Of a stretch of DNA of 64,000 nt, positions 1 to 64,000 are shown in pieces (positions within the stretch are counted from its first letter, which is position 1; each line of letters begins with the position of its first letter). This stretch comes from Gammaproteobacteria bacterium (GTDB lineage: Bacteria > Pseudomonadota > Gammaproteobacteria > Enterobacterales > Alteromonadaceae). The notes under the pieces were generated by a model that saw nothing but the letters and a program-made list of their open reading frames with translations, had not been told where the DNA came from and did no database searches. The stretch spans positions 1 to 64,000 of the forward strand of contig JAHJZX010000050.1 in NCBI GenBank assembly GCA_018826295.1, in the 5' to 3' direction. The translations under genes and the position numbers were made by a program.

Positions 1-999
1 CAGCTTACCATTATCCACCATGCTCAGTTGCAGCTCACCGTCAGTAACAGCGGCAGTGATCTGCAGTTCAGTCGCGCCACTGTGTTTCAGGCAGTTGCTA
101 ATCGCCTCTTGCACAATACAGAGTAAATGCTGCGCTTGTTGCAAATCGTTAAGCATAATATCGGCAGGGATCTGCAGCCTGACCTTAAGCTGTTCCGGTA
201 ATAACGCCACTAAAGGCTGTATAGCGTCTAACAGCGAAACGTCAGCATACTGGCGCATAGTACTGACCGCTTCACGGACATCAGCCAATAATAATTTGGC
301 CAGTTGATGGCATTTATCCACCTGTTGTTTGGCTTCACCGTCGGTTAAATGCCCCGCTACCTGCAGCTGTATGGTTAAGGCCGTTAAATGATGCCCGACC
401 AAATCATGCAAATTGCGGGCAATACGGGTGCGCTCACTCTGGCGGGAGGCCGCCTGCAGTAGTTGCTGAGTAGCCTGCAGTTGCTGGTGTTTTTGCTCCA
501 GTTCATCCTTTGCCATCTCTGCATCACGGCTAGCGCTTTGTACCAGCACAGCAAACAGATGAAAACTGCCATACAGTAGCGCAGTGATCCACACTGTTTT
601 GCCCGTTTGCCACGCCACGATGGCATGCCAGCTAGCCACCACCAATACAACCACAAGCATTGCAGCAGCAGTGCGCATTACAAAAGGCAGCATCGCCGCC
701 CAGATAATTGTCAGGATAGCAAGAAACTCGAATTGTCCGGCAGGTAACAGCCACAGCAGCGCAAAGGCAACCAGCAGTTGCAGCGCCAACAGTGGCGGGC
801 CAAAACGACCACGCAGGGCAAAATCGCATTGCTCCCGCGTCAGCACGACAAACAAACCGCCATAAAGCAGGAATAACAGATGCACCTGCCAAAGGTTTTG
901 GCCGGCCTGGCCTTTTTGTAGCAAAAAGATGCTGATGCCATACACCATGAGCCAGGTCAGTACACCGGCCAACGTGGCGAAATCAAATTTTGTTTTCAT
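1..999 (-). CDS. Sensor histidine kinase, NarL/DesK type (3' end outside window)
   Basis: The minus strand is open from an ATG at 999 to the window edge, 333 codons. The first ~150 residues are hydrophobic and give about five or six membrane segments. A short coiled linker follows, then a HisKA_3 dimerisation box (RTRIARNLHDLVGHH) with phospho-acceptor His near residue 198. After that comes the N-box of a HATPase_c domain (QEAISNCLKHSG, around residue 300). The last ATP-lid glycine boxes lie beyond base 1. The family phosphorylates a LuxR/NarL-type response regulator, which would be expected just outside the window. The next gene to the right is divergent. The signal it senses cannot be read from the sequence. 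Confidence 0.88.
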   Translation of the reverse strand, partial: MKTKFDFATLAGVLTWLMVYGISIFLLQKGQAGQNLWQVHLLFLLYGGLFVVLTREQCDFALRGRFGPPLLALQLLVAFALLWLLPAGQFEFLAILTIIWAAMLPFVMRTAAAMLVVVLVVASWHAIVAWQTGKTVWITALLYGSFHLFAVLVQSASRDAEMAKDELEQKHQQLQATQQLLQAASRQSERTRIARNLHDLVGHHLTALTIQLQVAGHLTDGEAKQQVDKCHQLAKLLLADVREAVSTMRQYADVSLLDAIQPLVALLPEQLKVRLQIPADIMLNDLQQAQHLLCIVQEAISNCLKHSGATELQITAAVTDGELQLSMVDNGKL

Positions 1000-1128
1000 C
1001 AGCGCATTATGCGCAACAAATAAATATCCGCAATAGGCCAGAAGTCATAGTAAAAAATCCTGACTTTCGGCACCTGTGCGTAACAAGCAGTCGCAATACA
1101 CTGAGTACAACCACTTAGGAGACTGATT

Positions 1129-1896
1129 ATGTCGGCATTACACAGCATCTTGTTATACACACACATCGCACTTGGCAGCATTGCATTACTGCTTTTTTGG
1201 CTACCGGTTATCGTTAAAAAAGGTAGCAAGTTACATAACAACGCCGGGCAAGTATTTTATTACATCATGCTGCTGGTATCCGGCTCTGGCATAGTAATGA
1301 GTGGCTTAACCATCTACGATCCGCTTGCCATCTATCCTATGCCCAATTTAAGTGGCATTGAGCTGCAGCGCTTTTTGGGTTGGCGCGTTGTATTTTCACA
1401 ATTTTTATTGTTGTTAAGCCTGCTTACCTGGGTGTCCGTGCGCCATGCTATTGGCGTGCTGTTAGCCAAAGCCAATCGCAACCTGTTAAAACGCCTTAGT
1501 TTTCTTGGGCCGGTATTGCTTATGCTGCCGTTATCATTGTTTGTCGCCTGGCAAGGATACAAATTTAACCAGACATTACTAATGATTTTTGCCGGCGTGA
1601 GTTTTTATACCGCAGCAAGTATTTGTGTCTATGTATTTAAAGCAGAAATTAAACCACGGCAATGGATTATTGAACACTTCACCTCAATGGTAGGTACCGG
1701 CATTGCGGTTTACACAGCATTCTTTGCTGCGGGCGGCCGCCGCATTGTCAGCGAGTTTTTGCCAGAACAATGGATGATGCTAACATGGCTGGCAGCACCA
1801 GTAATAGGCATTGGCTCCATCATCTTGTTTAAAGGCTACTTTCAGCGCAAATACAAAGTGGAAGCCAAGCAAAACAACGCTTTACAACAAGCCTAA
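1129..1896 (+). CDS. Multi-pass membrane protein, DUF2306-like
   Basis: A 255-residue protein with about seven hydrophobic segments and a basic C-terminal tail. A TAGGAG sequence lies 6 nt before the ATG. Two features recall DUF2306-type membrane proteins: a KGSKLHNNAG stretch just before a membrane helix near residue 35, and a conserved-looking IEHFTSMVGTG helix near residue 185 with a possible buried histidine. That assignment is tentative and no biochemical role can be stated. It is divergent from the sensor kinase (130-bp gap) and followed 43 bp later by an SDR gene on the same strand. Confidence 0.75.
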   Translation: MSALHSILLYTHIALGSIALLLFWLPVIVKKGSKLHNNAGQVFYYIMLLVSGSGIVMSGLTIYDPLAIYPMPNLSGIELQRFLGWRVVFSQFLLLLSLLTWVSVRHAIGVLLAKANRNLLKRLSFLGPVLLMLPLSLFVAWQGYKFNQTLLMIFAGVSFYTAASICVYVFKAEIKPRQWIIEHFTSMVGTGIAVYTAFFAAGGRRIVSEFLPEQWMMLTWLAAPVIGIGSIILFKGYFQRKYKVEAKQNNALQQA

Positions 1897-1939
1897 TACT
1901 GCCCTAATGTTTGTGACAAAAAATAAAGTGAACCTGCTA

Positions 1940-2743
1940 ATGCAAAATGCGAAGCTTAAAGACCGTGTGATCTGGATCACCGGTGCCTCGGGTGGTATCG
2001 GTGAGGCCCTGGCCCGTGAGCTGGCGGCCGATGGCGCCAGACTGGTGTTAAGCGCCAGGCGGCAAAGTGAACTGGTACGGGTACGCAGTAGTCTGGCAAA
2101 CAGTGCCCAGCATCTGTTAGTGCCACTGGACATCACCGACAATAACGCAGTTGCCGATGCCGTTGACACTATTCAGCAACAGATCGGTGGCCTCGACTGG
2201 CTAATTAACAATGCCGGTATCAGCCAGCGCGCCCTTATCATCGATACCACGCAAGACACAGATCGCAAACTGTTTGAAGTCGATTATTTTGCCCAGGTTA
2301 ATTTAACCCGCCAGGCGTTGCCGCTACTGCTGGCCGACGGCGGTGGCAAAGTTGTGTTTGTATCTTCTGTTGCCGGCTTGGTTGGCACCCAGTATCGCGG
2401 CAGTTACTCTGCCGCTAAAGCCGCACTGCATTTATGGGCTAACAGCTTACGTGCAGAATTTTTTCAGCAGCGCTTGAGTGTTGCAACGATATTCCCGGGT
2501 TTTGTTAAAACCGACGTATCGCGCAACGCATTAACCGGCAATGGCAGCGCGCTGGGAACTATGGACGACGCCCAGGCTAACGCCATGAGCGCTGAAGACT
2601 TTGCTGAACAAGCCGTAAAAGCCCTGCTAAAAGGTAAAAGCTATATAGTTATCGGCGGCTTAAAAGAGCGTTTAGCCGCGCTGGTATCGCGCTTATCGCC
2701 TGAGCTTCTGTATAAAATGATCCGTAACAGCAAAGTGCGCTAG
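1940..2743 (+). CDS. Short-chain dehydrogenase/reductase (SDR family)
   Basis: Predicted NAD(P)-dependent oxidoreductase of 267 residues with a Rossmann fold. The cofactor motif TGASGGIG lies near residue 14, NNAG near residue 91, a catalytic Ser in the VSSVAG strand, and the YSAAK (YxxxK) catalytic pair near residue 157. The PGFVKTD segment after the active site is typical of classical SDRs. I chose the ATG at 1940 because the protein then begins just ahead of the Rossmann fold; extending the frame back to 1811 would overlap the preceding gene and add unrelated sequence. The C-terminal basic segment resembles DHRS7-like members. The substrate is unknown. Confidence 0.88.
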   Translation: MQNAKLKDRVIWITGASGGIGEALARELAADGARLVLSARRQSELVRVRSSLANSAQHLLVPLDITDNNAVADAVDTIQQQIGGLDWLINNAGISQRALIIDTTQDTDRKLFEVDYFAQVNLTRQALPLLLADGGGKVVFVSSVAGLVGTQYRGSYSAAKAALHLWANSLRAEFFQQRLSVATIFPGFVKTDVSRNALTGNGSALGTMDDAQANAMSAEDFAEQAVKALLKGKSYIVIGGLKERLAALVSRLSPELLYKMIRNSKVR

Positions 2744-2818
2744 ACATAAAGTTATGGTACTGACAAGATTGTTAATCTAAACTGATTAACATCTGTTCAG
2801 CTACAGGGATCAGCTGCA

Positions 2819-3655
2819 ATGGCCTACATTCGTACCTTGCTGTTAATAATGGCCGCTTCCATCTTACCTGCTACCACAGCAGCACAGTCACGTCAGGAAC
2901 AGTTCCCACCGTTACGTCTGCTTACCGAACATAGCCCGCCGGGTATGTACCTGGACGAACAAGGCAAAGTTGCCGGCGTTACTGTAGACCTGATACGCAT
3001 TTTACAGCGCAGGTTAAATGAAGTGGGCGAAATTGAATTGTTACCCTGGGCCAGAGCCTTCGAGCTGGCCCGCAGCCAAGCTAATATTGCCCTGTTTGAA
3101 ACGGCCCGCAGCAAAGACAGAGAAAATCTGTTTAAATGGGTTGGCCCGCTGAAGCTTATCCAAACCGCGCTGTATGGCCATAGCAGCCGCTTCGCACCGG
3201 ACGTGAAATCAGCAAAACTAAACCCACGTTTGATCGCATGTGACTACGTTAATTCGCAAAATATCAGTTTCTTAAAAAGTACTGGCTTTGACGACACTCG
3301 CAATCTGATCCTAACCAGCAAACATGGCGAATGCTTCAATCTGTTTACCGCAGGTAAAGTCGATTTAATTATTCTCAATGATGCCGCTGCAGCAAAAGTA
3401 GAAGCCAACTTGCTGGCAGCCGGTAACAGCGGCTTGTTTCGCGTTAATACCTTGCAGGAAACCGAGCTATACCTGGCGTTTTCACGCGATGTCAGTGATG
3501 ACAGAATAGCCGCCTGGCAACAGGCGCTGGAGCAAAGTTACCGCGACGGTACCATGCGGCAATTATATCAAAGCGTTTATTCTGAAGCCGCTATTACACG
3601 GCTGGAGGCTATGGCCGCAACCGACCAGCCAAAACTACAACGCCTGATAAATTAA
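2819..3655 (+). CDS. Periplasmic solute-binding-like protein (SBP_bac_3 family)
   Basis: A 278-residue secreted protein. The first ~22 residues form a signal peptide ending around TTAAQS. The mature part shows the two-lobe PBPb pattern: a lobe-1 start LRLLTEHSPPGMYLDEQGKV, then VTVDLIRILQRRL, and a C-terminal lobe with GKVDLIILND and a TELYLAFSRD strand. In many Alteromonadales these free-standing proteins occur without an ABC permease, as is the case here, and their ligand is unknown. The 3' end overlaps the convergent TauE/SafE gene by 21 bp. Confidence 0.82.
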   Translation: MAYIRTLLLIMAASILPATTAAQSRQEQFPPLRLLTEHSPPGMYLDEQGKVAGVTVDLIRILQRRLNEVGEIELLPWARAFELARSQANIALFETARSKDRENLFKWVGPLKLIQTALYGHSSRFAPDVKSAKLNPRLIACDYVNSQNISFLKSTGFDDTRNLILTSKHGECFNLFTAGKVDLIILNDAAAAKVEANLLAAGNSGLFRVNTLQETELYLAFSRDVSDDRIAAWQQALEQSYRDGTMRQLYQSVYSEAAITRLEAMAATDQPKLQRLIN

Positions 3656-4375
3656 ACGGCCCCCCAGCAGCAACATACTGATACTAATCAGGTGATAAAA
3701 AGCTGTTTCACTGAATTTATGTTGTTGCACTATGCCAAGCTTTACCCCCAGCCAAACCAGCGGCAAGCTGAGTAACGCATAGCCAAATAAGGCCATATTA
3801 AGTTGCCCCAGCATTAAATAGGGTGGCAATTTCAGCAGATTAACCACGGCAAAAAACACCACCGCCGTGGCCAGATACTGCGACTTCGCTAAACCTTGCG
3901 GCAATAAATACATATTCAGCGGCGGCCCGCCGGCATGGGCAACGAAGCTGGTAAAGCCGCTTAGTGCGCCAAGCACACGGCCAGCCCAAGCCGAGGTTAG
4001 CCTTGACTGATTAACCAACTTTAGCAGCATATTCAGCGCAAATAGCAGCGTAATTATACCTAGCAACAAGCGTAACCGGGTTTCATCCAACCAGCCAAAG
4101 CTGATGTACCCCAGCACTATACCCAGCACAGCAGCCGGCAGTAACAGTGTTAAATGCGCCCTACTGTGCTGCCCCCACCACTGACGCAGGCTAAGTACAT
4201 CGGCAATGATTAAAATCGGCAATAACAACGCCGCCGCCAACGCCGGACTTATCACCAGCGACATTAACGGCACGGTAATACCGCCAATAGCACCGGCAAA
4301 ACCGGATTTGGAAATGCCGGTCAATAGCACAGCCATAGCAATAACCAGCAGGGTTAATATATCGATATCAGGCAC
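3635..4375 (-). CDS. TauE/SafE family sulfite/organic-anion exporter (TSUP)
   Basis: Eight or so hydrophobic helices in 246 residues with the TSUP-family start (ILTLLVIAMAVLLTGISKSGFAGAIGG) and a repeated second half that includes GFTSFVAHAGGPPLNMYLLPQG. The family exports sulfite, sulfoacetate or related anions across the inner membrane; the substrate cannot be assigned here. The start is a GTG, with AAGG 7 nt upstream. Its stop lies inside the convergent solute-binding gene, an unusual but clean tail-to-tail overlap. Confidence 0.88.
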   Translation of the reverse strand: MPDIDILTLLVIAMAVLLTGISKSGFAGAIGGITVPLMSLVISPALAAALLLPILIIADVLSLRQWWGQHSRAHLTLLLPAAVLGIVLGYISFGWLDETRLRLLLGIITLLFALNMLLKLVNQSRLTSAWAGRVLGALSGFTSFVAHAGGPPLNMYLLPQGLAKSQYLATAVVFFAVVNLLKLPPYLMLGQLNMALFGYALLSLPLVWLGVKLGIVQQHKFSETAFYHLISISMLLLGGRLIYQAL

Positions 4376-4512
4376 AAGTAAGCCTTGTTTTAGTATGTGT
4401 TTTCAATTAAAAACACATTCTGCAAATAACGGGGATGTCTGATTAAGCCTTAAAACCAAGCTATCGTTACATAGATTTATTCCCGATTACAGCGTTTATG
4501 AATAGGAAGAAT

Positions 4513-5334
4513 ATGTCGTTGCTGAAAAACATAGTTGCTGTATCAACACTGTCATTGTTTATTGTGTCTTGTGGTAAGCCTCCCTCTTTCACCGCTGATT
4601 TTTTTTCCGATAAACTCAGCGATGGCAGTGAAGGGCCGCAGCTAACTGTTATCCCGGCAGGGGCAGGCATTGCCGGTGAAGAATATACTACTTCAATCGG
4701 TTATCTTGGTCCGCAACGCGCTATAAAAAACAGCACTGCTTTTGCCATAACCCGCGCTGAAGTTACGTTTGCGCAATACGATAAGTTTGCTAACGCCACT
4801 AATCGTGCCTTACCGGACGACAGAGGCTGGGGCCGGGGCGATATGCCCGTGATTAATGTCAGTTGGATGGACGCTACAGCCTATGCTAAATGGTTAACAG
4901 AACAAACTAACCAGTATTACCGTTTGCCCTCTGAAACAGAATGGGAATATGCCGCCAGAGCAGGCACAAAAACAGTGTATTGGTGGGGCGATGAATACAT
5001 TCAGAGTAAAGAGCACTGTGATCGGGATATTGGCAATTGCACAACCGGCACTGAAGCAGCGCAACCGTGGATATCTGGCCGCTATGACGCAAACCCATAT
5101 GGCTTGTATGACGTAACCTCTAACGTGGCAGAGTGGGTACTGGATTGCGATGATGAAAACCGTCGTTCAAATGACACAACGCCAGTAAATACCGGTGATT
5201 GTGAATACCGCATTGTCAAAGGCGGCAGTTACTCAGACCGGGCACACAACATTCGATTGTCAGCTCGGAGCGCTTTATTTATTGACACTAAATACCCATC
5301 AGTTGGCTTCAGGTTGGTAAGGGAAATACACTGA
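4513..5334 (+). CDS. Lipoprotein with formylglycine-generating-enzyme (SUMF1) domain
   Basis: The ATG at 4513 is preceded by AGGA with 5-nt spacing, so I prefer it to the ATG at 4498. A signal peptide ends in the lipobox IVSC (Cys20), so the protein should be lipid-anchored. The rest is one FGE-sulfatase domain: ITRAEVTFAQYDKF, PVINVSWMDATAYAKWL, YRLPSETEWEYAARAG, YGLYDVTSNVAEWV, RIVKGGSYSD, VGFRLVRE. These are the hallmark blocks of SUMF1-fold proteins, which are often structural or regulatory rather than true sulfatase activators. The next gene overlaps its stop by one base. Confidence 0.87.
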   Translation: MSLLKNIVAVSTLSLFIVSCGKPPSFTADFFSDKLSDGSEGPQLTVIPAGAGIAGEEYTTSIGYLGPQRAIKNSTAFAITRAEVTFAQYDKFANATNRALPDDRGWGRGDMPVINVSWMDATAYAKWLTEQTNQYYRLPSETEWEYAARAGTKTVYWWGDEYIQSKEHCDRDIGNCTTGTEAAQPWISGRYDANPYGLYDVTSNVAEWVLDCDDENRRSNDTTPVNTGDCEYRIVKGGSYSDRAHNIRLSARSALFIDTKYPSVGFRLVREIH

Positions 5335-5633
5335 TGAGAATGTTGCAATGCCCTGTCTGCAAACACCAAGTGAGTTTAAAACAGGCTGCATCAACTAAAA
5401 AAGTTAACGGCATTTTTATGCTGCAGTGCGCTCATTGCAAACAATGGAGCCATGAAAACCACAAAGCAGCCGTAGTAAAAAACCTTGGTTTAACGCTATT
5501 GATTACCGGCTCAGTGATCGGCTATTTTCAGCTTGGTGGCATTATCACTGGTCCGTTGATCGCAGTTATCGGCGGTGTAATTGCGGTTGCTACGCTACTT
5601 GGTGTCCCTCGGGCGATTTATTCCGGCACTTAG
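5334..5633 (+). CDS. Small zinc-ribbon membrane protein
   Basis: A 99-residue protein. Two CxxC knuckles (CPVCKHQ near residue 6 and CAHCKQW near residue 32) make a treble-clef-like zinc ribbon, followed by two hydrophobic helices (about residues 52-70 and 72-92). Its ATG shares one base with the stop of the SUMF1-domain lipoprotein, so the two are probably translationally coupled. This suggests a joint role, perhaps at the inner membrane; the function is not known. Confidence 0.75.
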   Translation: MRMLQCPVCKHQVSLKQAASTKKVNGIFMLQCAHCKQWSHENHKAAVVKNLGLTLLITGSVIGYFQLGGIITGPLIAVIGGVIAVATLLGVPRAIYSGT

Positions 5634-5689
5634 CCGCACTGGTGTCCAGGGGTTCGCCGCGGCACTGCTATAAAAGTATTACGTTAGAG

Positions 5690-6172
5690 TTATTCATACA
5701 CCACATTAAGCTGTGGAACATACCGCGAAAGGTACTCAGCCACAGCCTGGTATTCATCAATTGCAAATTGCCACTCGTCGCCATTGTTCCAAGCCAGTTG
5801 AATAAATGCGACACCGCGGTCGGGGTCTTTGCCCAGCACCAGTTTATTTACATTAGCCGGTAACACCTCACCGGCAATATACAGCCGGTCATTCTGTACT
5901 GACAAATTTGCTAGCATACTATCATTTAGCTCTGCATCTTTTGCCGCTGTTGGTCTTTGGGTCACGTAAGTTACAAACATCGAAATGCCGGAAACCAATA
6001 AAATAAGCAGGTAACTTCGGTCACTGCTTAAGCCTGCAATCAAACAGAAAGAGCTCCATATTATCAAAGAAAGTACGGCGGTTGTCTTTCGAACCCGCGA
6101 CAAACGCTGCCAGCCAGCACGAAAAGTTAATCTGTAATGCTGGTTGAAACGAAATATATTACTTTTTTTCAT
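5690..6172 (-). CDS. Two-helix membrane protein of unknown function
   Basis: A 160-residue protein: a basic N-terminus, a hairpin of two hydrophobic helices (about residues 30-68), then a soluble tail with a beta-rich PH-like look (VQNDRLYIAGEV, FIQLAWNNGDEWQFAIDEY). I start at the ATG at 6172, which has GGAG upstream at a rather long 12-nt spacing; an in-frame TTG at 6193 is the alternative. The arrangement resembles small bacterial proteins with a membrane hairpin plus a PH-like domain, but I do not recognise the family. Confidence 0.6.
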   Translation of the reverse strand: MKKSNIFRFNQHYRLTFRAGWQRLSRVRKTTAVLSLIIWSSFCLIAGLSSDRSYLLILLVSGISMFVTYVTQRPTAAKDAELNDSMLANLSVQNDRLYIAGEVLPANVNKLVLGKDPDRGVAFIQLAWNNGDEWQFAIDEYQAVAEYLSRYVPQLNVVYE

Positions 6173-6266
6173 AGTACTGGCACGCTCCGGCAATCTAAAC
6201 AGCTAATCTTGGGCAAAGCCGACAATCTAATTTTCGTTAAAAATGGATAACACTTCCGCTGAAAAT

Positions 6267-7136
6267 TTAATTTGTTTTATCGTAAAAATTTTCTTTAATT
6301 ATCTTATGCTCACCCTGCAAATCGTTCCACTTTACAGACAAGGTCTTCTCACAATTATCGTCAACATCAAGTAGAACTTCTAAAGTATTTAAATCGTCAT
6401 CTTTAATTTGCCAACTCAACATGCTTTCCTTTTGCACAGGAGAACCGATAAGGCTATACAGGTTTTCACGACGATAATTAAATTTTCGAAATTCATTTAA
6501 TAGTTGCGACACCTCTTTTGGAATCGCCGATGCATACCTTGCTTCATCACTGTATTTGCCGTTTCTAAAATATTGAAATAGTTGTCCAGTCCGTTCACTG
6601 TATTGGCAACTATTAACTGGCTGGCCGTTTCCAACTTTGGCTGAAGATGGTATCTGGTTACCTTGAAATACAGAGACTAATCCTTCACCTTTCTTAGTCA
6701 CCAAATCAATATGCGAAATACAACCAGCATATTTACTTATGGAGTAAAGCGTTTCATCGTCGCTAACTTTAAACGACCTTAAACTAAAGGTATCTGAGAT
6801 TTCTGGAGAGGATGGAAATACCGATTTAACCTGTCTATCACTTGCATCTATTGGCAAGGTGCGTGCTTTGGTAAGAAACTCTTTGAACTTTGGAGATAAA
6901 TCCTTGGGGATCTCATCAATCTCAATCCGCTCATTTCGATTTTCGGAATAGTAAAAATGACTAACCAAATAAGCATTAGTCGCACATTCAACACCATTCG
7001 ATGTTGGCAATGAGTTTCCAAACCACCAAGCGCCGCCACCAAACACAACTGCAATAATACCGATAAAATACTTATATAGCGTTTTCAATTGACGCACGAT
7101 CCTTGTAAGCAGAAGATGATTAACATGAAATAACAA
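6267..7136 (-). CDS. Membrane-anchored protein of unknown function
   Basis: Up to 289 residues. One N-terminal hydrophobic helix (YFIGIIAVVFGGGAWWFG) anchors a large soluble domain, probably periplasmic, with four cysteines that could form disulfides. There is no ATG near the 5' end: the longest frame opens with TTG at 7136, and GTG at 7097 or TTG at 7088 are plausible alternatives because AAGGATC lies just upstream of them. The gene is visibly more AT-rich than the flanking genes, which may mean recent acquisition. No family recognised. Confidence 0.6.
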   Translation of the reverse strand: MLFHVNHLLLTRIVRQLKTLYKYFIGIIAVVFGGGAWWFGNSLPTSNGVECATNAYLVSHFYYSENRNERIEIDEIPKDLSPKFKEFLTKARTLPIDASDRQVKSVFPSSPEISDTFSLRSFKVSDDETLYSISKYAGCISHIDLVTKKGEGLVSVFQGNQIPSSAKVGNGQPVNSCQYSERTGQLFQYFRNGKYSDEARYASAIPKEVSQLLNEFRKFNYRRENLYSLIGSPVQKESMLSWQIKDDDLNTLEVLLDVDDNCEKTLSVKWNDLQGEHKIIKENFYDKTN

Positions 7137-7245
7137 GGTGCAAACCTGTTAACAAAACAACATCGCATTATGCACATGACGCTGCAAAAGACAATGGAGA
7201 AACAGCAGGAAGTGTTTGCTAATTCTTTTAATGGCAAGATACATC

Positions 7246-7270
7246 AAAGGCGCCTTAGGCGCCTTTGTTT
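7246..7270. terminator. Hairpin terminator between unknown gene and rluB
   Basis: A perfect 9-bp stem AAAGGCGCC / GGCGCCTTT with a TTA loop, followed by TTTGTTT on the plus strand. It lies just beyond the stop of rluB (7278), so it probably ends the rluB/scpB/scpA transcript, although the T-rich side is better on the opposite strand. Confidence 0.55.
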
Positions 7271-7277
7271 ATGCATA

Positions 7278-8291
7278 TTAACTTCTGCCTTCGCGGCTGG
7301 GCTTTTTACCGGTGGGTTGGCGTTGTGGCCCCTTGCCTTTCGGTGCGGCCGGGCCGCGGCGTCCTGCCGGCTTAGCGCCATCTGGCTTGGCTGGCCGGGC
7401 GGCGGTGGGCTTGCGCTCTTTTGGCGCACGCTCAGGCGTTTTGGCGGCGATATCGTGCTTGCGCACTGCCCGCTTCATGCTGGCCATACGGCGGCGACGC
7501 TCGTCTCTGTCTTCCGGTTTTACTAAAGTAGCCACTTCCGGCGCTAAACTGACTAACTTGCGCAGATAGTTGACTTCATCCAGCGGGTATTCGGCATAGC
7601 CACCGGCCGGCAAGTGTTTTGGTAGCAGTAAATCACCGTAGCGAACCCGAATAAGCCGGCTGACCACAGCGCCTTGTGATTCCCACATGCGGCGTACTTC
7701 GCGGTTGCGGCCTTCGGTAAGTACCACATGGAACCAGCGGTTAATACCCTCGCCCGGCAGCGCTTTAATTTTTTTGAAGTTGGCTTTGCCGTCTTCCAGC
7801 TCGACACCGGTACGCAGCCGCTGGATCATCGCATCGTTGATCTCGCCAAATACCCGTACCGCGTATTCACGCTCGACTTCAAATTTAGGGTGCATCAGGC
7901 GGTTTGCCAGCTCACCGTCTGTGGTAAACAGTAATAAACCTGAGGTGTTAATATCCAGCCGGCCGATGGCTATCCAGCGTGCGCCTTTAATGGTCGGCAG
8001 GCGCGAGAATACTGTTGGCCGGCCTTCTGGATCGGTACGCGAACATATCTCACCTTCGGGCTTATGGTACGCCAGTACCCGGCAAATTTGTTGCTCTTCA
8101 CTGGCAATTTGCACCGGGTGGCCATCTACCCGCACCTGCTGATTAGGGCTGATACGATCGCCCAGTGTCGCCGGCTTGCCGTCTACGGTAACCCGGCCAC
8201 CGCTTATCCAGTCTTCCATTTCCCGGCGCGAGCCTAAACCGGCGCGGGCGAGTACTTTTTGTAGCTTTTCATTACCTGCTTTATCACTCAT
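7278..8291 (-). CDS. rluB: 23S rRNA pseudouridine(2605) synthase RluB
   Basis: Isomerises a uridine in helix 93 of 23S rRNA (U2605 in E. coli). Order: S4 RNA-binding domain (residues ~8-55), then the RsuA-type synthase core with the catalytic motif [14 protein letters not shown] (Asp near residue 112) and the [10 protein letters not shown] block. A long Arg/Lys/Pro/Ala-rich tail of about 80 residues follows, which is common in RluB orthologues. Its ATG shares one base with the stop of scpB (TAATG). The order scpA-scpB-rluB is conserved in many gammaproteobacteria. Confidence 0.95.
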
Positions 8292-8875
8292 TAGTGCAAT
8301 TCTCCTGTCGTCACGACGGTGTCAGCCAGATCCAGGCTAATGGCCTGAAATTCCGGCAAGGGGGGTAACTGGTTTAAGTGTTTTAAACCAAAATAATCTA
8401 AAAACTCTTTTGTTGTCGCATATAAACCGGGCCGGCCCGGCACTTCTTTATGGCCAACCACCTTCACCCAGTTGCGATCAACTAAGGTGCGCATAATCTG
8501 GCTGCTAACCGACACGCCGCGAATATCTTCAATCTCGCCGCGGGTGATCGGTTGGCGGTACGCTATCAGCGCCAGGGTTTCAAGCACAGCGCGTGAATAA
8601 CGCGGCGAGCGCTCCGGCCACAGTCTGGCCAGATAATCACTTAACTCCGGCTTGGTAATAAAACGATAACCCGATGCCGTTTCCGCCAAACTAATACCCC
8701 GGCCAGCGTAGTCCTGCATCAGCCGGCCCAAGGTATCGTTTAAGCGTTTTTTACTGACATTTAAGCCGTCCAGCACGCTGCTTTGTAAGTCATCACAGCT
8801 TAGTGGCTTATCGGCGGCGAAAATGGCCGCTTCTACCAGCTGCATTAACTGCACGTCATTTATCTTGCCCGCCAT
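8291..8875 (-). CDS. scpB: Segregation and condensation protein B
   Basis: ScpB is the winged-helix dimeric subunit that joins ScpA and the SMC ATPase in chromosome condensation. The 194-residue protein contains the characteristic second winged helix: [32 protein letters not shown], followed by [23 protein letters not shown] and FLDYFGL. Stop and start codons overlap those of rluB and scpA (TAATG on both sides), so the three genes are translationally coupled. Confidence 0.95.
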
Positions 8876-9711
8876 TATGCCTCAGCGTCCTTTAATTTGA
8901 CATGAATTTGGCCATAGGCCTCAACCTGAATTATCTCAACCAGCTTTTCTTTGGTCAGCTCTAACATGGCTAAAAATGTCACCACCACACCTTCGCGGCC
9001 TTCGCTTAGCTCAAAACAGGCTGAAAACGCCAGATAGCCATCATGGGCACTGAGCAAATCTAAAATACGGCTCATGCGCTCACGGGTCGATAAATGCTCG
9101 CGTTTAATATGGTGGTGCTGAAAATCCTTTGCTCTTTTGACAATATCCTTCAGCGCCAGCGTCAGCTCGGCTAAATCAACATCCGGTAATATCAGCAGCG
9201 GGGCAAAATTATCAGCCAACCCGGCGCGGGCATTAAAATGATCGCGTTCATCGCGTGGCAGGCTGTCCAGCTCAGTGGCGGCTTGTTTAAATACTTCATA
9301 TTCCTGCAGCCGGCGGATAAGTTCGGCGCGCGGATCGGCCTCTTCGTCTTCGGCCTGGTTATGGCGGGGCAATAATAAGCGCGATTTAATCTCGGCCAGC
9401 ATCGCCGCCATCACTAAATACTCGGCCGCCAGTTCAAAATTCAGCCCCTGCATCAGCTCAATATATTCCATATATTGCAGGGTTATTTCGTTTACCGGCA
9501 AATCGACAATATCAAACTTATGTTTGCGGATTAAATACAGTAAAAAATCCAGCGGGCCTTCAAAAGCATCAAGCAGAATTTCCAGCGCATCGGGCGGAAT
9601 ATACAAATCTTCCGGCCGCTCCAGCACCGCTTCGCCGCGCACAAAGGCCAGCGGCAGCGGTTGCTGTATGGTTAGGCTATCAGGCAGGCTGTCCGCCAGA
9701 GTATCGCTCAA
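8875..9711 (-). CDS. scpA: Segregation and condensation protein A
   Basis: ScpA is the kleisin bridging the SMC heads. The N-terminal block ALEILLDAFEGPLDFLLYLIRKHKFDIVDLPVNEITLQYMEYI is diagnostic, followed by AAEYLVMAAMLAEIKSRLLLP and the C-terminal winged-helix segment VTFLAMLELTKEKLVEIIQVEAYGQI. The start is a TTG at 9711 with AAGG upstream. It follows yciO closely (16 bp), so this is probably one operon running rnm-yciO-scpA-scpB-rluB. Confidence 0.95.
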   Translation of the reverse strand: MSDTLADSLPDSLTIQQPLPLAFVRGEAVLERPEDLYIPPDALEILLDAFEGPLDFLLYLIRKHKFDIVDLPVNEITLQYMEYIELMQGLNFELAAEYLVMAAMLAEIKSRLLLPRHNQAEDEEADPRAELIRRLQEYEVFKQAATELDSLPRDERDHFNARAGLADNFAPLLILPDVDLAELTLALKDIVKRAKDFQHHHIKREHLSTRERMSRILDLLSAHDGYLAFSACFELSEGREGVVVTFLAMLELTKEKLVEIIQVEAYGQIHVKLKDAEA

Positions 9712-9726
9712 GCTAGTGTGGCCTTG

Positions 9727-10347
9727 TTAACGAAACGGTGCCGGGTCGCCACGGCCTTCACGCAGCAACACAGGTTCATCGTCAGATAAATCAATCACCG
9801 TAGTAGGTGCTTCGCCAATCACACCGCCGTGCATAATCAGGTCAACCTGTTTTTCTAAGCGGGCACGCATTTCTTCCGGATCGCTTTCGGCAAATTCTTC
9901 GCCAGGCAAAATTAAACTGGTGCTAAGCAGCGGCTCACCCAGCTCGGCCAATAACGCCAAAGCAATTTTATTTTCCGGTATACGCAAGCCAATGGTTTTC
10001 TTTTTGTCGTTTAGTAAGCGTTTAGGCACTTCTTTAGTGCCGCGCAAAATAAAGGTATAAGCGCCGGGCGTATTGTTTTTAATTAAACGAAAGGCGCTGT
10101 TTTCTACCTTGGCATAGACCGACAGCTCAGATAAATCGCGGCACAGCAGCGTAAAATGATGATCGCCGCTAACCTGGCGAATTTGTAAAATACGCTCCAT
10201 GGCGTTTTTATCGCCAACATGACAGCCCAGCGCATAACCGCTATCGGTTGGATAAATTACCACGCCGCCCTGCTGAATGATCTGCACTGCTTGTTTTAAC
10301 AAACGCTGCTGTGGCGTTTCCGGGTGAATATGAAAAAATTGGCTCAT
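9727..10347 (-). CDS. yciO: YciO/Sua5/YrdC-family protein
   Basis: A 206-residue Sua5-YciO-YrdC fold protein related to the enzymes that make threonylcarbamoyl-AMP for tRNA t6A; the YciO branch itself has no firmly established role. Seen: IIQQGGVVIYPTDSGYALGCHVGDK near the N-terminus, TLLCRDLSELSVYA, NTPGAYTFILRGTKEVPKR, TIGLRIPENKIALALL and the C-terminal GEAPTTVIDL. Position between rnm and scpA is the usual synteny for yciO. Confidence 0.92.
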   Translation of the reverse strand: MSQFFHIHPETPQQRLLKQAVQIIQQGGVVIYPTDSGYALGCHVGDKNAMERILQIRQVSGDHHFTLLCRDLSELSVYAKVENSAFRLIKNNTPGAYTFILRGTKEVPKRLLNDKKKTIGLRIPENKIALALLAELGEPLLSTSLILPGEEFAESDPEEMRARLEKQVDLIMHGGVIGEAPTTVIDLSDDEPVLLREGRGDPAPFR

Positions 10348-10385
10348 TGTTATTCTTCTTTACTTGTTAATGGCAAAACGGCCGG

Positions 10386-11231
10386 TTATGCCGTTGCTTG
10401 CAGCGGCCAGTTGGCCCACACCGGTATGACATCTTCGGTTAAATATAGATTTTTTCCGATATCATTCCAAGTTGTTGCCTGGTGAAAATCGGAGCCTACA
10501 GACGCTGTTAAACCATGCAATTGACACAGTGCCCACAGTTCACGCTTTTGCACCGGCGTTTGCTGCGGCGAAATCACTTCTATCGCATCGCCGCCGGCGG
10601 CGGCAAACTGCTCAGCCAGCCGTTTTACCCATTTTGTGGTTAGCTTATATTTCAGCGGATGCGCCAGTACGGCTATGCCGCCGGCAGCATGGATCCACTG
10701 AATAGCATCGGCCATCTCAACCCAGTTATTTGGTACATAACCAATTTTGCCGCGACCAAGGTACTTTTTAAACACGCCATCCATCGTACTGGCTTTACCA
10801 ATACTAACCAAATGCCGGGCAAAATGCGTGCGGGTTAAGGCGGCGCCATTAGCAAGCTTTAGCACTGCTGGCAGCACATCTGGTATTTGGCTTTTTTCCA
10901 GCCGACGCGCCATCTCTTCTGCGCGCGCCACACGGGCTTGCTGCTGGGTAGCTAACCGCGCCAAAAACTGCGGGCACTCTGGGTTGATGTTTAAGCCGAC
11001 AATATGAATTTCCAACTGCTGCCAGCTGGTAGAAATTTCCACGCCGTTAATCAGTTTAAGTGACAATTGCAATGTGGTAATTGCCTGCCCGGCCGCGGCT
11101 AAACCCGCGACTGTATCATGGTCGGTAATCGCCAGCACATCCACGCCTTTTTCTGCAGCGCGCATTACCAGTTCAGCCGGTGACAACACACCGTCAGAGC
11201 AATGGGTATGGCTGTGTAGATCAATTTTCAT
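10386..11231 (-). CDS. rnm: PHP-domain 5'-3' exoribonuclease / 3',5'-nucleotide bisphosphatase (RNase AM)
   Basis: PHP-fold metal-dependent phosphoesterase, orthologue of E. coli YciV/TrpH (RNase AM), which removes RNA 5' ends and degrades pAp-like nucleotides. Metal ligands are visible: HSHTHCSDG near residue 6, AITDHDTVAG near residue 37, HIVGLNIN, VLAHPLKY, and SVGSDFHQ near the C-terminus. I use the ATG at 11231, which has GAGG 5 nt upstream; the in-frame GTG two codons earlier has no room for a ribosome site. It lies divergent from the trp operon, as in Enterobacterales, with a toxin-antitoxin pair inserted between. Confidence 0.93.
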   Translation of the reverse strand: MKIDLHSHTHCSDGVLSPAELVMRAAEKGVDVLAITDHDTVAGLAAAGQAITTLQLSLKLINGVEISTSWQQLEIHIVGLNINPECPQFLARLATQQQARVARAEEMARRLEKSQIPDVLPAVLKLANGAALTRTHFARHLVSIGKASTMDGVFKKYLGRGKIGYVPNNWVEMADAIQWIHAAGGIAVLAHPLKYKLTTKWVKRLAEQFAAAGGDAIEVISPQQTPVQKRELWALCQLHGLTASVGSDFHQATTWNDIGKNLYLTEDVIPVWANWPLQATA

Positions 11232-11287
11232 TTGCACCTCAAAATAAGCCGGCTATTGTCGCACAGGATAGCCTTAAGGCCTAGTAA

Positions 11288-11335
11288 CTGTGCATCTGTG
11301 CATCTGTGCATCTGTGCATCTGTGCATCTGTGCAA
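11288..11335. repeat. 8-bp tandem repeat, six copies
   Basis: The unit CTGTGCAT occurs five times perfectly in head-to-tail array and a sixth time with one changed base (CTGTGCAA). It sits between the stop of the toxin gene (11348) and the start of rnm (11231), about 55 bp upstream of the rnm start codon. Eight-base arrays of this sort change copy number by slippage, so it could alter spacing in the rnm leader. Confidence 0.95.
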
Positions 11336-11347
11336 TTGTTAAAGCCG

Positions 11348-11647
11348 CTAAACCGGTTTCGACAGCCAATAATCAGGTTTTCGGTGTAAATGACCTATCG
11401 CCACTACGATTATCTCAGCGGCCGACTTATCGTAATGATATAAAATGCCGTACGGAAATTTAGCCAGCAGACAACGGCGGTTTTGCGTGGAGAGTAAAGG
11501 GTAAGCATCAGGAAAATCAGCTATTCGGCCAAAAGCCAGCAGTACTTCATTTAGAAAGCGACGGCCGAGGCCCGGTAACTCGTTTTCATAGTAATAAACA
11601 GCATCATCCAGCTCAGCGGCGGCTGTCGTTAGAACCGTTAACCGCAT
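11348..11647 (-). CDS. RelE/ParE-family toxin
   Basis: A 99-residue plasmid-stabilisation type toxin. Family blocks: AELDDAVYYYENELPGLGRRFLNEV at the N-terminus, then YPLLSTQNRRCLLAKFPYGILYHYD, and VVAIGHLHRKPDYW at the end, which matches the ParE/RelE consensus of the group paired with addiction-module antitoxins. Such toxins poison gyrase or cleave mRNA; which applies here cannot be told. Its ATG shares one base with the antitoxin stop. Confidence 0.88.
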   Translation of the reverse strand: MRLTVLTTAAAELDDAVYYYENELPGLGRRFLNEVLLAFGRIADFPDAYPLLSTQNRRCLLAKFPYGILYHYDKSAAEIIVVAIGHLHRKPDYWLSKPV

Positions 11648-11865
11648 CAGTCTTTATATTTAGCCAATACCTGTTGCACAGACAGCGCTTCAAGCTCACC
11701 ACGCTGATAGGCCGCAAGACGCGCATCGGCTTCTTTAGCCCACATTTGATCAAGTGCAGTATCTGTTACATTTAAGCTTTGCAGTAATGCATCTGCAATT
11801 TGCGAGCGCTCTTTAGCCGATAACACTAACGCTTGCGCGACCAATTGTTTAGCGACATCAATCAT
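11647..11865 (-). CDS. Addiction-module antitoxin (Unstab_antitox family)
   Basis: A 72-residue antitoxin whose core reads ELVVQALxLSxxERxxIADxLLxSL in the family; here it is AKQLVAQALVLSAKERSQIADALLQSL followed by WAKEADARLAAYQRGE and a C-terminal toxin-binding tail. I start at the ATG at 11865, with GGAA about 8 nt upstream; the longer frame to 11967 adds residues unlike the family. It precedes and overlaps the toxin gene, the normal order for co-translated type II modules. Confidence 0.85.
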   Translation of the reverse strand: MIDVAKQLVAQALVLSAKERSQIADALLQSLNVTDTALDQMWAKEADARLAAYQRGELEALSVQQVLAKYKD

Positions 11866-11997
11866 ATCAGTGTTCCGTGTTAGCATTAATCCAGTAATCA
11901 TAGTCTGAATGGTTAAAGTGGTAAACCAAATGAACGCTTTGCGCCACTGGCACGTATATACCAACACAAACTAATAATTATTTTAGCGGGAGTACTT

Positions 11998-12180
11998 ATG
12001 TTTGGCTGGTTAAAATCGGATCCGGTAAAAAAATTGCGCAAAGCTTACGACCAAAAACTAGAGCAGGCGATGCATGCCCAGCGCAACGGTGATATGCGGC
12101 TATATGCCGATTTAACTGCTGAAAGTGAAGAAATCTGGCAGACAATTCAACAACTGGAAAAAACCGCGGTTAAAAGCTGA
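11998..12180 (+). CDS. DUF6435 family small protein
   Basis: A 60-residue protein starting MFGWLKSDPVKKLRKAYDQK, the signature of a small family (DUF6435, Lacal_2735-like) found widely in marine gammaproteobacteria and Bacteroidetes. It is a charged helical protein with no membrane segment and no known function. A GGGAG-type ribosome site precedes the ATG. Confidence 0.8.
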   Translation: MFGWLKSDPVKKLRKAYDQKLEQAMHAQRNGDMRLYADLTAESEEIWQTIQQLEKTAVKS

Positions 12181-12260
12181 ATGTTAAAATATGATGCATG
12201 AACATCATGGCCATCCAGCCACTTATACGTTTTTAATTCTGTGTTATAACAAATAAGCAC

Positions 12261-12290
12261 TTGACGCCGGCTACCGTTTTGCGGTTTTAT
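12261..12290 (+). promoter_or_regulatory. Probable sigma-70 promoter of the trp leader
   Basis: TTGACG at 12261-12266 and TTTTAT at 12285-12290 are separated by 18 bp and lie about 35 bp upstream of the leader peptide ATG. No convincing TrpR palindrome was seen around it, so control may rest on attenuation alone. Confidence 0.4.
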
Positions 12291-12322
12291 GTCTGGCATA
12301 ACAAACGAGGTTACTAAAGCTA

Positions 12323-12388
12323 ATGCAATTTATCACAACCCTTAACCTGACTAACTGGTGGTGGCACATTCCCAACGGGCGTGTGTAG
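12323..12388 (+). CDS. trpL: trp operon leader peptide
   Basis: A 21-codon reading frame with three consecutive Trp codons (TGG TGG TGG at codons 12-14), MQFITTLNLTNWWWHIPNGR plus one Val. It lies 138 bp before trpE and just before a rho-independent attenuator. Ribosome stalling at the Trp codons when charged tRNA-Trp is scarce would favour the antiterminator (see 12375-12420) and allow trpE transcription. It is too short for routine gene callers. Confidence 0.92.
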   Translation: MQFITTLNLTNWWWHIPNGRV

Positions 12389-12444
12389 GCGTTGTATTAG
12401 CTTTAATTACCGAAGCCCGTTTCCACAAGAAGCGGGCTTTTTTT
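12375..12444 (+). promoter_or_regulatory. trp attenuator: antiterminator and terminator segments
   Basis: Segment 2 (ACGGGC, 12375-12380), inside the end of trpL, can pair with segment 3 (GCCCGT, 12415-12420) to form an antiterminator. Segment 3 alternatively pairs with segment 4: AAGCCCG (12413-12419) with CGGGCTT (12433-12439), followed by a T run to 12444, a rho-independent terminator. This is the classical transcription attenuation layout. Confidence 0.88.
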
Positions 12445-12525
12445 ATGTGCCTGCAACACTGTGCGAACCGGCTGAACAAAAACTGATTAACTATATATTT
12501 ATGAATCATAAGGAAAAAGTGAAAC

Positions 12526-14109
12526 ATGATTTTTAGTCATATCACCGATACGCCGGGCGAAGTGGCCAGCATTGCCATGCAGTTGCCGTACCACAGCGAC
12601 GCACTGGCCTGCTATCAGGCCCTTACCGCGCAAAGCCCCTATTCGCTGCTGCTGGAATCAGCCGAGATAGACAGCAAAGATAACTTAAAAAGCCTGTTGC
12701 TAATTGATGCCGCGCTGCGCATTGAATGCAATGATCAAACTGTTGTGGTTAAAGCTGTCAGCAATAATGGTGCTGTGCTGCTGCCTTATCTGGCGGCCAA
12801 ACTCAGCACCGCAGCCGTGGTTGAGCAGCATAGTGACCAGCTTCGTCTTACTTATCAGCGCCCGGCGTTGTTACTTGAAGAAAATGCCCGCTTGCAAGCG
12901 CCTAACCCGTTCAGCGTCCTGCGCAGCTTGCAGCGCGAGCTTAAATGCCAGAGCGATGAGCCGTTTGCGATATTTTTAGGCGGTGTTATTGGTTACGACA
13001 TGGTGGCTACAGTTGAGCAGTTGCCCGCCGTGCCAACAGCAGAAAATCAATGCCCGGATTATGTGTTTTATCTGGCAGAAACCCTATTGGTGCTGGATCA
13101 TCAAAGCGGCCACAGCCGCCTGGTCGGTAACGTCTTTTGCGGTGAACAGGCACCGGCCAATTGTTTTGTCATCGGTAAACGGCTGGAGCAGCTAAAACAC
13201 TTGCTGCAAACGCCTGCAGCAAACGCAGCGGCCACCACAGCAATAAATTCTGAAGTGCAAGTTGATATCAGTGATGCTGATTTTGTCACTCAGGTCGAGA
13301 AACTGAAACAGCATATCGTCGCCGGTGATATTTTTCAGGTGGTGCCATCCCGTTGTTTCCGTCTGCCCTGCCCTGAGCCGCTGGCCGCCTACGCCCGCTT
13401 AAAGCAACAAAACCCCAGTCCCTACATGTTTTATTTACAAGATGCGGCCTTTACGCTGTTTGGCGCCTCACCCGAGTCGGCACTGAAGTTTGACGCGGAA
13501 AGCCGTCAGGTCGAAATTTACCCCATTGCTGGTACCCGCCGCCGCGGTTTTAAAGCCGATGGCAGCATAGATCGTGACCTGGACAGCCGCATTGAGCTGG
13601 AGCTCAGGCAAGATGAAAAAGAAAAAGCCGAGCATTTAATGCTGGTCGATTTAGCCCGTAACGATGTCGCCCGCATCAGTGTGCCGGGCAGCCGCTACGT
13701 CAAAGAGCTGTTAAAAGTCGACCGTTACTCTTATGTCATGCACTTAGTGTCACGGGTGGTGGGTACCTTAAAGCCAGAGCTTGACGCGCTGCACGCTTAT
13801 CAGGCTTGTATGAATATGGGCACTTTAGTTGGTGCGCCGAAAGTAAAAGCCGCCGAGCTTATCCGCACAGTGGAAGGCAAACGCCGCGGCAGCTACGGTG
13901 GCGCAGTTGGCTATTTGTCCGGCAACGGCGATTTTGACAGCTGTATCGTGATCCGCTCGGCCTATGTCGCCGATAACACCGCCTACATCCAGGCCGGTGC
14001 TGGTGTGGTGTTCGACTCTGTCGCCCAGGCCGAAGCCGACGAAACCCGCAGCAAAGCCCAGGCAGTGATCAATGCCATAGTCTCAGCCCATAAAGCAGTT
14101 AAGGAGTAA
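12526..14109 (+). CDS. trpE: Anthranilate synthase component I
   Basis: Converts chorismate plus ammonia to anthranilate; first step of tryptophan synthesis, 527 residues. The feedback-inhibition element LLESAEIDSKDNLKSLL is present near residue 42. The chorismate-binding core shows PSPYMFYLQ, FGASPES, PIAGTRRRG, HLMLVDLARNDVARIS, MHLVSRVVG, MNMGTLVGAPKVKAAELI and YGGAVGYL. It follows trpL/attenuator and is 3 bp from trpG. Confidence 0.97.
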   Translation: MIFSHITDTPGEVASIAMQLPYHSDALACYQALTAQSPYSLLLESAEIDSKDNLKSLLLIDAALRIECNDQTVVVKAVSNNGAVLLPYLAAKLSTAAVVEQHSDQLRLTYQRPALLLEENARLQAPNPFSVLRSLQRELKCQSDEPFAIFLGGVIGYDMVATVEQLPAVPTAENQCPDYVFYLAETLLVLDHQSGHSRLVGNVFCGEQAPANCFVIGKRLEQLKHLLQTPAANAAATTAINSEVQVDISDADFVTQVEKLKQHIVAGDIFQVVPSRCFRLPCPEPLAAYARLKQQNPSPYMFYLQDAAFTLFGASPESALKFDAESRQVEIYPIAGTRRRGFKADGSIDRDLDSRIELELRQDEKEKAEHLMLVDLARNDVARISVPGSRYVKELLKVDRYSYVMHLVSRVVGTLKPELDALHAYQACMNMGTLVGAPKVKAAELIRTVEGKRRGSYGGAVGYLSGNGDFDSCIVIRSAYVADNTAYIQAGAGVVFDSVAQAEADETRSKAQAVINAIVSAHKAVKE

Positions 14110-14112
14110 CTG

Positions 14113-14697
14113 ATGGCGATGATTTATTTACTCGACAATATCGACTCTTTTACCTACAACCTGGTTGATGAGTTTGCCCAGCTCGGTTATCAGACAAAGC
14201 TGTACCGCAACACGGTGCCGGCCGACTATATCTACCAGCAAATGCAAAGCGAAACCGGGCAAGTGTTACTGGTACTGTCGCCAGGCCCGGGCAGCCCGGC
14301 ACAGGCTGGCTCAATGCCAGCATTGTTAAAACTGTGCGATGCGCAATTTCCGGTACTGGGTATTTGCCTTGGCCATCAGGCGATAGTGGAACATTTTGGC
14401 GGTGTAGTTGGCCGCGCCGGCGAAACCGTGCATGGCAAGACAGCTGCAATAACGCTGCATGAACATGCGTTATTCAACACTTTACCCAGGCCGTTTTTGG
14501 TAGCACGTTATCACTCATTAATGGCCACTGAAATGCCCAACGCCTTAACCTTACTGGCCAATGACCGGCATATTCCAATGGCAGTGATAAATGAAGACAA
14601 ACGTATGCTGGGCTTTCAATTTCACCCCGAGTCGATTTTGACCACTTTGGGTAAACCCCTGCTGAAAAACAGTATTGAATATTTATTACGAGGCTGA
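14113..14697 (+). CDS. trpG: Anthranilate synthase component II (glutamine amidotransferase)
   Basis: Class I glutamine amidotransferase of 194 residues that supplies ammonia to TrpE. Seen: LLDNIDSFTYNLVDEF, LVLSPGPGSP (oxyanion region), the nucleophile block GICLGHQ (Cys near residue 84) and the catalytic His/Glu in FHPES. It is a separate gene and not fused to trpD, unlike enteric trpGD. AAGGAG sits 6 nt ahead of the ATG; its TGA overlaps the trpD start by one base. Confidence 0.96.
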   Translation: MAMIYLLDNIDSFTYNLVDEFAQLGYQTKLYRNTVPADYIYQQMQSETGQVLLVLSPGPGSPAQAGSMPALLKLCDAQFPVLGICLGHQAIVEHFGGVVGRAGETVHGKTAAITLHEHALFNTLPRPFLVARYHSLMATEMPNALTLLANDRHIPMAVINEDKRMLGFQFHPESILTTLGKPLLKNSIEYLLRG

Positions 14698-15737
14698 TGA
14701 TGACAGATCCGATATTAGCAGCGGTACAGCACAGCCTGACGGGCCAGCCGCTAAGCTTTAGCCAGACAGAGCAGTTTTTTACTGCAGTCGTAAAAGGCCA
14801 GGTTGAACCGGTACACCTGACGGCGCTGTTGGTGGCGCTGAAAATGCGCGGCGAAACCGCCGATGAAATAGCCGGCGCGGCCAGTGCATTACGTGCAGCC
14901 GCGACAAAATTTCCGCAGCAGGTTAGCGGCAGTATCGACTGCTGCGGTACCGGTGGTGATGGCAGCAATACCATTAATATCTCTACCACCGCAGCTATAG
15001 TAAGCGCGGCCATGGGTTTAAGCGTGGTTAAGCATGGTAACCGCAGCGTGTCATCGCGCTCAGGCTCGGCCGATTTGTTAGAGCAGCTGGGGGTGAATAT
15101 TCAAATGACACCACAGCAAGCCGCTAACGCCCTGCTGCAAGCCAACTGCAGCTTCTTATTTGCCCCGCAATACCATGCCGGCATTAAACATGCTATGCCG
15201 GTACGCAATGCGCTTAAAAGCCGCACGCTGTTTAACCTGTTAGGCCCGCTGGTTAACCCGGCGGCACCGGATTATCAACTGCTGGGTGTGTACGACCCTA
15301 AACTGTGCCGGGTGATGGCGCAGGCACTGCAGCAACTGGGCGTCAAACGTGCCTGGGTGGTACACGGCAGCGGCTGTGACGAAGTGGCGCTGCACGGCAC
15401 TACCTATGTGTGTGAACTTAAAGAGGGTGAGCTTAGCGAATTTAGCCTGACACCGGATGATTTTGGTGTCGCCGTTACGCCACTATCAGCGCTGGCCGGT
15501 GGCGAGCCGGCCGATAATGCCGCCGCTACCCTGGCCATTTTGCAGGGGCAGGGTCAGGCTGCGCACAATGCGGCGGTGGCAATAAATGTCGCGGCGATGC
15601 TGAAAATTGCCGGCCTGGGTGATGATTTAAAAGTAAATACCCGTGCCGTACTGGAACTACTGGGCTCTGCTAAAGCCTTTACTACGCTTAGCCAGTTTAA
15701 ACAGCTGAGTCAGCAACAGGAGGCCGCCAATGTCTGA
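14697..15737 (+). CDS. trpD: Anthranilate phosphoribosyltransferase
   Basis: Transfers phosphoribosyl from PRPP to anthranilate, 346 residues. The PRPP loop CGTGGDGSNTINISTT is near residue 82, followed by KHGNRSVSSRSGSADLLEQLG and the C-terminal NPAAPDYQLLGVYD segment. It shares one base with trpG and overlaps trpCF by 8 bp, so translation is coupled. The start may be either of two adjacent ATG codons. Confidence 0.96.
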   Translation: MMTDPILAAVQHSLTGQPLSFSQTEQFFTAVVKGQVEPVHLTALLVALKMRGETADEIAGAASALRAAATKFPQQVSGSIDCCGTGGDGSNTINISTTAAIVSAAMGLSVVKHGNRSVSSRSGSADLLEQLGVNIQMTPQQAANALLQANCSFLFAPQYHAGIKHAMPVRNALKSRTLFNLLGPLVNPAAPDYQLLGVYDPKLCRVMAQALQQLGVKRAWVVHGSGCDEVALHGTTYVCELKEGELSEFSLTPDDFGVAVTPLSALAGGEPADNAAATLAILQGQGQAAHNAAVAINVAAMLKIAGLGDDLKVNTRAVLELLGSAKAFTTLSQFKQLSQQQEAANV

Positions 15738-17121
15738 CGCAATGCCAAATGTACTGGCAAAGATAGTGGCACATAAGCGTGACGAAGTGGCACAGCTAAA
15801 ACAGCAGCAGCCGCTGACCAGTTTTATCAGCAGCGTAGCACCGAGCCAGCGCGATTTTCTGGCCGCGCTTAAACAAAGCGGCCCGCGGTTTATTTTAGAA
15901 TGCAAAAAAGCCTCTCCGTCCAAAGGCCTGATCCGCGCAGAGTTTAATCTTGAGGAACTGGCGCAGGTATATGGCCAATATGCCGATTGCATTTCGGTAT
16001 TAACCGACGAGAAATTCTTTCAGGGCAAGTACGACTATCTGCGCACCATGCGCAGCCTGGTCGACAAACCACTGCTGCATAAAGACTTTATTATCGACAG
16101 CTACCAGATTTATTTAGGCCGCCACTGCGGTGCCGATGCGGTGTTGTTGATGTTATCGGTGCTGGATGATGAGCAATACCGCAGCCTTGCCGCAACGGCG
16201 GCAGAGCTTAATATGACAGTGCTGACTGAAGTCAGTAACGAAGCAGAAACACTGCGCGCTGTCGCGCTTAACGCGGAATTAATTGGCATTAATAACCGGG
16301 ATTTGCGTGATTTAAGCACTAACCTCGACACCAGCTTTAAACTGGCAGAACTGATCCCTGCTGGCAGAACCGTGGTTTCAGAGTCAGGTATATACACTAA
16401 TCAGCAAGTGCGGCATTTAGCTAAGGTAGCCGATGCCTTTTTAGTCGGCAGCTCGTTAATGGCGCAGGCAGATTTAGCTGCGGCTACACGTAAACTGGTG
16501 CTGGGTGAGCATAAAGTTTGCGGCTTAACCCGGCCGGAAGATGCCGCTGCCGCCTATGCTGCCGGCGCGTATTACGGCGGGCTGATTTTTTACCCGCCAT
16601 CAGCGCGTTATGTTACGCCTGAGCAAGCCGCGTTGGTGCAACACGGCGCAGCACTGCATTATGTCGGTGTCTTTGTTAATGCCAACGCTACCGAGGTGGC
16701 GCAACTAGCACACAGCTTAGGCCTTAGTGCCGTGCAGCTGCATGGCGAGGAAGACGACAGCTATATCAGCACACTGCAACCGCTGTTGCCGGCACAGTGC
16801 CAGATCTGGAAGGCCTACCGGGTAAAAGATGCACTACCTGAGTTTAGCCCGCTTGCCGATCGTATCTTGCTCGATGCCTATCATCCACAGCAGCATGGCG
16901 GCAGCGGCATCAGCTTTAACTGGTCGCTGCTAACACAACACAACAGTAGTCAGCCGATAATGCTGGCCGGCGGCCTAAATAGCGATAACTGCCTCGCCGC
17001 AGCGCAAATGCCGGTAGCCGGGCTCGATTTCAATTCAGGGCTGGAAAACGCGCCTGGCATCAAAGATGCGGCGAAGATCCGGTCAGCTTTTACACTTTTG
17101 CGGGAGTTTCACTATGAGTGA
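15730..17121 (+). CDS. trpCF: Indole-3-glycerol-phosphate synthase / phosphoribosylanthranilate isomerase fusion
   Basis: Bifunctional enzyme of 463 residues for two successive steps. Residues 1-~255 are the IGPS barrel ([47 protein letters not shown]). Residues ~258-463 are the PRAI barrel ([53 protein letters not shown]). The fusion is the arrangement in E. coli and relatives. An AGGAGG sequence precedes the ATG inside the end of trpD. Confidence 0.96.
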
Positions 17122-18304
17122 GCTAAAACTTAACCCTTATTTTGGCCAGTACGGCGGCATGTTTGTGCCGCAGCTGCTGGTGCCAGCGCTGAAACAGCTG
17201 GAACAGGCCTATGTTGATGCCTTGGCCGATCCGGCTTTTCATGCTGAGTTCGAAAAACTTTTAACCGAGTATGCCGGCCGGCCAACGCCGTTAACGCTGT
17301 GCCGCAATATTTCCCCCAACCCGCTGGTAAAAATTTACTTAAAACGAGAAGACTTGCTGCACGGCGGCGCGCATAAAACCAATCAGGTATTGGGCCAGGC
17401 ACTGTTAACTCAGCGCATGGGCAAAAAAGAAGTGATTGCCGAAACCGGTGCCGGCCAGCACGGTGTTGCCACCGCCTTAGCCTGCGCCTTACTGGGGTTA
17501 AAGTGCCGCATTTATATGGGCGCCAAAGATATTGAACGCCAGCAGCCAAATGTGTTTCGTATGAAGCTGATGGGCGCTACCGTTATTCCGGTTACCAGCG
17601 GCAGCGGCACCTTAAAAGATGCGGTAAACGAAGCCATGCGCGACTGGTCAGCTACTTACGACAGCACCCACTATATGCTGGGCACCGCGGCAGGTCCGCA
17701 CCCGTTTCCAACCATAGTGCGTGATTTTCAGAAGATGATTGGCGAAGAAGCCAAACAGCAAATACTTAAAGCCGAAGGTAAATTGCCCGATGCGGTGATT
17801 GCCTGTGTTGGCGGCGGCTCTAATGCCATAGGTATGTTTGCTGATTTTATCGCTGAAGAGGACGTAAAACTGATTGGCGTTGAACCCGGCGGTAAAGGGA
17901 TAGACACCCATCAGCACGGCGCCGCCCTGTCTACCGGCAGCTACGGTATTTTGCACGGTGCTTATACTGCCATTATGCAAACTACTGACGGCCAGATTGA
18001 AGAATCCTATTCTATATCGGCCGGCCTGGACTACCCGGCGGTTGGCCCGCAGCATACCCATTTACAGCAAACCGGCCGGGCGCAATACGTTGCCATAAAC
18101 GACGATGAAGCCCTGGCAGCATTTCAGCAACTGGCAAAAACCGAAGGTATTATACCGGCGCTGGAAAGCTCTCACGCTCTGGCTTATGCGTTAAAGCTGG
18201 CGGCACAGGCAACAGAGCCGACAGTTCTGCTGGTGAATTTATCCGGCCGTGGCGATAAAGACTTAGCCCATGTGCACAGCGTATTAGCAGGAGGCCAATT
18301 ATGA
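17114..18304 (+). CDS. trpB: Tryptophan synthase beta chain
   Basis: PLP enzyme (396 residues) that condenses indole with serine. The Schiff-base lysine lies in GGAHKTNQ (about residue 87); [10 protein letters not shown], the phosphate loop [10 protein letters not shown] and GRGDKD are all present. The ATG at 17114 lies within the last codons of trpCF (8-base overlap) and gives the family N-terminus [20 protein letters not shown]; a longer upstream frame is only the trpCF sequence in another frame. Confidence 0.97.
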
Positions 18305-19101
18305 AGCGCTACCAACAGCTGTTTGACCGCTTAAACCGCGAAGGCCGTGGCGCTTTCGTACCCTTTGTCACCATTGGCGATCCCACCCCTGAGCTGTCGT
18401 TTGAGATTATAAAAAGCCTGATTGACGCCGGTGCCGACGCACTGGAGTTAGGAATTGCCTTTTCAGACCCGATAGCCGATGGTCCGACTATCCAGGGCGC
18501 CAATATCCGCGCCCTGGCCGCTGGTACTACTCCGGCTATCAGCTTTGATATTATTGCCAAAATCCGTCAGTACCACGCTACCATTCCCATTGGCTTGCTG
18601 CTGTATTCCAATCTGGTGATGGCCCGCGGCCTTGATGATTTTTATGCTAAAGCCGCCAGCGCCGGTGTTGATTCGGTGCTGATTGCCGATGTGCCATTAC
18701 ACGAGAGCAAGCCATTTAGGCAAAGTGCCATTAAGCACGACATAGCACCGATTTTTATTGTGCCACCCAATGTAGAAGACGAAGACTTGCGCCAGATTGC
18801 CTCTTATGGCCGTGGCTACACTTACCTGTTAAGCCGCGCTGGCGTGACCGGCACCGAGACAGCAGCCGCTATGCCTACCAGTGAACTGATAGCGCGTATT
18901 CGCAGCTACAACCCGGCACCGCCGTTACTGGGCTTTGGCATCTCAACCCCGGCGCATGTCAAAGACGCTATTCAAAGTGGTGCCGCCGGCGCAATTTCCG
19001 GCTCGGCCATTGTTAAACTGATAGAGCAATATCAGCAGCAACCGGCCGAACTGCTGCTGCAGCTCAGGCAATTTGTCAGCATGATGAAAGCGGCCACCTA
19101 G
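18301..19101 (+). CDS. trpA: Tryptophan synthase alpha chain
   Basis: TIM-barrel enzyme (266 residues) cleaving indole-3-glycerol phosphate to indole, which is channelled to TrpB. Catalytic Glu near residue 48 in [11 protein letters not shown] and Asp60 in [11 protein letters not shown] are visible, as are [12 protein letters not shown] and the phosphate-binding GFGIS and SGSAIV segments. ATGA overlap with trpB. It ends the operon just ahead of a strong hairpin. Confidence 0.97.
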
Positions 19102-19111
19102 CCTAAGAAGC

Positions 19112-19138
19112 GACAGCCTGCTATTGCGGCAGGCTGTC
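19112..19138. terminator. Bidirectional terminator after trpA
   Basis: GACAGCCTGC (19112-19121) and GCAGGCTGTC (19129-19138) form a perfect 10-bp stem with a 7-nt loop, 10 bp after the trpA stop. The hairpin overlaps the last codons and stop of the convergent solute-binding gene (stop at 19121). The T-run is poor, so strength is uncertain. Confidence 0.7.
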
Positions 19139-19870
19139 TATCAGCTGGTATTTATGTTTCAGTGCAGCGATGTCGGCCTGATGGTTAAGCAAAAAACGGT
19201 TAAATTGCTGCAATATCAGCGGATGACGCATAGTCGATAAATGAAAACTAACCCGGGTCATAGGTAACTGGCTGGCAACCACCAGGGCCCCTTCTTGCTG
19301 TTGCGTACGCAAAATATGCTGCGCCACATTGTACTCGACATCAGCGCCTTGCAGCTCGCCTTTAAGCACCAGATTAACGGCCGAGATGGCATTGGGTACT
19401 TCATAAAATTTAAAGCGGTGCTGGCTGCGTAAATTTAACCAGGCTGTTGGCGTAAAACCGTGGATAACCGCCAATGTACGAAACTGCGACAAGCTAATAT
19501 CCTTGTCTGCCGCCAACACCATAGTAGTACCCAGGTTATATATCAGCGGATCACTAAAACTGCGGCTGGCCTGTACGCTTTGATACTTGGCCCAGTTTGG
19601 GTTATCCGGATAAATAAAATCGACCAGGCCATCCAGCTCATGGTACAAACGCTTTACCGGTAGCGGCTGGAAACTAAACTGGTAGCCATGTTTACTGGCA
19701 AATAACTGCAGTACCTCATTGGCAAAACCACTGCTATCGCTGGAGGTAAAGTTATAGTGTGGGTAAAAGTTAATGTCTTCTGTTCCGACAACAAAATGTG
19801 TCTGACATTTTAGTGCTGTGGTATGCAACAGCATCACGATGCCAATAACTAAAGCTGCTTTTGTTGTCAT
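19121..19870 (-). CDS. Periplasmic solute-binding-like protein (SBP_bac_3 family)
   Basis: A 249-residue exported protein: signal peptide of about 24 residues (MTTKAALVIGIVMLLHTTAL), then a PBPb-like domain with GTEDINFYPHYNF, GFANEVLQLFASKHGYQF, LDGLVDFIYPDNP and a C-terminal LLNHQADIAALKHKYQL. The ATG at 19870 has AGG upstream; a TTG six codons earlier is less likely. No transporter genes adjoin it. Similar orphan proteins are common in Rheinheimera-like genomes and their ligands are unknown. Confidence 0.78.
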   Translation of the reverse strand: MTTKAALVIGIVMLLHTTALKCQTHFVVGTEDINFYPHYNFTSSDSSGFANEVLQLFASKHGYQFSFQPLPVKRLYHELDGLVDFIYPDNPNWAKYQSVQASRSFSDPLIYNLGTTMVLAADKDISLSQFRTLAVIHGFTPTAWLNLRSQHRFKFYEVPNAISAVNLVLKGELQGADVEYNVAQHILRTQQQEGALVVASQLPMTRVSFHLSTMRHPLILQQFNRFLLNHQADIAALKHKYQLIDSLPQ

Positions 19871-20025
19871 CACTACCTGCCAGTACAAAATACTCTGTCA
19901 CTTTGCAGTGTAGTAAGCAATTAACAATGCGCCAACCAGCAGTTTGGGAACAGGGTGGAAAAACTGTCGATTTTTCCGCTGCCAAGCCGGATAATAGCGG
20001 CTTTACGCCAAACGGACCCACTTTT

Positions 20026-20517
20026 ATGCAAATTAGCAACAATAGCGTAGTACAGTTTCATTACACCCTTACCGATGTCAGCAATGGCGCCAGCGTCGAA
20101 CTTGAAACATCAAACGGCAGCCACCCACTGCTATATCTGCATGGCCACGAGCAAATGTTGCCAGCACTGGAGCAGGCTTTAACCGGCAAAGCCGCCGGTG
20201 ACAAACTCGACATTACCTTAACGCCAGCACAGGCTTATGGCGAGCGTGATGAAAATGCCATTCAAAGCATGCAGGTAAAACACCTGTTAGGCGCGAAAAA
20301 ATGGCAACCGGGTATGACAGCGGTAGTGCAAACCGAACACGGCCAACGCCAGGTGACCATTGTTAAAGTCGGCATGTTTAAAGCCGATGTCGACACCAAC
20401 CACCCGTTGGCTGGCAAAACGCTGCAATTTGCCGTTGAAATTGTATCAGTACGCCAGGCCACTGATGAAGAAATTGCCCATGGCCATGCCCATGGCGAAG
20501 GCGGCCATAACCACTAA
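20026..20517 (+). CDS. slyD: FKBP-type peptidyl-prolyl isomerase, SlyD family
   Basis: A 163-residue protein with the split FKBP fold interrupted by an IF (chaperone) domain: VVQFHYTLTD, YLHGHEQMLPALEQALTGKAAGDKLDITLTPAQAYGERDE, then the insert, then NHPLAGKTLQFAVEIVSVR. The His-rich tail HGHAHGEGGHNH is the nickel-binding tail typical of SlyD. The ATG at 20026 gives the family N-terminus; the upstream in-frame sequence overlaps the divergent gene region and is not conserved-looking. Confidence 0.9.
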   Translation: MQISNNSVVQFHYTLTDVSNGASVELETSNGSHPLLYLHGHEQMLPALEQALTGKAAGDKLDITLTPAQAYGERDENAIQSMQVKHLLGAKKWQPGMTAVVQTEHGQRQVTIVKVGMFKADVDTNHPLAGKTLQFAVEIVSVRQATDEEIAHGHAHGEGGHNH

Positions 20518-20535
20518 GCTCGCCTAACATGATGT

Positions 20536-20562
20536 AAGGCTGCCAAGTGCAGCCTTTTTTCT
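20536..20562 (+). terminator. Rho-independent terminator after slyD
   Basis: AAGGCTGC / GCAGCCTT with a 5-nt loop, followed by a run of T ending near 20560. It begins 19 bp after the slyD stop. Confidence 0.88.
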
Positions 20563-20704
20563 CTCCGATAGAATTTTTCTTGTAATAAGCTTATATATCA
20601 CCGGGTGTTACTGCTAAGATCGGCTCAGGCCTTTAATCAGGTAAACTGTTAGTGCCAAACCGGCGTATTGACAGTTTCGTTAATAAAAGAGCAGCCATTC
20701 TGTT

Positions 20705-21790
20705 ATGCGCTATATCAATACCCGCGACTTCGATCACCAGCAACACGATAAAATAGGTATCCTGCTTACCAACCTCGGCACTCCGGATGAGCCGACGCCA
20801 AAGGCACTAAAACGCTATTTAAAGCAGTTTTTATCAGACCCACGCGTAGTAGAAGTACCACGATTATTGTGGTGGCTGATTTTAAACGGCGTTATTTTGC
20901 AATTCCGGCCGCGCCGCTCGGCCAAAGCCTATGCCACGGTATTTACCGAACAGGGCTCGCCATTGTTATTTAATACCCAGGCACAGCGCGATGCGGTGGC
21001 GGCACAGCTGCAGCAGGATGGCCTGAGCAATGTGGTGGTAGAATTTGCCATGCGCTACGGCAACCCCGGCTTTGAAAGCGTGCTGGAGAACATGTTTGCA
21101 AAGGGCGTACGTAAGCTGTTGGTCTTGCCGTTATACCCGCAGTATTCAGCGTCAACCTCGGCATCCAGCTTTGACGAGCTGGCACGTAATTTTATGCGCC
21201 GCCGCTGGCTGCCTGATCTACGCTTTGTGTCACATTATCCTGATTATGCGCCCTTTATCAGCGCTGCAGCCGATAAAATCCGCCGCCATTGGCAGCAGCA
21301 TGGCCAGGCCGACAAACTGATCTTGTCTTATCATGGTATTCCCAAACGCTACCTGCTTAACGGCGACCCTTACCACTGTGAGTGTTATAAAACCTCACGC
21401 CTGATTGCAGAGCAACTGGGGCTGGATAAAACGCAATACCTGACTACCTTTCAGTCGCGCTTCGGTCGCGAAGAATGGTTAAAACCATATACGGATGAAA
21501 CCCTGAAGGCACTGCCGGCACAAGGCGTGCAAAGTGTACAGGTGTTTTGCCCGGGCTTTTCTGCCGATTGCCTGGAAACGCTTGAAGAAATCGGTGAGGA
21601 AAACAAAGACTACTTTTTGCATGCCGGTGGTAAACGCTATGAGTACATTAGCGCGTTAAATGCAGAACCACAGCATATAGACGCTTTGTGCCAGCTGATT
21701 AAAGACAATTTATACGGTTGGTCTGTTAACACTGATGGCCAGCGCGCCAACCGGGCCGACGAGCTTAAAAGTACACAATACGGAGACTAA
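20705..21790 (+). CDS. hemH: Ferrochelatase
   Basis: Inserts Fe(II) into protoporphyrin IX, the last step of protohaem synthesis (361 residues). Blocks: GILLTNLGTPDEPTPKALKRYLKQFLSDPRV, LPLYPQYSASTSAS, the catalytic His block LSYHGIPKRY near residue 210, and FCPGFSADCLETLEEI with the conserved acidic pair. CECYKTS and CPGFSADC supply cysteines, but an iron-sulfur cluster cannot be concluded. The next gene starts 10 bp downstream. Confidence 0.96.
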   Translation: MRYINTRDFDHQQHDKIGILLTNLGTPDEPTPKALKRYLKQFLSDPRVVEVPRLLWWLILNGVILQFRPRRSAKAYATVFTEQGSPLLFNTQAQRDAVAAQLQQDGLSNVVVEFAMRYGNPGFESVLENMFAKGVRKLLVLPLYPQYSASTSASSFDELARNFMRRRWLPDLRFVSHYPDYAPFISAAADKIRRHWQQHGQADKLILSYHGIPKRYLLNGDPYHCECYKTSRLIAEQLGLDKTQYLTTFQSRFGREEWLKPYTDETLKALPAQGVQSVQVFCPGFSADCLETLEEIGEENKDYFLHAGGKRYEYISALNAEPQHIDALCQLIKDNLYGWSVNTDGQRANRADELKSTQYGD

Positions 21791-21799
21791 CGCTTTTGT

Positions 21800-24700
21800 A
21801 TGAGTCACCAACGCGGTGGTAATAACAGAACTGAGCCGACATTAAACGCCAAACCGCTATTGCAGCGGATGCGGTTTGATAATGTGCGTGAAACGCCCTA
21901 TGTGGCACCACCTCAGCCACAGGTGCGTTATCTGCGCTGGCTATTATTGTTGCTGGCGTTGGTGCTGCTATTGGCACTGTACCAGGAAAGCCGTAATCAC
22001 TTTTATCAGTCAGCGTTTTGGCATTGGTATGCGTCCAAACTAACATATACGGTAAAACCAGGCGCTGCAGCTAAGATAACCTTTCCGGCTGCAGGCCCTT
22101 TTGATCAACGCTTTGGTTACAGCTCACTGCCACGGTGGCAAGACAACTTACAACAACAAGGCTTTGTACTAAGCGCGCAAAGCCATTTTTCATCTGAGCT
22201 GCAGCGTTACACCCGCTATGGCTTTTACCCACCCTATCAGGAAAAAAATCAGCCTGGTTTAACCGTACTTGGCTGCCAACAAGACACCTTGTTTCAGGCG
22301 CGCTTTCCTGCGTTTCAATTTAGCAGTAGCAAGCAAGTGGCAGCGCCAATTGTCGCGGCATTACTTTTTGTTGAAGACCGCAGCCTGCTTACGCCATCAC
22401 ACCCTAATGCTAATCCGGTGTTAAATCTGCCCCGGTTAGGTGCGGCAGTATGGTCACAATTACAGCGTGCAGCCGGCATCCCAGCTGCAGCTGCCGGTGG
22501 CAGCACGTTAGCCACCCAACTGGAAAAATACCGCCATAGCCCGCATGGTTTTACTGCAGGTACTACAGACAAATTTCATCAGTTGGTCTCGGCCAGCGTT
22601 CGCGCTTACGCAGAATCAACAAATACGTTAGCCAGCCGGCAACGCATAATTGTTGACTACCTTAACTCGGTACCACTGGCCGCTACGGCAAACCACGGTG
22701 AGGTACACGGTTTGGGTGATGGCCTGCACGCCTGGTTTGGTGCCGACCCTGCCAGCGTCAATGCGCTGCTAAAGCAAGCTGCACCTTATACGGCGCAGCA
22801 GGCATTAGCGCTACGACAGGTGCTGGCATTAATCATCGCCCAGCGCCGGCCATCCTACTATTTACTGCAGGGACGACGTGATCTGGAGAAACTGGTCTCC
22901 AGCCATCTGTTGCTAATGCAGCAACAAGGTATTATTGCTACAGAGTTAGCCACTCTGGCAATGCAGCAACAGCTGACATTTGCTACTGCAGCAGCTATAC
23001 CCAGTGCCACAGATCATGATTTTAAAGCCAGTACCATGGCTCGCAGCCGTCTGGCATATTTACTGCAACAAAGTTTATATCAGCTCGACCGGCTGGATTT
23101 AACAGCACACACCACCATTGACACTAAATTGCAGCAAGCTGTCAGCCAGCATCTGCAGCAGCTTAGCCAATATGATTATGCCGCAGCAGCCGGCTTGTTT
23201 GCCGATCGCCTGCTGCGCCCGGGGCAACAAGACAAAGTTCGCTATAGCTTTACCTTGTATCAAAGCAGTGACCGTGGCAATAAAGTCAGGCTGCAAACTG
23301 ACAATACCGACTTAGCCTTTGATTTGAATGACGCCAGCAAACTGGAGCTGGGTTCCACTGCCAAACTGCGGGTACTGGTAAGCTATCTGGAAATTATTGC
23401 CGAACTGCACCGACTGTATGCCGAAGAACCGGTTGAAACGCTGCAATTTCTCGACATAGCCCCACAAGACCAGTTAACCGCCTGGGCAGTGCAATATTTA
23501 ACCCAGCACAGTGGCGCCACACTTAGCAGCATGCTGCACGCTGCGGTACAACGACGCTACAGCGCCGATCCGAAAGAAAGTTTCTTTACCGGTGGTGGGC
23601 TGCATACCTTTAACAATTTTAATAAAGACGAAGACAAGCTTAATCCAAGCCTGGCTGAAGCTTTGCAGCTGTCGATCAATTTGCCATTTGTGCGACTGCT
23701 GCAGGATATGGTCAATTACAGCATCTATCATGGCGAAAACAGCAGTTATCAATTACTGAAAGATGACGACAACCCACAACGGGACCAGTATTTACGCCGC
23801 TTCGCCGACAAAGAAGGCACAACCTACTTACGCCGCTTCTGGCAAAAATATCGGGCAGCAAGCCCCCAGCAGCAACTGGAGATATTTATGCAAAGTAGCC
23901 GGCAAACCCCGGAGCGGCTGGCAGCAGCCTATCTGTACATCCGGCCGGACAGTAGTTTGCAGCAGTTCAGCAGTTTTATGCAGCAGCAATTTAGCAACGA
24001 CAACGACTGGCAAAACCTGTACAGCAAGTACCAACCTGATGCGTTCAGCCTGCCCGACCGCGCGTATTTGTCCCGCAGTCACCCGCTAGAATTATGGTTA
24101 CTGGCCTATAAACAGCAGCAACCAGAGGCCAGCTTTGCCGACGCAGTGACCGCCAGCGCTGAGCAACGGCAGGAAATTTATCAATGGTTATTTAAAACGC
24201 GTTTTCGCAGTGCGCGTGACAACCGTATCCGCAGTATGCTGGAAATAGAAGCGTTTTGGGATCTGCATCAACGTTGGCAGCGTCTGGGGTATCCGTTTGA
24301 ATATTTAGTCCCCTCACTGGCAACGGCACTGGGCAGCTCCGGCGACAGACCCGCTGCACTGGCTGAGCTGGTAGGTATTATTCTTAATGATGGTAAACAG
24401 CTACCAACAGTACGCATTGAGCAGTTAGATTTTGCCGTTAATACGCCCTATGAAAGCCACTTTAGCCGGCCGCCAGCGCGCGCAGTGCAGCTGATGGATG
24501 CCGAAGTGGCACTGACGGTGCGGCAACTGTTGCAGCAAGTCGTCAGTAGCGGAACAGCACGCCGGCTACAACAAGGCTTTAACAGTACCCTGCTACAGGG
24601 AGGCAAAACCGGCACGGGCGACAATCGTCTGGTGCAACTGAACAATCGCGGCCAGCACATTAGCTCTAAAGCGTTAAACCGCACGGCAACTTATGTGTTT

Positions 24701-24859
24701 TATCTTGGCTCGGCACATTTTGGCGTGTTGACGGCCTATGTAGCTGACGAAACGGCAGAACAGTTCAGTTTCACCTCAGCCTTGCCGCTGCAGGTTCTAA
24801 ACAGCATGGCTGACATCTTGCTGCCTTATATAGAAGCGCCAACGCCGGATTGCCGCTAA
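21800..24859 (+). CDS. Divergent class A penicillin-binding protein (transglycosylase/transpeptidase)
   Basis: A 1019-residue type II membrane protein: cytoplasmic N-terminus of ~50 residues, one helix (residues ~51-66), GT51 transglycosylase (VEDRSL near 190, GGSTLATQ near 234, RQRIIVDYLN near 280), then a transpeptidase domain with SxxK (STAK near 518), SxN (SIN near 625) and KTGT near 936. Roughly 310 residues separate SxN and KTG, about twice the usual distance or more, so there is a large insert. It extends the glycan and crosslinks peptidoglycan if both sites work. It lies right after hemH and ends 4 bp inside the convergent diguanylate cyclase. Confidence 0.85.
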   Translation: MSHQRGGNNRTEPTLNAKPLLQRMRFDNVRETPYVAPPQPQVRYLRWLLLLLALVLLLALYQESRNHFYQSAFWHWYASKLTYTVKPGAAAKITFPAAGPFDQRFGYSSLPRWQDNLQQQGFVLSAQSHFSSELQRYTRYGFYPPYQEKNQPGLTVLGCQQDTLFQARFPAFQFSSSKQVAAPIVAALLFVEDRSLLTPSHPNANPVLNLPRLGAAVWSQLQRAAGIPAAAAGGSTLATQLEKYRHSPHGFTAGTTDKFHQLVSASVRAYAESTNTLASRQRIIVDYLNSVPLAATANHGEVHGLGDGLHAWFGADPASVNALLKQAAPYTAQQALALRQVLALIIAQRRPSYYLLQGRRDLEKLVSSHLLLMQQQGIIATELATLAMQQQLTFATAAAIPSATDHDFKASTMARSRLAYLLQQSLYQLDRLDLTAHTTIDTKLQQAVSQHLQQLSQYDYAAAAGLFADRLLRPGQQDKVRYSFTLYQSSDRGNKVRLQTDNTDLAFDLNDASKLELGSTAKLRVLVSYLEIIAELHRLYAEEPVETLQFLDIAPQDQLTAWAVQYLTQHSGATLSSMLHAAVQRRYSADPKESFFTGGGLHTFNNFNKDEDKLNPSLAEALQLSINLPFVRLLQDMVNYSIYHGENSSYQLLKDDDNPQRDQYLRRFADKEGTTYLRRFWQKYRAASPQQQLEIFMQSSRQTPERLAAAYLYIRPDSSLQQFSSFMQQQFSNDNDWQNLYSKYQPDAFSLPDRAYLSRSHPLELWLLAYKQQQPEASFADAVTASAEQRQEIYQWLFKTRFRSARDNRIRSMLEIEAFWDLHQRWQRLGYPFEYLVPSLATALGSSGDRPAALAELVGIILNDGKQLPTVRIEQLDFAVNTPYESHFSRPPARAVQLMDAEVALTVRQLLQQVVSSGTARRLQQGFNSTLLQGGKTGTGDNRLVQLNNRGQHISSKALNRTATYVFYLGSAHFGVLTAYVADETAEQFSFTSALPLQVLNSMADILLPYIEAPTPDCR

Positions 24860-25845
24860 CCGGTAACGACCCTGTTGCGCCCTTCATGCTTTGCCCGATA
24901 CAAGGCCATATCGGCACGATGCAGCCAGGCTTCCCAGTCTTCATCCGGCTGTAACATGGCTGCACCGATAGAGGTGGTTAAATGGCTGCCGTCCGGTGTG
25001 GTCAGATGCTGTGCCACACCTTGGCGGACTTTTTCTGCCAGTTTGGCCAAATCTGCCGGTTTAATATCGGCCAGCAACACGACAAATTCTTCACCGCCAA
25101 AACGAAACACCTGATCGCTCTGACGTAACATAGATTGCAATAACGGGATCAGCCCCGCCAGCACCTGATCACCGGCGTTATGGCCATAATTATCGTTGAT
25201 CTGCTTAAAGTGATCCAAATCAAGCAAGATTAAACCGTAAGGCCGGCCAAAGCGCTGATGTTCATTAATCGCCACCGCTAACTGATCATTTAAGGTGCGC
25301 CGGTTCGCTGCGCCGGTCAGGCTGTCAGTGGTGGCCAGACGCTTCAGCTCGCGGCGCTGCAATTGAGTGCGGTAGGCAAATATAAACGCGAAAATACTGG
25401 TGATTGTCGTGGTCACGACAAAAGACACCATCTGAAACCGGCTGGCAAATACCAAACCTGGTTGCAAATTGGCGAACAGCAACAGACAAGCCAGCATAAC
25501 AATTAACAATACGAAGGCTTTCAATGGTGATACCAGAAAGAAAATGAACACTAAAAACGGGTACACCCAGAACAAACCATCAATGCCAAGGTTTATACAC
25601 ACCAGAACTGCGCCAGCACAAAACACCAGCGCCATAAACAACCCGGGCTTTACTGTGTCTCCGCTACGCCACGCCATCCGGGTAGCAATAATGGCACACA
25701 GCACCATAACAAGATCGGCAATACCCACTATATAGTTGCCAGTGTATAGCCGGTAAATGCCGTACGGCGTAATACACAGCACTATCATTGCGCCCACCAA
25801 GGTGAGCATTGCCAGATAAAAATCGTCTTGCAACCGCTTTAACAC
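24856..25845 (-). CDS. Membrane diguanylate cyclase (GGDEF)
   Basis: Makes cyclic di-GMP. 329 residues: about six membrane helices in residues 10-165, then a GGDEF domain (LATTDSLTGAANRR, LDLDHFKQINDNYGHNAGD, and the active-site RFGGEEF near residue 250). The RxxD inhibitory site is absent in the usual position before GGEEF. GTG at 25845 is preceded by GGGGAGG at 6-nt spacing, so it is preferred to the TTG at 25851, which touches the ribosome site. Confidence 0.92.
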   Translation of the reverse strand: MLKRLQDDFYLAMLTLVGAMIVLCITPYGIYRLYTGNYIVGIADLVMVLCAIIATRMAWRSGDTVKPGLFMALVFCAGAVLVCINLGIDGLFWVYPFLVFIFFLVSPLKAFVLLIVMLACLLLFANLQPGLVFASRFQMVSFVVTTTITSIFAFIFAYRTQLQRRELKRLATTDSLTGAANRRTLNDQLAVAINEHQRFGRPYGLILLDLDHFKQINDNYGHNAGDQVLAGLIPLLQSMLRQSDQVFRFGGEEFVVLLADIKPADLAKLAEKVRQGVAQHLTTPDGSHLTTSIGAAMLQPDEDWEAWLHRADMALYRAKHEGRNRVVTG

Positions 25846-25932
25846 CGACAACCTCCCCGGTTTTGCATCAGGTTATGCTGTATTACTATAGAGCTAAGGC
25901 CACTAAATAACGAACCAGCCTTACTGCTTTGC

Positions 25933-26520
25933 TTATCCTTGTAGAGCTTGTGTTAGTTGATCAAAATGACTGAACACCCAATCAGCCTGCGAAGCAAAAT
26001 GTTGATTATGGGTGTTCAGATATAAACAGGACATCATACCGGCATTGGCCGCCGTTTCAATATCATAGATATAGTCGCCGACATAGATCATTTGCTGTGC
26101 CGGCAACTGTAATTTCTCGGCCAATAGTAACAAGCCTGCCGGATCGGGCTTAGCCGCACAATCTTCTCTGGTCAACACATGCTCTATTGGCATCTGCAAC
26201 CGCTGCATGGTCAGGCTGGTGGCCTGGCGCATATTGCGTGTTAACAACGCAAGTGGCATGTTGTTGGCGCGCAAGGTGTGCAGGCATTGCTCGGCACCGG
26301 GCATCCAGCAGGCCTTAGCCGCACCATTTAATTCATGCTGGCGAATAATATTATCGGCCCGGCTAAACCGAATAGGATCATCCAACAGCGCCAACTGCTC
26401 CAGCAAAGGCGTGCCCGCCGGCCAGCCGATATCGCGACAAATGGCAGCAAAATCCAGTGCAGAATCTACCAGAGTGCCGTCCATATCAAATACCACGGCC
26501 TTAATATGCTGTAACTGCAA
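25933..26520 (-). CDS. HAD-superfamily hydrolase, subfamily IA
   Basis: A 195-residue phosphatase-like protein. Motif I is VVFDMDGTLVDS (nucleophile Asp near residue 11), motif II LLTRN, motif III lysine in CAAKPDP, and motif IV VGDYIYDIETAANAG. The cap is helical (subclass C1). The likely start is TTG at 26520, with GGAG 7 nt upstream; no ATG fits. The substrate is unknown; phosphoglycolate-like or sugar phosphates are common for this family. Confidence 0.88.
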   Translation of the reverse strand: MQLQHIKAVVFDMDGTLVDSALDFAAICRDIGWPAGTPLLEQLALLDDPIRFSRADNIIRQHELNGAAKACWMPGAEQCLHTLRANNMPLALLTRNMRQATSLTMQRLQMPIEHVLTREDCAAKPDPAGLLLLAEKLQLPAQQMIYVGDYIYDIETAANAGMMSCLYLNTHNQHFASQADWVFSHFDQLTQALQG

Positions 26521-26676
26521 AGCAAAACTCCTGTATTAGTTAGTCATTTATGCCACAAATTAGCTTTTTTACCATAAGCCAAAGGCGCAAATAAAATAAC
26601 ATACTGTTTTTATTCAAATTAATTTTGGCTCAGATTCTGCTTAGCTATAACCAGCATTAAATACAGAGGACAAAAA

Positions 26677-27090
26677 ATGACTGTGTTCAGATTAATCTTT
26701 AATATACTGTGGTTTGTACTGGGTGGTTTTGTGATGGGCCTGCTGTGGTGGTTGGTTGGTTTATTATGCTTTATCAGTATTATTGGTATTCCATTTGGCC
26801 GTAGTTGCTTTGTCATAGGTGAAATGGCGTTTTGGCCTTTTGGTCAGGATGCGGTGAGCCGGCGTTATATTAATCGCTATGATGATATCGGTACCGGTAC
26901 TTTAGGCACCCTGGGTAATGTTATCTGGTTTTTGTTGTTTGGTTTCTGGCTGGCGTTGGGGCATCTGGGCCATGCAATAGTGTGTTTTATCAGTATTATC
27001 GGCATTCCATTTGGCATACAGCATGTTAAATTAGCACTGTTAAGCCTGGCCCCCATAGGTAAAACGGTCGTCGGCCGCCATGCACTTTAG
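26677..27090 (+). CDS. yccF: YccF-family inner membrane protein
   Basis: A 137-residue protein built of two similar halves, each ending in CFISIIGIPFG followed by a polar stretch. Four hydrophobic helices are visible. This duplicated-half layout is the hallmark of YccF. The function is unknown. AGAGGA precedes the ATG. The downstream alkyltransferase-like gene starts 35 bp later on the same strand. Confidence 0.9.
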   Translation: MTVFRLIFNILWFVLGGFVMGLLWWLVGLLCFISIIGIPFGRSCFVIGEMAFWPFGQDAVSRRYINRYDDIGTGTLGTLGNVIWFLLFGFWLALGHLGHAIVCFISIIGIPFGIQHVKLALLSLAPIGKTVVGRHAL

Positions 27091-27125
27091 GCTCGAATTG
27101 CGGCTCATTTAATAAGGTGAAGGCT

Positions 27126-27464
27126 GTGTCTGCAGATAACTATCAGCGTATTTGGCAAACCGTATTGTTAATTCCTTGCGGTAAAGTGGCCAGCTACGGC
27201 CAGATTGCTGATTTAGCCGGCCTGCCTGGCAGAGCCCGTCTGGTTGGTAAAGCTTTGGGTTATGCGCCCGCTGAATTAACGGTGCCCTGGTACAGAGTAC
27301 TTCGCAGTGACCGAAGCCTGGCGTTTGCGCCAGGCAGCACCACGGCATTGCAGCAACGGCAACTGTTGCTGGCAGAAGGGGTAATACTGAAAAAAAACCG
27401 CGTGGACGCTACCGCTGTGTGGCAACCCGATTTGGCAGAGCTGCTGTTTAAGCTGCAATATTAG
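27126..27464 (+). CDS. Alkyltransferase-like protein (ATL/MGMT C-terminal domain)
   Basis: A 112-residue protein of the Ada/MGMT DNA-binding fold: VLLIPCGKVASYGQIADLAGLPGRARLVGKALGYAP is the helix-turn-helix with the arginine finger. The position of the methyl-accepting cysteine (PCHRV in true transferases) reads VPWYRV, with Trp replacing Cys. ATL proteins bind O6-alkylguanine and flag it for nucleotide excision repair rather than repairing it. GTG at 27126 has AAGG 8 nt upstream; a GTG three codons earlier lacks a ribosome site. Confidence 0.9.
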   Translation: MSADNYQRIWQTVLLIPCGKVASYGQIADLAGLPGRARLVGKALGYAPAELTVPWYRVLRSDRSLAFAPGSTTALQQRQLLLAEGVILKKNRVDATAVWQPDLAELLFKLQY

Positions 27465-27481
27465 GCTGATACAGGTTAACG

Positions 27482-27772
27482 CTAACCGCGGGGCAAACGT
27501 TGCTTGACCCGCAACAACGCTTCCTGCTCAAACTCCTCCATATACTCAGCTAAATCACCTTTCCATTTTTCATCTGCGTCAGCTACCGCATGTTTAACCA
27601 GCCCCACTTCCAATTTATCGCGCTCAACCAGTAAACGGTGTGCCCGGCTGTGCATCTCCAGCTCGACTTCAGCCTGGATCTGACTGATAGACCGCAGTAA
27701 TCTCAGCTTTTTGAACAGCCGCAATGCCGTCAGATTTAATATCAGCATTAACGATATTAAAAGGATTAACAT
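27482..27772 (-). CDS. Single-helix membrane protein with charged tail
   Basis: A 96-residue protein: hydrophobic N-terminal helix (residues 1-17), then a highly charged helical tail, probably coiled coil. ATG at 27772 shares one base with the stop of the upstream membrane-protein gene and has GGGAG 7 nt upstream, so a coupled two-gene unit is likely. Unknown function. Confidence 0.65.
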   Translation of the reverse strand: MLILLISLMLILNLTALRLFKKLRLLRSISQIQAEVELEMHSRAHRLLVERDKLEVGLVKHAVADADEKWKGDLAEYMEEFEQEALLRVKQRLPRG

Positions 27773-28287
27773 CACAATGCTCCCTGTAATCGTTGTTTAA
27801 TATGGTACCGCTGAGCTACCCACAAAAAGACCAAAACTGGCAGCAACAATACGTTAATCAATGGAATGCCATATTGATAAAATGGTTTTAAATAACTTGA
27901 TGCAAAAGCATATTGCTCAATAAAAAATGCGACCTGCAAAGTCGCCAAACTCAGAAATGCTGCCCCAGCAAGCTCAGCTATCGAGCTGACATTTTGTTTC
28001 ATCAGTTTATGAAATTTATATAGCAAGTAAATCGACAAGACATCTATCAGACTGAAGGTTCCGTACCAAATAAACTTGTATTCAATACCGTCATTTGCTG
28101 CCAAACGGTACAGCAATGGGACTAACGATGTCATAACACCATTAGCCAACGCCACAACAGTAAGAGTGATTAAGACAGATGAAGCTTTCTTTTCAATGCG
28201 CACAGCTAAAATCAGACACAGGAAATATGCAATAAATAGATATTTATCAAGGCTAAATAATAAAAACTCAAGTCTGTCCCATTGCAT
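27772..28287 (-). CDS. Multi-pass membrane protein of unknown function
   Basis: A 171-residue protein with about five hydrophobic helices and few charged residues between them. No family signature recognised. First gene of a coupled pair with the 96-residue single-helix protein. An ATG at 28287 opens the frame shortly downstream of the repeat-protein gene on the same strand. Confidence 0.65.
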   Translation of the reverse strand: MQWDRLEFLLFSLDKYLFIAYFLCLILAVRIEKKASSVLITLTVVALANGVMTSLVPLLYRLAANDGIEYKFIWYGTFSLIDVLSIYLLYKFHKLMKQNVSSIAELAGAAFLSLATLQVAFFIEQYAFASSYLKPFYQYGIPLINVLLLPVLVFLWVAQRYHIKQRLQGAL

Positions 28288-28320
28288 GTCGGTTTTGTTC
28301 CTCTTGCAAAATACCTAAGT

Positions 28321-28695
28321 TTATTTTCCTGGTGGAATGATGCCACCACCGTTCCCTTGTGTTTGTATCGGCGCATTACCTGGTGGAATAATGCCGCCAC
28401 CGTTTCCCTGTGTTTGTATCGGAGCATTACCTGGTGGAATAATGCCACCACCGTTTCCCTGAGTTTGTATCGGTGCTTTACCCGGTGGAATAATGCCACC
28501 ACCATTACCCATTAAAGAAACTTCCTTTTCTTGTTGTAGTAAAGCCTTAGCTTGTTCGCTGATCTGAACAACATCGCCTGCCGACACTGGTGCCGTCGTT
28601 GCAGCTTGCTTAGTTTGCGCTGCAGTTATTGCAGTCGCCGGTTTTTCCTGAGTATACAGTTGCGCAATGTTATTGTTTATCGTACTTACAGACAT
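28321..28695 (-). CDS. Small protein with a Gly/Pro-rich 17-residue tandem repeat
   Basis: A 124-residue protein without a signal peptide. The N-terminal ~60 residues (NNNIAQLYT, DVVQISEQAKALLQQE) are soluble and helical. The last ~62 residues are 3.7 copies of GNGGGIIPPGxAPIQTQ. The ISEQAKALL block resembles short motifs in FlgM-like or other small regulator-type proteins, too weakly to name it. ATG at 28695 is preferred because GAGG lies 6 nt upstream; a TTG and another ATG lie just before it. Confidence 0.7.
   Translation of the reverse strand: MSVSTINNNIAQLYTQEKPATAITAAQTKQAATTAPVSAGDVVQISEQAKALLQQEKEVSLMGNGGGIIPPGKAPIQTQGNGGGIIPPGNAPIQTQGNGGGIIPPGNAPIQTQGNGGGIIPPGK
28322..28509. repeat. 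51-bp in-frame tandem repeat (3.7 copies)
   Basis: Three full 51-bp units and one 33-bp partial unit encode the 17-residue repeat of the neighbouring protein. Units differ at synonymous third positions (for example GGT/GGC, CCA/CCG), so the array is under protein-level constraint but could still change unit number. Confidence 0.9.
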
Positions 28696-28848
28696 CATCA
28701 ACCTCTTGTGCTTGGTTTAATTCCTGCTTCATACTAGGTAAGCTCAGTGGCTAATTCCAGTAAATTAACGGCAAATAATTTGACAAATATTTGATATTTG
28801 CTGCACTTCAGCAACTTAACATGATCTTTTACATAGAAAAAGGACAGC

Positions 28849-29433
28849 GTGAACTATTTAGCCCATGCCGCTTTGGCGCAACCTGATGTGTATTCTGTTA
28901 CCGGAAATTTACTCGGCGATTTTTGTAAAGGCCTGGCCGTTGACAGCCTGCACCCAAAAATCCGGGCTGGTTTAATGAATCATCGCGCTGTTGACCGCTT
29001 TACCGATCAGCACTATGCCGTGCGTCAGGCCAAAGCGCTATTTTCCAGCCAACGGCGTCGTTTCGCTGGTATAACCTTAGATGTTTTGTTTGATCACTTT
29101 TTAATTGCGCACTGGCAGCAGTTTTATACTCAACCCTTTGCTGACTATAAACAGCAACTTTACCGGCAGCTGGCCGAGGCTGAATACCTGATGCCTGCCT
29201 CCATGGCAGCGACAATGTCCAGTGTGCGCCGTTATGACTGGTTTAGCAGTTATCAGGATTTGTCACAGTTAGCTGTGGCCTTGGACCGTATAGCGCTACG
29301 GATCCGTTTTGCCAATCAGTTTAGCGGCATGATAGATGAGATACGGCCGCACTATGCCGCGCTGGAGCAAAGTTTTTTGCAACTTTATCCTGAACTGCGC
29401 CAGCATATCTCTGAGCTGGCGCTGGAAAACTAA
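28849..29433 (+). CDS. acpH: Acyl carrier protein phosphodiesterase
   Basis: Removes the 4'-phosphopantetheine arm from ACP. The 194-residue protein has the DUF479/AcpH blocks MNYLAHAALAQPDVYSVTGNLLGDFCKG, HRAVDRFTDQH and LDVLFDHFLIAHWQQF, with the metal-binding His/Asp residues. The start is a GTG with AAGGA upstream. Stands alone between oppositely oriented genes. Confidence 0.92.
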   Translation: MNYLAHAALAQPDVYSVTGNLLGDFCKGLAVDSLHPKIRAGLMNHRAVDRFTDQHYAVRQAKALFSSQRRRFAGITLDVLFDHFLIAHWQQFYTQPFADYKQQLYRQLAEAEYLMPASMAATMSSVRRYDWFSSYQDLSQLAVALDRIALRIRFANQFSGMIDEIRPHYAALEQSFLQLYPELRQHISELALEN

Positions 29434-29437
29434 ACAT

Positions 29438-29812
29438 CTATTGCTGCGAGTGCATACCAACTTTATTGCCTTCACTATCCAGAAACACGCCGATAAAGCC
29501 GTGCTCGCCGATACTGGTTTTATTAAGCAGCAATTTGCCACCGGCGTGCTCTACTTTAGCTAACAGCGGTGCCACATCAGCGCATTCGAAATACACCATA
29601 CAGCCTTTGCTACAGGGTTCATAATCTGGCCCCTGCACCAAAGCCCCACTGCTGCCGGGCTTAGCATGGTCAAACGGAAACATCGCCATCAGGTCGGTGC
29701 CCATTTCTAACATTTCAAATTCTACTGCAAACACATGATGGTAAAAGTGTCTGGCACGCGGCATGTCGGTTACCGGCATTTCAAACCACGCCACTGGATT
29801 AGGGTTAAACAT
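29438..29812 (-). CDS. VOC-family protein (glyoxalase-like)
   Basis: A 124-residue single-domain VOC protein: VAWFEMPVTDMPRARHFYHHVF at the start and GFIGVFLDSEGNKVGMHS at the end, with the paired beta-alpha-beta-beta-beta modules of the family. The ATG at 29812 has GGAGG 5 nt upstream. The substrate cannot be inferred. Confidence 0.87.
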   Translation of the reverse strand: MFNPNPVAWFEMPVTDMPRARHFYHHVFAVEFEMLEMGTDLMAMFPFDHAKPGSSGALVQGPDYEPCSKGCMVYFECADVAPLLAKVEHAGGKLLLNKTSIGEHGFIGVFLDSEGNKVGMHSQQ

Positions 29813-29982
29813 AATGTCCTCCTTCGTTAACAGCACCAAAGGTAGCGCAGCCAAACAACAGTTGCCAATTGTTGTTTGCCGCTAGCAGCAGATTTATGCT
29901 GGCTTTAGTTGCGTTAAAAGCCTGCAATTGGCTAGACTAGCGCCCTGTTCGATTTGATAGACAAAAATACAGGAGCGCAACT

Positions 29983-30684
29983 ATGGGCGCACAATGGAAA
30001 GCCAAACACAAAATGGATGCGGCCAATGCTAAAGGTCGTATTTTCACCAAGCTGGCAAAAGAGATAGCCGTCGCCGCCCGCAATGGCGCCGATCCGGACA
30101 TGAATGCCAAATTACGCTCGGCAATTGACGCTGCTAAAAAAGCTTCCATGCCAAAAGATACGCTGGAACGCGCGATTAAAAAAGGCGCCGGTTTACTGGA
30201 TGGCCCGGCCAACTACGAAACCGTAGTATACGAAGGCTTTGCACCACATCAGGTGCCGGTAATAGTGGAATGCTTAACCGACAATAAAAACCGTAGCGCC
30301 ATGAGTATCCGCCAGCTGTTTCGCAAAGGCCAACTGGCGACATCTGGCGCCGTTTCCTGGGATTTTAAACATCTGGGCCAGATTGAAGCAGAACCGGAAA
30401 CTGCAGATGCCGATATGGAACTGGCCGCAATTGAAGCCGGCGCGCAGGATTTCGAAGCCGGTGACGATAACGAAGTGGTGTTTTTAACTGAAGCAACCGA
30501 TTTAGACCTGGTCGCCAAAGCGCTGCCGGAGTTTGGTTATAAAGTACTGACCGCTAAGCTGGTGTACCGAGCGAATAACCCGGTAGCACTGGACGACACG
30601 CAACGCGCTGAAGTAGAAGCTTTTTTAGATGCGATTGATGCCGACGACGACGTACAAAACGTTTACGTTGGTTTAGCCGGCTAA
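29983..30684 (+). CDS. YebC/PmpR-family regulator (TACO1-like)
   Basis: A 233-residue member of the family that acts as a transcriptional regulator or translation factor for polyproline stretches. Seen: [82 protein letters not shown], and the acidic C-terminus with [15 protein letters not shown]. It is more like the YebC-II/YeeN branch than E. coli YebC. A terminator follows. Confidence 0.9.
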
Positions 30685-30707
30685 GCTCTGCTATCAACGT
30701 TCTGCTA

Positions 30708-30733
30708 AAAGCCATCCGCCGGATGGCTTTTTT
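30708..30733. terminator. Bidirectional terminator after the YebC-family gene
   Basis: AAAGCCATCC / GGATGGCTTT stem with a 3-nt GCC loop, flanked by A and T runs, 24 bp after the YebC-family stop and 10 bp before the end of the convergent cytochrome b562-like gene. Confidence 0.9.
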
Positions 30734-30742
30734 GTTTGTCTG

Positions 30743-31123
30743 TTAACCAAATAACAACTGCCAGAAGCTCACTTTGCGTTGGTTATGGTACTCTTTACGC
30801 AGTACTTCTACCTGGCGTAAATGCTGCTGCGCTGTCGCCATATCATCACGCTGTGCTGCCGCTTTAGCCGCGACCAACTCAGTGTGAACTTTCACCAGGC
30901 CCTGACGAAACTGCTCGGCTTTATCGTCCGCAAACGGCCCCTGTTGCGCTTGCAGTGTTAGTATTATCAGCTCGTCCAGCACCGGTAATAACTGACTACT
31001 GTCTGACATTTCAATCGCTTGTTTAAACTGAAACCCCATGTTTTTCATGGTTTGTTCCAGATCTACCGCAGCATTAACCGCCACAGTGCAAAATAAGCAC
31101 AGGCTTAAAATAAAATTACGCAT
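30743..31123 (-). CDS. Cytochrome b562-like periplasmic protein
   Basis: A 126-residue exported protein with a signal peptide of ~19 residues ending VNAA. The mature part is a four-helix bundle resembling cytochrome b562. The candidate axial ligands are a Met in MKNMGFQFKQAI and a His in VLRKEYHNQRK near the end. Haem binding is not proven: one or both ligands are needed and I cannot confirm the fold from sequence alone. Confidence 0.7.
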   Translation of the reverse strand: MRNFILSLCLFCTVAVNAAVDLEQTMKNMGFQFKQAIEMSDSSQLLPVLDELIILTLQAQQGPFADDKAEQFRQGLVKVHTELVAAKAAAQRDDMATAQQHLRQVEVLRKEYHNQRKVSFWQLLFG

Positions 31124-31227
31124 AAAAACAACTCGGCAAAAATAAGGCGGGCAGTGTAGCGGAAAATTGCCAGACAGGCAGCAAAGAGCTGCCCGGCCGG
31201 CAAAATAATCTCCAATCGTCGCAGCTG

Positions 31228-31425
31228 TCAGTAGCGGCTGAAAAAGTCCTCTACCTGCGACATAGCGTCTTCCCGGTCCAGGCCGTAACGTTCCTGAATA
31301 ATATCGGCTAACTCATCAAAGTTACCCCGGGTTTGCTCCAGCTCGTCGTAACTAATTTTATCCCACTGCAGTTTGGCTCTGGCACGCATTTCGCCCCAGT
31401 TGCCTTCGTAGTATTTGTAGCTCAT
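31228..31425 (-). CDS. CsbD-like small protein
   Basis: A 65-residue protein: YYEGNWGEMRARAKLQWDKISYDELEQTRGNFDELADIIQERYG resembles the CsbD family of small stress-related proteins. AAGGAG lies 6 nt upstream of the ATG. No function is established for the family. Confidence 0.82.
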   Translation of the reverse strand: MSYKYYEGNWGEMRARAKLQWDKISYDELEQTRGNFDELADIIQERYGLDREDAMSQVEDFFSRY

Positions 31426-31634
31426 GCGATTACTCCTTGCCTCTAAGTAACACGCTACAGCCGGTACCGTTTGCTCAACCTTACAGCCCGGCTACCTGAC
31501 AGGCGGCTGCCTGCCGGACTAAGTGTAGCCGTTGCCTCAACCAAGCGCATATATTAACCAACTGGTCTGACAGCTCTTGCTGTAAACAGCTGAAGCTGGT
31601 TATATAAGACCCTGACCTGACAAGAGAAGCTAAC

Positions 31635-32831
31635 ATGCATAAACAATCCGTGCTTGCGCTGAGCCTGCTTTGCGCCGCTACTTTAAGCGCCTGCAGCAGC
31701 AATACGACACCACTGAGCAGCGCCCAGCGCGCCCAACAGTTGGCACAGCAATACATCATTGTTGACACCCATATAGATGTGCCTTACCGGCTACATAAAG
31801 ACTGGGAAGACGTAACAGTGGCAACCAAGCGTGGCGAATTTGATTATCCACGCGCCCTTGCAGGCGGCTTAAATGCGCCTTTTATGTCAATTTATATTCC
31901 GGCATCGTACGAGCGTACCGGCGGCGGTTACCAGTTAGCAAATCAGCTCATTGATAGCATGGAAGCGCTGGTTGGCCGGGCAGCGGATAAATTTGCCATG
32001 GCCTACAGCACCCAAGATGTGCTCGACCAGTTTGGCAGCGGCAAAGTATCGCTGGCGCTGGGCATGGAAAACGGCACACCAATAGAGGGTAAATTGGAAA
32101 ACCTGCAGCATTTTTATCAGCGCGGTATCCGCTATATTACGCTGTCGCACTCTGAGAGTAACCATATTGCCGACTCAAGCTACGACTTACGCCGGCGCTG
32201 GAATGGTTTAAGCCCCTTTGGCAAAGAACTGGTCGTGGCGATGAATAATATCGGCATGATGATTGATATCTCGCACGTATCAGACGCCGCGTTTTACCAG
32301 GTCATGCAGCTGAGCAAGGTGCCGGTTATCGCCTCGCATTCGTCACTGCGCAGCTACACCCCCGGTTTTGAGCGCAATATGGATGACGACATGATTAACG
32401 CGCTGGCGAAAAACGGCGGTGTGGTGCAAATTAACTTTGGCTCCTCTTTTGTTACCATGATGGCCAACCAGTACGGCGCCCTTCGTAAAGCCGCAGCCAA
32501 ACAAGCCGGTGTAGCCGATGACGAAGCTTTTGAGCTTGAGTTCCGTAAAAAGCATCCCTACCCCTTTGCCACTTTAGATACAGTGCTGGATCATATCGAC
32601 CACGTGGTAAAACTGGTTGGCATCAATTATGTGGGTATCGGCTCAGACTACGATGGCGTGGGCGACTCTTTACCTATTGGGCTTAAAGATGTTGCCAGTT
32701 ACCCTAATCTGATCGAAGGCTTGCTTAAGCGTGGTTATAGTGAAGCCGACATCGAAAAAATTCTGTCGGGGAATTTATTGCGGGTATGGCGTGAAGTAGA
32801 ACAATACGCCGCACAGCAAAAAGCCGGGTAG
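31635..32831 (+). CDS. Peptidase M19 (renal-dipeptidase-type) lipoprotein
   Basis: A 398-residue protein. The lipobox TLSAC (Cys20) makes it a membrane-anchored lipoprotein. Dinuclear zinc dipeptidase motifs: VDTHIDVP, ALGMENGTPI, LSHSESNH, MIDISHVSD, ASHSSLRSYTPGFERNMDD and GIGSDYDGVGDSLP. These enzymes hydrolyse dipeptides, sometimes D-amino acid or beta-lactam-type. It lies alone between oppositely oriented genes. Confidence 0.92.
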   Translation: MHKQSVLALSLLCAATLSACSSNTTPLSSAQRAQQLAQQYIIVDTHIDVPYRLHKDWEDVTVATKRGEFDYPRALAGGLNAPFMSIYIPASYERTGGGYQLANQLIDSMEALVGRAADKFAMAYSTQDVLDQFGSGKVSLALGMENGTPIEGKLENLQHFYQRGIRYITLSHSESNHIADSSYDLRRRWNGLSPFGKELVVAMNNIGMMIDISHVSDAAFYQVMQLSKVPVIASHSSLRSYTPGFERNMDDDMINALAKNGGVVQINFGSSFVTMMANQYGALRKAAAKQAGVADDEAFELEFRKKHPYPFATLDTVLDHIDHVVKLVGINYVGIGSDYDGVGDSLPIGLKDVASYPNLIEGLLKRGYSEADIEKILSGNLLRVWREVEQYAAQQKAG

Positions 32832-32835
32832 TAAA

Positions 32836-32870
32836 CCTGGCAGCGCGGCTTACCGCGCTGCCAGGCCTTT
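32836..32870. terminator. Bidirectional terminator between dipeptidase and DUF445 genes
   Basis: CCTGGCAGCGCGG / CCGCGCTGCCAGG, a 13-bp perfect stem with a 4-nt loop, then CCTTTA on the plus side and CCTGGCAGTTTACC-like sequence on the other. It lies immediately after the dipeptidase stop. Confidence 0.88.
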
Positions 32871-33576
32871 ATTGCAGAAAAGCTGCCAGCAGGCCTATCA
32901 AGCCACCAAATACACCGCCCCACACCACCAACCAGCCTAAATGCTGGCGGATCATCTGCTGAATAATCTCTTTTACCAGCTGCGGCGTCAGCTCGTTTAA
33001 ACGTTGCTGCACTATGGTATCAACCTGCTCACGGATCCCGGCCAGTTGCTCTGGCTGGTCCAGCTGTTGCAGCACTAACTGATTAAACTCATCACTCTGG
33101 CTGATATCAATTAACGCCACTTTAAGCTGGTTGATAAAGGGCTCCTGTAATGGCAGCAAAGCAGCACTGCCACCAAACATGCTTAACATACCGCCAAATG
33201 ATGACTGCTCTACCACCCTGAGCAAAGAATCAAACGCCGGCGTCAAATCGGCCTTTGAAATTACCGGTTCAAAATCAAACGTTTTACCGTGGCTTTGCTG
33301 CTTATCCGCTAGAAAACGGTCTATGTTGTCGCTGCTAAAAAACTGCGTCATGACCAGTTGGTAAATACCGGCTTTAAACTCCTGAAACCGCGCCGGGATC
33401 ACACCAGAGCCATATAACAGCGGCACTTTTTCAAATAGCATATGTACCGCCAACCAGTTGGTTAAAGCTCCGGACAAGGCAAACAAACCAACACTTAACA
33501 ACAGTGGCTGCTGTAAATACCAGCCTGCCAGTGTAATAGCAGCCGCAACCCCATTAGTAACAACATTTTTATTCAT
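32869..33576 (-). CDS. DUF445-family membrane protein
   Basis: A 235-residue protein with hydrophobic helices at the two ends (about residues 10-40 and 212-232) and a helical middle. The DUF445 signature near the start is present: ALSGALTNWLAVHMLFEKVPLLYGSGVIPARFQEFK. The family is unassigned; E. coli YjiN is a member. AGGGGCTGGC-type ribosome site precedes the ATG. Confidence 0.88.
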   Translation of the reverse strand: MNKNVVTNGVAAAITLAGWYLQQPLLLSVGLFALSGALTNWLAVHMLFEKVPLLYGSGVIPARFQEFKAGIYQLVMTQFFSSDNIDRFLADKQQSHGKTFDFEPVISKADLTPAFDSLLRVVEQSSFGGMLSMFGGSAALLPLQEPFINQLKVALIDISQSDEFNQLVLQQLDQPEQLAGIREQVDTIVQQRLNELTPQLVKEIIQQMIRQHLGWLVVWGGVFGGLIGLLAAFLQ

Positions 33577-33714
33577 GCCAGCCCCATCTTGGTCAAACCT
33601 ATACTTAGTGGCGCAAATTCTAATCAGCTAACCGCATTGGGGCAAGCGCTCACTTCAGCCAGGGGCCAATTCAGGTTATGCTTTTGCTATTTAACGTAAA
33701 GTAGAGAGTTCAAC

Positions 33715-34233
33715 ATGCAGATAATGGTCGCTTCGGCCAATCCGGCAAAAATACAGGCTGTGCATAACGCTATGGCGCAGATATTCGCCAGTAAGACGCT
33801 AAATTGCAGTGGTCAAAGCACCGAGTCTGGCGTGGCAGCACAACCAATGGACAGTGACGAAACCCTACGGGGGGCATTAAATCGCTTACAGGCAGTGGCG
33901 GCCAAAGCGCCAGGTGCTGACTACTATGTGGCACTGGAAGCCGGCCTGGACGGCGACTGCAGCTTTGCCTGGATTGCCATTATGCACCAGGGCCGCATCA
34001 GTAAAACCCGTTCCGCCAGTTTGCCACTGCCACCGGCAGCACTTGCAGCAATACAGCAAGGCGAAGAACTGGGCGATGTGATGGACCGCATGTTCGCCCA
34101 GCAGAATGTCAAACAACAAGGTGGTGCCATAGCCATGCTAACCAATCATTTGCTGACCCGTTCCGGCGTATATCAGCAGGCGATTATCCTGGCTATGATC
34201 CCATTTATACAGCCGCAGCTGTTTAATCAGTAA
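33715..34233 (+). CDS. yjjX: Inosine/xanthosine triphosphatase (YjjX)
   Basis: Hydrolyses non-canonical purine nucleoside triphosphates to keep them out of nucleic acids (172 residues). Family blocks: VASANPAKIQAVHNAM at the start, ESGVAAQPMDSDETLRGALNR, DYYVALEAGLDG, and EELGDVMDRMFAQQNVKQQGGAIAMLTNHLLTR near the end. Confidence 0.93.
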   Translation: MQIMVASANPAKIQAVHNAMAQIFASKTLNCSGQSTESGVAAQPMDSDETLRGALNRLQAVAAKAPGADYYVALEAGLDGDCSFAWIAIMHQGRISKTRSASLPLPPAALAAIQQGEELGDVMDRMFAQQNVKQQGGAIAMLTNHLLTRSGVYQQAIILAMIPFIQPQLFNQ

Positions 34234-34245
34234 CGGCTAACCATT

Positions 34246-34434
34246 TCAGTTATAACCTAATACCGCGCAATGCGCCGTTTCGGCTTCACGACGGCCAGCT
34301 TGCGACTTTGGCGCAGTTTCATCGGTCCATACCAGGCTTAATGCTTGAAGTTCCTGCTGGCTTAAATCCACGGTTTTTTGTTGCTGAAAGAAAAAACGTT
34401 GCTGTTGAATATGGCTTTGTTTAACGGCGCTCAT
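34246..34434 (-). CDS. Small hypothetical protein
   Basis: A 62-residue Gln-rich basic-then-acidic protein. It has a good ribosome site (AGGAG, 6 nt) before the ATG at 34434, which is why I keep it. No signal peptide, membrane helix or recognised family. The C-terminus (QAGRREAETAHCAVLGYN) contains one cysteine. Confidence 0.55.
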   Translation of the reverse strand: MSAVKQSHIQQQRFFFQQQKTVDLSQQELQALSLVWTDETAPKSQAGRREAETAHCAVLGYN

Positions 34435-34564
34435 AGCAGACTCCTGCAGTAAAAAGGTTGCGTGTCAGTGCTTGCTTACCGCACGACAATGGCAAATACA
34501 GGCCAAGCATATGAGCTTAAAGCTGAGCAGTAGCTGAATTAGATAAAATAAAAATGCAAAAATG

Positions 34565-34597
34565 AAAAAGGCCCACGCTTTTTGCGTGGGCCTTTTT
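34565..34597. terminator. Bidirectional terminator before the AT-rich operon
   Basis: AAAAAGGCCCACGC and GCGTGGGCCTTTTT pair around a short T-rich loop. It lies between the small hypothetical gene and the 3' end of the metallo-hydrolase operon (34661), so it probably ends that minus-strand transcript. I see nothing else in the 226-bp gap. Confidence 0.9.
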
Positions 34598-34660
34598 CTT
34601 TCATCAGATAAAAGAGTCTCAATAAAACTCCGATAAGTGATATTTCGTTGCTATGTATAA

Positions 34661-36280
34661 TTAACCTAAATCGAAGATGTTATTCGAACTGCTTGGCTTA
34701 ACAACTCTAATAGGGCAATCAGCAGCAACAGAGAATTCCATGATTGCACTCTCTAACTTGTCTCTATTGCGGTCATCACCATGCTGGATAAAAACTTCGG
34801 AAGCCGTTTTACACCAATCTTCAGATTTAAACTTCCAAAATAACCAATTTATCAGCCCTTTTTGATCGGCATGTCCTGAATAACCTCGCAAGGAAGTGAT
34901 TTCGGCCTGAATATCACGAATTTTAACATCTTGCGCTTGCCCGTCCCAACTCAACACGCCACTATGGCGTCTGCGTTCGCGCGTTTCAATTTCTGAAAGT
35001 GTATGTAATTGTCCACCAACGCTGCTTGCAGAGGAGTAGCCAGTTAACGCCACAATATTCCGTTCACTCTTTAATACCATTCCAAGCCATTGCGCTACCG
35101 CGCCGCCATCACAACTTCCTGAACTTGCTACCACGACTCTGGGCTTATTAGATTGATTAAATAATTCAGCCCGCTTCTCGACCAAAGTTAAACGACTTTT
35201 CCAATTCTTCGCGGTTTCATTACCTATCGTCGGGTCATATTCATGCTTTGGTTTGGCACCAAGGCATTGCCGAATAATATCGTCCATTTTATCAATATGC
35301 GCCGGCTCACAATCGTCTAAATCAAACCAGCGAAACATCTGCTTGCCAAGCCACAACGGTCTGACTTTTTTCAGCCCTTTTCCACCAACCTCCGTGCGCT
35401 GCATTGCTTTTATAAATATGGGATTAATTTTTCGGGCGGTTGGCGAGTCTAATAAAATCTCAATTTCACCATATTTTTCTGGCTCAGAATTTATAACCCA
35501 ATGCAAATCAAACAACAGGTCCTGCGCACGGCCCAAAGAAAACGAAGGCAGTAAAAGCGTACCATTGGTCAGTAAAATCTTATCTAATAGTTCTTTAATT
35601 CGAGCGAAACGCGATATACAGCAAGTTAAGTCTGCTTCACGAACTACGCCGCCATAAGTAGACTCAATCACCGCATAGTTAAAGGGTTGTTTATCACCAG
35701 GTATCATAACGTGGCGATTAAACGGTAGATATTCCTGATCTTCCATAGATGGGCCAATATCACCCGAAAACACGATACTTTTTTGTTGCCCGGGAATTGG
35801 TTTGCCCCAATAAATAGCAGCAGACACAGCGCCAATAAGATGACTAGTTCGGTAAAATCTCAAAAAGAGATCCTGGCCTATAGGATGAAACTTACCCATT
35901 AGCCCAATGCCATTTGGCTCAGACCAATTAATCGCTTTGATGTCTGCATTTGAATATGCCGCACCGAGATTAACGGCATCTTTAAGTAAAATCTTTGCGA
36001 TGTCGGCAGTTTCCTGGGTACATATCACTCTGCCTTTAAAGCCCTTTTTATAAAGCAGGGGAATGAGTCCACAGTGATCAATATGAGCATGGGTCAGAAT
36101 AACAAACTGGATTTCGCTAGGTTTGAAAGGCCAGTACAGTCCTTGATTCCAGTCCTTTTCGGTAAACTCGCCTTGCTGCATACCGCAGTCAATTAAGAAG
36201 CTCCAATTTCTATCTTCATCAAAAAGCCAGGTACATGAACCAGTTACTTTACCGATAGGTCCTACATTTTGCATTTTCAT
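34661..36280 (-). CDS. Beta-CASP metallo-beta-lactamase-fold hydrolase (RNA-processing type)
   Basis: A 539-residue MBL-fold protein with the HxHxDH zinc motif (THAHIDHCG near residue 64), STYGG (ESTYGGVVRE near 217), the PSFSLGRAQDLL stretch, and a C-terminal motif with conserved His (SGYSGHADQKGL). This is the layout of beta-CASP nucleases such as mRNA 3'-processing and RNA-specific exonucleases, so it may cleave nucleic acid. It is the last gene of a minus-strand operon whose preceding genes are unknown. AT-rich relative to the flanking chromosome. Confidence 0.82.
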   Translation of the reverse strand: MKMQNVGPIGKVTGSCTWLFDEDRNWSFLIDCGMQQGEFTEKDWNQGLYWPFKPSEIQFVILTHAHIDHCGLIPLLYKKGFKGRVICTQETADIAKILLKDAVNLGAAYSNADIKAINWSEPNGIGLMGKFHPIGQDLFLRFYRTSHLIGAVSAAIYWGKPIPGQQKSIVFSGDIGPSMEDQEYLPFNRHVMIPGDKQPFNYAVIESTYGGVVREADLTCCISRFARIKELLDKILLTNGTLLLPSFSLGRAQDLLFDLHWVINSEPEKYGEIEILLDSPTARKINPIFIKAMQRTEVGGKGLKKVRPLWLGKQMFRWFDLDDCEPAHIDKMDDIIRQCLGAKPKHEYDPTIGNETAKNWKSRLTLVEKRAELFNQSNKPRVVVASSGSCDGGAVAQWLGMVLKSERNIVALTGYSSASSVGGQLHTLSEIETRERRRHSGVLSWDGQAQDVKIRDIQAEITSLRGYSGHADQKGLINWLFWKFKSEDWCKTASEVFIQHGDDRNRDKLESAIMEFSVAADCPIRVVKPSSSNNIFDLG

Positions 36281-36344
36281 AATTTTTTTCCTTTTGTTGT
36301 TTGAACAAAAGGAATACTGAAAAAGTGCATTGCACTTAAAAGCA

Positions 36345-37019
36345 CTAATTCATAAAAAATGAAAAGTTTTTTTGAAAATTCAGGGCATGCTCGTAATCAG
36401 TGATTATTTTTTGTCGAAGCAGCTCAGCCCCGTCAGACTTCGCTTTAAATTTAATCGCTAGCGAGTGCGCGCGTTCAATGTCACCTGTCAGGTAGTGCAC
36501 AGCCATGGCATCAGCCTCACCTAAGGTTACCCCTTTCAACATAATAGACTGCATCATCGACACGCCCTGGTTAAATACCGTCTGGGGTAAAACATTAAAT
36601 GGATTAGGTAACAAAACAGCTTTTAAGTCATTATCAGACAGCAACATGCTAAAGAAGCTGTCTAATGCTGTACGAGCTATCTGTAGCCCATCCAATTCAT
36701 CATTGTCCACAAAGAGTTTAACCAGCAGATTTGCTACTTCATACCGATAGTGAATATCGCTAAACATTCGACTTATCTTGGCAGGATCATCAATAAAGCC
36801 ATTTAATAACACCGCATTATGCAGCGCATACCGTTGCGACTCTGGGATTAAGATAGTTTTCGTTTTTCGGCCAGGCTCTCGTATCTCCTTTGTGCAAACA
36901 ACACCATTGCGCAAAAGCGAGGTCAACTTATCTTTAAGGTACTTGTGTTGGGATAACTTTACTTTAAAAAGGTGAGCTACCCACTCAGCGACAGGCCGAT
37001 CACCGTTATCAACACTCAT
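36345..37019 (-). CDS. Unknown protein of the metallo-hydrolase operon
   Basis: A 224-residue soluble protein, rich in helix, with a possible winged-helix-like start (AEWVAHLFKVKLSQHKYLKDKL, then LLRNGVVCTKEI). No recognised family. The ATG at 37019 overlaps the end of the previous gene by 11 bp, with GAG about 10 nt upstream; a TTG at 37034 is possible. Co-transcribed with the metallo-hydrolase 65 bp downstream. Confidence 0.6.
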   Translation of the reverse strand: MSVDNGDRPVAEWVAHLFKVKLSQHKYLKDKLTSLLRNGVVCTKEIREPGRKTKTILIPESQRYALHNAVLLNGFIDDPAKISRMFSDIHYRYEVANLLVKLFVDNDELDGLQIARTALDSFFSMLLSDNDLKAVLLPNPFNVLPQTVFNQGVSMMQSIMLKGVTLGEADAMAVHYLTGDIERAHSLAIKFKAKSDGAELLRQKIITDYEHALNFQKNFSFFMN

Positions 37020-37356
37020 TTTTAATATACTCAATTACATTTTTTCTACCGGCACCTTCACGTACCAAGCGTTCTGCGACGGGATACCAGTTATCATATC
37101 GACAATAAGGTTCTAATTGCATAATGGCATCAATTACGCCTTTACAATACCCCATCTGGAGGGCTTCGGTATTTGACGTTGAAAAAGCTTGGTTTAAGGT
37201 CAGCTTCATATCCGCACGACTACTCTTTTCGGAAGACGCAAATAGGCTGACAGCCTCAGTACAACTTACAATCAGTTTTTTTTCAAAACCAGGCTTTGCT
37301 GATGCTGCGCCAGAGATTGTCAAACATAAAACAGCAACAAATAACCTATTACACAT
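37009..37356 (-). CDS. Small secreted protein, Rap1a/Tai-like
   Basis: A 115-residue protein with a signal peptide ending SGAASAK. The mature part has several cysteines, with MGYCKGVIDAIMQLEPYC and a C-terminal KNEC, and reads like the Rap1a/Tai4-type immunity fold (GxCxG-like helix plus paired cysteines). This is a guess from pattern. The ATG at 37356 has GGGGAA 7 nt upstream. It overlaps genes on both sides, so the four genes form one unit. Confidence 0.55.
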   Translation of the reverse strand: MCNRLFVAVLCLTISGAASAKPGFEKKLIVSCTEAVSLFASSEKSSRADMKLTLNQAFSTSNTEALQMGYCKGVIDAIMQLEPYCRYDNWYPVAERLVREGAGRKNVIEYIKNEC

Positions 37357-37885
37357 CTGCTGTTTCCCCTTCAACTTTCACTTCTTTTTTTGAATCTGCT
37401 GCACTGTCAGGGGTTTCTTTCAAGTTCTGATTGCTGTAAACGCCGCTATCAGCAGCACTATCTGCATCAATACTAACCATCGGAGAAAGATTGGCAGAAA
37501 CATAAACAGCAAGTAAAAAGCTGGCCAAAGATGTCACATCAGCAAACACCGAATTTAAAGAAATATTTGTTTGTTGTTCTAATGCCAGCTTGGCTATAAA
37601 GGCACAAACACCCCAAACAGCTAAATTAAACAACATGCTGTATACGTAATTACCAAAACTATTGCCCATGGAACTGTGCAGCGTCCAACTGCGTTTTAAA
37701 ACAACAAGTAGCAAAATAAAAAATACACATTCGTACACCGACAAAGAACTAACAGCCAAATCATCTTCAAACACTAGCCAAGCTAAAAAAACGACTGCGG
37801 CAACGGCTAAAAAAAGCATTAATACGTTCAAAGTCGCCCAAAAAAACCACTGTACAGAACTGACAAAAAACCGTTCAACTGACAT
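37349..37885 (-). CDS. Four-helix membrane protein with charged tail
   Basis: A 178-residue protein: four hydrophobic helices (about residues 15-38, 48-66, 80-102, 110-135), then a Ser/Asp/Lys-rich tail of ~45 residues. First gene of the AT-rich minus-strand operon. No family recognised. Confidence 0.6.
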   Translation of the reverse strand: MSVERFFVSSVQWFFWATLNVLMLFLAVAAVVFLAWLVFEDDLAVSSLSVYECVFFILLLVVLKRSWTLHSSMGNSFGNYVYSMLFNLAVWGVCAFIAKLALEQQTNISLNSVFADVTSLASFLLAVYVSANLSPMVSIDADSAADSGVYSNQNLKETPDSAADSKKEVKVEGETADV

Positions 37886-37980
37886 TAAAACTACTCTCTA
37901 TTTTTATTGAATTTATATGCTGATAGCGTATGTCTTAACCAACTCGTAAGGTCGTATTTTTGTTACAGAAAAAGCTTCCA

Positions 37981-38097
37981 TTAAACCCATTCTTCTCCTA
38001 GTGTCTCTGCTTGCTGCAGCACTAGCTGCACGGCGTCGTCGGCCATATCTGGTGGGTATTTGTATTTACGTAGTATCCGCTTCACCATTAAGCGCAA
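37981..38097 (-). pseudogene. Remnant of an HsdR C-terminus (type I restriction endonuclease)
   Basis: The last ~37 codons of this frame read LRLMVKRILRKYKYPPDMAD and end LVLQQAETLGEEWV before the stop at 37981. This strongly resembles the terminal KRxLRKYxYPPD...VLxQAExLxEEW block of HsdR proteins (HsdR_C type). Upstream the frame runs into repeats unrelated to HsdR, so the rest of the gene is gone. It differs from the intact HsdR at 54946-58380, which has an EcoEI-type C-terminus. Confidence 0.7.
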
Positions 38098-38115
38098 ACT
38101 GGCGCCTGCGCGGTC

Positions 38116-38138
38116 CAAAATTGTTCCAGACAATTTTG
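38116..38138. repeat. Short inverted repeat
   Basis: CAAAATTGT / ACAATTTTG separated by 5 bp, at the junction between the HsdR remnant and the 85-bp repeat. It could mark a recombination scar; alternatively a weak terminator. Confidence 0.6.
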
Positions 38139-38139
38139 T

Positions 38140-38224
38140 GCTCCCGGCGAATTTGCCGAACCGAAGGGTTCTCATCAAATCCTCGATCTCTGCCGCGTTA
38201 AAACAAAAACCCCGAGCTTTTGGC
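38140..38224. repeat. 85-bp direct repeat, copy A
   Basis: Copy A of an 85-bp repeat; the second copy is at 38295-38379 (offset 155 bp) with two mismatches (C/T and A/G). It contains a hairpin GAACC-GAAG-GGTTC and half of the terminator found next to copy B. Confidence 0.9.
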
Positions 38225-38294
38225 AGTACCGAGGGATTGCCAGCACCATCCATGGCGCTGGCCCTGCGGGCCGCACTAAAGTGCGTCCAAATTC

Positions 38295-38379
38295 GCTCCC
38301 GGCGAATTTGTCGAACCGAAGGGTTCTCATCAAGTCCTCGATCTCTGCCGCGTTAAAACAAAAACCCCGAGCTTTTGGC
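38295..38379. repeat. 85-bp direct repeat, copy B
   Basis: Copy B, next to the complete terminator. The 70 bp between the copies contains no gene; similar short spurious frames arise in it. Two copies of a tRNA-flank sequence suggest more than one integration or excision event at this spot. Confidence 0.9.
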
Positions 38380-38396
38380 TCGGGGTTTTTGTTTTA
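38352..38396. terminator. Strong terminator next to the tRNA-Ser-like end
   Basis: AAACAAAAACCCCGAGC / GCTCGGGGTTTTTGTTT pair around a short TTTTG loop; a strong symmetric terminator lying between repeat copy B and the tRNA-like sequence. In minus-strand reading it follows the tRNA 3' end by about 5 nt, as expected for the native tRNA terminator. Confidence 0.9.
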
Positions 38397-38399
38397 ATC

Positions 38400-38413
38400 T
38401 GGCGGAGAGAGAG
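38400..38413 (-). other. tRNA-Ser 3'-end-like sequence (candidate attachment site)
   Basis: On the minus strand the 14 nt CTCTCTCTCCGCCA match the acceptor 3' end of gammaproteobacterial serine tRNAs (12 of them match the E. coli serU end, CTCTCTCCGCCA, from memory). No complete tRNA is present: going upstream the sequence does not continue as a T arm. A 3' tRNA fragment followed by a terminator is the usual residue of island integration at a tRNA gene. The 174 bp to the next gene hold nothing else I recognise. Confidence 0.55.
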
Positions 38414-38587
38414 TATTCCACATTGATGTCGCGCCCCTTATTTTTAAAGGGCTCCAGCCTCTCGTTGTTGCACTTACCCCTAAACTTTACCTTTTTATCT
38501 CGCCTTGAGTAAATCAAGGTTTCGAACAGATGCTACCACCAGTGATCATCAGGTACAACTTATGTTTTATGAGAACAACAGATGTAA

Positions 38588-39238
38588 TTAAAAGTATGCA
38601 ACGTCGCCCCCTCGCTTCTCGTAGAGCTCTACAGGATCTTCATCAAACCCCATCCCACGGTAAACATGCGCTAGTTTAGCGGGGTTATAAATAGCGTTAA
38701 CCTTTTTAAGATACTCATTAGTAAGCACAAGATGCTCTTCAATATCTTTACTCTCAGCCGCAGTACTTACTTTAAGACCTTCTTCAAGCTTCCGCTTATC
38801 CTCTAGTAGCTTTTCTCTAAATTTGTTTTGATGATCAACACGTTGTGCATAATGTTCAAAAGGCTCCTTTGAAACCTCATGCAAAGCACGACCAGCGCAT
38901 AACAAACTTCTGTTTTCGAAAGAAAAAAAAGATGGTTCATCTAATAGCTTTTGAATATAGCCAACATCTCTAAATGTAGCTCTCTCTTCCTCCGAGAAGT
39001 TAAAAAACCAGCGTCTTACAGAATCCTTCGTTATGAAAAACTCCTGTGTTGTACCAAAATCAATATGAACAAAGTTCCCCATAAAATTTGCATAATATCG
39101 ATTGGGGACATCTCTAAATCCCTTGATAACATCGTCAATAATCAACAACTCGTTCACTGGCAGACCTATCACTACTCTTTTGTTATTCCCATTATGCTGA
39201 GTAAATTGACTTTGGTCACTCACAAATGGCTTAAACAT
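38588..39238 (-). CDS. Unknown soluble protein
   Basis: A 216-residue soluble protein with a long charged helical segment near residues 125-180 (NKFREKLLEDKRKLEEGLKV), likely coiled coil. No recognised domain. First gene inside the presumed island, AT-rich. Confidence 0.6.
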   Translation of the reverse strand: MFKPFVSDQSQFTQHNGNNKRVVIGLPVNELLIIDDVIKGFRDVPNRYYANFMGNFVHIDFGTTQEFFITKDSVRRWFFNFSEEERATFRDVGYIQKLLDEPSFFSFENRSLLCAGRALHEVSKEPFEHYAQRVDHQNKFREKLLEDKRKLEEGLKVSTAAESKDIEEHLVLTNEYLKKVNAIYNPAKLAHVYRGMGFDEDPVELYEKRGGDVAYF

Positions 39239-39361
39239 TACTTCATACAGTCAACCAGCTAGAGTTCATACACTCTTAAATAAATTTCGCCAATCCCGTT
39301 GCTAATTACTCATGAGGACACCGAAAAGGTCATGTCCAGCCGCAATATATGAGGGCAGAAA

Positions 39362-39742
39362 ATGAATACAACTAACAGTGCTATACGGGTATACCAGCGG
39401 GCCAGCAAGTCGCCATGGGATGATGCCTCTACGTATTTGCTAATGGCGAATACGAAGAAAGGCAGCAACGGTGAGCAGGTATTTGAGGACTATATCTACC
39501 TGCACCGGGACAAGGCCGGACGTAACCTGGGTATCAGCATCAGTAAAACGCTGCGTGACAGACACAGCGCCGCGCAATACCTTGAGGGCGATGAGATGTA
39601 CCGGGTACTGTCAGCTTGCTCTGCAGATATTGCTGAGTTCTGCATACAGCACGCGGATGATTTTGAGGCCATATTCGGCTTACCGCCGGATATCTATATG
39701 GAAGTGGCTATGTATTACTGGGACATTATGACGAAGCGTTAA
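39362..39742 (+). CDS. Unknown small protein
   Basis: A 126-residue soluble protein, ATG preceded by GAGGG. It is transcribed alone between two minus-strand genes and followed by a good terminator. No recognised family. It reads as a globular protein with a hydrophobic/aromatic tail (YMEVAMYYWDIM). Confidence 0.6.
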   Translation: MNTTNSAIRVYQRASKSPWDDASTYLLMANTKKGSNGEQVFEDYIYLHRDKAGRNLGISISKTLRDRHSAAQYLEGDEMYRVLSACSADIAEFCIQHADDFEAIFGLPPDIYMEVAMYYWDIMTKR

Positions 39743-39745
39743 CCT

Positions 39746-39771
39746 AACGGCGGGGTATCCCGCCGTTTTTT
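39746..39771 (+). terminator. Rho-independent terminator
   Basis: ACGGCGGG (39747-39754) and CCCGCCGT (39759-39766) with a 4-nt loop and a T run to 39771, 5 bp after the preceding small gene. Confidence 0.88.
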
Positions 39772-39806
39772 ACTTTAACCTCCCGAGACCTGCTTGGAGG
39801 GCCTAT

Positions 39807-42728
39807 TTAAGATAGTGTTTTTAGGCTGGGTAAATAATCAATAACCTGCTCTTTATGGCTACAGCTCGCCCCTTCTTTGCGGTAGTTTCTGCATCCCCAG
39901 AAGGTGCCGTAAGGGCCAGAGCGCTGCAACATCTCGGCACCACACTTAGAACACACTGGCACCCAGTTACCGCAGCTGTCACTTAAACAAACCTTGAAAC
40001 GCCCTTCTCGCTTCATCGGCGAACTGCATTTGCTGCAGCCGCGCTCTTTGTGGTTACACAGCGGGTATTTGTTACAACCGAAAAAAGCACCAAACTGCCC
40101 GGCTCTTGGCACCATGCTGCCGGTTTTGCACTTAATGCATTTGATTAGATGGAATAACTGCTGACTTAATGACGTTTCAAATTCATTAAGTTCCAGCGGA
40201 TACTTGTCGTTTAGTAACTCGACTACAAATTCAGATGCAACGGCCATATCGGTAATAAGATATGCCCGGTGTCTGGCGCGGGTTAACGCGACATAAAACA
40301 GCCGTCGCTCTTCAGCATATTCAAACTGCTCCTTAGCTGGTAATAACGCCTCCAGCAGTGGGTGCGTTACTTTCTGTGAGGGGAACCCATGCTTGCCGTT
40401 TTCTAATCCAAGGATAACGACATAGTCGGCCTCTTTGCCTTTTGACGCGTGAATGCTAAAGCATTCCAGTTTTAACTGGTTAAATTGGCGGGATAAACGT
40501 TTTAAATCGGCATAATCTGGTAAGTTAAAGCCAAACCGACCCAACAGGTAAATTGTACTACCGGGTTCTGCAATCGTGCTGATCTTTTGCAGTACTTTTT
40601 CTATTCGGTCAGGCTCTCCCGGGCTAATGCGGTTATCCGCTCGCATTAATGTGACGGTCGGTTTAATCACGCGGGTTAAGGTATTAAGCTGTTTTCTGAC
40701 CTGCTGAGGGTTTTGCAGCACAAAACGCGAGGCGACATCGCTGATACTGTTGTTAAAGCGAAAGGTCAGATCTAAAGGTGTAGTTTGAGTGGGACCAAAC
40801 CGCGAAACAAAGTCAGTGGTAAACTGCAAATCACTACCAGTAAAACGATAAATGGCCTGCCAATCATCGCCGACACAAAACAGTGACGCCCCAGGCACAC
40901 TGTCACGCAAATACATAACCAACCGGGCTCTGGCATCGGAAATATCCTGGAATTCATCAACCAGTAAGTACTTCCAACGGCTTTTAAAGCGCCCGCTTTT
41001 TACATAACTAAGGGCTTTACCTATCATATCGTCAAAGTCGATATGATTGTTCCTGGCTAGTAAGCGCTGATAGTCATCGACTACCGGCAAAAGCAAAGAC
41101 AACGCCGCTCGCACTTGTTGAGGGTTATCAGCGGCTTCTATAGCGTTCTCTAGTTGACCTTGTTCATAACAATTTGCCCGGTAGCGTTTTAGCAAATCAG
41201 TTAGCAGCAGTGCAAAGGCCGATATCGCACCAAACTCTCTCAACGTCTCAAGCACCGCTTCTGGCGGCAATGGTTCTGGCTTAACGCCAAAGTTCGCGAA
41301 TTGTTTATCCAATTCGGTATATAACGTCCCGTCCAGATGTTGATAGTGATACAAGGTGACAAGCTTAGTCCCGTGCCTTTGGTGTAATTGCTGCTTCCAG
41401 GCCATGCCCTCATGATAGGCTTGCCGGTTTACATAAGGTGCAGTATTACCTTGTCGGTCAATACCGTAAAACTCGATATAGATACCGTAATCCGGCAGGT
41501 AAAAGTCGGGCTGGTACTGGCGATGGAACACATCTGCCGTGGGGTGTTCGTAACTTGCCTCATATTGATATTCAATACCTTGCCTGAGCAGGTAATTCGC
41601 AATCAGGCACTCGCCCAAACTTTTTACTTTCTCGCCTTTAAGCGTGCGGATGTCATTGGCCAGTATGTAATCGAAATACGCTCCTTCGCTGTCAAAATCA
41701 AATGCATTTTTAACCGGATACAGGTAATTCTGAAAATAATCCAACACCAGCTTTTGATACGCAGGCTGCTTTAAATGCTCTTCAAACCATTCATTCACCT
41801 GCTTTGCCAGCAGCTTGTCGTCATCAGCTAGTGGCGTAAGCGACGGCTGTTTCCCCTCAACACTGGCAATAATATCTTTGCCCAGCTTATGGAAGGTACT
41901 GGCAGTGATCCCGCAATCCCCTAAACGCTTTTCAATCCGCTCCTGCATTTCAGCCGCGGCTTTATTGGCAAAAGCCAGCATCAGTATTTCACTCGCCTGC
42001 GCCTGGCCACTTTGCAATAAATAACCAGCACGCCCCACCATAGTGCTGGTTTTCCCAGTTCCGGCCCCCGCCAGTACCAGGTTGTTGTCTTCATCGATAA
42101 CACAGGCTTCACGCTGCTTTTCTGTAAGCGGCTTGCTTTCTACCTTATCAAAGAACTGCTGGTGCAAAGCCAATTGCTTTTTGATGTATTGCTGTCTTAG
42201 CAGGTTAAAATCTGCCTCTTTCCAACCTGCTTTAAACTGTAATGTTTCGAAAACAGTAAAATCAACGTTAGGAAAACTTGCTCTATCCGGCAGTGTTTTG
42301 AACTGTTTTACTGCTTGCTTTGCCAGCGCTACGACTTGTTTCAATCGGGATGTTCTTGGGTAACCAGCACTTAGCAACCGCTGTATGTCAGCTAATACTT
42401 GTTGCATAGCTGGTGAAAGCTGACCAAACCAAACCCCAGTAAGCCATCTAAAATGTTCTTCACACGCTTGCTTTGGCAGGCCATTAATTAAAAGTTCGCC
42501 GCGATCAGTGGTTAAACATAAATCCGCGAAGAAGAAACCTTCAATCTTAGTGTTGGTTTTAGTTAAAGAATCGGGCAACACAGTATAACGCTGCCCGTTA
42601 ACCGTTTTTAATTCTAAACGCTCGTCAATCAAGCTTAACGTTACCGGCTCTACGCCAAACAGGCGCAAAAACCAATGTGGCTTAATTACTCTACTAATGC
42701 CTGGCGTCTCAGTACTACTTTGCGTCAA
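39807..42728 (-). CDS. UvrD/HelIV-type SF1 helicase with embedded nuclease-like domain and zinc ribbons
   Basis: A 973-residue protein. Walker A GAGTGKTSTM is near residue 222, Walker B DEFQDISDAR near 593, and QAIYRFTGSD, FRFNNS, SIHASKGKEAD and FYVALTRARH follow. Between them, near residues 385-460, is a PD-(D/E)xK-like block: YQPDFYLPDYGIYIEFYGI. The C-terminus (about 860-960) has three to four Cys-rich topoisomerase-type zinc ribbons. The start is TTG at 42728 with AAGGG 7 nt upstream. A 3'-5' helicase with possible nuclease activity; last gene of the long minus-strand series. Confidence 0.85.
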   Translation of the reverse strand: MTQSSTETPGISRVIKPHWFLRLFGVEPVTLSLIDERLELKTVNGQRYTVLPDSLTKTNTKIEGFFFADLCLTTDRGELLINGLPKQACEEHFRWLTGVWFGQLSPAMQQVLADIQRLLSAGYPRTSRLKQVVALAKQAVKQFKTLPDRASFPNVDFTVFETLQFKAGWKEADFNLLRQQYIKKQLALHQQFFDKVESKPLTEKQREACVIDEDNNLVLAGAGTGKTSTMVGRAGYLLQSGQAQASEILMLAFANKAAAEMQERIEKRLGDCGITASTFHKLGKDIIASVEGKQPSLTPLADDDKLLAKQVNEWFEEHLKQPAYQKLVLDYFQNYLYPVKNAFDFDSEGAYFDYILANDIRTLKGEKVKSLGECLIANYLLRQGIEYQYEASYEHPTADVFHRQYQPDFYLPDYGIYIEFYGIDRQGNTAPYVNRQAYHEGMAWKQQLHQRHGTKLVTLYHYQHLDGTLYTELDKQFANFGVKPEPLPPEAVLETLREFGAISAFALLLTDLLKRYRANCYEQGQLENAIEAADNPQQVRAALSLLLPVVDDYQRLLARNNHIDFDDMIGKALSYVKSGRFKSRWKYLLVDEFQDISDARARLVMYLRDSVPGASLFCVGDDWQAIYRFTGSDLQFTTDFVSRFGPTQTTPLDLTFRFNNSISDVASRFVLQNPQQVRKQLNTLTRVIKPTVTLMRADNRISPGEPDRIEKVLQKISTIAEPGSTIYLLGRFGFNLPDYADLKRLSRQFNQLKLECFSIHASKGKEADYVVILGLENGKHGFPSQKVTHPLLEALLPAKEQFEYAEERRLFYVALTRARHRAYLITDMAVASEFVVELLNDKYPLELNEFETSLSQQLFHLIKCIKCKTGSMVPRAGQFGAFFGCNKYPLCNHKERGCSKCSSPMKREGRFKVCLSDSCGNWVPVCSKCGAEMLQRSGPYGTFWGCRNYRKEGASCSHKEQVIDYLPSLKTLS

Positions 42729-42787
42729 TACAAAACCCTTTTTATAACTTGATGGCAGCCGGTGTTAAATTCGACAGAACTAGCGGG

Positions 42788-43477
42788 CTACTTTTTAAAG
42801 TCTTTGAAGTAAACAACGTTACACTCGCTGTTTTTTTGATTAGTTGGCCCGGCCGTGATATCCAGCTCACTGCTTGGTGGCTTAATTAGGCTTGTGCAGT
42901 AGTCCAGTAACGCCAGCACAGGCACCACTTTACTCTTAGCTTTATTCACCCGTTTCGGTTGGGTATTCAGGTAAACGGCTAATTCCAGCGCTAAATCAGG
43001 CGAAAGTGCGTCTTTACGCCGGTCAGCCAGAGTCTGGGTTGCCCAAAGCCCGGCATCACTGACATGGCCGTTTACACTGCGATCGGTGTTTTTAACCCAC
43101 TGCTGTTCAAATGTGACTTCGCCAAGGCTACTTAAAAGCAGCGCAATATCGCTGCGCGGCATTATGCCTGATAAACGCAGTGTTTCGGCCAACACCCACT
43201 GCCATTCCATTTGCAGGCGCTGGGTTAGCTCTTCAACGCTCATTAGCAAGTCAACCGGAATAAACAGCGTAAAACGGCTATTGGCTTCGGTGGCAATAAT
43301 GGTTTTATGCCAGCTGCCGTAGCGGTTTTCAATAATGTGTAACTGCCAGCACATTTGCTCACGGGTGCTGGTAACGGTATTTACCCCCACCTGCTGGCCG
43401 GGTGCTGAGGGCAAGCGCGGTAAGTCGGTTTTTAGCCATTTGTTTAGGGCGTTTGTAGTGCAATATAAATATTTCAT
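42788..43477 (-). CDS. Unknown protein, DUF6933-like start
   Basis: A 229-residue protein. Its first half (MKYLYCTTNALNKWL, then NRYGSWHKTIIATEANSRF and TLFIPVDLL) resembles DUF6933, a domain seen in small proteins of unknown role; I hold this only lightly. Starts just after the PLD-like gene on the same strand (8-bp gap), so part of the same transcript. Confidence 0.6.
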   Translation of the reverse strand: MKYLYCTTNALNKWLKTDLPRLPSAPGQQVGVNTVTSTREQMCWQLHIIENRYGSWHKTIIATEANSRFTLFIPVDLLMSVEELTQRLQMEWQWVLAETLRLSGIMPRSDIALLLSSLGEVTFEQQWVKNTDRSVNGHVSDAGLWATQTLADRRKDALSPDLALELAVYLNTQPKRVNKAKSKVVPVLALLDYCTSLIKPPSSELDITAGPTNQKNSECNVVYFKDFKK

Positions 43478-43485
43478 TTTAAAAC

Positions 43486-44361
43486 TTAACTCAGAACCTT
43501 TAACGATACCCGACCATCAGCAATAACTTGTTTGACCCAACTGTGGGCATCGAGGCACTCATCCTTACCACACAAATTAATACTCAATTTATCAGCTTGA
43601 GCTCCAAGCGCTGCGCCGACAATAAAGCCCTGCCCTGACTTCAGTGCGCCATACTCTGTGAAAAAATATCTATCGTGAAAAAATTTGGAAGGCACTATAA
43701 CTAGGTTAAATTTCGGAATAAATGCATATTCTTCTTTGTATTCACGCTCAAACACAGCGGCAGGATCTGCTGCATCAATACTGGTTACAAGAGTAATACT
43801 CAACACATTTTGGTTAGTTTGAAGAAAGTTAAATATCGCTTTTAATACAGGGTTTGACGCTAGGCTAAAATACTGGTCGATAATCACAAGATTACCACCA
43901 ATCCGCAATAGCGAACTAAAAACTTCAACGATACTTTCAGCGGTTTTGTCGACCCTTTTTGTAGGTGGAATGACCCAACATTGATGGCCAGCTATTATTT
44001 CTTCATAACTAAGCGCGCTGCCAACCCGTTCAGATATCACTGAGTTGAACGGCCTTAATGCTCGCTGATGCTCTAACCAATCCAGCCAATCTACAGCACT
44101 AATATGTGAGCGGTAGCGTGGCATGATAATTTTGTCTTGAGACTTATCTTTGAGAAGGCTATTCAGAAAGTTTGTAATGGATTTTTTCTTTACTGGTCCT
44201 AAATCTTCAGCAGATTTAGCTGCTTGATATGCCTCTTTTATCCAATCTCGAAGCGGCGCAACCGCATATCTACCAGCCTCATAACCAAAATTACTTTTAA
44301 GCAATCCGTAGTAATGAAATTCACTTAAACAGTGGGGATCTAATGACACTTCCTGATACAT
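43486..44361 (-). CDS. PLD-like atypical protein, partner of the DUF3696 ATPase
   Basis: A 291-residue protein. The C-terminal half has LVIIDQYFSLASNPVLKAIFNFLQ, ITLVTSIDAADPAAVFEREYKEE and FHDRYFFTEYGALKSGQGFIVG, similar to an atypical phospholipase-D-like module in which one HKD is replaced by HDR(Y/F)..G. The ATG shares one base with the ATPase stop. The N-terminal half is helical and unassigned. It could be the effector or nuclease part of the pair. Confidence 0.6.
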   Translation of the reverse strand: MYQEVSLDPHCLSEFHYYGLLKSNFGYEAGRYAVAPLRDWIKEAYQAAKSAEDLGPVKKKSITNFLNSLLKDKSQDKIIMPRYRSHISAVDWLDWLEHQRALRPFNSVISERVGSALSYEEIIAGHQCWVIPPTKRVDKTAESIVEVFSSLLRIGGNLVIIDQYFSLASNPVLKAIFNFLQTNQNVLSITLVTSIDAADPAAVFEREYKEEYAFIPKFNLVIVPSKFFHDRYFFTEYGALKSGQGFIVGAALGAQADKLSINLCGKDECLDAHSWVKQVIADGRVSLKVLS

Positions 44362-45776
44362 CAGAACAGCTCCTCATCCCTTTCATCAAAGAATCCATTT
44401 GGCCAATCTTCAGCAAAATCGCCGTCCGTGGTCACATCAAGCTTAACTGGCTCAATACCATCCTCTCTGATATTCATATAAATGATACTTAAGTTATCAG
44501 GTCGAATTTTTGACTCGCGAACTCGGCGTAACAAACGAAGTATCATATGCTCACTGTGCGTTTCGATAAAAAACTGCTTCGTGACACTTAAATCGCTCGT
44601 TTGAAGCAGCAGTAACTCTGCCAACTCCACCTGCCACGCGGGGTGCAAGTGCAACTCTGGTTGTTCGATACTGACAATACCGATATCAGATTTCATCGCA
44701 GCAACTACAAACGGGAATACCTGAGAAATGCCTGCACCGACTTGTGATGGTAACAATGCATGTGAGTTTTGCGTTTCAGTGAGTGCAACGCCATAACCTT
44801 TGGGTGCGTTTAAAAACTGATAATTACATTTAAAATGCAGCTGATACCACTCGTTCACTTGCTGCTGCAAGGTTTTGCTACCGTTATAAAAGCCGTCCCA
44901 GCCCGCTTCACCATCGTACCAGCGTGACTTCTCCGGTACTTTTTTAGCCACAAAACTCCGGTTGGGAACTACCCGAAGCGGGCCAATATGTATCAAACTG
45001 GCGAGTTTCTTTTGTAGCAAACGCAATGGCCCGAGCAAGCCCTGAGACAGCGAAGCTTCAGCAAAGACCTTTGCGGCTAATGGGTGGTCTTCAAAAAACG
45101 CCGACCATTCCCAAGGTACATGATCCAGTTTTAAGCGAGTTGAAGAATCGGGTAAAGCTGTTTGCCCAGAATGTAGAGGAATTAACCCCCACATACCTGC
45201 CTTAACTGTTTCCGCTAGGTTGGTAAAAATATCAGCTACCGGCCAATGTGAGACATCAATATATGATGCACTTACTGATTTTTGACCTTTCTCTACTTGC
45301 AACGTCATAAATGGCTTTCCATTTACAAACGAACGGTACTCGCTGACATAGGCTTTGTTATCGAGGTTATTCCATTTAATATCAAGTTCAAACGAAGGAT
45401 TATCAGTCTGGCTATCCGGATACCAGCCAGTGTTATCTTCAACTAAATTTCGCTCAACCTCACTGATAAACTCATCAAACACATCTAAATCATCAGACGT
45501 GTCCAAGTCTAAACCTAGCGTAATGGTATTGTTGATATCCTTACCAAATACTAGTTCTTTAAAGCCGCCAAGATACAAATGCTCGCCGGTAACAGTTGAG
45601 TATTCAGGGTCAGGGTTTCGGTTAACTATCAACTCAAAAAGATAAATTAACGCATGCAAAATACTGCTTTTGCCCGAACTGTTCGCACCAAACAGCATTG
45701 TCACCGGAGCAAGTGGGATAACAGCCTTGCGGCGGATGCCTTTAAAGTTTTGGATGGTGATGGACTTTATTTGCAT
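44361..45776 (-). CDS. ABC-type AAA ATPase with DUF3696
   Basis: A 471-residue ATPase with SMC/Rad50-like ends: Walker A LFGANSSGKSSIL near residue 30, Walker B IVSIEQPELHLHP near residue 355, the H-loop FIETHSEHMILRLLRR, then a DUF3696 tail (EDGIEPVKLDVTTDGDFAEDWPNGFFDERDEEL). Such ATPases are the sensor subunit of several two-gene defence or toxin systems. It lacks a TOPRIM nuclease domain, which argues against OLD/Gabija-type assignment. Confidence 0.88.
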   Translation of the reverse strand: MQIKSITIQNFKGIRRKAVIPLAPVTMLFGANSSGKSSILHALIYLFELIVNRNPDPEYSTVTGEHLYLGGFKELVFGKDINNTITLGLDLDTSDDLDVFDEFISEVERNLVEDNTGWYPDSQTDNPSFELDIKWNNLDNKAYVSEYRSFVNGKPFMTLQVEKGQKSVSASYIDVSHWPVADIFTNLAETVKAGMWGLIPLHSGQTALPDSSTRLKLDHVPWEWSAFFEDHPLAAKVFAEASLSQGLLGPLRLLQKKLASLIHIGPLRVVPNRSFVAKKVPEKSRWYDGEAGWDGFYNGSKTLQQQVNEWYQLHFKCNYQFLNAPKGYGVALTETQNSHALLPSQVGAGISQVFPFVVAAMKSDIGIVSIEQPELHLHPAWQVELAELLLLQTSDLSVTKQFFIETHSEHMILRLLRRVRESKIRPDNLSIIYMNIREDGIEPVKLDVTTDGDFAEDWPNGFFDERDEELF

Positions 45777-45785
45777 GTTAAATCC

Positions 45786-45899
45786 TTAACTACCGTATAC
45801 CGTTTCTAATCTGTTTAGCAGGGATACCTTTACGCTGGTTTCTACTTCAACATTCATTCTGCTTGCTACCAGACTTTGCAGGGTTATGGCAGCCTTCAC
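45786..45899 (-). CDS. Possible 37-residue small protein
   Basis: An open frame of 37 codons between the coiled-coil gene and the ATPase (GTG at 45899, or ATG at 45857 for 23 codons), ending 9 bp before the ATPase start. No clear ribosome site, no relatives known, so it is offered with low confidence; it may simply be leader RNA. Confidence 0.25.
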   Translation of the reverse strand: MKAAITLQSLVASRMNVEVETSVKVSLLNRLETVYGS

Positions 45900-45909
45900 T
45901 TGTAAGCAG

Positions 45910-46224
45910 TTAGCCCCCGTTTTTAAACCAGAAAAACAACCAAATCAGCAAAGCGCCTGAAAGCGTAAACGCCAGCAGAAAAATAAGGCCTATTTTGGTT
46001 ACATCAGCCACCAGCTGTTGGCGCTGTATGGCAATTTCTTTAAGCAGTTTATCGGCCAGCGTTTCTGCCTGATAGGCTGATTTTCTCATCAGTTCGTCAG
46101 CATGGGTGTTAATCAAGCCTATTTTTTGGTCAATCAGCGGCGAGATCTCATCGTCGATAATTTTCTTCGCTGCCTGATTTACCTGGTCAAGCTCTTTGGT
46201 CCAGTCGGTATTAAATAGCGCCAT
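45910..46224 (-). CDS. Coiled-coil tail-anchored membrane protein
   Basis: A 104-residue protein: long amphipathic helix, then a hydrophobic helix near the C-terminus (IGLIFLLAFTLSGALLIWLFFW) with a short basic end. ATG at 46224 has AGGAA 5 nt upstream. It could be a small membrane effector or an anchor for the helicase complex. No recognised family. Confidence 0.65.
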   Translation of the reverse strand: MALFNTDWTKELDQVNQAAKKIIDDEISPLIDQKIGLINTHADELMRKSAYQAETLADKLLKEIAIQRQQLVADVTKIGLIFLLAFTLSGALLIWLFFWFKNGG

Positions 46225-46240
46225 TGTACTTCCTGCTTTG

Positions 46241-46435
46241 TTAGAGCTTCGCTTTAATGCTAACCAGCATTTTTTCAGCAATGTTTAGCTTAACCCGGTT
46301 TAGCGGCTCACCACCGCAAGATGGGCATTTATCCAGCACCTGGCCGGGTAAGCGCACATCACCCATCGGCGGGAATAGCTTGCTCCAGCCACAAGAGGGG
46401 CAAATAAGCTTAAAAGCTGGGGTTTGTATTGGCAT
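46241..46435 (-). CDS. Small zinc-ribbon protein
   Basis: A 64-residue protein with two CPSCG knuckles (residues ~14 and ~39 from the ATG at 46435), a rubredoxin-like or zinc-ribbon fold. AGGG lies 6 nt upstream. Same strand and spacing as its neighbours. Confidence 0.75.
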   Translation of the reverse strand: MPIQTPAFKLICPSCGWSKLFPPMGDVRLPGQVLDKCPSCGGEPLNRVKLNIAEKMLVSIKAKL

Positions 46436-46468
46436 AAACATCCCTATTTGGTGTTCTTTTTTAATAGA

Positions 46469-49400
46469 CTATTGGGCTGCAGCTCCATGCTCCAGAGGCT
46501 TAATTACGACTTTGGTTATTTTACTATTCTTCCAAGCATACAGCTCTGCAGACTTTATAATATCAGGGTATAGATTTTTACCGTCAGCATATTGACTCTC
46601 AAGATGCCTTTTATTTCCAAAGAAAATCAAATTCTCTTTTGCTCTTGAACAGGCAACGTTAAGCCTCTTTTTATCTAAGATAAACTGCAGTGAACCATGA
46701 GTTCTCACAGTTGAGTAACAAACTAGCTCTGCTTCACTTCCTTGAAAACTATCGACTGTATCAACTTTTATCGACAGTGTACCAACATTGATAATTTGAC
46801 CAGTACCATATGGCTGCAGAAGCTTACGAATTAACCTTTTTTGAGCACCATAAGGCGTTATCACAGCAACATCAATTTTTCGCGTAAATCTATTTGATAA
46901 ATTTATCAGATAGATTTGTATAGCTTTTGCTTCTGCTTCATTCTCAAAACTTGTTGTGCCTTGAGGTTTTTGTTGTCTGCCCCAGACATCAACCCAGATT
47001 AAACAATCCTGCTCAGCAAAGTCACTAGTATTCAATGGATCTTTTGAGCCATTGGTTAGTCGATTCTCTCCATCTTTGGAATAAAACAACCTCGCGACTA
47101 AATTGCCAATTGGGTCGGCCATGCGAAACTGCTCAGTCAACTGCGCTGTGCATGCTTTAGGTAACTGTTCGAAAAGCATCTCAAAAAAACTGTGCTCCAA
47201 AAAAGTTTCTTCAAGAAATGACATTTCTTCTTTTGCACTATCCTCACGCAGAACAGGTGCAATACTTGGAGGGAGTTGGTGATGATCTCCAATCAATATC
47301 GCTTTTTTTGAACGTAACAACGGGATAAGAAGTTCCGGCACTGTAGCTCGACCAGCCTCATCAACGATAGCAACGTCAAAGCTCAAGTGATCAATTCCCG
47401 CCTTTCTTGCAGCCAGACCTACACATGTAGCGCCGATAATATTTTTGTCCATCAGCATCGTAGTGAAGAATTCGTCTGACACCTTATGTTGCCCTCTAGA
47501 CTCTTTAATCTGAGTTAAAAGCGCGCGCCACTCATACAAAGCATCTAATTTCGCATCTTCAATTGAATTAACTTTATTTAATGACTGCGTTAAGCAAGAT
47601 TCAATGAACTGTTCAAATATAGTGTCAAAGTGATCTTCTATAATTTCGTCAGCTATCTTATCAAGATTACCTACCCTTACGACATTTACGTCTTTAGATA
47701 CTAAATTAGGGTGTTTTTCTTTAAATTTTGCTATCGCATTATCCACAGCAGTGTTTTGTTGAGAAACGACTAATATTCTTTGTCTAGGGTTGTCTTTTAA
47801 AGTTTGATAGAGCATCTCAACAATAACGGTTGTTTTTCCAGTACCAGGTGGGCCTTGTATCATCGCAATATGCTTAGCCGATAACGCTGTTTTAACAGCA
47901 TGCATTTGGCTTTCTGTTAACTGACTGCTCCAATCAATGTTGAAATCCCACCACTTAGCAATCATATCTGCTGCGTAGGCATTGGGGGCTAAAAATATCT
48001 CCTTGAGCCTTGGTTCAATTAATCGGTCTTCAAAAAATGCATCTAATGCCTGCTGTTGCCTTTGCAAGGCGGCGTTAGGTTTAGTTATGGTTAATCGAAA
48101 CTTGTTTGCTTTTTTAAAATCAAATTTCTGATAACTGAATAGCGGTGCGTCGATAAAAACATTACCTTGCTCTAAAAAGTAACTTGCCCTATTAAGCCTT
48201 TTTTGCTCTATTGCTGGGATATATTTTGTTTGAAACTCGTCCCAAATAAACAAACGACAAGAATAAATAAATTGTGCATTCTCTATATCACTCATAAAAG
48301 AATACACAGAGCTATCGTTAACAGTTGCAGCCTGGATAATACTGTTATCAATTTTCAGCTGATAATGAGTGTTTTTATCCTGATTAATTATTGGGATACA
48401 TTCAAAATCAACACTTCGCTCACTCTCTTGCCGACGCTGGTACTCCACAACATGTTGCCAGCGTTTAAAAAACTCTATTTGTTTAGCTCGTTCGAATGCC
48501 AAAGATGAACTAATTGTTAGCTGGCTTACAAAGTTAAGTAATTGTTCTATACCATATTTCCAACCAAACAAATCGCTGCCATTGAGTTCAGCAGTGATTA
48601 AGATAAATTCAAACGGCAAGTCTGTTCCTATCTGTGGTTGTTTGTGGATAAAAACGTTCTTCACTCTCAAACCGTCTAATGTTTCGGTAAGCTCGCACTC
48701 CAGCTCTACATGCCCTTTTGCAAGACGGATGCTGTAATCGTTTAGTTCAAAAGATAAGAAAGACCAATATGTTTCAGTATCAAAAAAAGAAGACTCAGCA
48801 GAAATTTTCACCAAATTATTATCATCAATCTCTATATATAACTCTAACGCGTCATAGCCCACAACAGATGGTGCTTTTTCACTGAGTAATGGCGGTGGTA
48901 GTTTTTTGCCATCAGTTCTAATCCCAAACGGATCATGCGCCAAAGTTGCGTCAAAACTATCAAAATACACCTCCAACCGCTGCCCAGGAATGCAGCGTAA
49001 ACTGGTATGTATTAAGTTCTGAGTGGGCAGGCTTGCACTTCCAAGTCCGTCAAAATAACTACACAGATATTGCTGTTTTCCACTAACAAAACGCTCTACT
49101 ACTATCTCTAAAGGCCGGTTCAATCGAATGTAATCATGGAAAGCAATTCCCTTGGCAACACAACCAAAAAAGCGACTCCCTTGGCTTTTCACTACTAAAA
49201 TTGGAAATTCTTTGCCGTAGCGTAAAGCCAATGCTTGTTGTTTCTCTGCATCGCCACTAAAGCCGTTAAAAGTAAGAGTATGGCGGCTACCTTCAAGTGG
49301 TTTGTTCATGTCAGATAAATCAACAATCAACAATTTACCTAAATACAACCATTCTAATGGTAAGAGAGCATCAGGTATGTTGCGCTTCATTAGCCAGTCA

Positions 49401-49852
49401 TAATGCTGCTTCACCCAAAGCTCGCTAATTGTAGTACGCTCATGTTCAAGATACTTAGCGTACTCTACGACACGTATTTTAGCGTCCTCTAATTTTGCAT
49501 ACTCTCTTTTTAATGCAGACTTGCGATAGGGGCTCGTGGTTTCTGCATTAATTTCTGATTGTATTATTTCAAATAATTCATTGTAAGAATTAACTATTGG
49601 CTGAACTTTACTTGCATGAATCTCAAGCTCTCTGAATAGCAAACTCATATATGCCGATGCTTGCTCTCTTCGCTTTGCATTATAACTATCGTAATCCTGC
49701 TCTGATAAATTGTTGTATTTACCAAGAATATCATCACGCTCACTATATGCTTGGGCTTGCCGTTCTAATTCATCTTTAGTCTTTTGATTGTATAACCAAG
49801 AAACGGCTGTAGCAGTAAGTATTACGGCACCTCCAATCACAAAGTGAATCAT
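46469..49852 (-). CDS. Membrane-anchored SF1 helicase (UPF1-like AAA)
   Basis: A 1127-residue protein. Residues 1-20 are a single hydrophobic helix (MIHFVIGGAVILTATAVSW), followed by a long charged helical region, a beta-rich middle, and a C-terminal SF1 helicase: Walker A GPPGTGKTT near 663, Walker B DEAGRATVPELL near 827, GDHHQLPPSIAP, DTVDSFQGSEAELV and RLNVACSRAKENLI near 1068. The motor is of the UPF1/COG1112 type. Its ATG shares one base with the previous stop. AT-rich. A helicase with an N-terminal membrane anchor is unusual. Confidence 0.85.
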   Translation of the reverse strand: MIHFVIGGAVILTATAVSWLYNQKTKDELERQAQAYSERDDILGKYNNLSEQDYDSYNAKRREQASAYMSLLFRELEIHASKVQPIVNSYNELFEIIQSEINAETTSPYRKSALKREYAKLEDAKIRVVEYAKYLEHERTTISELWVKQHYDWLMKRNIPDALLPLEWLYLGKLLIVDLSDMNKPLEGSRHTLTFNGFSGDAEKQQALALRYGKEFPILVVKSQGSRFFGCVAKGIAFHDYIRLNRPLEIVVERFVSGKQQYLCSYFDGLGSASLPTQNLIHTSLRCIPGQRLEVYFDSFDATLAHDPFGIRTDGKKLPPPLLSEKAPSVVGYDALELYIEIDDNNLVKISAESSFFDTETYWSFLSFELNDYSIRLAKGHVELECELTETLDGLRVKNVFIHKQPQIGTDLPFEFILITAELNGSDLFGWKYGIEQLLNFVSQLTISSSLAFERAKQIEFFKRWQHVVEYQRRQESERSVDFECIPIINQDKNTHYQLKIDNSIIQAATVNDSSVYSFMSDIENAQFIYSCRLFIWDEFQTKYIPAIEQKRLNRASYFLEQGNVFIDAPLFSYQKFDFKKANKFRLTITKPNAALQRQQQALDAFFEDRLIEPRLKEIFLAPNAYAADMIAKWWDFNIDWSSQLTESQMHAVKTALSAKHIAMIQGPPGTGKTTVIVEMLYQTLKDNPRQRILVVSQQNTAVDNAIAKFKEKHPNLVSKDVNVVRVGNLDKIADEIIEDHFDTIFEQFIESCLTQSLNKVNSIEDAKLDALYEWRALLTQIKESRGQHKVSDEFFTTMLMDKNIIGATCVGLAARKAGIDHLSFDVAIVDEAGRATVPELLIPLLRSKKAILIGDHHQLPPSIAPVLREDSAKEEMSFLEETFLEHSFFEMLFEQLPKACTAQLTEQFRMADPIGNLVARLFYSKDGENRLTNGSKDPLNTSDFAEQDCLIWVDVWGRQQKPQGTTSFENEAEAKAIQIYLINLSNRFTRKIDVAVITPYGAQKRLIRKLLQPYGTGQIINVGTLSIKVDTVDSFQGSEAELVCYSTVRTHGSLQFILDKKRLNVACSRAKENLIFFGNKRHLESQYADGKNLYPDIIKSAELYAWKNSKITKVVIKPLEHGAAAQ

Positions 49853-50340
49853 TAAGCCCCCTTGCTTTTCACCAAGTGAATAAGAGTGACTAACTCCTGA
49901 GAAGATATTGTGCCATTTTCGACTTGCCTTAAAATATCCATAACCTGCACATGCGAATTAGCCTCTGAAGCCATGTTTTGAAGATGTATGTTTCGGTTGT
50001 TGTCACCATTAACTTTTATTTCTTTCCGCTTTGTTTTCTCTTCTTCCTTAGTTCGAGCAACATCACTAGCATATTTCTTAATGTCGGCTTCAGCTTGAGC
50101 ATATACCCTCTTTGTTAATTCACGCTCTTTTCCATAATCAAGAGCATTAGAACCAAGATCGACTAACCCACTCACTACCGAGGTAAAAATTTGCTGCACC
50201 TGAGCACCATCAAGCTTTCCTAACATGTCATTCAGGACTGCTGAATCAGTATTAGGTGTTGTTTCTGATGGGTTTTTCTTAGGAGTTTCTGTTCTGTTAC
50301 GGGGAATATATTCACCTTGAATTGACTGCGGTTTCTTCAT
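49852..50340 (-). CDS. Unknown protein with Y-x-K-E-R-E-L-T-K motif
   Basis: A 162-residue helical, charged protein. DYGKERELTKRVYAQ occurs near residue 68, matching a motif in the next gene upstream. Low-complexity basic N-terminus. Coupled to the helicase (TAATG overlap). Confidence 0.65.
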   Translation of the reverse strand: MKKPQSIQGEYIPRNRTETPKKNPSETTPNTDSAVLNDMLGKLDGAQVQQIFTSVVSGLVDLGSNALDYGKERELTKRVYAQAEADIKKYASDVARTKEEEKTKRKEIKVNGDNNRNIHLQNMASEANSHVQVMDILRQVENGTISSQELVTLIHLVKSKGA

Positions 50341-50352
50341 CCTGATTCTCCT

Positions 50353-50883
50353 TTATTCAACATTTTCAATTAATATCATTAAGCAAGCGCGTAAATAATG
50401 ATCTAAATTCGCCTGCAAATCTTGAAGTTGTTTAAAACTACAGCCATTTTCACGCTCCTTTCGAAGGCACGCCTGCATTGCTTTAGCTATTTTTACCTGC
50501 TTGCCAATTTGCACGAGAAAATTTTTCATCTGCAAATCCGATAGGTTAGCTTTGTTAGAAAGCTCTTTAATTCTCTCGTCACCCAGCGCCAGTGCAGTTT
50601 CATACTTAAGATGCATTATTTCTAATTGTGATTTTAGCTCCGCTTCAATGCGCTTATTTTCCGCGAGTATCTGTTTTGTTATCTCACGCTCACGAGCATA
50701 TTTAAAGTAACTATTAAAGGCACTGATAACTGACAAGGCTGCATCAGCATAGATGGCTACCGGGTTTACCCTTTTTGCCGCGCCTTTAAAGCCATGCTTT
50801 ACAAGCATCATTCCATACTTTCTTACATGTTTATCTTCAAACAAATGTTCAGCAAACGACTGATATTTATCTACCGCCTTCAT
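50353..50883 (-). CDS. Unknown coiled-coil protein sharing a motif with its neighbour
   Basis: A 176-residue protein: hydrophobic helix near residues 42-55 (AIYADAALSVISAF), then KYAREREITKQILAE, which parallels the neighbour's DYGKERELTKRVYAQ, then a coiled coil of ~70 residues. No recognised family. 12 bp before the next gene on the same strand. Confidence 0.65.
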   Translation of the reverse strand: MKAVDKYQSFAEHLFEDKHVRKYGMMLVKHGFKGAAKRVNPVAIYADAALSVISAFNSYFKYAREREITKQILAENKRIEAELKSQLEIMHLKYETALALGDERIKELSNKANLSDLQMKNFLVQIGKQVKIAKAMQACLRKERENGCSFKQLQDLQANLDHYLRACLMILIENVE

Positions 50884-50885
50884 AA

Positions 50886-51923
50886 CTAATCGACCCTAAT
50901 TAGATGTGAAAAGTCTATATTTTCAAATACTTCAGAGTAGCTAAATTCATGCAATTGCCAAGCTAGTGAAAAATGGTGTTCTACCGACAATAAAGGGCTA
51001 ACCATCTCGTGTTCATTGGCGTGCAGCAGCAATGTATTAGCCTTATCTTCATGAAAAATCGAGTTATCTTGCAACGTACCATCAGGTAACTTTTTACCAT
51101 CAGTACAGTCGTAACATAAAGGAATGTCGTTATACACTTCGTTGTCATGTTCAGAATAGACGTTTACCAAAGGCGCTAAGCTTTGTTTATCCTGCCATTC
51201 AAAGCCCGTTGGCTGCTTACAAGTAGTCGTTAAAACTAAAAGTCTGGTGTATAAACGCAGTGGATTTTTAAGGTTATCATGGCGTTGCATCGCATTATTA
51301 TGTCGCTTTAGCGGCAATGTTACGTAGATACCGTGTTGTTGATTTTCCTCAACGCTAAATAAAGTAATATCCCATTCCATCCCCCACTTGCCATTTTTTA
51401 AATCTGCAAAATGCTGAAAATCTGAAATAAGCGATGGCAAAATCTCAGGAAGACTTTTCTTAAATCTCTGCGTTTGTTGAAAGCAATCCTCAGTATAATT
51501 CGATTTTTTCTCTCTTGGGGTTTTGACTTGGATAGCAGAAGCCGGTAGTTCTTGTATTGATTCGCAATCGCTTAAGGCTAAGAACCAAGAACTGGTATGA
51601 GAGCCATAATTCTGATCCATATAGACTTCAATTTCTTTACAATGTAAGTTACTAAGAGCGTAAGCGGCTAATTTCCCCGATTCTGTCAGCTGAAATTCAT
51701 TGTTAATAAACTTCAAACCTTGCAATCTCTCAATTACCGGTTGCAGTTGGTACTCATCAAGGCCTGTAATGTCATAAATTGCTTGTAAAGGTAGTTCATG
51801 TCTATGAAGTACATTCAGCATGAAATGTGAAATCTCGCCCAATTCGGCCAAAATGCGATGCTTGATTGTCAACTGATACCGTTTGACCGGTAGCCATACT
51901 TCAACAACGCTTGATTCAGACAC
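50886..51923 (-). CDS. Unknown protein with N-terminal winged-helix-like domain
   Basis: A 345-residue protein. Residues ~15-85 resemble a winged helix (RILAELGEISHFMLNVLHRHELPLQAIYDITGLDEYQLQPVIERLQGL), with a beta-rich C-terminal half. GTG at 51923 has AAGGAG at 5-nt spacing, so it is preferred to the GTG at 51929. It may be a regulator or nucleic-acid-binding component. First gene of the AT-rich block after the 54-residue gene. Confidence 0.65.
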   Translation of the reverse strand: MSESSVVEVWLPVKRYQLTIKHRILAELGEISHFMLNVLHRHELPLQAIYDITGLDEYQLQPVIERLQGLKFINNEFQLTESGKLAAYALSNLHCKEIEVYMDQNYGSHTSSWFLALSDCESIQELPASAIQVKTPREKKSNYTEDCFQQTQRFKKSLPEILPSLISDFQHFADLKNGKWGMEWDITLFSVEENQQHGIYVTLPLKRHNNAMQRHDNLKNPLRLYTRLLVLTTTCKQPTGFEWQDKQSLAPLVNVYSEHDNEVYNDIPLCYDCTDGKKLPDGTLQDNSIFHEDKANTLLLHANEHEMVSPLLSVEHHFSLAWQLHEFSYSEVFENIDFSHLIRVD

Positions 51924-51964
51924 CTTCACTCCTTTTCATCTTTAAATCTGTTCTTCAGCTACCT

Positions 51965-52129
51965 TTAAAAACCTTTGACGAGCCAAGCCGACTGCGCGTC
52001 GGCATTAGCCAGTAAATCGGGGAATAGTTCCGCTATCTTTAGCGTCCATTCCGATACTGTTAGCCAAGCGGCCGCGGCACTTAAGGCATAAAGGTATTTG
52101 TCGTTTATGGTGGTAAGTTCGGTATTCAT
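51965..52129 (-). CDS. 54-residue small protein between hsdS and the AT-rich block
   Basis: ATG at 52129 with an AAGGA ribosome site 4 nt upstream, stop at 51965. The sequence begins MNTELTTINDKYLYALSAAA, with EWTLKIAELFPDLL in the middle. Not found by ordinary length cut-offs. It fills the 220-bp space between hsdS and the next gene, and reads as a compact helical protein, possibly a regulator or antitoxin-like factor. Confidence 0.7.
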   Translation of the reverse strand: MNTELTTINDKYLYALSAAAAWLTVSEWTLKIAELFPDLLANADAQSAWLVKGF

Positions 52130-52148
52130 AACATCCTTGTTATTCCTG

Positions 52149-53276
52149 TTATAACTTGCCGGAAAAGGCTCTTTGACTCAACACATTAAACAACCCAACT
52201 TGTTCATTTAACGCACACTGAAGCACTTTAACTTTTTCTTTTGTAGCAATGACGATTTCGCTGAATTTATCTTGCAGTTCAATCGGCGGTAACATAATTG
52301 GAATATTCTGCATTTCCTGTGCATTGATATTTGCCATCCCAACGATACTTTTGCACATGTTCTGCAACGTTGCTTTACCGTGAGTAGAGTTTAAATATGC
52401 TGAGAGGTAATAAGTGTTTCCTGCTGCGTTAGTTCGCACCCTTATTAAGTATCCGGCGAAGGCTGCTGGCTCATCCAGATCATACACAGTGGTTTTACCA
52501 ACTAATTCTTTACTGTTTGTCCTATTAAATAACAGGTCACTTTTTGACACCAAATATTTGGGCTTATCGGTCTCACTAAGGCTGATATATTTTAGACTGG
52601 TCATATCCAGTGCACCTTCGTATGTGATATTGCCCATACGAAGCATCGGATAATCGGCAATTTCCTCAGATGCTTTTGCTGAAGATCCGTAATTTGCCGT
52701 TTCAACAAGCTCACGAATCGTTCCAACAGGAAACCCCTTCGGATTGGTCACCGGATCGCCAAACATCTCCAAAAACACGGCGCGGAGGAAGTCGTCGGCG
52801 AGTTGGATGGCTTGCTGGCGTTTGCGGCGGATGGCGTCGGCTTTGTCCAGTATCGCGGCAATACGTTTTTGCTCGGCTAGTGGTGGTAGTGGGATAAGCT
52901 CATCGTGCACTAAATTTCGATTTAAAGTTGGTACTCCTGCGCCTTCAACAAAACGTTCTAGTTTAAAGGCTTGTAACATGTAATAGACCCACTTTGGATC
53001 ATTACCTTTAAAATCCGTTACGTATAAAGCAGTGTTTAGTGGCCAATAATCATGTTCTGTAAAATGTACTTTGCCTATCGTCCCTGACCTTCCAGTTATT
53101 ACGCCAGGTCCTTTAATTTTCGCTTCGTTATGAGTCCCATTTTTACCATTAGCTGCAAAAATTGGGATTTCTCCCTCTACCCTATCCTGCGTCGGCAGGT
53201 CATACCCTCTCTTTAAATGAGCAACGTCCTTTAGCGGCTTAAAAGGCCAACCTGAATTATTGGCAAAGAAGCTCAC
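52149..53276 (-). CDS. hsdS: Type I restriction-modification specificity subunit S
   Basis: Reads the target half-sites of the type I enzyme (375 residues). Two target-recognition halves are visible: [11 protein letters not shown]...[13 protein letters not shown], then the conserved central helix [43 protein letters not shown], then a second recognition half ending [10 protein letters not shown]. The start is GTG, overlapping hsdM by 4 bp. TRD swapping is common in hsdS, so strain variation is expected. Confidence 0.95.
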
Positions 53277-54889
53277 AGCATGGCCTCCAGTGCTTTTAAA
53301 TCCGCCAGAATATCGTTTTCCAGCGCGACCAGCTTATTCAGGATCACTTTAGGGTCGTCATACTGCTGTTCGGCATACACCACTTGCTTGTAGCGGTTAA
53401 TGGATAAGTCGTACTTATTACCAGCAATTTCCGCTTTGCTTACCCAAAAGGCTTTTCGGGTGCGATCGTTTTGCTCGGTGTCGGCAATGGCTTTGTCACG
53501 CGCTTTATACCCGGCTACTAATGCTGGCAGGTCGTTGTCTTTGATTGGCGTGCGCTTATCATCCAGGCTAAAGCCGTCGGCTTGTACATCGTAAAACCAG
53601 ACGTGGTCGCTTCCTTGAGAACCGGGGCCACCTTTGGTGAAAATTAAAATGGCGGTAGAAACCCCGGCATAGGGCTTAAATACACCGCTTGGTAAGGAAA
53701 TAACCGCTTCTAACTGGTTTTGCTCTACCAGTAACTGACGCAGTTGCTGGTGGGCGTTGGATGAGCCAAACAATACGCCGTCGGGCACAATGGTGGCGCT
53801 TTGGCCGCCAATTTTCAGCATATTTTCAATCAGCGCTACAAACAGCAGCTCGGTTTTTTTGGTTTTAACTTTGCGTAAAATATCCGGGCAAACGTCTTCT
53901 TCGTCCAGGCTGCCTTTAAATGGCGGGTTGGCTAGGATAATGTCAAAACCGGCTTTAGCCTCGCGCGGGAAGCGCTCTTTAAAGCTTTGGCTTAGCGTGT
54001 CCTGATAATGAATATCCGGCTGTTTAATGCCGTGCATTACCAGGTTCATGGCCGCGACGCGCAGCATGGTGGCGTCAAAGTCAAAGCCGTGGAACATATC
54101 GCTATCGATATGGGCGCGCTGCTCGGGCGTGATTAAATCACCAGAGTACAGTGTATTTACCTGCTGCCTGCCATTGGCATCTAACAAGGGCTTGCCCTGC
54201 TCGTCAAATAACGGCTCTTGCTCTACGCCGTCTTTTGAGGTGTATTTTTCCAGCAGGTATTCGTAGCTGCTGACTAAAAAGCCGCCGGTGCCGGTGGATG
54301 GGTCACAAATGCGGCTGTTAATGCCCGGGTCGAGCATTTCAACCATGGCGCGGATAATATGCCGCGGCGTACGGAACTGGCCGTTAATACCGGCAGTGGT
54401 TAGCTTGCTTAACAGGTACTCGTATAAATCGCCCTTGGTGTCACTGTTTTCCAGCGGTAAGTCGTTTACCATTTCTACTGCTTTCACCAGCAGCGACTGC
54501 TTTTGGATCATCAGCTGGGCGTCTTTCATAAACTCAGCAAATATTTGTGTACCAGAGCCTGAACCTTCATTGCCGTCTTTTACCGACTGGGCCGAGCTTT
54601 CAGCGAAAAACGGAAACAACTCGTCTTTTACCAGCTTGTAGAGTTTATCGGCCCCTAAATGGCGGAAGTGCTGCCAGCGCAGGTGCTGTTGGTTGTCATT
54701 AAAACGGCGGTGAAACGCCTTTCCGCTGCGCGAGGCGAGCTTTTCATCTTTTTGCTCGTTCATATCCAGCAGGCGGGCATACATTAAAAAGGTGATCTGC
54801 TCGATAACCGTCAGCGGATTGGTTATACCGCCGGTCCAGAACTCTTCCCACAGTTTATCGATTTTGCTTTTTAACGGGCCTGTAATCAT
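53273..54889 (-). CDS. hsdM: Type I restriction-modification methyltransferase subunit M
   Basis: N6-adenine DNA methyltransferase of 538 residues. AdoMet motif I is in [18 protein letters not shown] near residue 197; the catalytic motif IV is NPPF near residue 317. N-terminal HsdM_N domain ([16 protein letters not shown]). AGGAAA lies ahead of the ATG. Confidence 0.95.
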
Positions 54890-54945
54890 GTTGTTTCCTG
54901 TAATGCTTTATTCAGTTTTGACTGCTAAGTGTGTATTGCTCAGTG

Positions 54946-57900
54946 TTAGGGGCTAATTGTTTTTTCAATACGCGGCGCTTTGCTGCCCAGCGGCACGTCG
55001 AACTGACGGATAAACTGCTGGATCACATCGGCCTGTTGCTGGCTGAACACCCCGTCCAGCCCCATGTCGTGAATGCTGGTAAAGGGCGCATCGTACAGCT
55101 GTTCTATGGCAATTGCACCGTAGCGAATTAAATGGTTTTTCAGCATGCCAATAAAACGCTGCTGTTTGGCGTTCATGTGGGTGTGGGTTTGCTGCACAAA
55201 GTCGGTAAAGGCGCGCTCTATCGCTTCTTTATCCATACCCACTATGGTGCGCAGTATTTTATCTAAGCTTACTGTCGACTCGGGGAAAAACTCTTTTAGC
55301 GTATTTAAATCGACATTAGGGTTTTGCGTATGCACTAACGCATTTAACCGGGCTAAATCGGCTTCGCTTACCTGCTCACCGGCGCGGATTTTTTGCAGTA
55401 CCGCATCGGTATCAAACAGCGGCGCTAAGGTTTTTTCTACTTCCTGCCGGTAAATTTGGTAATCCACCGACACGATATTGGCGGCGCGCTCGGTTACCTT
55501 GTACTCGGCCGTATCTTCTTTTACATCCAGCACCAGCTCTGGTGTCGGCGTAACAATAGCTTTATCACGCAGATGAATAATGCCGCGCAGTGCTTTACGG
55601 CTTTGCTCTAAAGCGTTAAAGCTAAGGTTTCGCCAGTAGCTGTCTTGCTGAATTTCAGCAATGGCGCTGGCTTTGGCTCGCACTTCGTTTAGGTGCATTT
55701 GCAGGGTGGTAATTTTACCCAGCAGCGCCTGGCGGGCGATATCAATTTGGCTGGGATCGGTAAATAACAGCGTCTGCAGGTTGGCCATTTCGGTATCAAA
55801 ACGGTAGGCCTCGCTTTGGCCCATAATGTTGCGCCACTGCATTAACGGCGCAATGCTTTGCCACAGCATGTCTTTTGTTGCCGGGGAAAATTGGTTCAGC
55901 CGCTTTTCGTCTTTGCAGGTTTCAACGTCTTGCCAGTTGTCGCGCACGGCAATGGTGTTCATATCCAGCGCGGTAATATCGGCCTGAATAAGCTTAATAA
56001 CTTCATCAAAGGTCGCCAGATCTGCCTTTTTCAGCGCGGTTTCAGCCAAAGTTAACCGCGCTTCAAACAGCTTTTGCATCAGCGATTTGCTTTGTTTTAC
56101 GTCTTCCGGCTCTGGGTCGAGGTCGAAGTACTCGAAGTTTTCCCAGTGGTCGAAAATTAAAAAGTGCGTTTTATCTTTGCCCGGGCCATACAAATTAGGA
56201 CAAAGCCGGGTGCCGCGACCAATCATCTGCCAAAACTTAACTTTGGATTTTATTGGTTTGGCGAATACCAGGTTAACCACTTCGGGCACATCGATACCGG
56301 TATCGAGCATATCAACCGAAATAGCAATGCGCACTGATTTTTCATCGGTGGCTTTAAACTGATCGATAAGCTCTTCGGCGCGCTCGTACTTAGAGTGAAT
56401 CACCCGGCAAAAGTCCGGATGTAACTGCGGGTACATTTCACTAAATAACGTAGCCAACAGCTCGGCGTGGTTAATGTTGCGGGCGAACACAATCGACTTG
56501 CCCGGCAGCTGACCGTCGACATCACGCAGGCCTTTTTCCATTAAGTTACGCAAGATCACCCGGTTGGTATCTTTGTTTTTCACCGCTTCGTCAATTTGGG
56601 TGGCGTCAAAGTCCAACTCATTCGGGTCGATACCCTGCTCTTCCAGTTGGGCAATTTGCTCATCACTCAGGTTGTCTTTTTTAATGCCGTCGCGCAAAAA
56701 CTTAGTGGTAAAGCTGACAATCTTGTACGGCACCAGGTTACGGTCTTCTATTGCCTGCTCCAGCGGGTAATTGGCGGTAGGCAGTTTGTAGTCACAGCCA
56801 AACAGCTCACAGGTAGAGCGCGATACCATTTCAACCGGCGTGGCGGTAAGGCCGACCTCTAAGGCGTCAAAATACTTAAAAATATCGCCGTAAATGTTGT
56901 AGATAGAGCGATGCGATTCATCGGCCACAATCAGGTCAAAATAGCCGACATCGTATTGCTGAAAAATACTCATCATGCCAGGGTAAGTGGCAATAAATAC
57001 CCGCGCACTGGCGGCAGCGTCTTTTTTACTTTTACCCACCACGTACAAAGGCTCTTTGGTGTGCTCGTTAAAGGCATTGGCGGCTTGCTTACGCAGCTCT
57101 TTACGATCACACAAAAACAGTACACGCTTGGCCCAACCGGCATCGAGCAGACGTTTAGCCAGCGCAATAGACACGCGGGTTTTACCGGTGCCGGTGGCTT
57201 GCACCACCAGGGCTTTGCGGTGTTTATCGCTAAAGCGCTCACACACCCGGCTAATGCTTTCAATCTGATAAATACGCCCTGCCACCTTGGTGTCGATCGG
57301 GGTTTGATTGAGGTTTTTCTTTAAACTGCGCTGCTTAATTAAGTATTGCAGGCTGTCTTTACTGTAATAGCCATATACCTTGCGGCTGCTGTAGCCCTGG
57401 GCATCGTCCAGCAGGCGGATGTCGTAGCCGTTGGTGTAAAAGATAACCGGGCGGCGGCCATAACGCTTTTCCAGCGCATTGGCATATAAAATGGCCTGCT
57501 GGCGGCCCTTTTCTACCAACTCACGCGTGCGCTTGGCTTCAATAACCGCCAGCGGCAGTTCGTCATCATCAAACAGCACGTAATCGGCATAGCCTTTACC
57601 TGTTGCGGTGGGCTGGCCATCCACTTCAAACTCTTTGCGCACTTGCTCGGTTGAACTGTCATCTAAAGACACATTCCAACCGGCAGCGCGTAAATCCATA
57701 TCAATAATACGGGCACGGGTTTGCGCCTCGTTAAAATTGATACCAGACATAGTGGCAAAGCCCGCTTTGGCTTTGGCGACTGCGCCTTCGTCAATGGCTT
57801 TTTTCAGGCTGGCCGCTTCTTGCTGGGCTTTCAGTTGGGCGGCTTCAGCGGCTTTTAACTCATCCAGCGCTTGCTTTAATCGTGCTTCATGTTCGGCCAG

Positions 57901-58380
57901 TTTGGCTTGCAGCTGCTTGTTCTCGCGGGCGAACTGCGCATCGGTTTGCTCTGCCAGCTTGGTGCAATCAGGCGCGATAAACTCCGGCAGGTTTTTCGCA
58001 TCGCCACCGCAGTAGGCTACGTAGAAGTAACCACTAACAAAGTAACACTCCTGTAATATCCACACTGCTTCCTGCTGGCTGACTTTGCCCTCGTGCGCCG
58101 CGCGGTTACCGCTTTTACGAATAGCATGCAGTTTGTCGATAATTTTACTGGGAACAACGGAGGTGAAGCTGTCGGCATTAAGCTTGTCGACAATGCTGGC
58201 GTTGGGGTACACCGGCAGCTGTAATTTGGCGTAAATCACACCGACAATTTTTTCCATCAGGCAGCGCATTTTCACCAGCGCACTTTGCGGATCACTACAA
58301 GCGTAATCCTGAGCAAAGGCCGCCAGCTGATATAGCTCGGGTAGCGCTTCAAGATGTTTAAAATTTGCGGCTTGCTTCAT
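54946..58380 (-). CDS. hsdR: Type I restriction endonuclease subunit R
   Basis: Translocates DNA and cuts at a distance (1144 residues). N-terminal DUF4145 domain, then a coiled coil, then the nuclease motif (DELPLAVIEAKRTRELVEKGRQ near 278), then an SF2 motor: TGTGKTRVSIALAKRLL near 395, DESHRS near 486, and QMIGRGTRLCP. The C-terminus (about 1000-1140) matches the EcoEI-type R C-terminal domain. Gene order R-M-S on one strand. Base composition resembles the host better than the AT-rich block downstream. Confidence 0.95.
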   Translation of the reverse strand: MKQAANFKHLEALPELYQLAAFAQDYACSDPQSALVKMRCLMEKIVGVIYAKLQLPVYPNASIVDKLNADSFTSVVPSKIIDKLHAIRKSGNRAAHEGKVSQQEAVWILQECYFVSGYFYVAYCGGDAKNLPEFIAPDCTKLAEQTDAQFARENKQLQAKLAEHEARLKQALDELKAAEAAQLKAQQEAASLKKAIDEGAVAKAKAGFATMSGINFNEAQTRARIIDMDLRAAGWNVSLDDSSTEQVRKEFEVDGQPTATGKGYADYVLFDDDELPLAVIEAKRTRELVEKGRQQAILYANALEKRYGRRPVIFYTNGYDIRLLDDAQGYSSRKVYGYYSKDSLQYLIKQRSLKKNLNQTPIDTKVAGRIYQIESISRVCERFSDKHRKALVVQATGTGKTRVSIALAKRLLDAGWAKRVLFLCDRKELRKQAANAFNEHTKEPLYVVGKSKKDAAASARVFIATYPGMMSIFQQYDVGYFDLIVADESHRSIYNIYGDIFKYFDALEVGLTATPVEMVSRSTCELFGCDYKLPTANYPLEQAIEDRNLVPYKIVSFTTKFLRDGIKKDNLSDEQIAQLEEQGIDPNELDFDATQIDEAVKNKDTNRVILRNLMEKGLRDVDGQLPGKSIVFARNINHAELLATLFSEMYPQLHPDFCRVIHSKYERAEELIDQFKATDEKSVRIAISVDMLDTGIDVPEVVNLVFAKPIKSKVKFWQMIGRGTRLCPNLYGPGKDKTHFLIFDHWENFEYFDLDPEPEDVKQSKSLMQKLFEARLTLAETALKKADLATFDEVIKLIQADITALDMNTIAVRDNWQDVETCKDEKRLNQFSPATKDMLWQSIAPLMQWRNIMGQSEAYRFDTEMANLQTLLFTDPSQIDIARQALLGKITTLQMHLNEVRAKASAIAEIQQDSYWRNLSFNALEQSRKALRGIIHLRDKAIVTPTPELVLDVKEDTAEYKVTERAANIVSVDYQIYRQEVEKTLAPLFDTDAVLQKIRAGEQVSEADLARLNALVHTQNPNVDLNTLKEFFPESTVSLDKILRTIVGMDKEAIERAFTDFVQQTHTHMNAKQQRFIGMLKNHLIRYGAIAIEQLYDAPFTSIHDMGLDGVFSQQQADVIQQFIRQFDVPLGSKAPRIEKTISP

Positions 58381-58514
58381 TGCGGTGTATTCCTGAGATC
58401 CTTACCAATAAAAACTTAGCAGCTGATACTTCAAGGCTAAATTTTTTGAATGCCTTCAATATATTGCTGCAACTTAAATGACGCAACTAAATTAGGTACT
58501 CAGAGCGATTACTA

Positions 58515-58826
58515 TCACCGTAGCCGGTTAAACGCCGGTTCGTCGAAGTAATCATAATCACCCAGCTTTAACGCCTGCTGACGGCGGGTCTGCTCTCTGG
58601 GCTTACGCTCGGCAATGCTGACGCCGAACACATCCTGGTGTACCTGCTCCATCAGTTGCTGTACTTCCATGCGACTGCAAAGCTCTAATAACTCACCGGC
58701 GTGGATAAAACCCTGAGTGCGCAGGCGCAGATCTGCATTGTCTTTATCCGCCTTGCTGGCCTGGAAGATATCGCTAAATTGCTGCTTCAGGTTGATGAAA
58801 AACAGCTCTCGCTGGACGTGGTTCAT
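58515..58826 (-). CDS. Conserved small protein at the head of the hsd locus
   Basis: A 103-residue soluble helical protein, 134 bp before hsdR on the same strand. It begins MNHVQRELFFINLKQQFSDI and has no recognised domain, though small proteins of this kind are frequently found beside type I restriction genes. AGGAGAGA-type ribosome site precedes the ATG. Confidence 0.65.
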   Translation of the reverse strand: MNHVQRELFFINLKQQFSDIFQASKADKDNADLRLRTQGFIHAGELLELCSRMEVQQLMEQVHQDVFGVSIAERKPREQTRRQQALKLGDYDYFDEPAFNRLR

Positions 58827-58941
58827 TCTCTCTCCTTATTTAGCTTGAGGTGGCATCCCTGCCGGTTAATCCCTGTACATCCTGTTGATGCATCCTTCAT
58901 CTACTCCCTGTCATCTGTGCTTAGCTTTATGTAACTAACAG

Positions 58942-59017
58942 TGACATGTCATCCGTGTGCTGTCATATTAGGGCGTTTCGAAATTGACACCATACTGTGC
59001 AGGTATTCAGTGTATGG
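58942..59017. promoter_or_regulatory. Operator-like palindromes between the hsd locus and the WYL regulator
   Basis: The gap of 296 bp between 58827 and 59122 holds a perfect 10-bp palindrome TGACATGTCA (58942-58951), a further TGTCA at 58961, a TTGACA box at 58984-58989, and an imperfect inverted repeat CCATAC (58990) / GTATGG (59012). These would fit a regulator binding between divergent promoters; nothing else was seen in the gap. Confidence 0.45.
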
Positions 59018-59122
59018 TTTTCAGGCAGATAGATTAGCTTTTATCCGCATTGGCATTTTGAAACATCGCAAAATGACATAAATTGCCAGACAGGGACGTA
59101 TGCACTGTTACACAGATAAATA

Positions 59123-60007
59123 ATGGGTAATAACACTATGGAAGTAACCAATACCGGCTGGCCGATACGCTGGGAGCTATTAATGCGTTACCGGCTAATT
59201 GAAATTGTTGCGCTGTGGGAAGGCCGCTTAACCACTAACCATTTATGCAATAGCTTTGGTATTGCCCGCCAGCAGGCGTCAAAAGACATCAATGCTTATT
59301 TACGCGACGTTGCGCCGGGTAACTTAGTGTATGACAGCAAGCTTAAAGGCTACAAGCCATCAGAAACCTTTATACCAAAGGTCACCAGTGGCCTGGCCGA
59401 TGAGTACTTGCATGCCCTTGCCAGCAGCAAAGACTTTGCCCATACCTTTAGCCAGCTGGATTTAGGCTTTGCCCACACCGAAATGCTAAGCCCACCCATT
59501 AGGCAGGTAAACCCGGATATTTTACGTGCCCTGGTGCAAGCGGCACGTGACGGTAAAAAGTTGGATATGGGTTATGTGTCGCTAACCAGCCCGGATGAAG
59601 AAAGCCGCATTGTTGCGCCGCATACCTTGGTATGCACCCACCTGCGCTGGCATGTGCGTGCTTATTGCGAGAAGAACCGGGATTTTCGTGACTTCGTATT
59701 AAGCCGCTTTCGCGGTATTAACGACATAGAAGGCGATGCCTCTATGCGCCGGGAAGATGATGTGCGCTGGAACACGATAGTGAATATTATCCTGGTGCCG
59801 GACTCACGCTTAACCGATTACCAAAAAGCCATTATTGCCGAAGACTACAACATGGTTGATGGCAAACGGGTAATACCGGTGCGCTCGGCCTTGGTGCCCT
59901 ATGCCGTGCAGGTGTTAAACCTGGATTTAGCGAAAATTGAGGCACGCCCGGAGGCGCAGCAAATTATGGTGGCGAATTTAGACGAAGTGCGCAGCCATGC
60001 GTTTTAA
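59123..60007 (+). CDS. WYL-domain regulator, BrxR/CapW-like
   Basis: A 294-residue DNA-binding regulator. N-terminal winged helix (LLMRYRLIEIVALWEGRLTTNHLCNSFGIARQQASKDINAYL), then a WYL domain (HTLVCTHLRWHVRAYCEKNRDFRDFVLSRF) and a C-terminal capping region. This is the BrxR/CapW type, which represses divergent defence genes and responds to a ligand, possibly an oligonucleotide or nucleotide. The start may be the ATG at 59123 or the one at 59138. Confidence 0.88.
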   Translation: MGNNTMEVTNTGWPIRWELLMRYRLIEIVALWEGRLTTNHLCNSFGIARQQASKDINAYLRDVAPGNLVYDSKLKGYKPSETFIPKVTSGLADEYLHALASSKDFAHTFSQLDLGFAHTEMLSPPIRQVNPDILRALVQAARDGKKLDMGYVSLTSPDEESRIVAPHTLVCTHLRWHVRAYCEKNRDFRDFVLSRFRGINDIEGDASMRREDDVRWNTIVNIILVPDSRLTDYQKAIIAEDYNMVDGKRVIPVRSALVPYAVQVLNLDLAKIEARPEAQQIMVANLDEVRSHAF

Positions 60008-60116
60008 TGGGAATATGTAACATTAAGATACAGGTTAATTTTTACCCGGCGCGTTAAGGCTTTTCAAAAATTGGCCGACAACCTAAGCTCAGGCAATGCA
60101 AAAAGGAGCCATCGCC

Positions 60117-60395
60117 ATGAGCCAACACACAACGCCAAACGTGACTGAACAGCAAACCAATGAACTACGTTACCTGCACAAAGTAATGCAGGCTATTCAG
60201 ATTTTGGGTGAACAGCCAAGCCTTTGTGTTGTGGCCTACGGCAAAATATGGCGCTATGGCGACTTACTTAAAACCGCCGTACGTTACGCCGAACTTGCCG
60301 AATTACATGGCTATGACACCAGCGCCTTTAAGCACTGGTTTCAAAAAGACATGGCCGTATTTGCGCAATACGGAGTTGCATTGCGGGTAAGCTAA
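60117..60395 (+). CDS. Unknown small protein
   Basis: A 92-residue soluble helical protein. ATG at 60117 has AGGAG 8 nt upstream, preferable to the ATG at 60096. No family recognised. It follows the WYL gene on the same strand by 109 bp. Confidence 0.6.
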   Translation: MSQHTTPNVTEQQTNELRYLHKVMQAIQILGEQPSLCVVAYGKIWRYGDLLKTAVRYAELAELHGYDTSAFKHWFQKDMAVFAQYGVALRVS

Positions 60396-60444
60396 AACTT
60401 AAGCTTAATTTTTACTAGCTAACTCGTGGCCGGATTAACTGTGG

Positions 60445-60756
60445 TTAGTCGGCAGATAACTGGATCGGCTTATTATCCAACAGCTGTCTTAGCCCCTCAT
60501 CAATAGGTAATAAGTTTCCTTGCCGCATCAATTCGATTGCATTACCAAGTAATATTCGCGATAGCCTGCTGTTTGGATCAAAACCAGGCTGGCTCACCAT
60601 AAATTGCACTAATCTCTGCTCTAGCAGCAGATATTTTGCTTCACTGTACAAGATCCAGCTATCGCCACTGATATCCGGCGTGAGTAAAAACTGCTGATGC
60701 TTTAGCATGGCCTCGGTACAAACAATTCCACCCGCATCTAATGTTAACCACTGCAT
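60445..60756 (-). CDS. Unknown small protein
   Basis: A 103-residue soluble protein with a helical C-terminus. GGTGAG lies 5 nt before the ATG at 60756. Not recognised; possibly partner of the oppositely oriented gene at 60869. Confidence 0.55.
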   Translation of the reverse strand: MQWLTLDAGGIVCTEAMLKHQQFLLTPDISGDSWILYSEAKYLLLEQRLVQFMVSQPGFDPNSRLSRILLGNAIELMRQGNLLPIDEGLRQLLDNKPIQLSAD

Positions 60757-60868
60757 AATCACTCACCCCGTCTTAAATCTCTATACACAGAGTAATGCCA
60801 GATGCGACTTAATGTGTCGCACTTGACGCTTAAGCTGATGCCTCAAAGTAAAGTAGCAGGAAGATACT

Positions 60869-61795
60869 ATGTGTGGTTACTGTGTTGAGCGCAACCAATT
60901 GGTGTTGCATTGGCAATATGGTCGTTTTGAACCGCAGCCAGAACTTGGCTCAAACGCCAGCCACTTTATTAGCCTGGAGTGTCCCGATACACGCACTTTG
61001 TATACGTGGCAACAACAAGGCCAGGCATTAGAGCCTGAGTTGGTGCTGATCCGCCTGGCGTGCGACGCCAGAATGAAATGCGATGCCACTGCAGTCCCAC
61101 TTCGCAAAGCCATGCTGGCACAAATTAGCCATCAACATCCAACCACTGCAGCCAGCGTCTGGCCCTGGCTTGATAATGCACTTACGCATATCCTGAACTA
61201 TGGCCGCTTACCCTATACCGGTATTGATGTCTTTCCTACAGAGCTGCTCAATGAGTTAGAGCAGGCGTTGGCTTGGCTGACACAGCATATTTATCCCGTG
61301 CAGGCCACAGATACCGATGATGATGGCGAATACGAACAACAGCACGAAGACTCTCTGAAATACAGCCATTTGCTGGCAGAGCAGCTGTACCAGCAGTTTC
61401 AGCCATTATTAATGGCGACACTGTTAATGCAGCAAATACAACCTGACCACGCAGTCATACAGCAAATTGCGCTTAACCATAATGCCAGCTTCACCCATTT
61501 TGTCGGGCTGGAGCTGGCACTTAGACGCCAGGCGCAGTATCACTGTATACAACACTATGGCAAAGACTGGTTTTGGCAGCACTTACATCAGTTAGAGCTT
61601 CAGCATATCTTCTACCTCGCCGCCCGCTGCCACTTAGATCCCGGCGAGATCACAGCACTACAAATAAAGCTGGAAGATGAATTTGTTGGACAACACTACT
61701 TTATGCCCCGCCAAGACTGCATCGACGCATTGACCATGCTGAGTTTAGCGGTGGAGTTTGAGTTTGACCCTGATGAAAACAATGTCTATTATTGA
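60869..61795 (+). CDS. Unknown 308-residue protein
   Basis: Soluble, Gln/His/Leu-rich, mostly helical, with an acidic tract (TDTDDDGEYEQQ) near residue 150. It begins MCGYCVERNQLVLHW, where Cys2 and Cys5 could bind a metal. No domain could be assigned. Divergent from the gene at 60445. Confidence 0.6.
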   Translation: MCGYCVERNQLVLHWQYGRFEPQPELGSNASHFISLECPDTRTLYTWQQQGQALEPELVLIRLACDARMKCDATAVPLRKAMLAQISHQHPTTAASVWPWLDNALTHILNYGRLPYTGIDVFPTELLNELEQALAWLTQHIYPVQATDTDDDGEYEQQHEDSLKYSHLLAEQLYQQFQPLLMATLLMQQIQPDHAVIQQIALNHNASFTHFVGLELALRRQAQYHCIQHYGKDWFWQHLHQLELQHIFYLAARCHLDPGEITALQIKLEDEFVGQHYFMPRQDCIDALTMLSLAVEFEFDPDENNVYY

Positions 61796-61909
61796 ACATC
61801 ACAAAATAGAAACATGCTAAATACCCTCTAAAACAGAGACTTATAACCCGACGCAGAGTAATCAATTAAGCTATCTAACTTAATGTAGATATTCACTAAC
61901 AGGTGCATT

Positions 61910-62404
61910 ATGAGCAACGAGCTTCCACCCGATATTAAGCGCATTTTAGAGCAAACTGAGGCTGCGCGAAATTTGAAACTTCAGCAAGATAAACTGAAGT
62001 ACGGTGTGTCTCAAGACTGGCAAATACCTTATGCCGAAGCAATTGAATTAATAAAAAATGGTGCACAACAACTTCACAGCGTACTGAAAGAAAATAACGT
62101 TGCTCATCGCTACCTCGAGTCAGTTCAAGACTTACTAAATGACCTTGAGGAGTTCGAAACTGATTTTTTTGAAATCGTTGAATGGATTGAAGATGGTGAA
62201 GAGATAGATAGCGACGAAATTCTCGAGCAAATTGACAATTCTGGTTTTATTGAAGGCATCAACGATGATGCCTATGAACATGTCCTTGAGCTTTTTTACG
62301 TTGATGTCAATGGCGAAGACGTTGACACAGAGCTTATTAAGCCACCAGTTAAATTATTACATGAAGGTTTTGCCAGATTACTTTCGGCTCGCGGCCTTGC
62401 TTGA
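61910..62404 (+). CDS. Acidic unknown protein preceding the caspase-like gene
   Basis: A 164-residue protein with a strongly acidic middle (LEEFETDFFEIVEWIEDGEEIDSDEI). Probably a partner or regulator of the following gene, from which it is separated by 26 bp. No recognised family. Confidence 0.65.
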   Translation: MSNELPPDIKRILEQTEAARNLKLQQDKLKYGVSQDWQIPYAEAIELIKNGAQQLHSVLKENNVAHRYLESVQDLLNDLEEFETDFFEIVEWIEDGEEIDSDEILEQIDNSGFIEGINDDAYEHVLELFYVDVNGEDVDTELIKPPVKLLHEGFARLLSARGLA

Positions 62405-62430
62405 TCGTTAAGAATAATAGGAATTTTGCG

Positions 62431-63132
62431 ATGAAAAAAAATGCTCTCATAATATTGGAAGCTCCATGAGATCTGCGTGAAAACGATCAAAACGTAGTCA
62501 GCGTTTTACCATTTTTTCAAGGTTTGGAGCGGCTGAACGGAAATTTTGATTTATACCACTCTCAGTTCTTCGAAGCTAAAAGCTTTGAGATGGCATTAGA
62601 TCAGTTAACTAAGTTAGATTATGACAGATACTACATTTATATCGCTAGCCACGGTCATGGTAAACGGCTTCAGAGCATCAAACTTAACCATATTCTAAGT
62701 AAGATAAATGACAAAGCTCAGCAGAAAAATATTGTTGGCGTTGTTATCGGGGCGTGTCTTGTTGGGCGGAATACTACCCATTTTGAGACCCACACTGTGG
62801 CTTCAAGTATTGTCTGGAAATTTGGCTATAAGTGCGCGGTAAACTGGCTGGATGGTACGCTGCTGGATCTAAAAGTATTTGATAGTCTTCTCAATGCCAA
62901 AAAAAATGATTTTTCAGAAGCCAGTAAAATAATCAGAAGATTCAGAGAAGCTATTTCTCTGTATGACCCGAATCAATCTATCGGCACAGATGTCACGAAA
63001 ATTGATGATGCTGGTAAGGAATATGAGCCGGATATGGCAATTCAAGACTCGCTTACATTGGTTATACAGCCAAAAGGGCAAGGCCACAAAGCCAAGGACT
63101 ACAGTAGCGTTCTATTCGACATCGACGTCTAA
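62431..63132 (+). pseudogene. Caspase-like (clan CD) peptidase gene with one in-frame TGA
   Basis: ATG at 62431 has AGGAA upstream. Codon 13 (62467-62469) is TGA; downstream the same frame is open to the stop at 63132. Without the stop the product would be ~233 residues with YIASHGHGK (His near 74) and VVIGACLVG (Cys near 109), the HG...AC pattern of clan CD caspase-like peptidases. The context EAP-stop-DLREND suggests a lost Trp codon (TGG to TGA). Whether it is a true pseudogene, a sequencing error, or a recoded/re-initiated gene cannot be settled here. Confidence 0.65.
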
Positions 63133-63259
63133 ACATGCCCCACCAGCCGCCATTTAGCCTCACCCACCCTATGCTATCACTGGTTGCCGATTAAACTGAA
63201 CTTATCGGCATCTGGAATAGCACGAAGAGTGGTAGGCTGGTGGTGCAATTACGCAGTAG

Positions 63260-63427
63260 CAACCAGCTCTGGCTTACTTGCCGGTAGAAAGCTTAATTAA
63301 ACAATTGCAGGCCGGTTATCATCGCTTGCCAAACCAGACTGATAAAACTGTTAATTACCCTGATTTTATTATGCTTTTGCTGAAAGCTATCGGCCCGCGA
63401 AAAGGCGGCTATTGGCAGGTGTTGTAA
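63260..63427 (+). pseudogene. Fragment of an unidentified gene
   Basis: A 55-codon open stretch with no usable start but a well-formed end (LKAIGPRKGGYWQVL then stop). It reads like the C-terminus of a larger protein I cannot identify. The rest of the 386-bp gap before the Sir2 gene contains only this and a CTGCGTCA / TGACGCAG inverted repeat at 63452-63472. Confidence 0.3.
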
Positions 63428-63518
63428 GCCCAACACTATTCAACTACTTAACTGCGTCATAAGCTGACGCAGTATACGGTTACTTTTATCAGGTAAATTG
63501 CAAACGCAAGGAACCAGA

Positions 63519-64000
63519 ATGAAAGACGCACCTAACCCAAATAAAGTTGTTGTATTCAGCGGCGCTGGCCTCAGTCAGGCCAGTGGTTTACCTACCTTTC
63601 GTGACAGTCTTGGCCTGTGGCAACAATATGACGTGTTACAACTTGCCAGCCCGATAGGCTTTGCCAAAAATCCTGAGTTGGTGCATCAGTTCTACCAGGA
63701 GCGAAGGCTGCGTGCGCATCAGGCAAAACCTAATGCGGCTCATTTGGCTATTGCAGAGCTTGAACAACATTATGACGTCGTGGTAGTAACCCAAAACGTG
63801 GACGATTTGCATGAACGAGCAGGTTCTTCGCAAGTGATCCATCTGCACGGCAAGCTTAACGAGCTGCGCCAGACACGCACGCCTTATGCTGTTTATCCCG
63901 TTGCTGATCAGGTGTTCACTGAAAGCAGCACTGCACCAGACGGCACACCATGGCAGCCAAAACAATGGCGACCCAATGTGGTGTGGTTTGGTGAGCAGGT
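63519..64000 (+). CDS. Sir2-family NAD-dependent protein deacylase (3' end outside window)
   Basis: First 160 codons. NAD-binding blocks: VVFSGAGLSQASGLPTFRD, LWQQYD, VVTQNVDDLHERAG, VIHLHGKL. The catalytic His is in HLHG. The usual CxxC zinc-binding pair expected near residues 125-150 is absent (no cysteine in the visible part). AAGGA lies 6 nt ahead of the ATG. Could act in protein deacylation, or, since it lies at the end of a defence-like region, as an NAD-degrading effector; nothing here decides between these. Confidence 0.85.
   Translation, partial: MKDAPNPNKVVVFSGAGLSQASGLPTFRDSLGLWQQYDVLQLASPIGFAKNPELVHQFYQERRLRAHQAKPNAAHLAIAELEQHYDVVVVTQNVDDLHERAGSSQVIHLHGKLNELRQTRTPYAVYPVADQVFTESSTAPDGTPWQPKQWRPNVVWFGEQ

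Follow-up and report, generated by a model that had tools for sequence, protein, structure and literature searches.

A conserved four-gene cassette combining a UPF1-like helicase with a predicted membrane anchor and a winged-helix partner: a candidate relative of the Mokosh and CnuH/CnuE anti-phage systems

Downstream of hsdS in a Rheinheimera-type genome lie six co-directed minus-strand genes, named here g1 to g6. The question raised by this locus is whether these genes form a single system and, if so, what such a system could do. The analysed stretch of DNA, 64,000 nucleotides in its full length (the window), contains the following features:

52149..58380, minus strand: type I R-M genes hsdS, hsdM and hsdR, neighbours outside the system that diverge independently of the cassette (ORFs)
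50886..51923, minus strand: g1, 345 aa (347 from the alternative start 51929), an N-terminal winged HTH (wHTH) and a C-terminus of ~240 aa without an assigned fold (ORF)
51645..51857, minus strand: winged HTH of g1, about residues 25-95 (best part of the AlphaFold2 model; alignment to the MkoB N-terminus)
50353..50883, minus strand: g2, 176 aa, paralogue of g3, moderately hydrophobic at residues 42-60 (ORF, profile comparison)
49852..50340, minus strand: g3, 162 aa, coiled-coil-like with a weak SHOCT-like C-terminus, paralogue of g2 (ORF, profile comparison)
46469..49852, minus strand: g4, 1127 aa, UPF1-like SF1 helicase with a predicted membrane anchor (Pfam, PADLOC)
49793..49849, minus strand: predicted N-terminal transmembrane helix of g4, residues 2-20 (hydrophobicity, 7/7 g4)
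46610..47923, minus strand: helicase core of g4, residues 644-1081 (Pfam and motif alignment)
46241..46435 (start 46435 or 46441), minus strand: g5, 64-66 aa, zinc-ribbon type with four invariant Cys (three Rheinheimera copies only)
45910..46224, minus strand: g6, 104 aa, coiled coil and predicted C-terminal transmembrane anchor (three Rheinheimera copies only)
45931..45987, minus strand: predicted C-terminal transmembrane helix of g6, residues 80-98 (mean KD 2.17-2.51, 3/3 copies)

The earlier sequence-only reading of this locus had set the limits of the block at 46241-51923. Its six same-strand genes stand, but the block reaches 45910, and 46241 is the end of the zinc-ribbon gene g5. The tiny gaps or overlaps on one strand were borne out by the ORF coordinates, with intergenic distances from g1 to g6 of 2, 12, -1 (an overlap), 27 or 33, and 16 bases. 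Both possible starts of g1 are GTG codons, and by our own reading of the sequence 51923 is the better one, as it sits after AAGGAG. The conserved start of g6 is ATG 46224, not TTG 46281. The dN/dS values of the six genes were 0.07-0.28 between the window and R. maricola, and remained below 0.3 when R. texasensis was also compared with the window.

The recurrence of the genes in other genomes bears on the question of unity. In all nine loci found, spread over two families of bacteria and one prophage record, g1-g4 were contiguous, in the same order and on the same strand, and were never split. Identity among the loci is as low as 17% (g1) and 33% (g4), yet the order is kept, and the pairwise identities of g1-g4 are correlated (r 0.94-0.99, seven distinct rows). 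The proposal of one six-gene system thus held for four of its members: g5 and g6 are confined to three of the nine loci, all of Rheinheimera, and the six-gene unit was rejected. Small gaps alone are no proof of a system, and g5 and g6 were not found beyond the three Rheinheimera loci, so far in keeping with unrelated genes lying adjacent by chance. For g1-g4 this explanation is already refuted by their contiguity in 9/9 loci from two families and a prophage record and by their correlated divergence, and its probability is negligible. The genes g1-g4 are almost certainly one unit.

The cassette is rare. It was present in 4 of 394 genomes of the order, and a class-wide search of 369 genomes returned only the window's own genome, with nothing further in a repeat search of the same set. 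No near match to the window block or to the viral copy was found in the E. coli genomes. Among plasmid records, none covered 80% of g4, the helicase being matched in part in 348 and 413 of them, and g1 had no match. Ten phage records matched the helicase of the viral copy, all partially. Viral-contig scans with queries A1 and A4 gave no confirmed copy; query A12 gave one record, whose own protein, used for a rescan, found itself alone. Three weak matches were dropped. An interrupted g1 match in genome G180 (E 9e-5) was not accompanied by any match to g1-g4 at E 0.01 within the surrounding 14 kb, a g6 match in G097 recurred (E 1e-5) within a 541-aa frame and was not counted as g6, and one in G143 failed to recur.

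The sequence-only reading had also tied the block to the type I R-M locus. In its strongest form, this would make the cassette genes accessories of the R-M system, in agreement with hsdS and type I R-M genes lying upstream of all three Rheinheimera copies (window, R. maricola and R. texasensis) and a type I HsdR preceding the cassette in genome G435. However, an R-M gene adjoins the cassette in only 4/9 loci, and none was seen in the remaining five within the 12-16 kb read, ORFs being judged by eye. Moreover, between the window and R. maricola the cassette genes are 81-93% identical, against 45% for hsdR, 60% for hsdM and 37% for hsdS. The accessory reading is therefore largely refuted and very improbable; linkage to R-M genes is incidental and does not characterise the system.

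The AT enrichment of the block was confirmed in the window, where its G+C content is 39.4% vs 48.7% for hsdRMS, but it varies among the seven loci computed. The cassette lies 6.9-9.3 points under its neighbours in four of them (window, both other Rheinheimera, G435) and 1.6 points under in G241; G478 and the viral record show no such deficit. Since the offset differs in this way, AT-richness was rejected as a constant property of the system.

In 6/9 loci the neighbours of the cassette include defence or mobile-element genes, and the distribution is sporadic. The R. maricola cassette is flanked on one side by hsdRMS genes unrelated to the window's R-M and on the other by a complete ZorABCD. The G435 copy adjoins TniQ/TniB, with GmrSD and HsdR nearby, the G241 copy adjoins an integrase and tRNA-Pro, and the viral copy is placed at the border of a prophage record that also contains genes for an acyltransferase and a myophage tail. 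The three further copies, in chromosomes of another genus, share one chromosomal neighbourhood, where no other defence gene was seen in 14-15.5 kb read by eye. The gene flanking the operon was present in only 3/60 genomes, so the search for an empty site gave none, and no direct repeat at tRNA-Pro was found among 20 of 31 repeat families listed for the first 9 kb of the G241 contig.

The presence of integrase, TniQ/TniB or prophage genes beside the cassette in 3/9 loci would suit a module that targets plasmids or other mobile DNA, or stabilises nearby elements, rather than one directed at phages. This is improbable when set against the R. maricola copy, which is enclosed by known anti-phage systems, the neighbourhood kept by three related species with no mobile genes visible by eye, and the absence of any family match to partition, replication or toxin-antitoxin functions. 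As judged from gene content and setting, the function of the cassette is very probably anti-phage.

The protein of g4 matches AAA_11 (2.5e-43) and AAA_12 (2e-38) in Pfam, and in PADLOC the MkoA model was the best of 5027 (415 bits, best stretch residues 590-1101), with MkoC at 128 bits. The helicase motifs GPPGTGKT, VDEAG, GDHHQL, QFRM, DSFQGSE and NVACSRA are intact. The N-terminal membrane anchor that had been proposed for this 1127-aa helicase is upheld as a prediction: all seven distinct g4 proteins have a hydrophobic stretch of 19 residues whose first position lies within residues 1-5 (mean KD 1.59-2.07). These proteins form a single clade in the helicase tree (support 100/100), which did not place them with MkoA. 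The tree used 9 of 13 relative loci, L010, L011, L014 and L015 being left out because Walker A was absent from the fetched frame. The pre-helicase region of g4 aligned with that of MkoA with a profile score of 62.3 (shuffles ≤24.7), and its profile found nothing in the PDB sequence search up to E 1. The AlphaFold2 model of residues 1-630 reached a mean pLDDT of 45.5 (4-row alignment). The protein ends about 46 residues past the helicase core, and no PLD is among the matches listed there. No kinase was listed in Pfam or PADLOC for g4 or its first 630 residues, and HRD/DFG motifs in the first 450 residues occur in 0/7 g4 and, at least one of them, in 6/7 MkoA.

The wHTH-like protein noticed earlier in the block corresponds to g1. 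Its single-sequence matches are weak, with PF24409 nearly equal to the MkoB N-terminal match, and the hhalign comparison of profiles gave 47.4 against at most 20.2 in 60 shuffles. Among 506 ORFs, the MkoB N-terminal profile found 3/7 g1 and missed four, and beyond its own rows and g1 it picked up a single wHTH, encoded next to a different helicase. In the opposite direction, no MkoB was retrieved with the g1 profile. The wHTH is a common fold, and the resemblance of g1 to MkoB may be specific or may be that of a generic wHTH. The g1 of G435 had no PADLOC match at 1e-3. The AlphaFold2 model of g1 had a mean pLDDT of 42.8 (4-row alignment), with block means of 72-83 at residues 31-80 and 56-63 at the edges, and its use was limited to the wHTH region.

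Published relatives couple the helicase to a wHTH fused with varied nucleases, and the cassette could accordingly be an ordinary CnuE/MkoB-type helicase-nuclease system, in which a diverged RNase or DNase is delivered by g4 to phage nucleic acid. The candidate seats are the ~240-aa C-terminus of g1 and the 640-aa N-terminal region of g4; both models are poor, so an effector domain may be hidden there. A C-terminal PLD occurs in some MkoB-family proteins (one by scanning, with a score slightly below the Pfam cut-off; two by annotation). Its HxK-x4-D motif near the C-terminus is present in 4/7 MkoB-family controls and 0/7 g1, and the three controls without it, of rhizobial type, indicate that the nuclease motif of this family does diverge. 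In 4/7 g1 (window, R. texasensis, R. maricola, G241) an HxK follows closely on the wHTH and precedes D105, which is invariant in 7/7, by six residues. This spacing is six, not four as in the PLD motifs of MkoB, and HxK is missing from the g1 of G435 and G478 and, at that position, from the viral g1. Past HxK/D105, the seven aligned homologues share few invariant polar residues (Q152, R155, E162 and N267 only). No nuclease family was found in g1 or the pre-helicase part of g4 in Pfam, NCBIfam, PADLOC or PHROGs, nor any PLD or NERD match for g1, g2, g3, g5 and g6 in Pfam, PADLOC or NCBIfam, and the PDB sequence search with the g1 profile gave nothing up to E 1. Moreover, a concealed nuclease would leave two further conserved genes, g2 and g3, without explanation. 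Such a nuclease is possible but rather unlikely.

The two motif-sharing proteins of the block, g2 and g3, proved to be paralogous. Their profile comparison scored 47.2, against at most 16.4 in 60 column shuffles and 16.7 for the reversed profile, and the g3 profile picks up g2 frames in 6/9 loci (E 5e-7 to 1.1e-3). Both are moderately hydrophobic (KD 0.48-1.76) with no clear membrane spans. Database scans gave weak matches only (Pfam and PHROGs for several copies; NCBIfam and PADLOC for the window copies), as did the PDB sequence searches, where the best was that of g3 to a PNPase fragment (0.0027), which was not believed. For the zinc-ribbon protein g5 and the coiled-coil, tail-anchored g6, the described features are visible (four invariant Cys and a predicted C-terminal TM helix, respectively), but only in the three Rheinheimera.

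A role in nucleic-acid surveillance at the membrane may be proposed. The predicted N-terminal helix of g4 would tether the protein to the inner membrane, where its intact SF1 motor, as judged from the helicase family, would engage single-stranded nucleic acid or phage RNA; an RNA/ssDNA helicase action of this kind is somewhat favoured. The wHTH of g1 may dock on the helicase or on its substrate. For g2 and g3, which contain no recognised enzyme domain, we infer that they would assemble with g4 and execute or scaffold the response, most likely a block of phage replication at the membrane or an abortive membrane perturbation. This is the weakest step, and an effector role of g2/g3 is doubtful. 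In Rheinheimera, g5 and g6 may have been added as accessories. The complete scenario is speculative: an inner-membrane helicase would detect entering or transcribed phage RNA or ssDNA and signal via its wHTH partner, and g2/g3 would perturb the membrane or close off the site without a nuclease, kinase or known toxin, a single sensor core having been evolutionarily coupled to differing effectors (a kinase plus PLD in Mokosh and HEPN in CoCoNuTs, as against membrane proteins in the cassette). Because the cassette is Mokosh-like yet without a recognisable nuclease and kinase, its action against phages may follow a so far undescribed route. If it protects against phages, it would be a rare, compact four-gene system with a helicase of the Mokosh/CoCoNuT type at the membrane and no recognisable nuclease; sensing would be separable from killing in the UPF1-like helicase class, and the cassette would be a test case for the immune action of these helicases. 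Moreover, g2 and g3 constitute two conserved protein families with weak database matches only.

The claim that the combination matches no known defence system was too strong, as the helicase and wHTH proteins appear akin to MkoA/MkoB and resemble CnuH/CnuE. Helicase-containing Zorya, a membrane-linked system, adjoins the cassette in R. maricola, but the cassette genes have no listed ZorA/ZorB match and ZorD is an SNF2-type helicase. The PLuB helicase-like protein NF040671 matches the helicase part of g4 with 167 bits, far below the family cut-off of 999 bits. With Mokosh type I the cassette shares an operonic UPF1-like/COG1112 SF1 helicase, a partner with an N-terminal wHTH (g1), and the pattern 'ALDA...DR.V..RLK.I.L.P' in the pre-helicase linker of g4 and several MkoA. 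The MkoA score alone is no proof of membership, because kinase-less helicases of other loci reach 331-361 bits on the same PADLOC model. The partner gene of Mokosh type I encodes a PLD-family nuclease, with a NERD domain also listed, and two MkoA references scanned match kinase models (Pfam on one). A Ser/Thr kinase domain is stated for type I and, for the type II protein MkoC, a helicase and PLD nuclease in one polypeptide (PMC11672841). Canonical Mokosh was rejected, since the kinase and PLD were looked for in the cassette and not found; moreover, g1 lies upstream of the helicase gene, not downstream, two small paralogous genes (g2 and g3) are added, and g4 has a predicted N-terminal membrane helix, a stretch that 7/7 compared MkoA lack. 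With type II it shares the SF1 helicase domain, but g4 has no fused PLD. Type II/III CoCoNuTs and relatives carry a UPF1-like CnuH operonic with a downstream wHTH-effector, CnuE (PMC11090510). The cassette resembles them in its operonic helicase and wHTH partner and in predicted helical/coiled-coil parts, and differs from them in the upstream position of the wHTH gene, the predicted anchor of g4, the extra g2 and g3, and the lack of a recognisable HEPN, Vsr or PLD effector. Neither CnuB (McrB-type GTPase) nor CnuC (McrC) was found by Pfam among ten window proteins, from g1 to a UvrD-like helicase. Summarizing, it is about an even call that g1-g4 represent a nuclease-less, membrane-tethered anti-phage variant of the systems that join a UPF1-like helicase to a wHTH partner, such as Mokosh and CnuH/CnuE.

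The genes g1 to g4 were found adjacent, on the same strand and in the same order in all nine loci (9/9) where the cassette was recovered. In the window, they belong to six genes that follow hsdS:

g1, minus strand, 347 or 345 aa depending on the choice of start, wHTH protein
g2, minus strand, 176 aa
g3, minus strand, 162 aa
g4, minus strand, 1127 aa, helicase
g5, minus strand, 64-66 aa
g6, minus strand, 104 aa, extends to 45910

The distance from hsdS to g1 is 219 bases (225 with the g1 start at 51923), and the G+C content of the block is 39.4% against 48.7% for hsdRMS. The sequence-only reading placed the block properly after hsdS, but its interval stopped at the end of g5 and thus left out g6. 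A 54-aa ORF at 52129-51965 (minus strand), between hsdS and g1, has a counterpart in R. maricola (locus L019, 7724-7888, plus strand), where it is kept despite a differing hsdS, and is absent from the 84-base hsdS-g1 gap of R. texasensis; it may belong to the cassette of this sub-lineage or represent a remnant. A separate three-gene unit lies downstream of the block (45776-42788, minus strand), together with a gene for a UvrD/helicase-IV-like protein. One gene of this unit encodes an AAA_15 ATPase resembling the NsnB and PDC-M55A models, the 229-aa protein gave weak DUF6933 and PDC-S63 matches, and scans with Pfam, PADLOC and NCBIfam yielded nothing for the 291-aa protein.

A g4 scan of genome contigs confirmed two relatives from 28 candidate stretches: R. 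maricola, of the same genus as the window genome, and R. texasensis (locus L018), assigned to a different genus of the same family. Both carry all six genes in identical order after hsdS. Profile searches added the genomes G241, G435, G478, G946 and G973 and one viral-contig record. The arrangement of g1-g4 was borne out by per-gene profiles (3881 frames, 13 loci), which were built from seven of the nine loci. The g5 and g6 profiles matched in 3/9 loci, and one further weak g6 match was obtained outside the nine (L049); among 196 family genomes, a g6 profile gave strong matches (E below 1e-61) in two, those of the window and of R. texasensis, and weak ones (E about 1e-4) in two others. Across seven distinct rows, the lowest identities were 17% (g1), 19% (g2), 18% (g3) and 33% (g4), and the identity matrices of the four genes were correlated (r 0.94-0.99). 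The nine contiguous loci and the correlated identities exclude chance neighbours for g1-g4. The recurrence in other genomes expected for a single system was observed in all nine loci for g1-g4 and in three of them for g5 and g6.

The dN/dS ratios between the window and R. maricola were 0.28, 0.18, 0.19, 0.20, 0.07 and 0.12 for g1-g6, and those between the window and R. texasensis were 0.09-0.17, with a high dS. The copies of G478, G946 and G973 are nearly alike, and the ratios among them are unsure (0.07 to 0.39 in the pairs with G478; 0.45 for g1, 0.82 for g3 and 0.18 for g4 between G946 and G973). The cassette is rare in genome samples that overlap one another: full-length g4 was found in 2 of the 60 nearest genomes, the window's own counted (19/60 have some helicase match), and the g1 profile matched 4/196 genomes of the family, of which one did not hold up. 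The part of g4 before the helicase matched 4/394 genomes of the order, only the window's own among 369 of the class, 4/129 in the genus of G435 and 1/15 in that of G241.

The genomic settings of the loci are varied. In R. maricola, the cassette follows type I R-M genes and is itself followed by a complete Zorya (L019 14183-21726; ZorA 740 bits, ZorB 340, ZorC 450, ZorD 1336). The cassette and the R-M genes have separate histories, because between R. maricola and the window hsdR, hsdM and hsdS are 45%, 60% and 37% identical and the cassette genes 81-93%. Between hsdR and hsdM of R. maricola (L019 3059-4930), a 623-aa RmuC-type protein with a hydrophobic N-terminus is encoded (RTasRmuC model, 317 bits), which recalls ShdA of Shield, described in PMC11090510 as occurring in type I R-M loci. 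In R. texasensis, hsdR and hsdM are 86% and 89% identical to those of the window; the downstream genes differ, with one PDC-M48B match (302 bits). The G241 cassette has on one side a phage-type integrase and a 111-aa gene lacking any Pfam or PADLOC match, and on the other a tRNA-Pro 433 bases past g4; the stretch from integrase to tRNA-Pro would form one element. The G435 cassette is preceded by genes for GmrSD and a type I HsdR and followed, on the opposite strand, by TniQ and TniB genes; this setting is likely a Tn7-like element, in which a 374-aa gene adjoining TniB gave no match. Reading by eye placed a TonB-type receptor next to the cassette in G478, G946 and G973, with metG in two of the three, and revealed no further defence genes in these neighbourhoods. 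The viral record carries g1-g4 at one end, followed by an acyltransferase and by tail genes resembling those of Pectobacterium phage ZF40 and Yersinia phages, and its operon may lie inside the prophage or just beyond it.

The g4 protein contains Pfam AAA_11 and AAA_12 with intact helicase motifs, and its PDB relatives within residues 637-1087 are UPF1/NAM7, SMUBP-2 and SEN1. A hydrophobic helix is predicted at the start of all seven g4 proteins; ahead of the helicase, a model of poor quality also has long helices to about residue 150 and a beta-rich region. The best PADLOC model was that of the Mokosh helicase MkoA, which scored 415 bits with its best stretch at residues 590-1101 (379 bits for g4 of G478). 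This score shows helicase kinship, not Mokosh membership, because kinase-less helicases of S. salivarius, Acinetobacter soli and Aliarcobacter cryaerophilus reach 331-361 bits, and two MkoA references reach 738 and 619 over the whole length including the kinase. The NCBIfam IGHMBP2-family and PLuB helicase models remained under their cut-offs (230 against 349 and 167 against 999 bits). The 66 pre-helicase columns of g4 aligned with MkoA at an hhalign score of 62.3, compared with a maximum of 24.7 in 60 shuffles and 17.0 on reversal. In a 27-helicase tree with six rows flagged as long branches, the seven g4 proteins formed one clade (100/100) with no supported position relative to MkoA, whose seven sequences did not form one clade either.

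The wHTH of g1, at about residues 25-95, is its best-modelled region. The g1 N-terminus scored 47.4 against seven N-termini of the family of MkoB, the Mokosh wHTH partner; 60 shuffles reached no more than 20.2, and reversal gave 11.9. Among 506 ORFs of 20 loci, an MkoB N-terminal profile found, besides its own seven rows and at E 4.5e-6 to 0.0012, 3/7 g1 proteins and a wHTH protein adjoining the S. salivarius helicase. The remaining four g1 proteins escaped this profile, and in the reverse direction no MkoB was found with the g1 profile. The wHTH family PF24409 matched 3/5 g1 scanned, below its cut-off (E 9e-4 to 3e-3), and no convincing match was obtained outside the wHTH. The g2 and g3 proteins are paralogues by profile comparison; neither matched a family above its cut-off in the Pfam and NCBIfam scans, and T69 and Q71 of g2 and T76 of g3 are invariant in seven rows.

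On a Streptococcus salivarius plasmid (L042 1467-7007), a 498-aa UPF1-like helicase is preceded by a 148-aa MkoB-type wHTH protein, along with three more genes that gave no strong PADLOC match; here the same core of helicase and wHTH may be combined with a different effector. Three loci (L041, L053, L054) hold rhizobial-type MkoA-MkoB pairs with an MkoB-family protein lacking the PLD motif HxK-x4-D and a third gene annotated as PP2C phosphatase. Acinetobacter and Polaromonas plasmids (L044 2166-7317, L045 2022-7344) encode a 583-585-aa UPF1-like helicase, preceded by an approximately 127-aa gene and larger uncharacterised genes; the three Polaromonas partners gave no PADLOC match.

No description of this operon was found among the papers listed from the open-licence PMC literature, mostly judged by title and abstract; later predictions could exist, since this literature and the 2023 version of PADLOC were covered. 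Mokosh is described as combining a COG1112 RNA helicase with a PLD nuclease, type I having a kinase as well (PMC11672841); PLD is given for both type I and type II, and NERD for the former (PMC10952713). Mokosh is reported to degrade viral transcripts (PMC11291487). The main text of the CoCoNuT paper does not contain the term 'Mokosh', and none of its 'transmembrane' passages seen concerns the helicase CnuH (PMC11090510). The cassette was not filed as Mokosh, because two features given for it, the kinase and PLD, were not seen. A helicase and a wHTH are common to the cassette, Mokosh and the CoCoNuT pair CnuH-CnuE, beyond which the cassette has a predicted membrane anchor, g2 and g3; a mechanism beyond the helicase and the wHTH is one that we infer. 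By analogy with these systems, the cassette would work like a member of a broad helicase and wHTH class.
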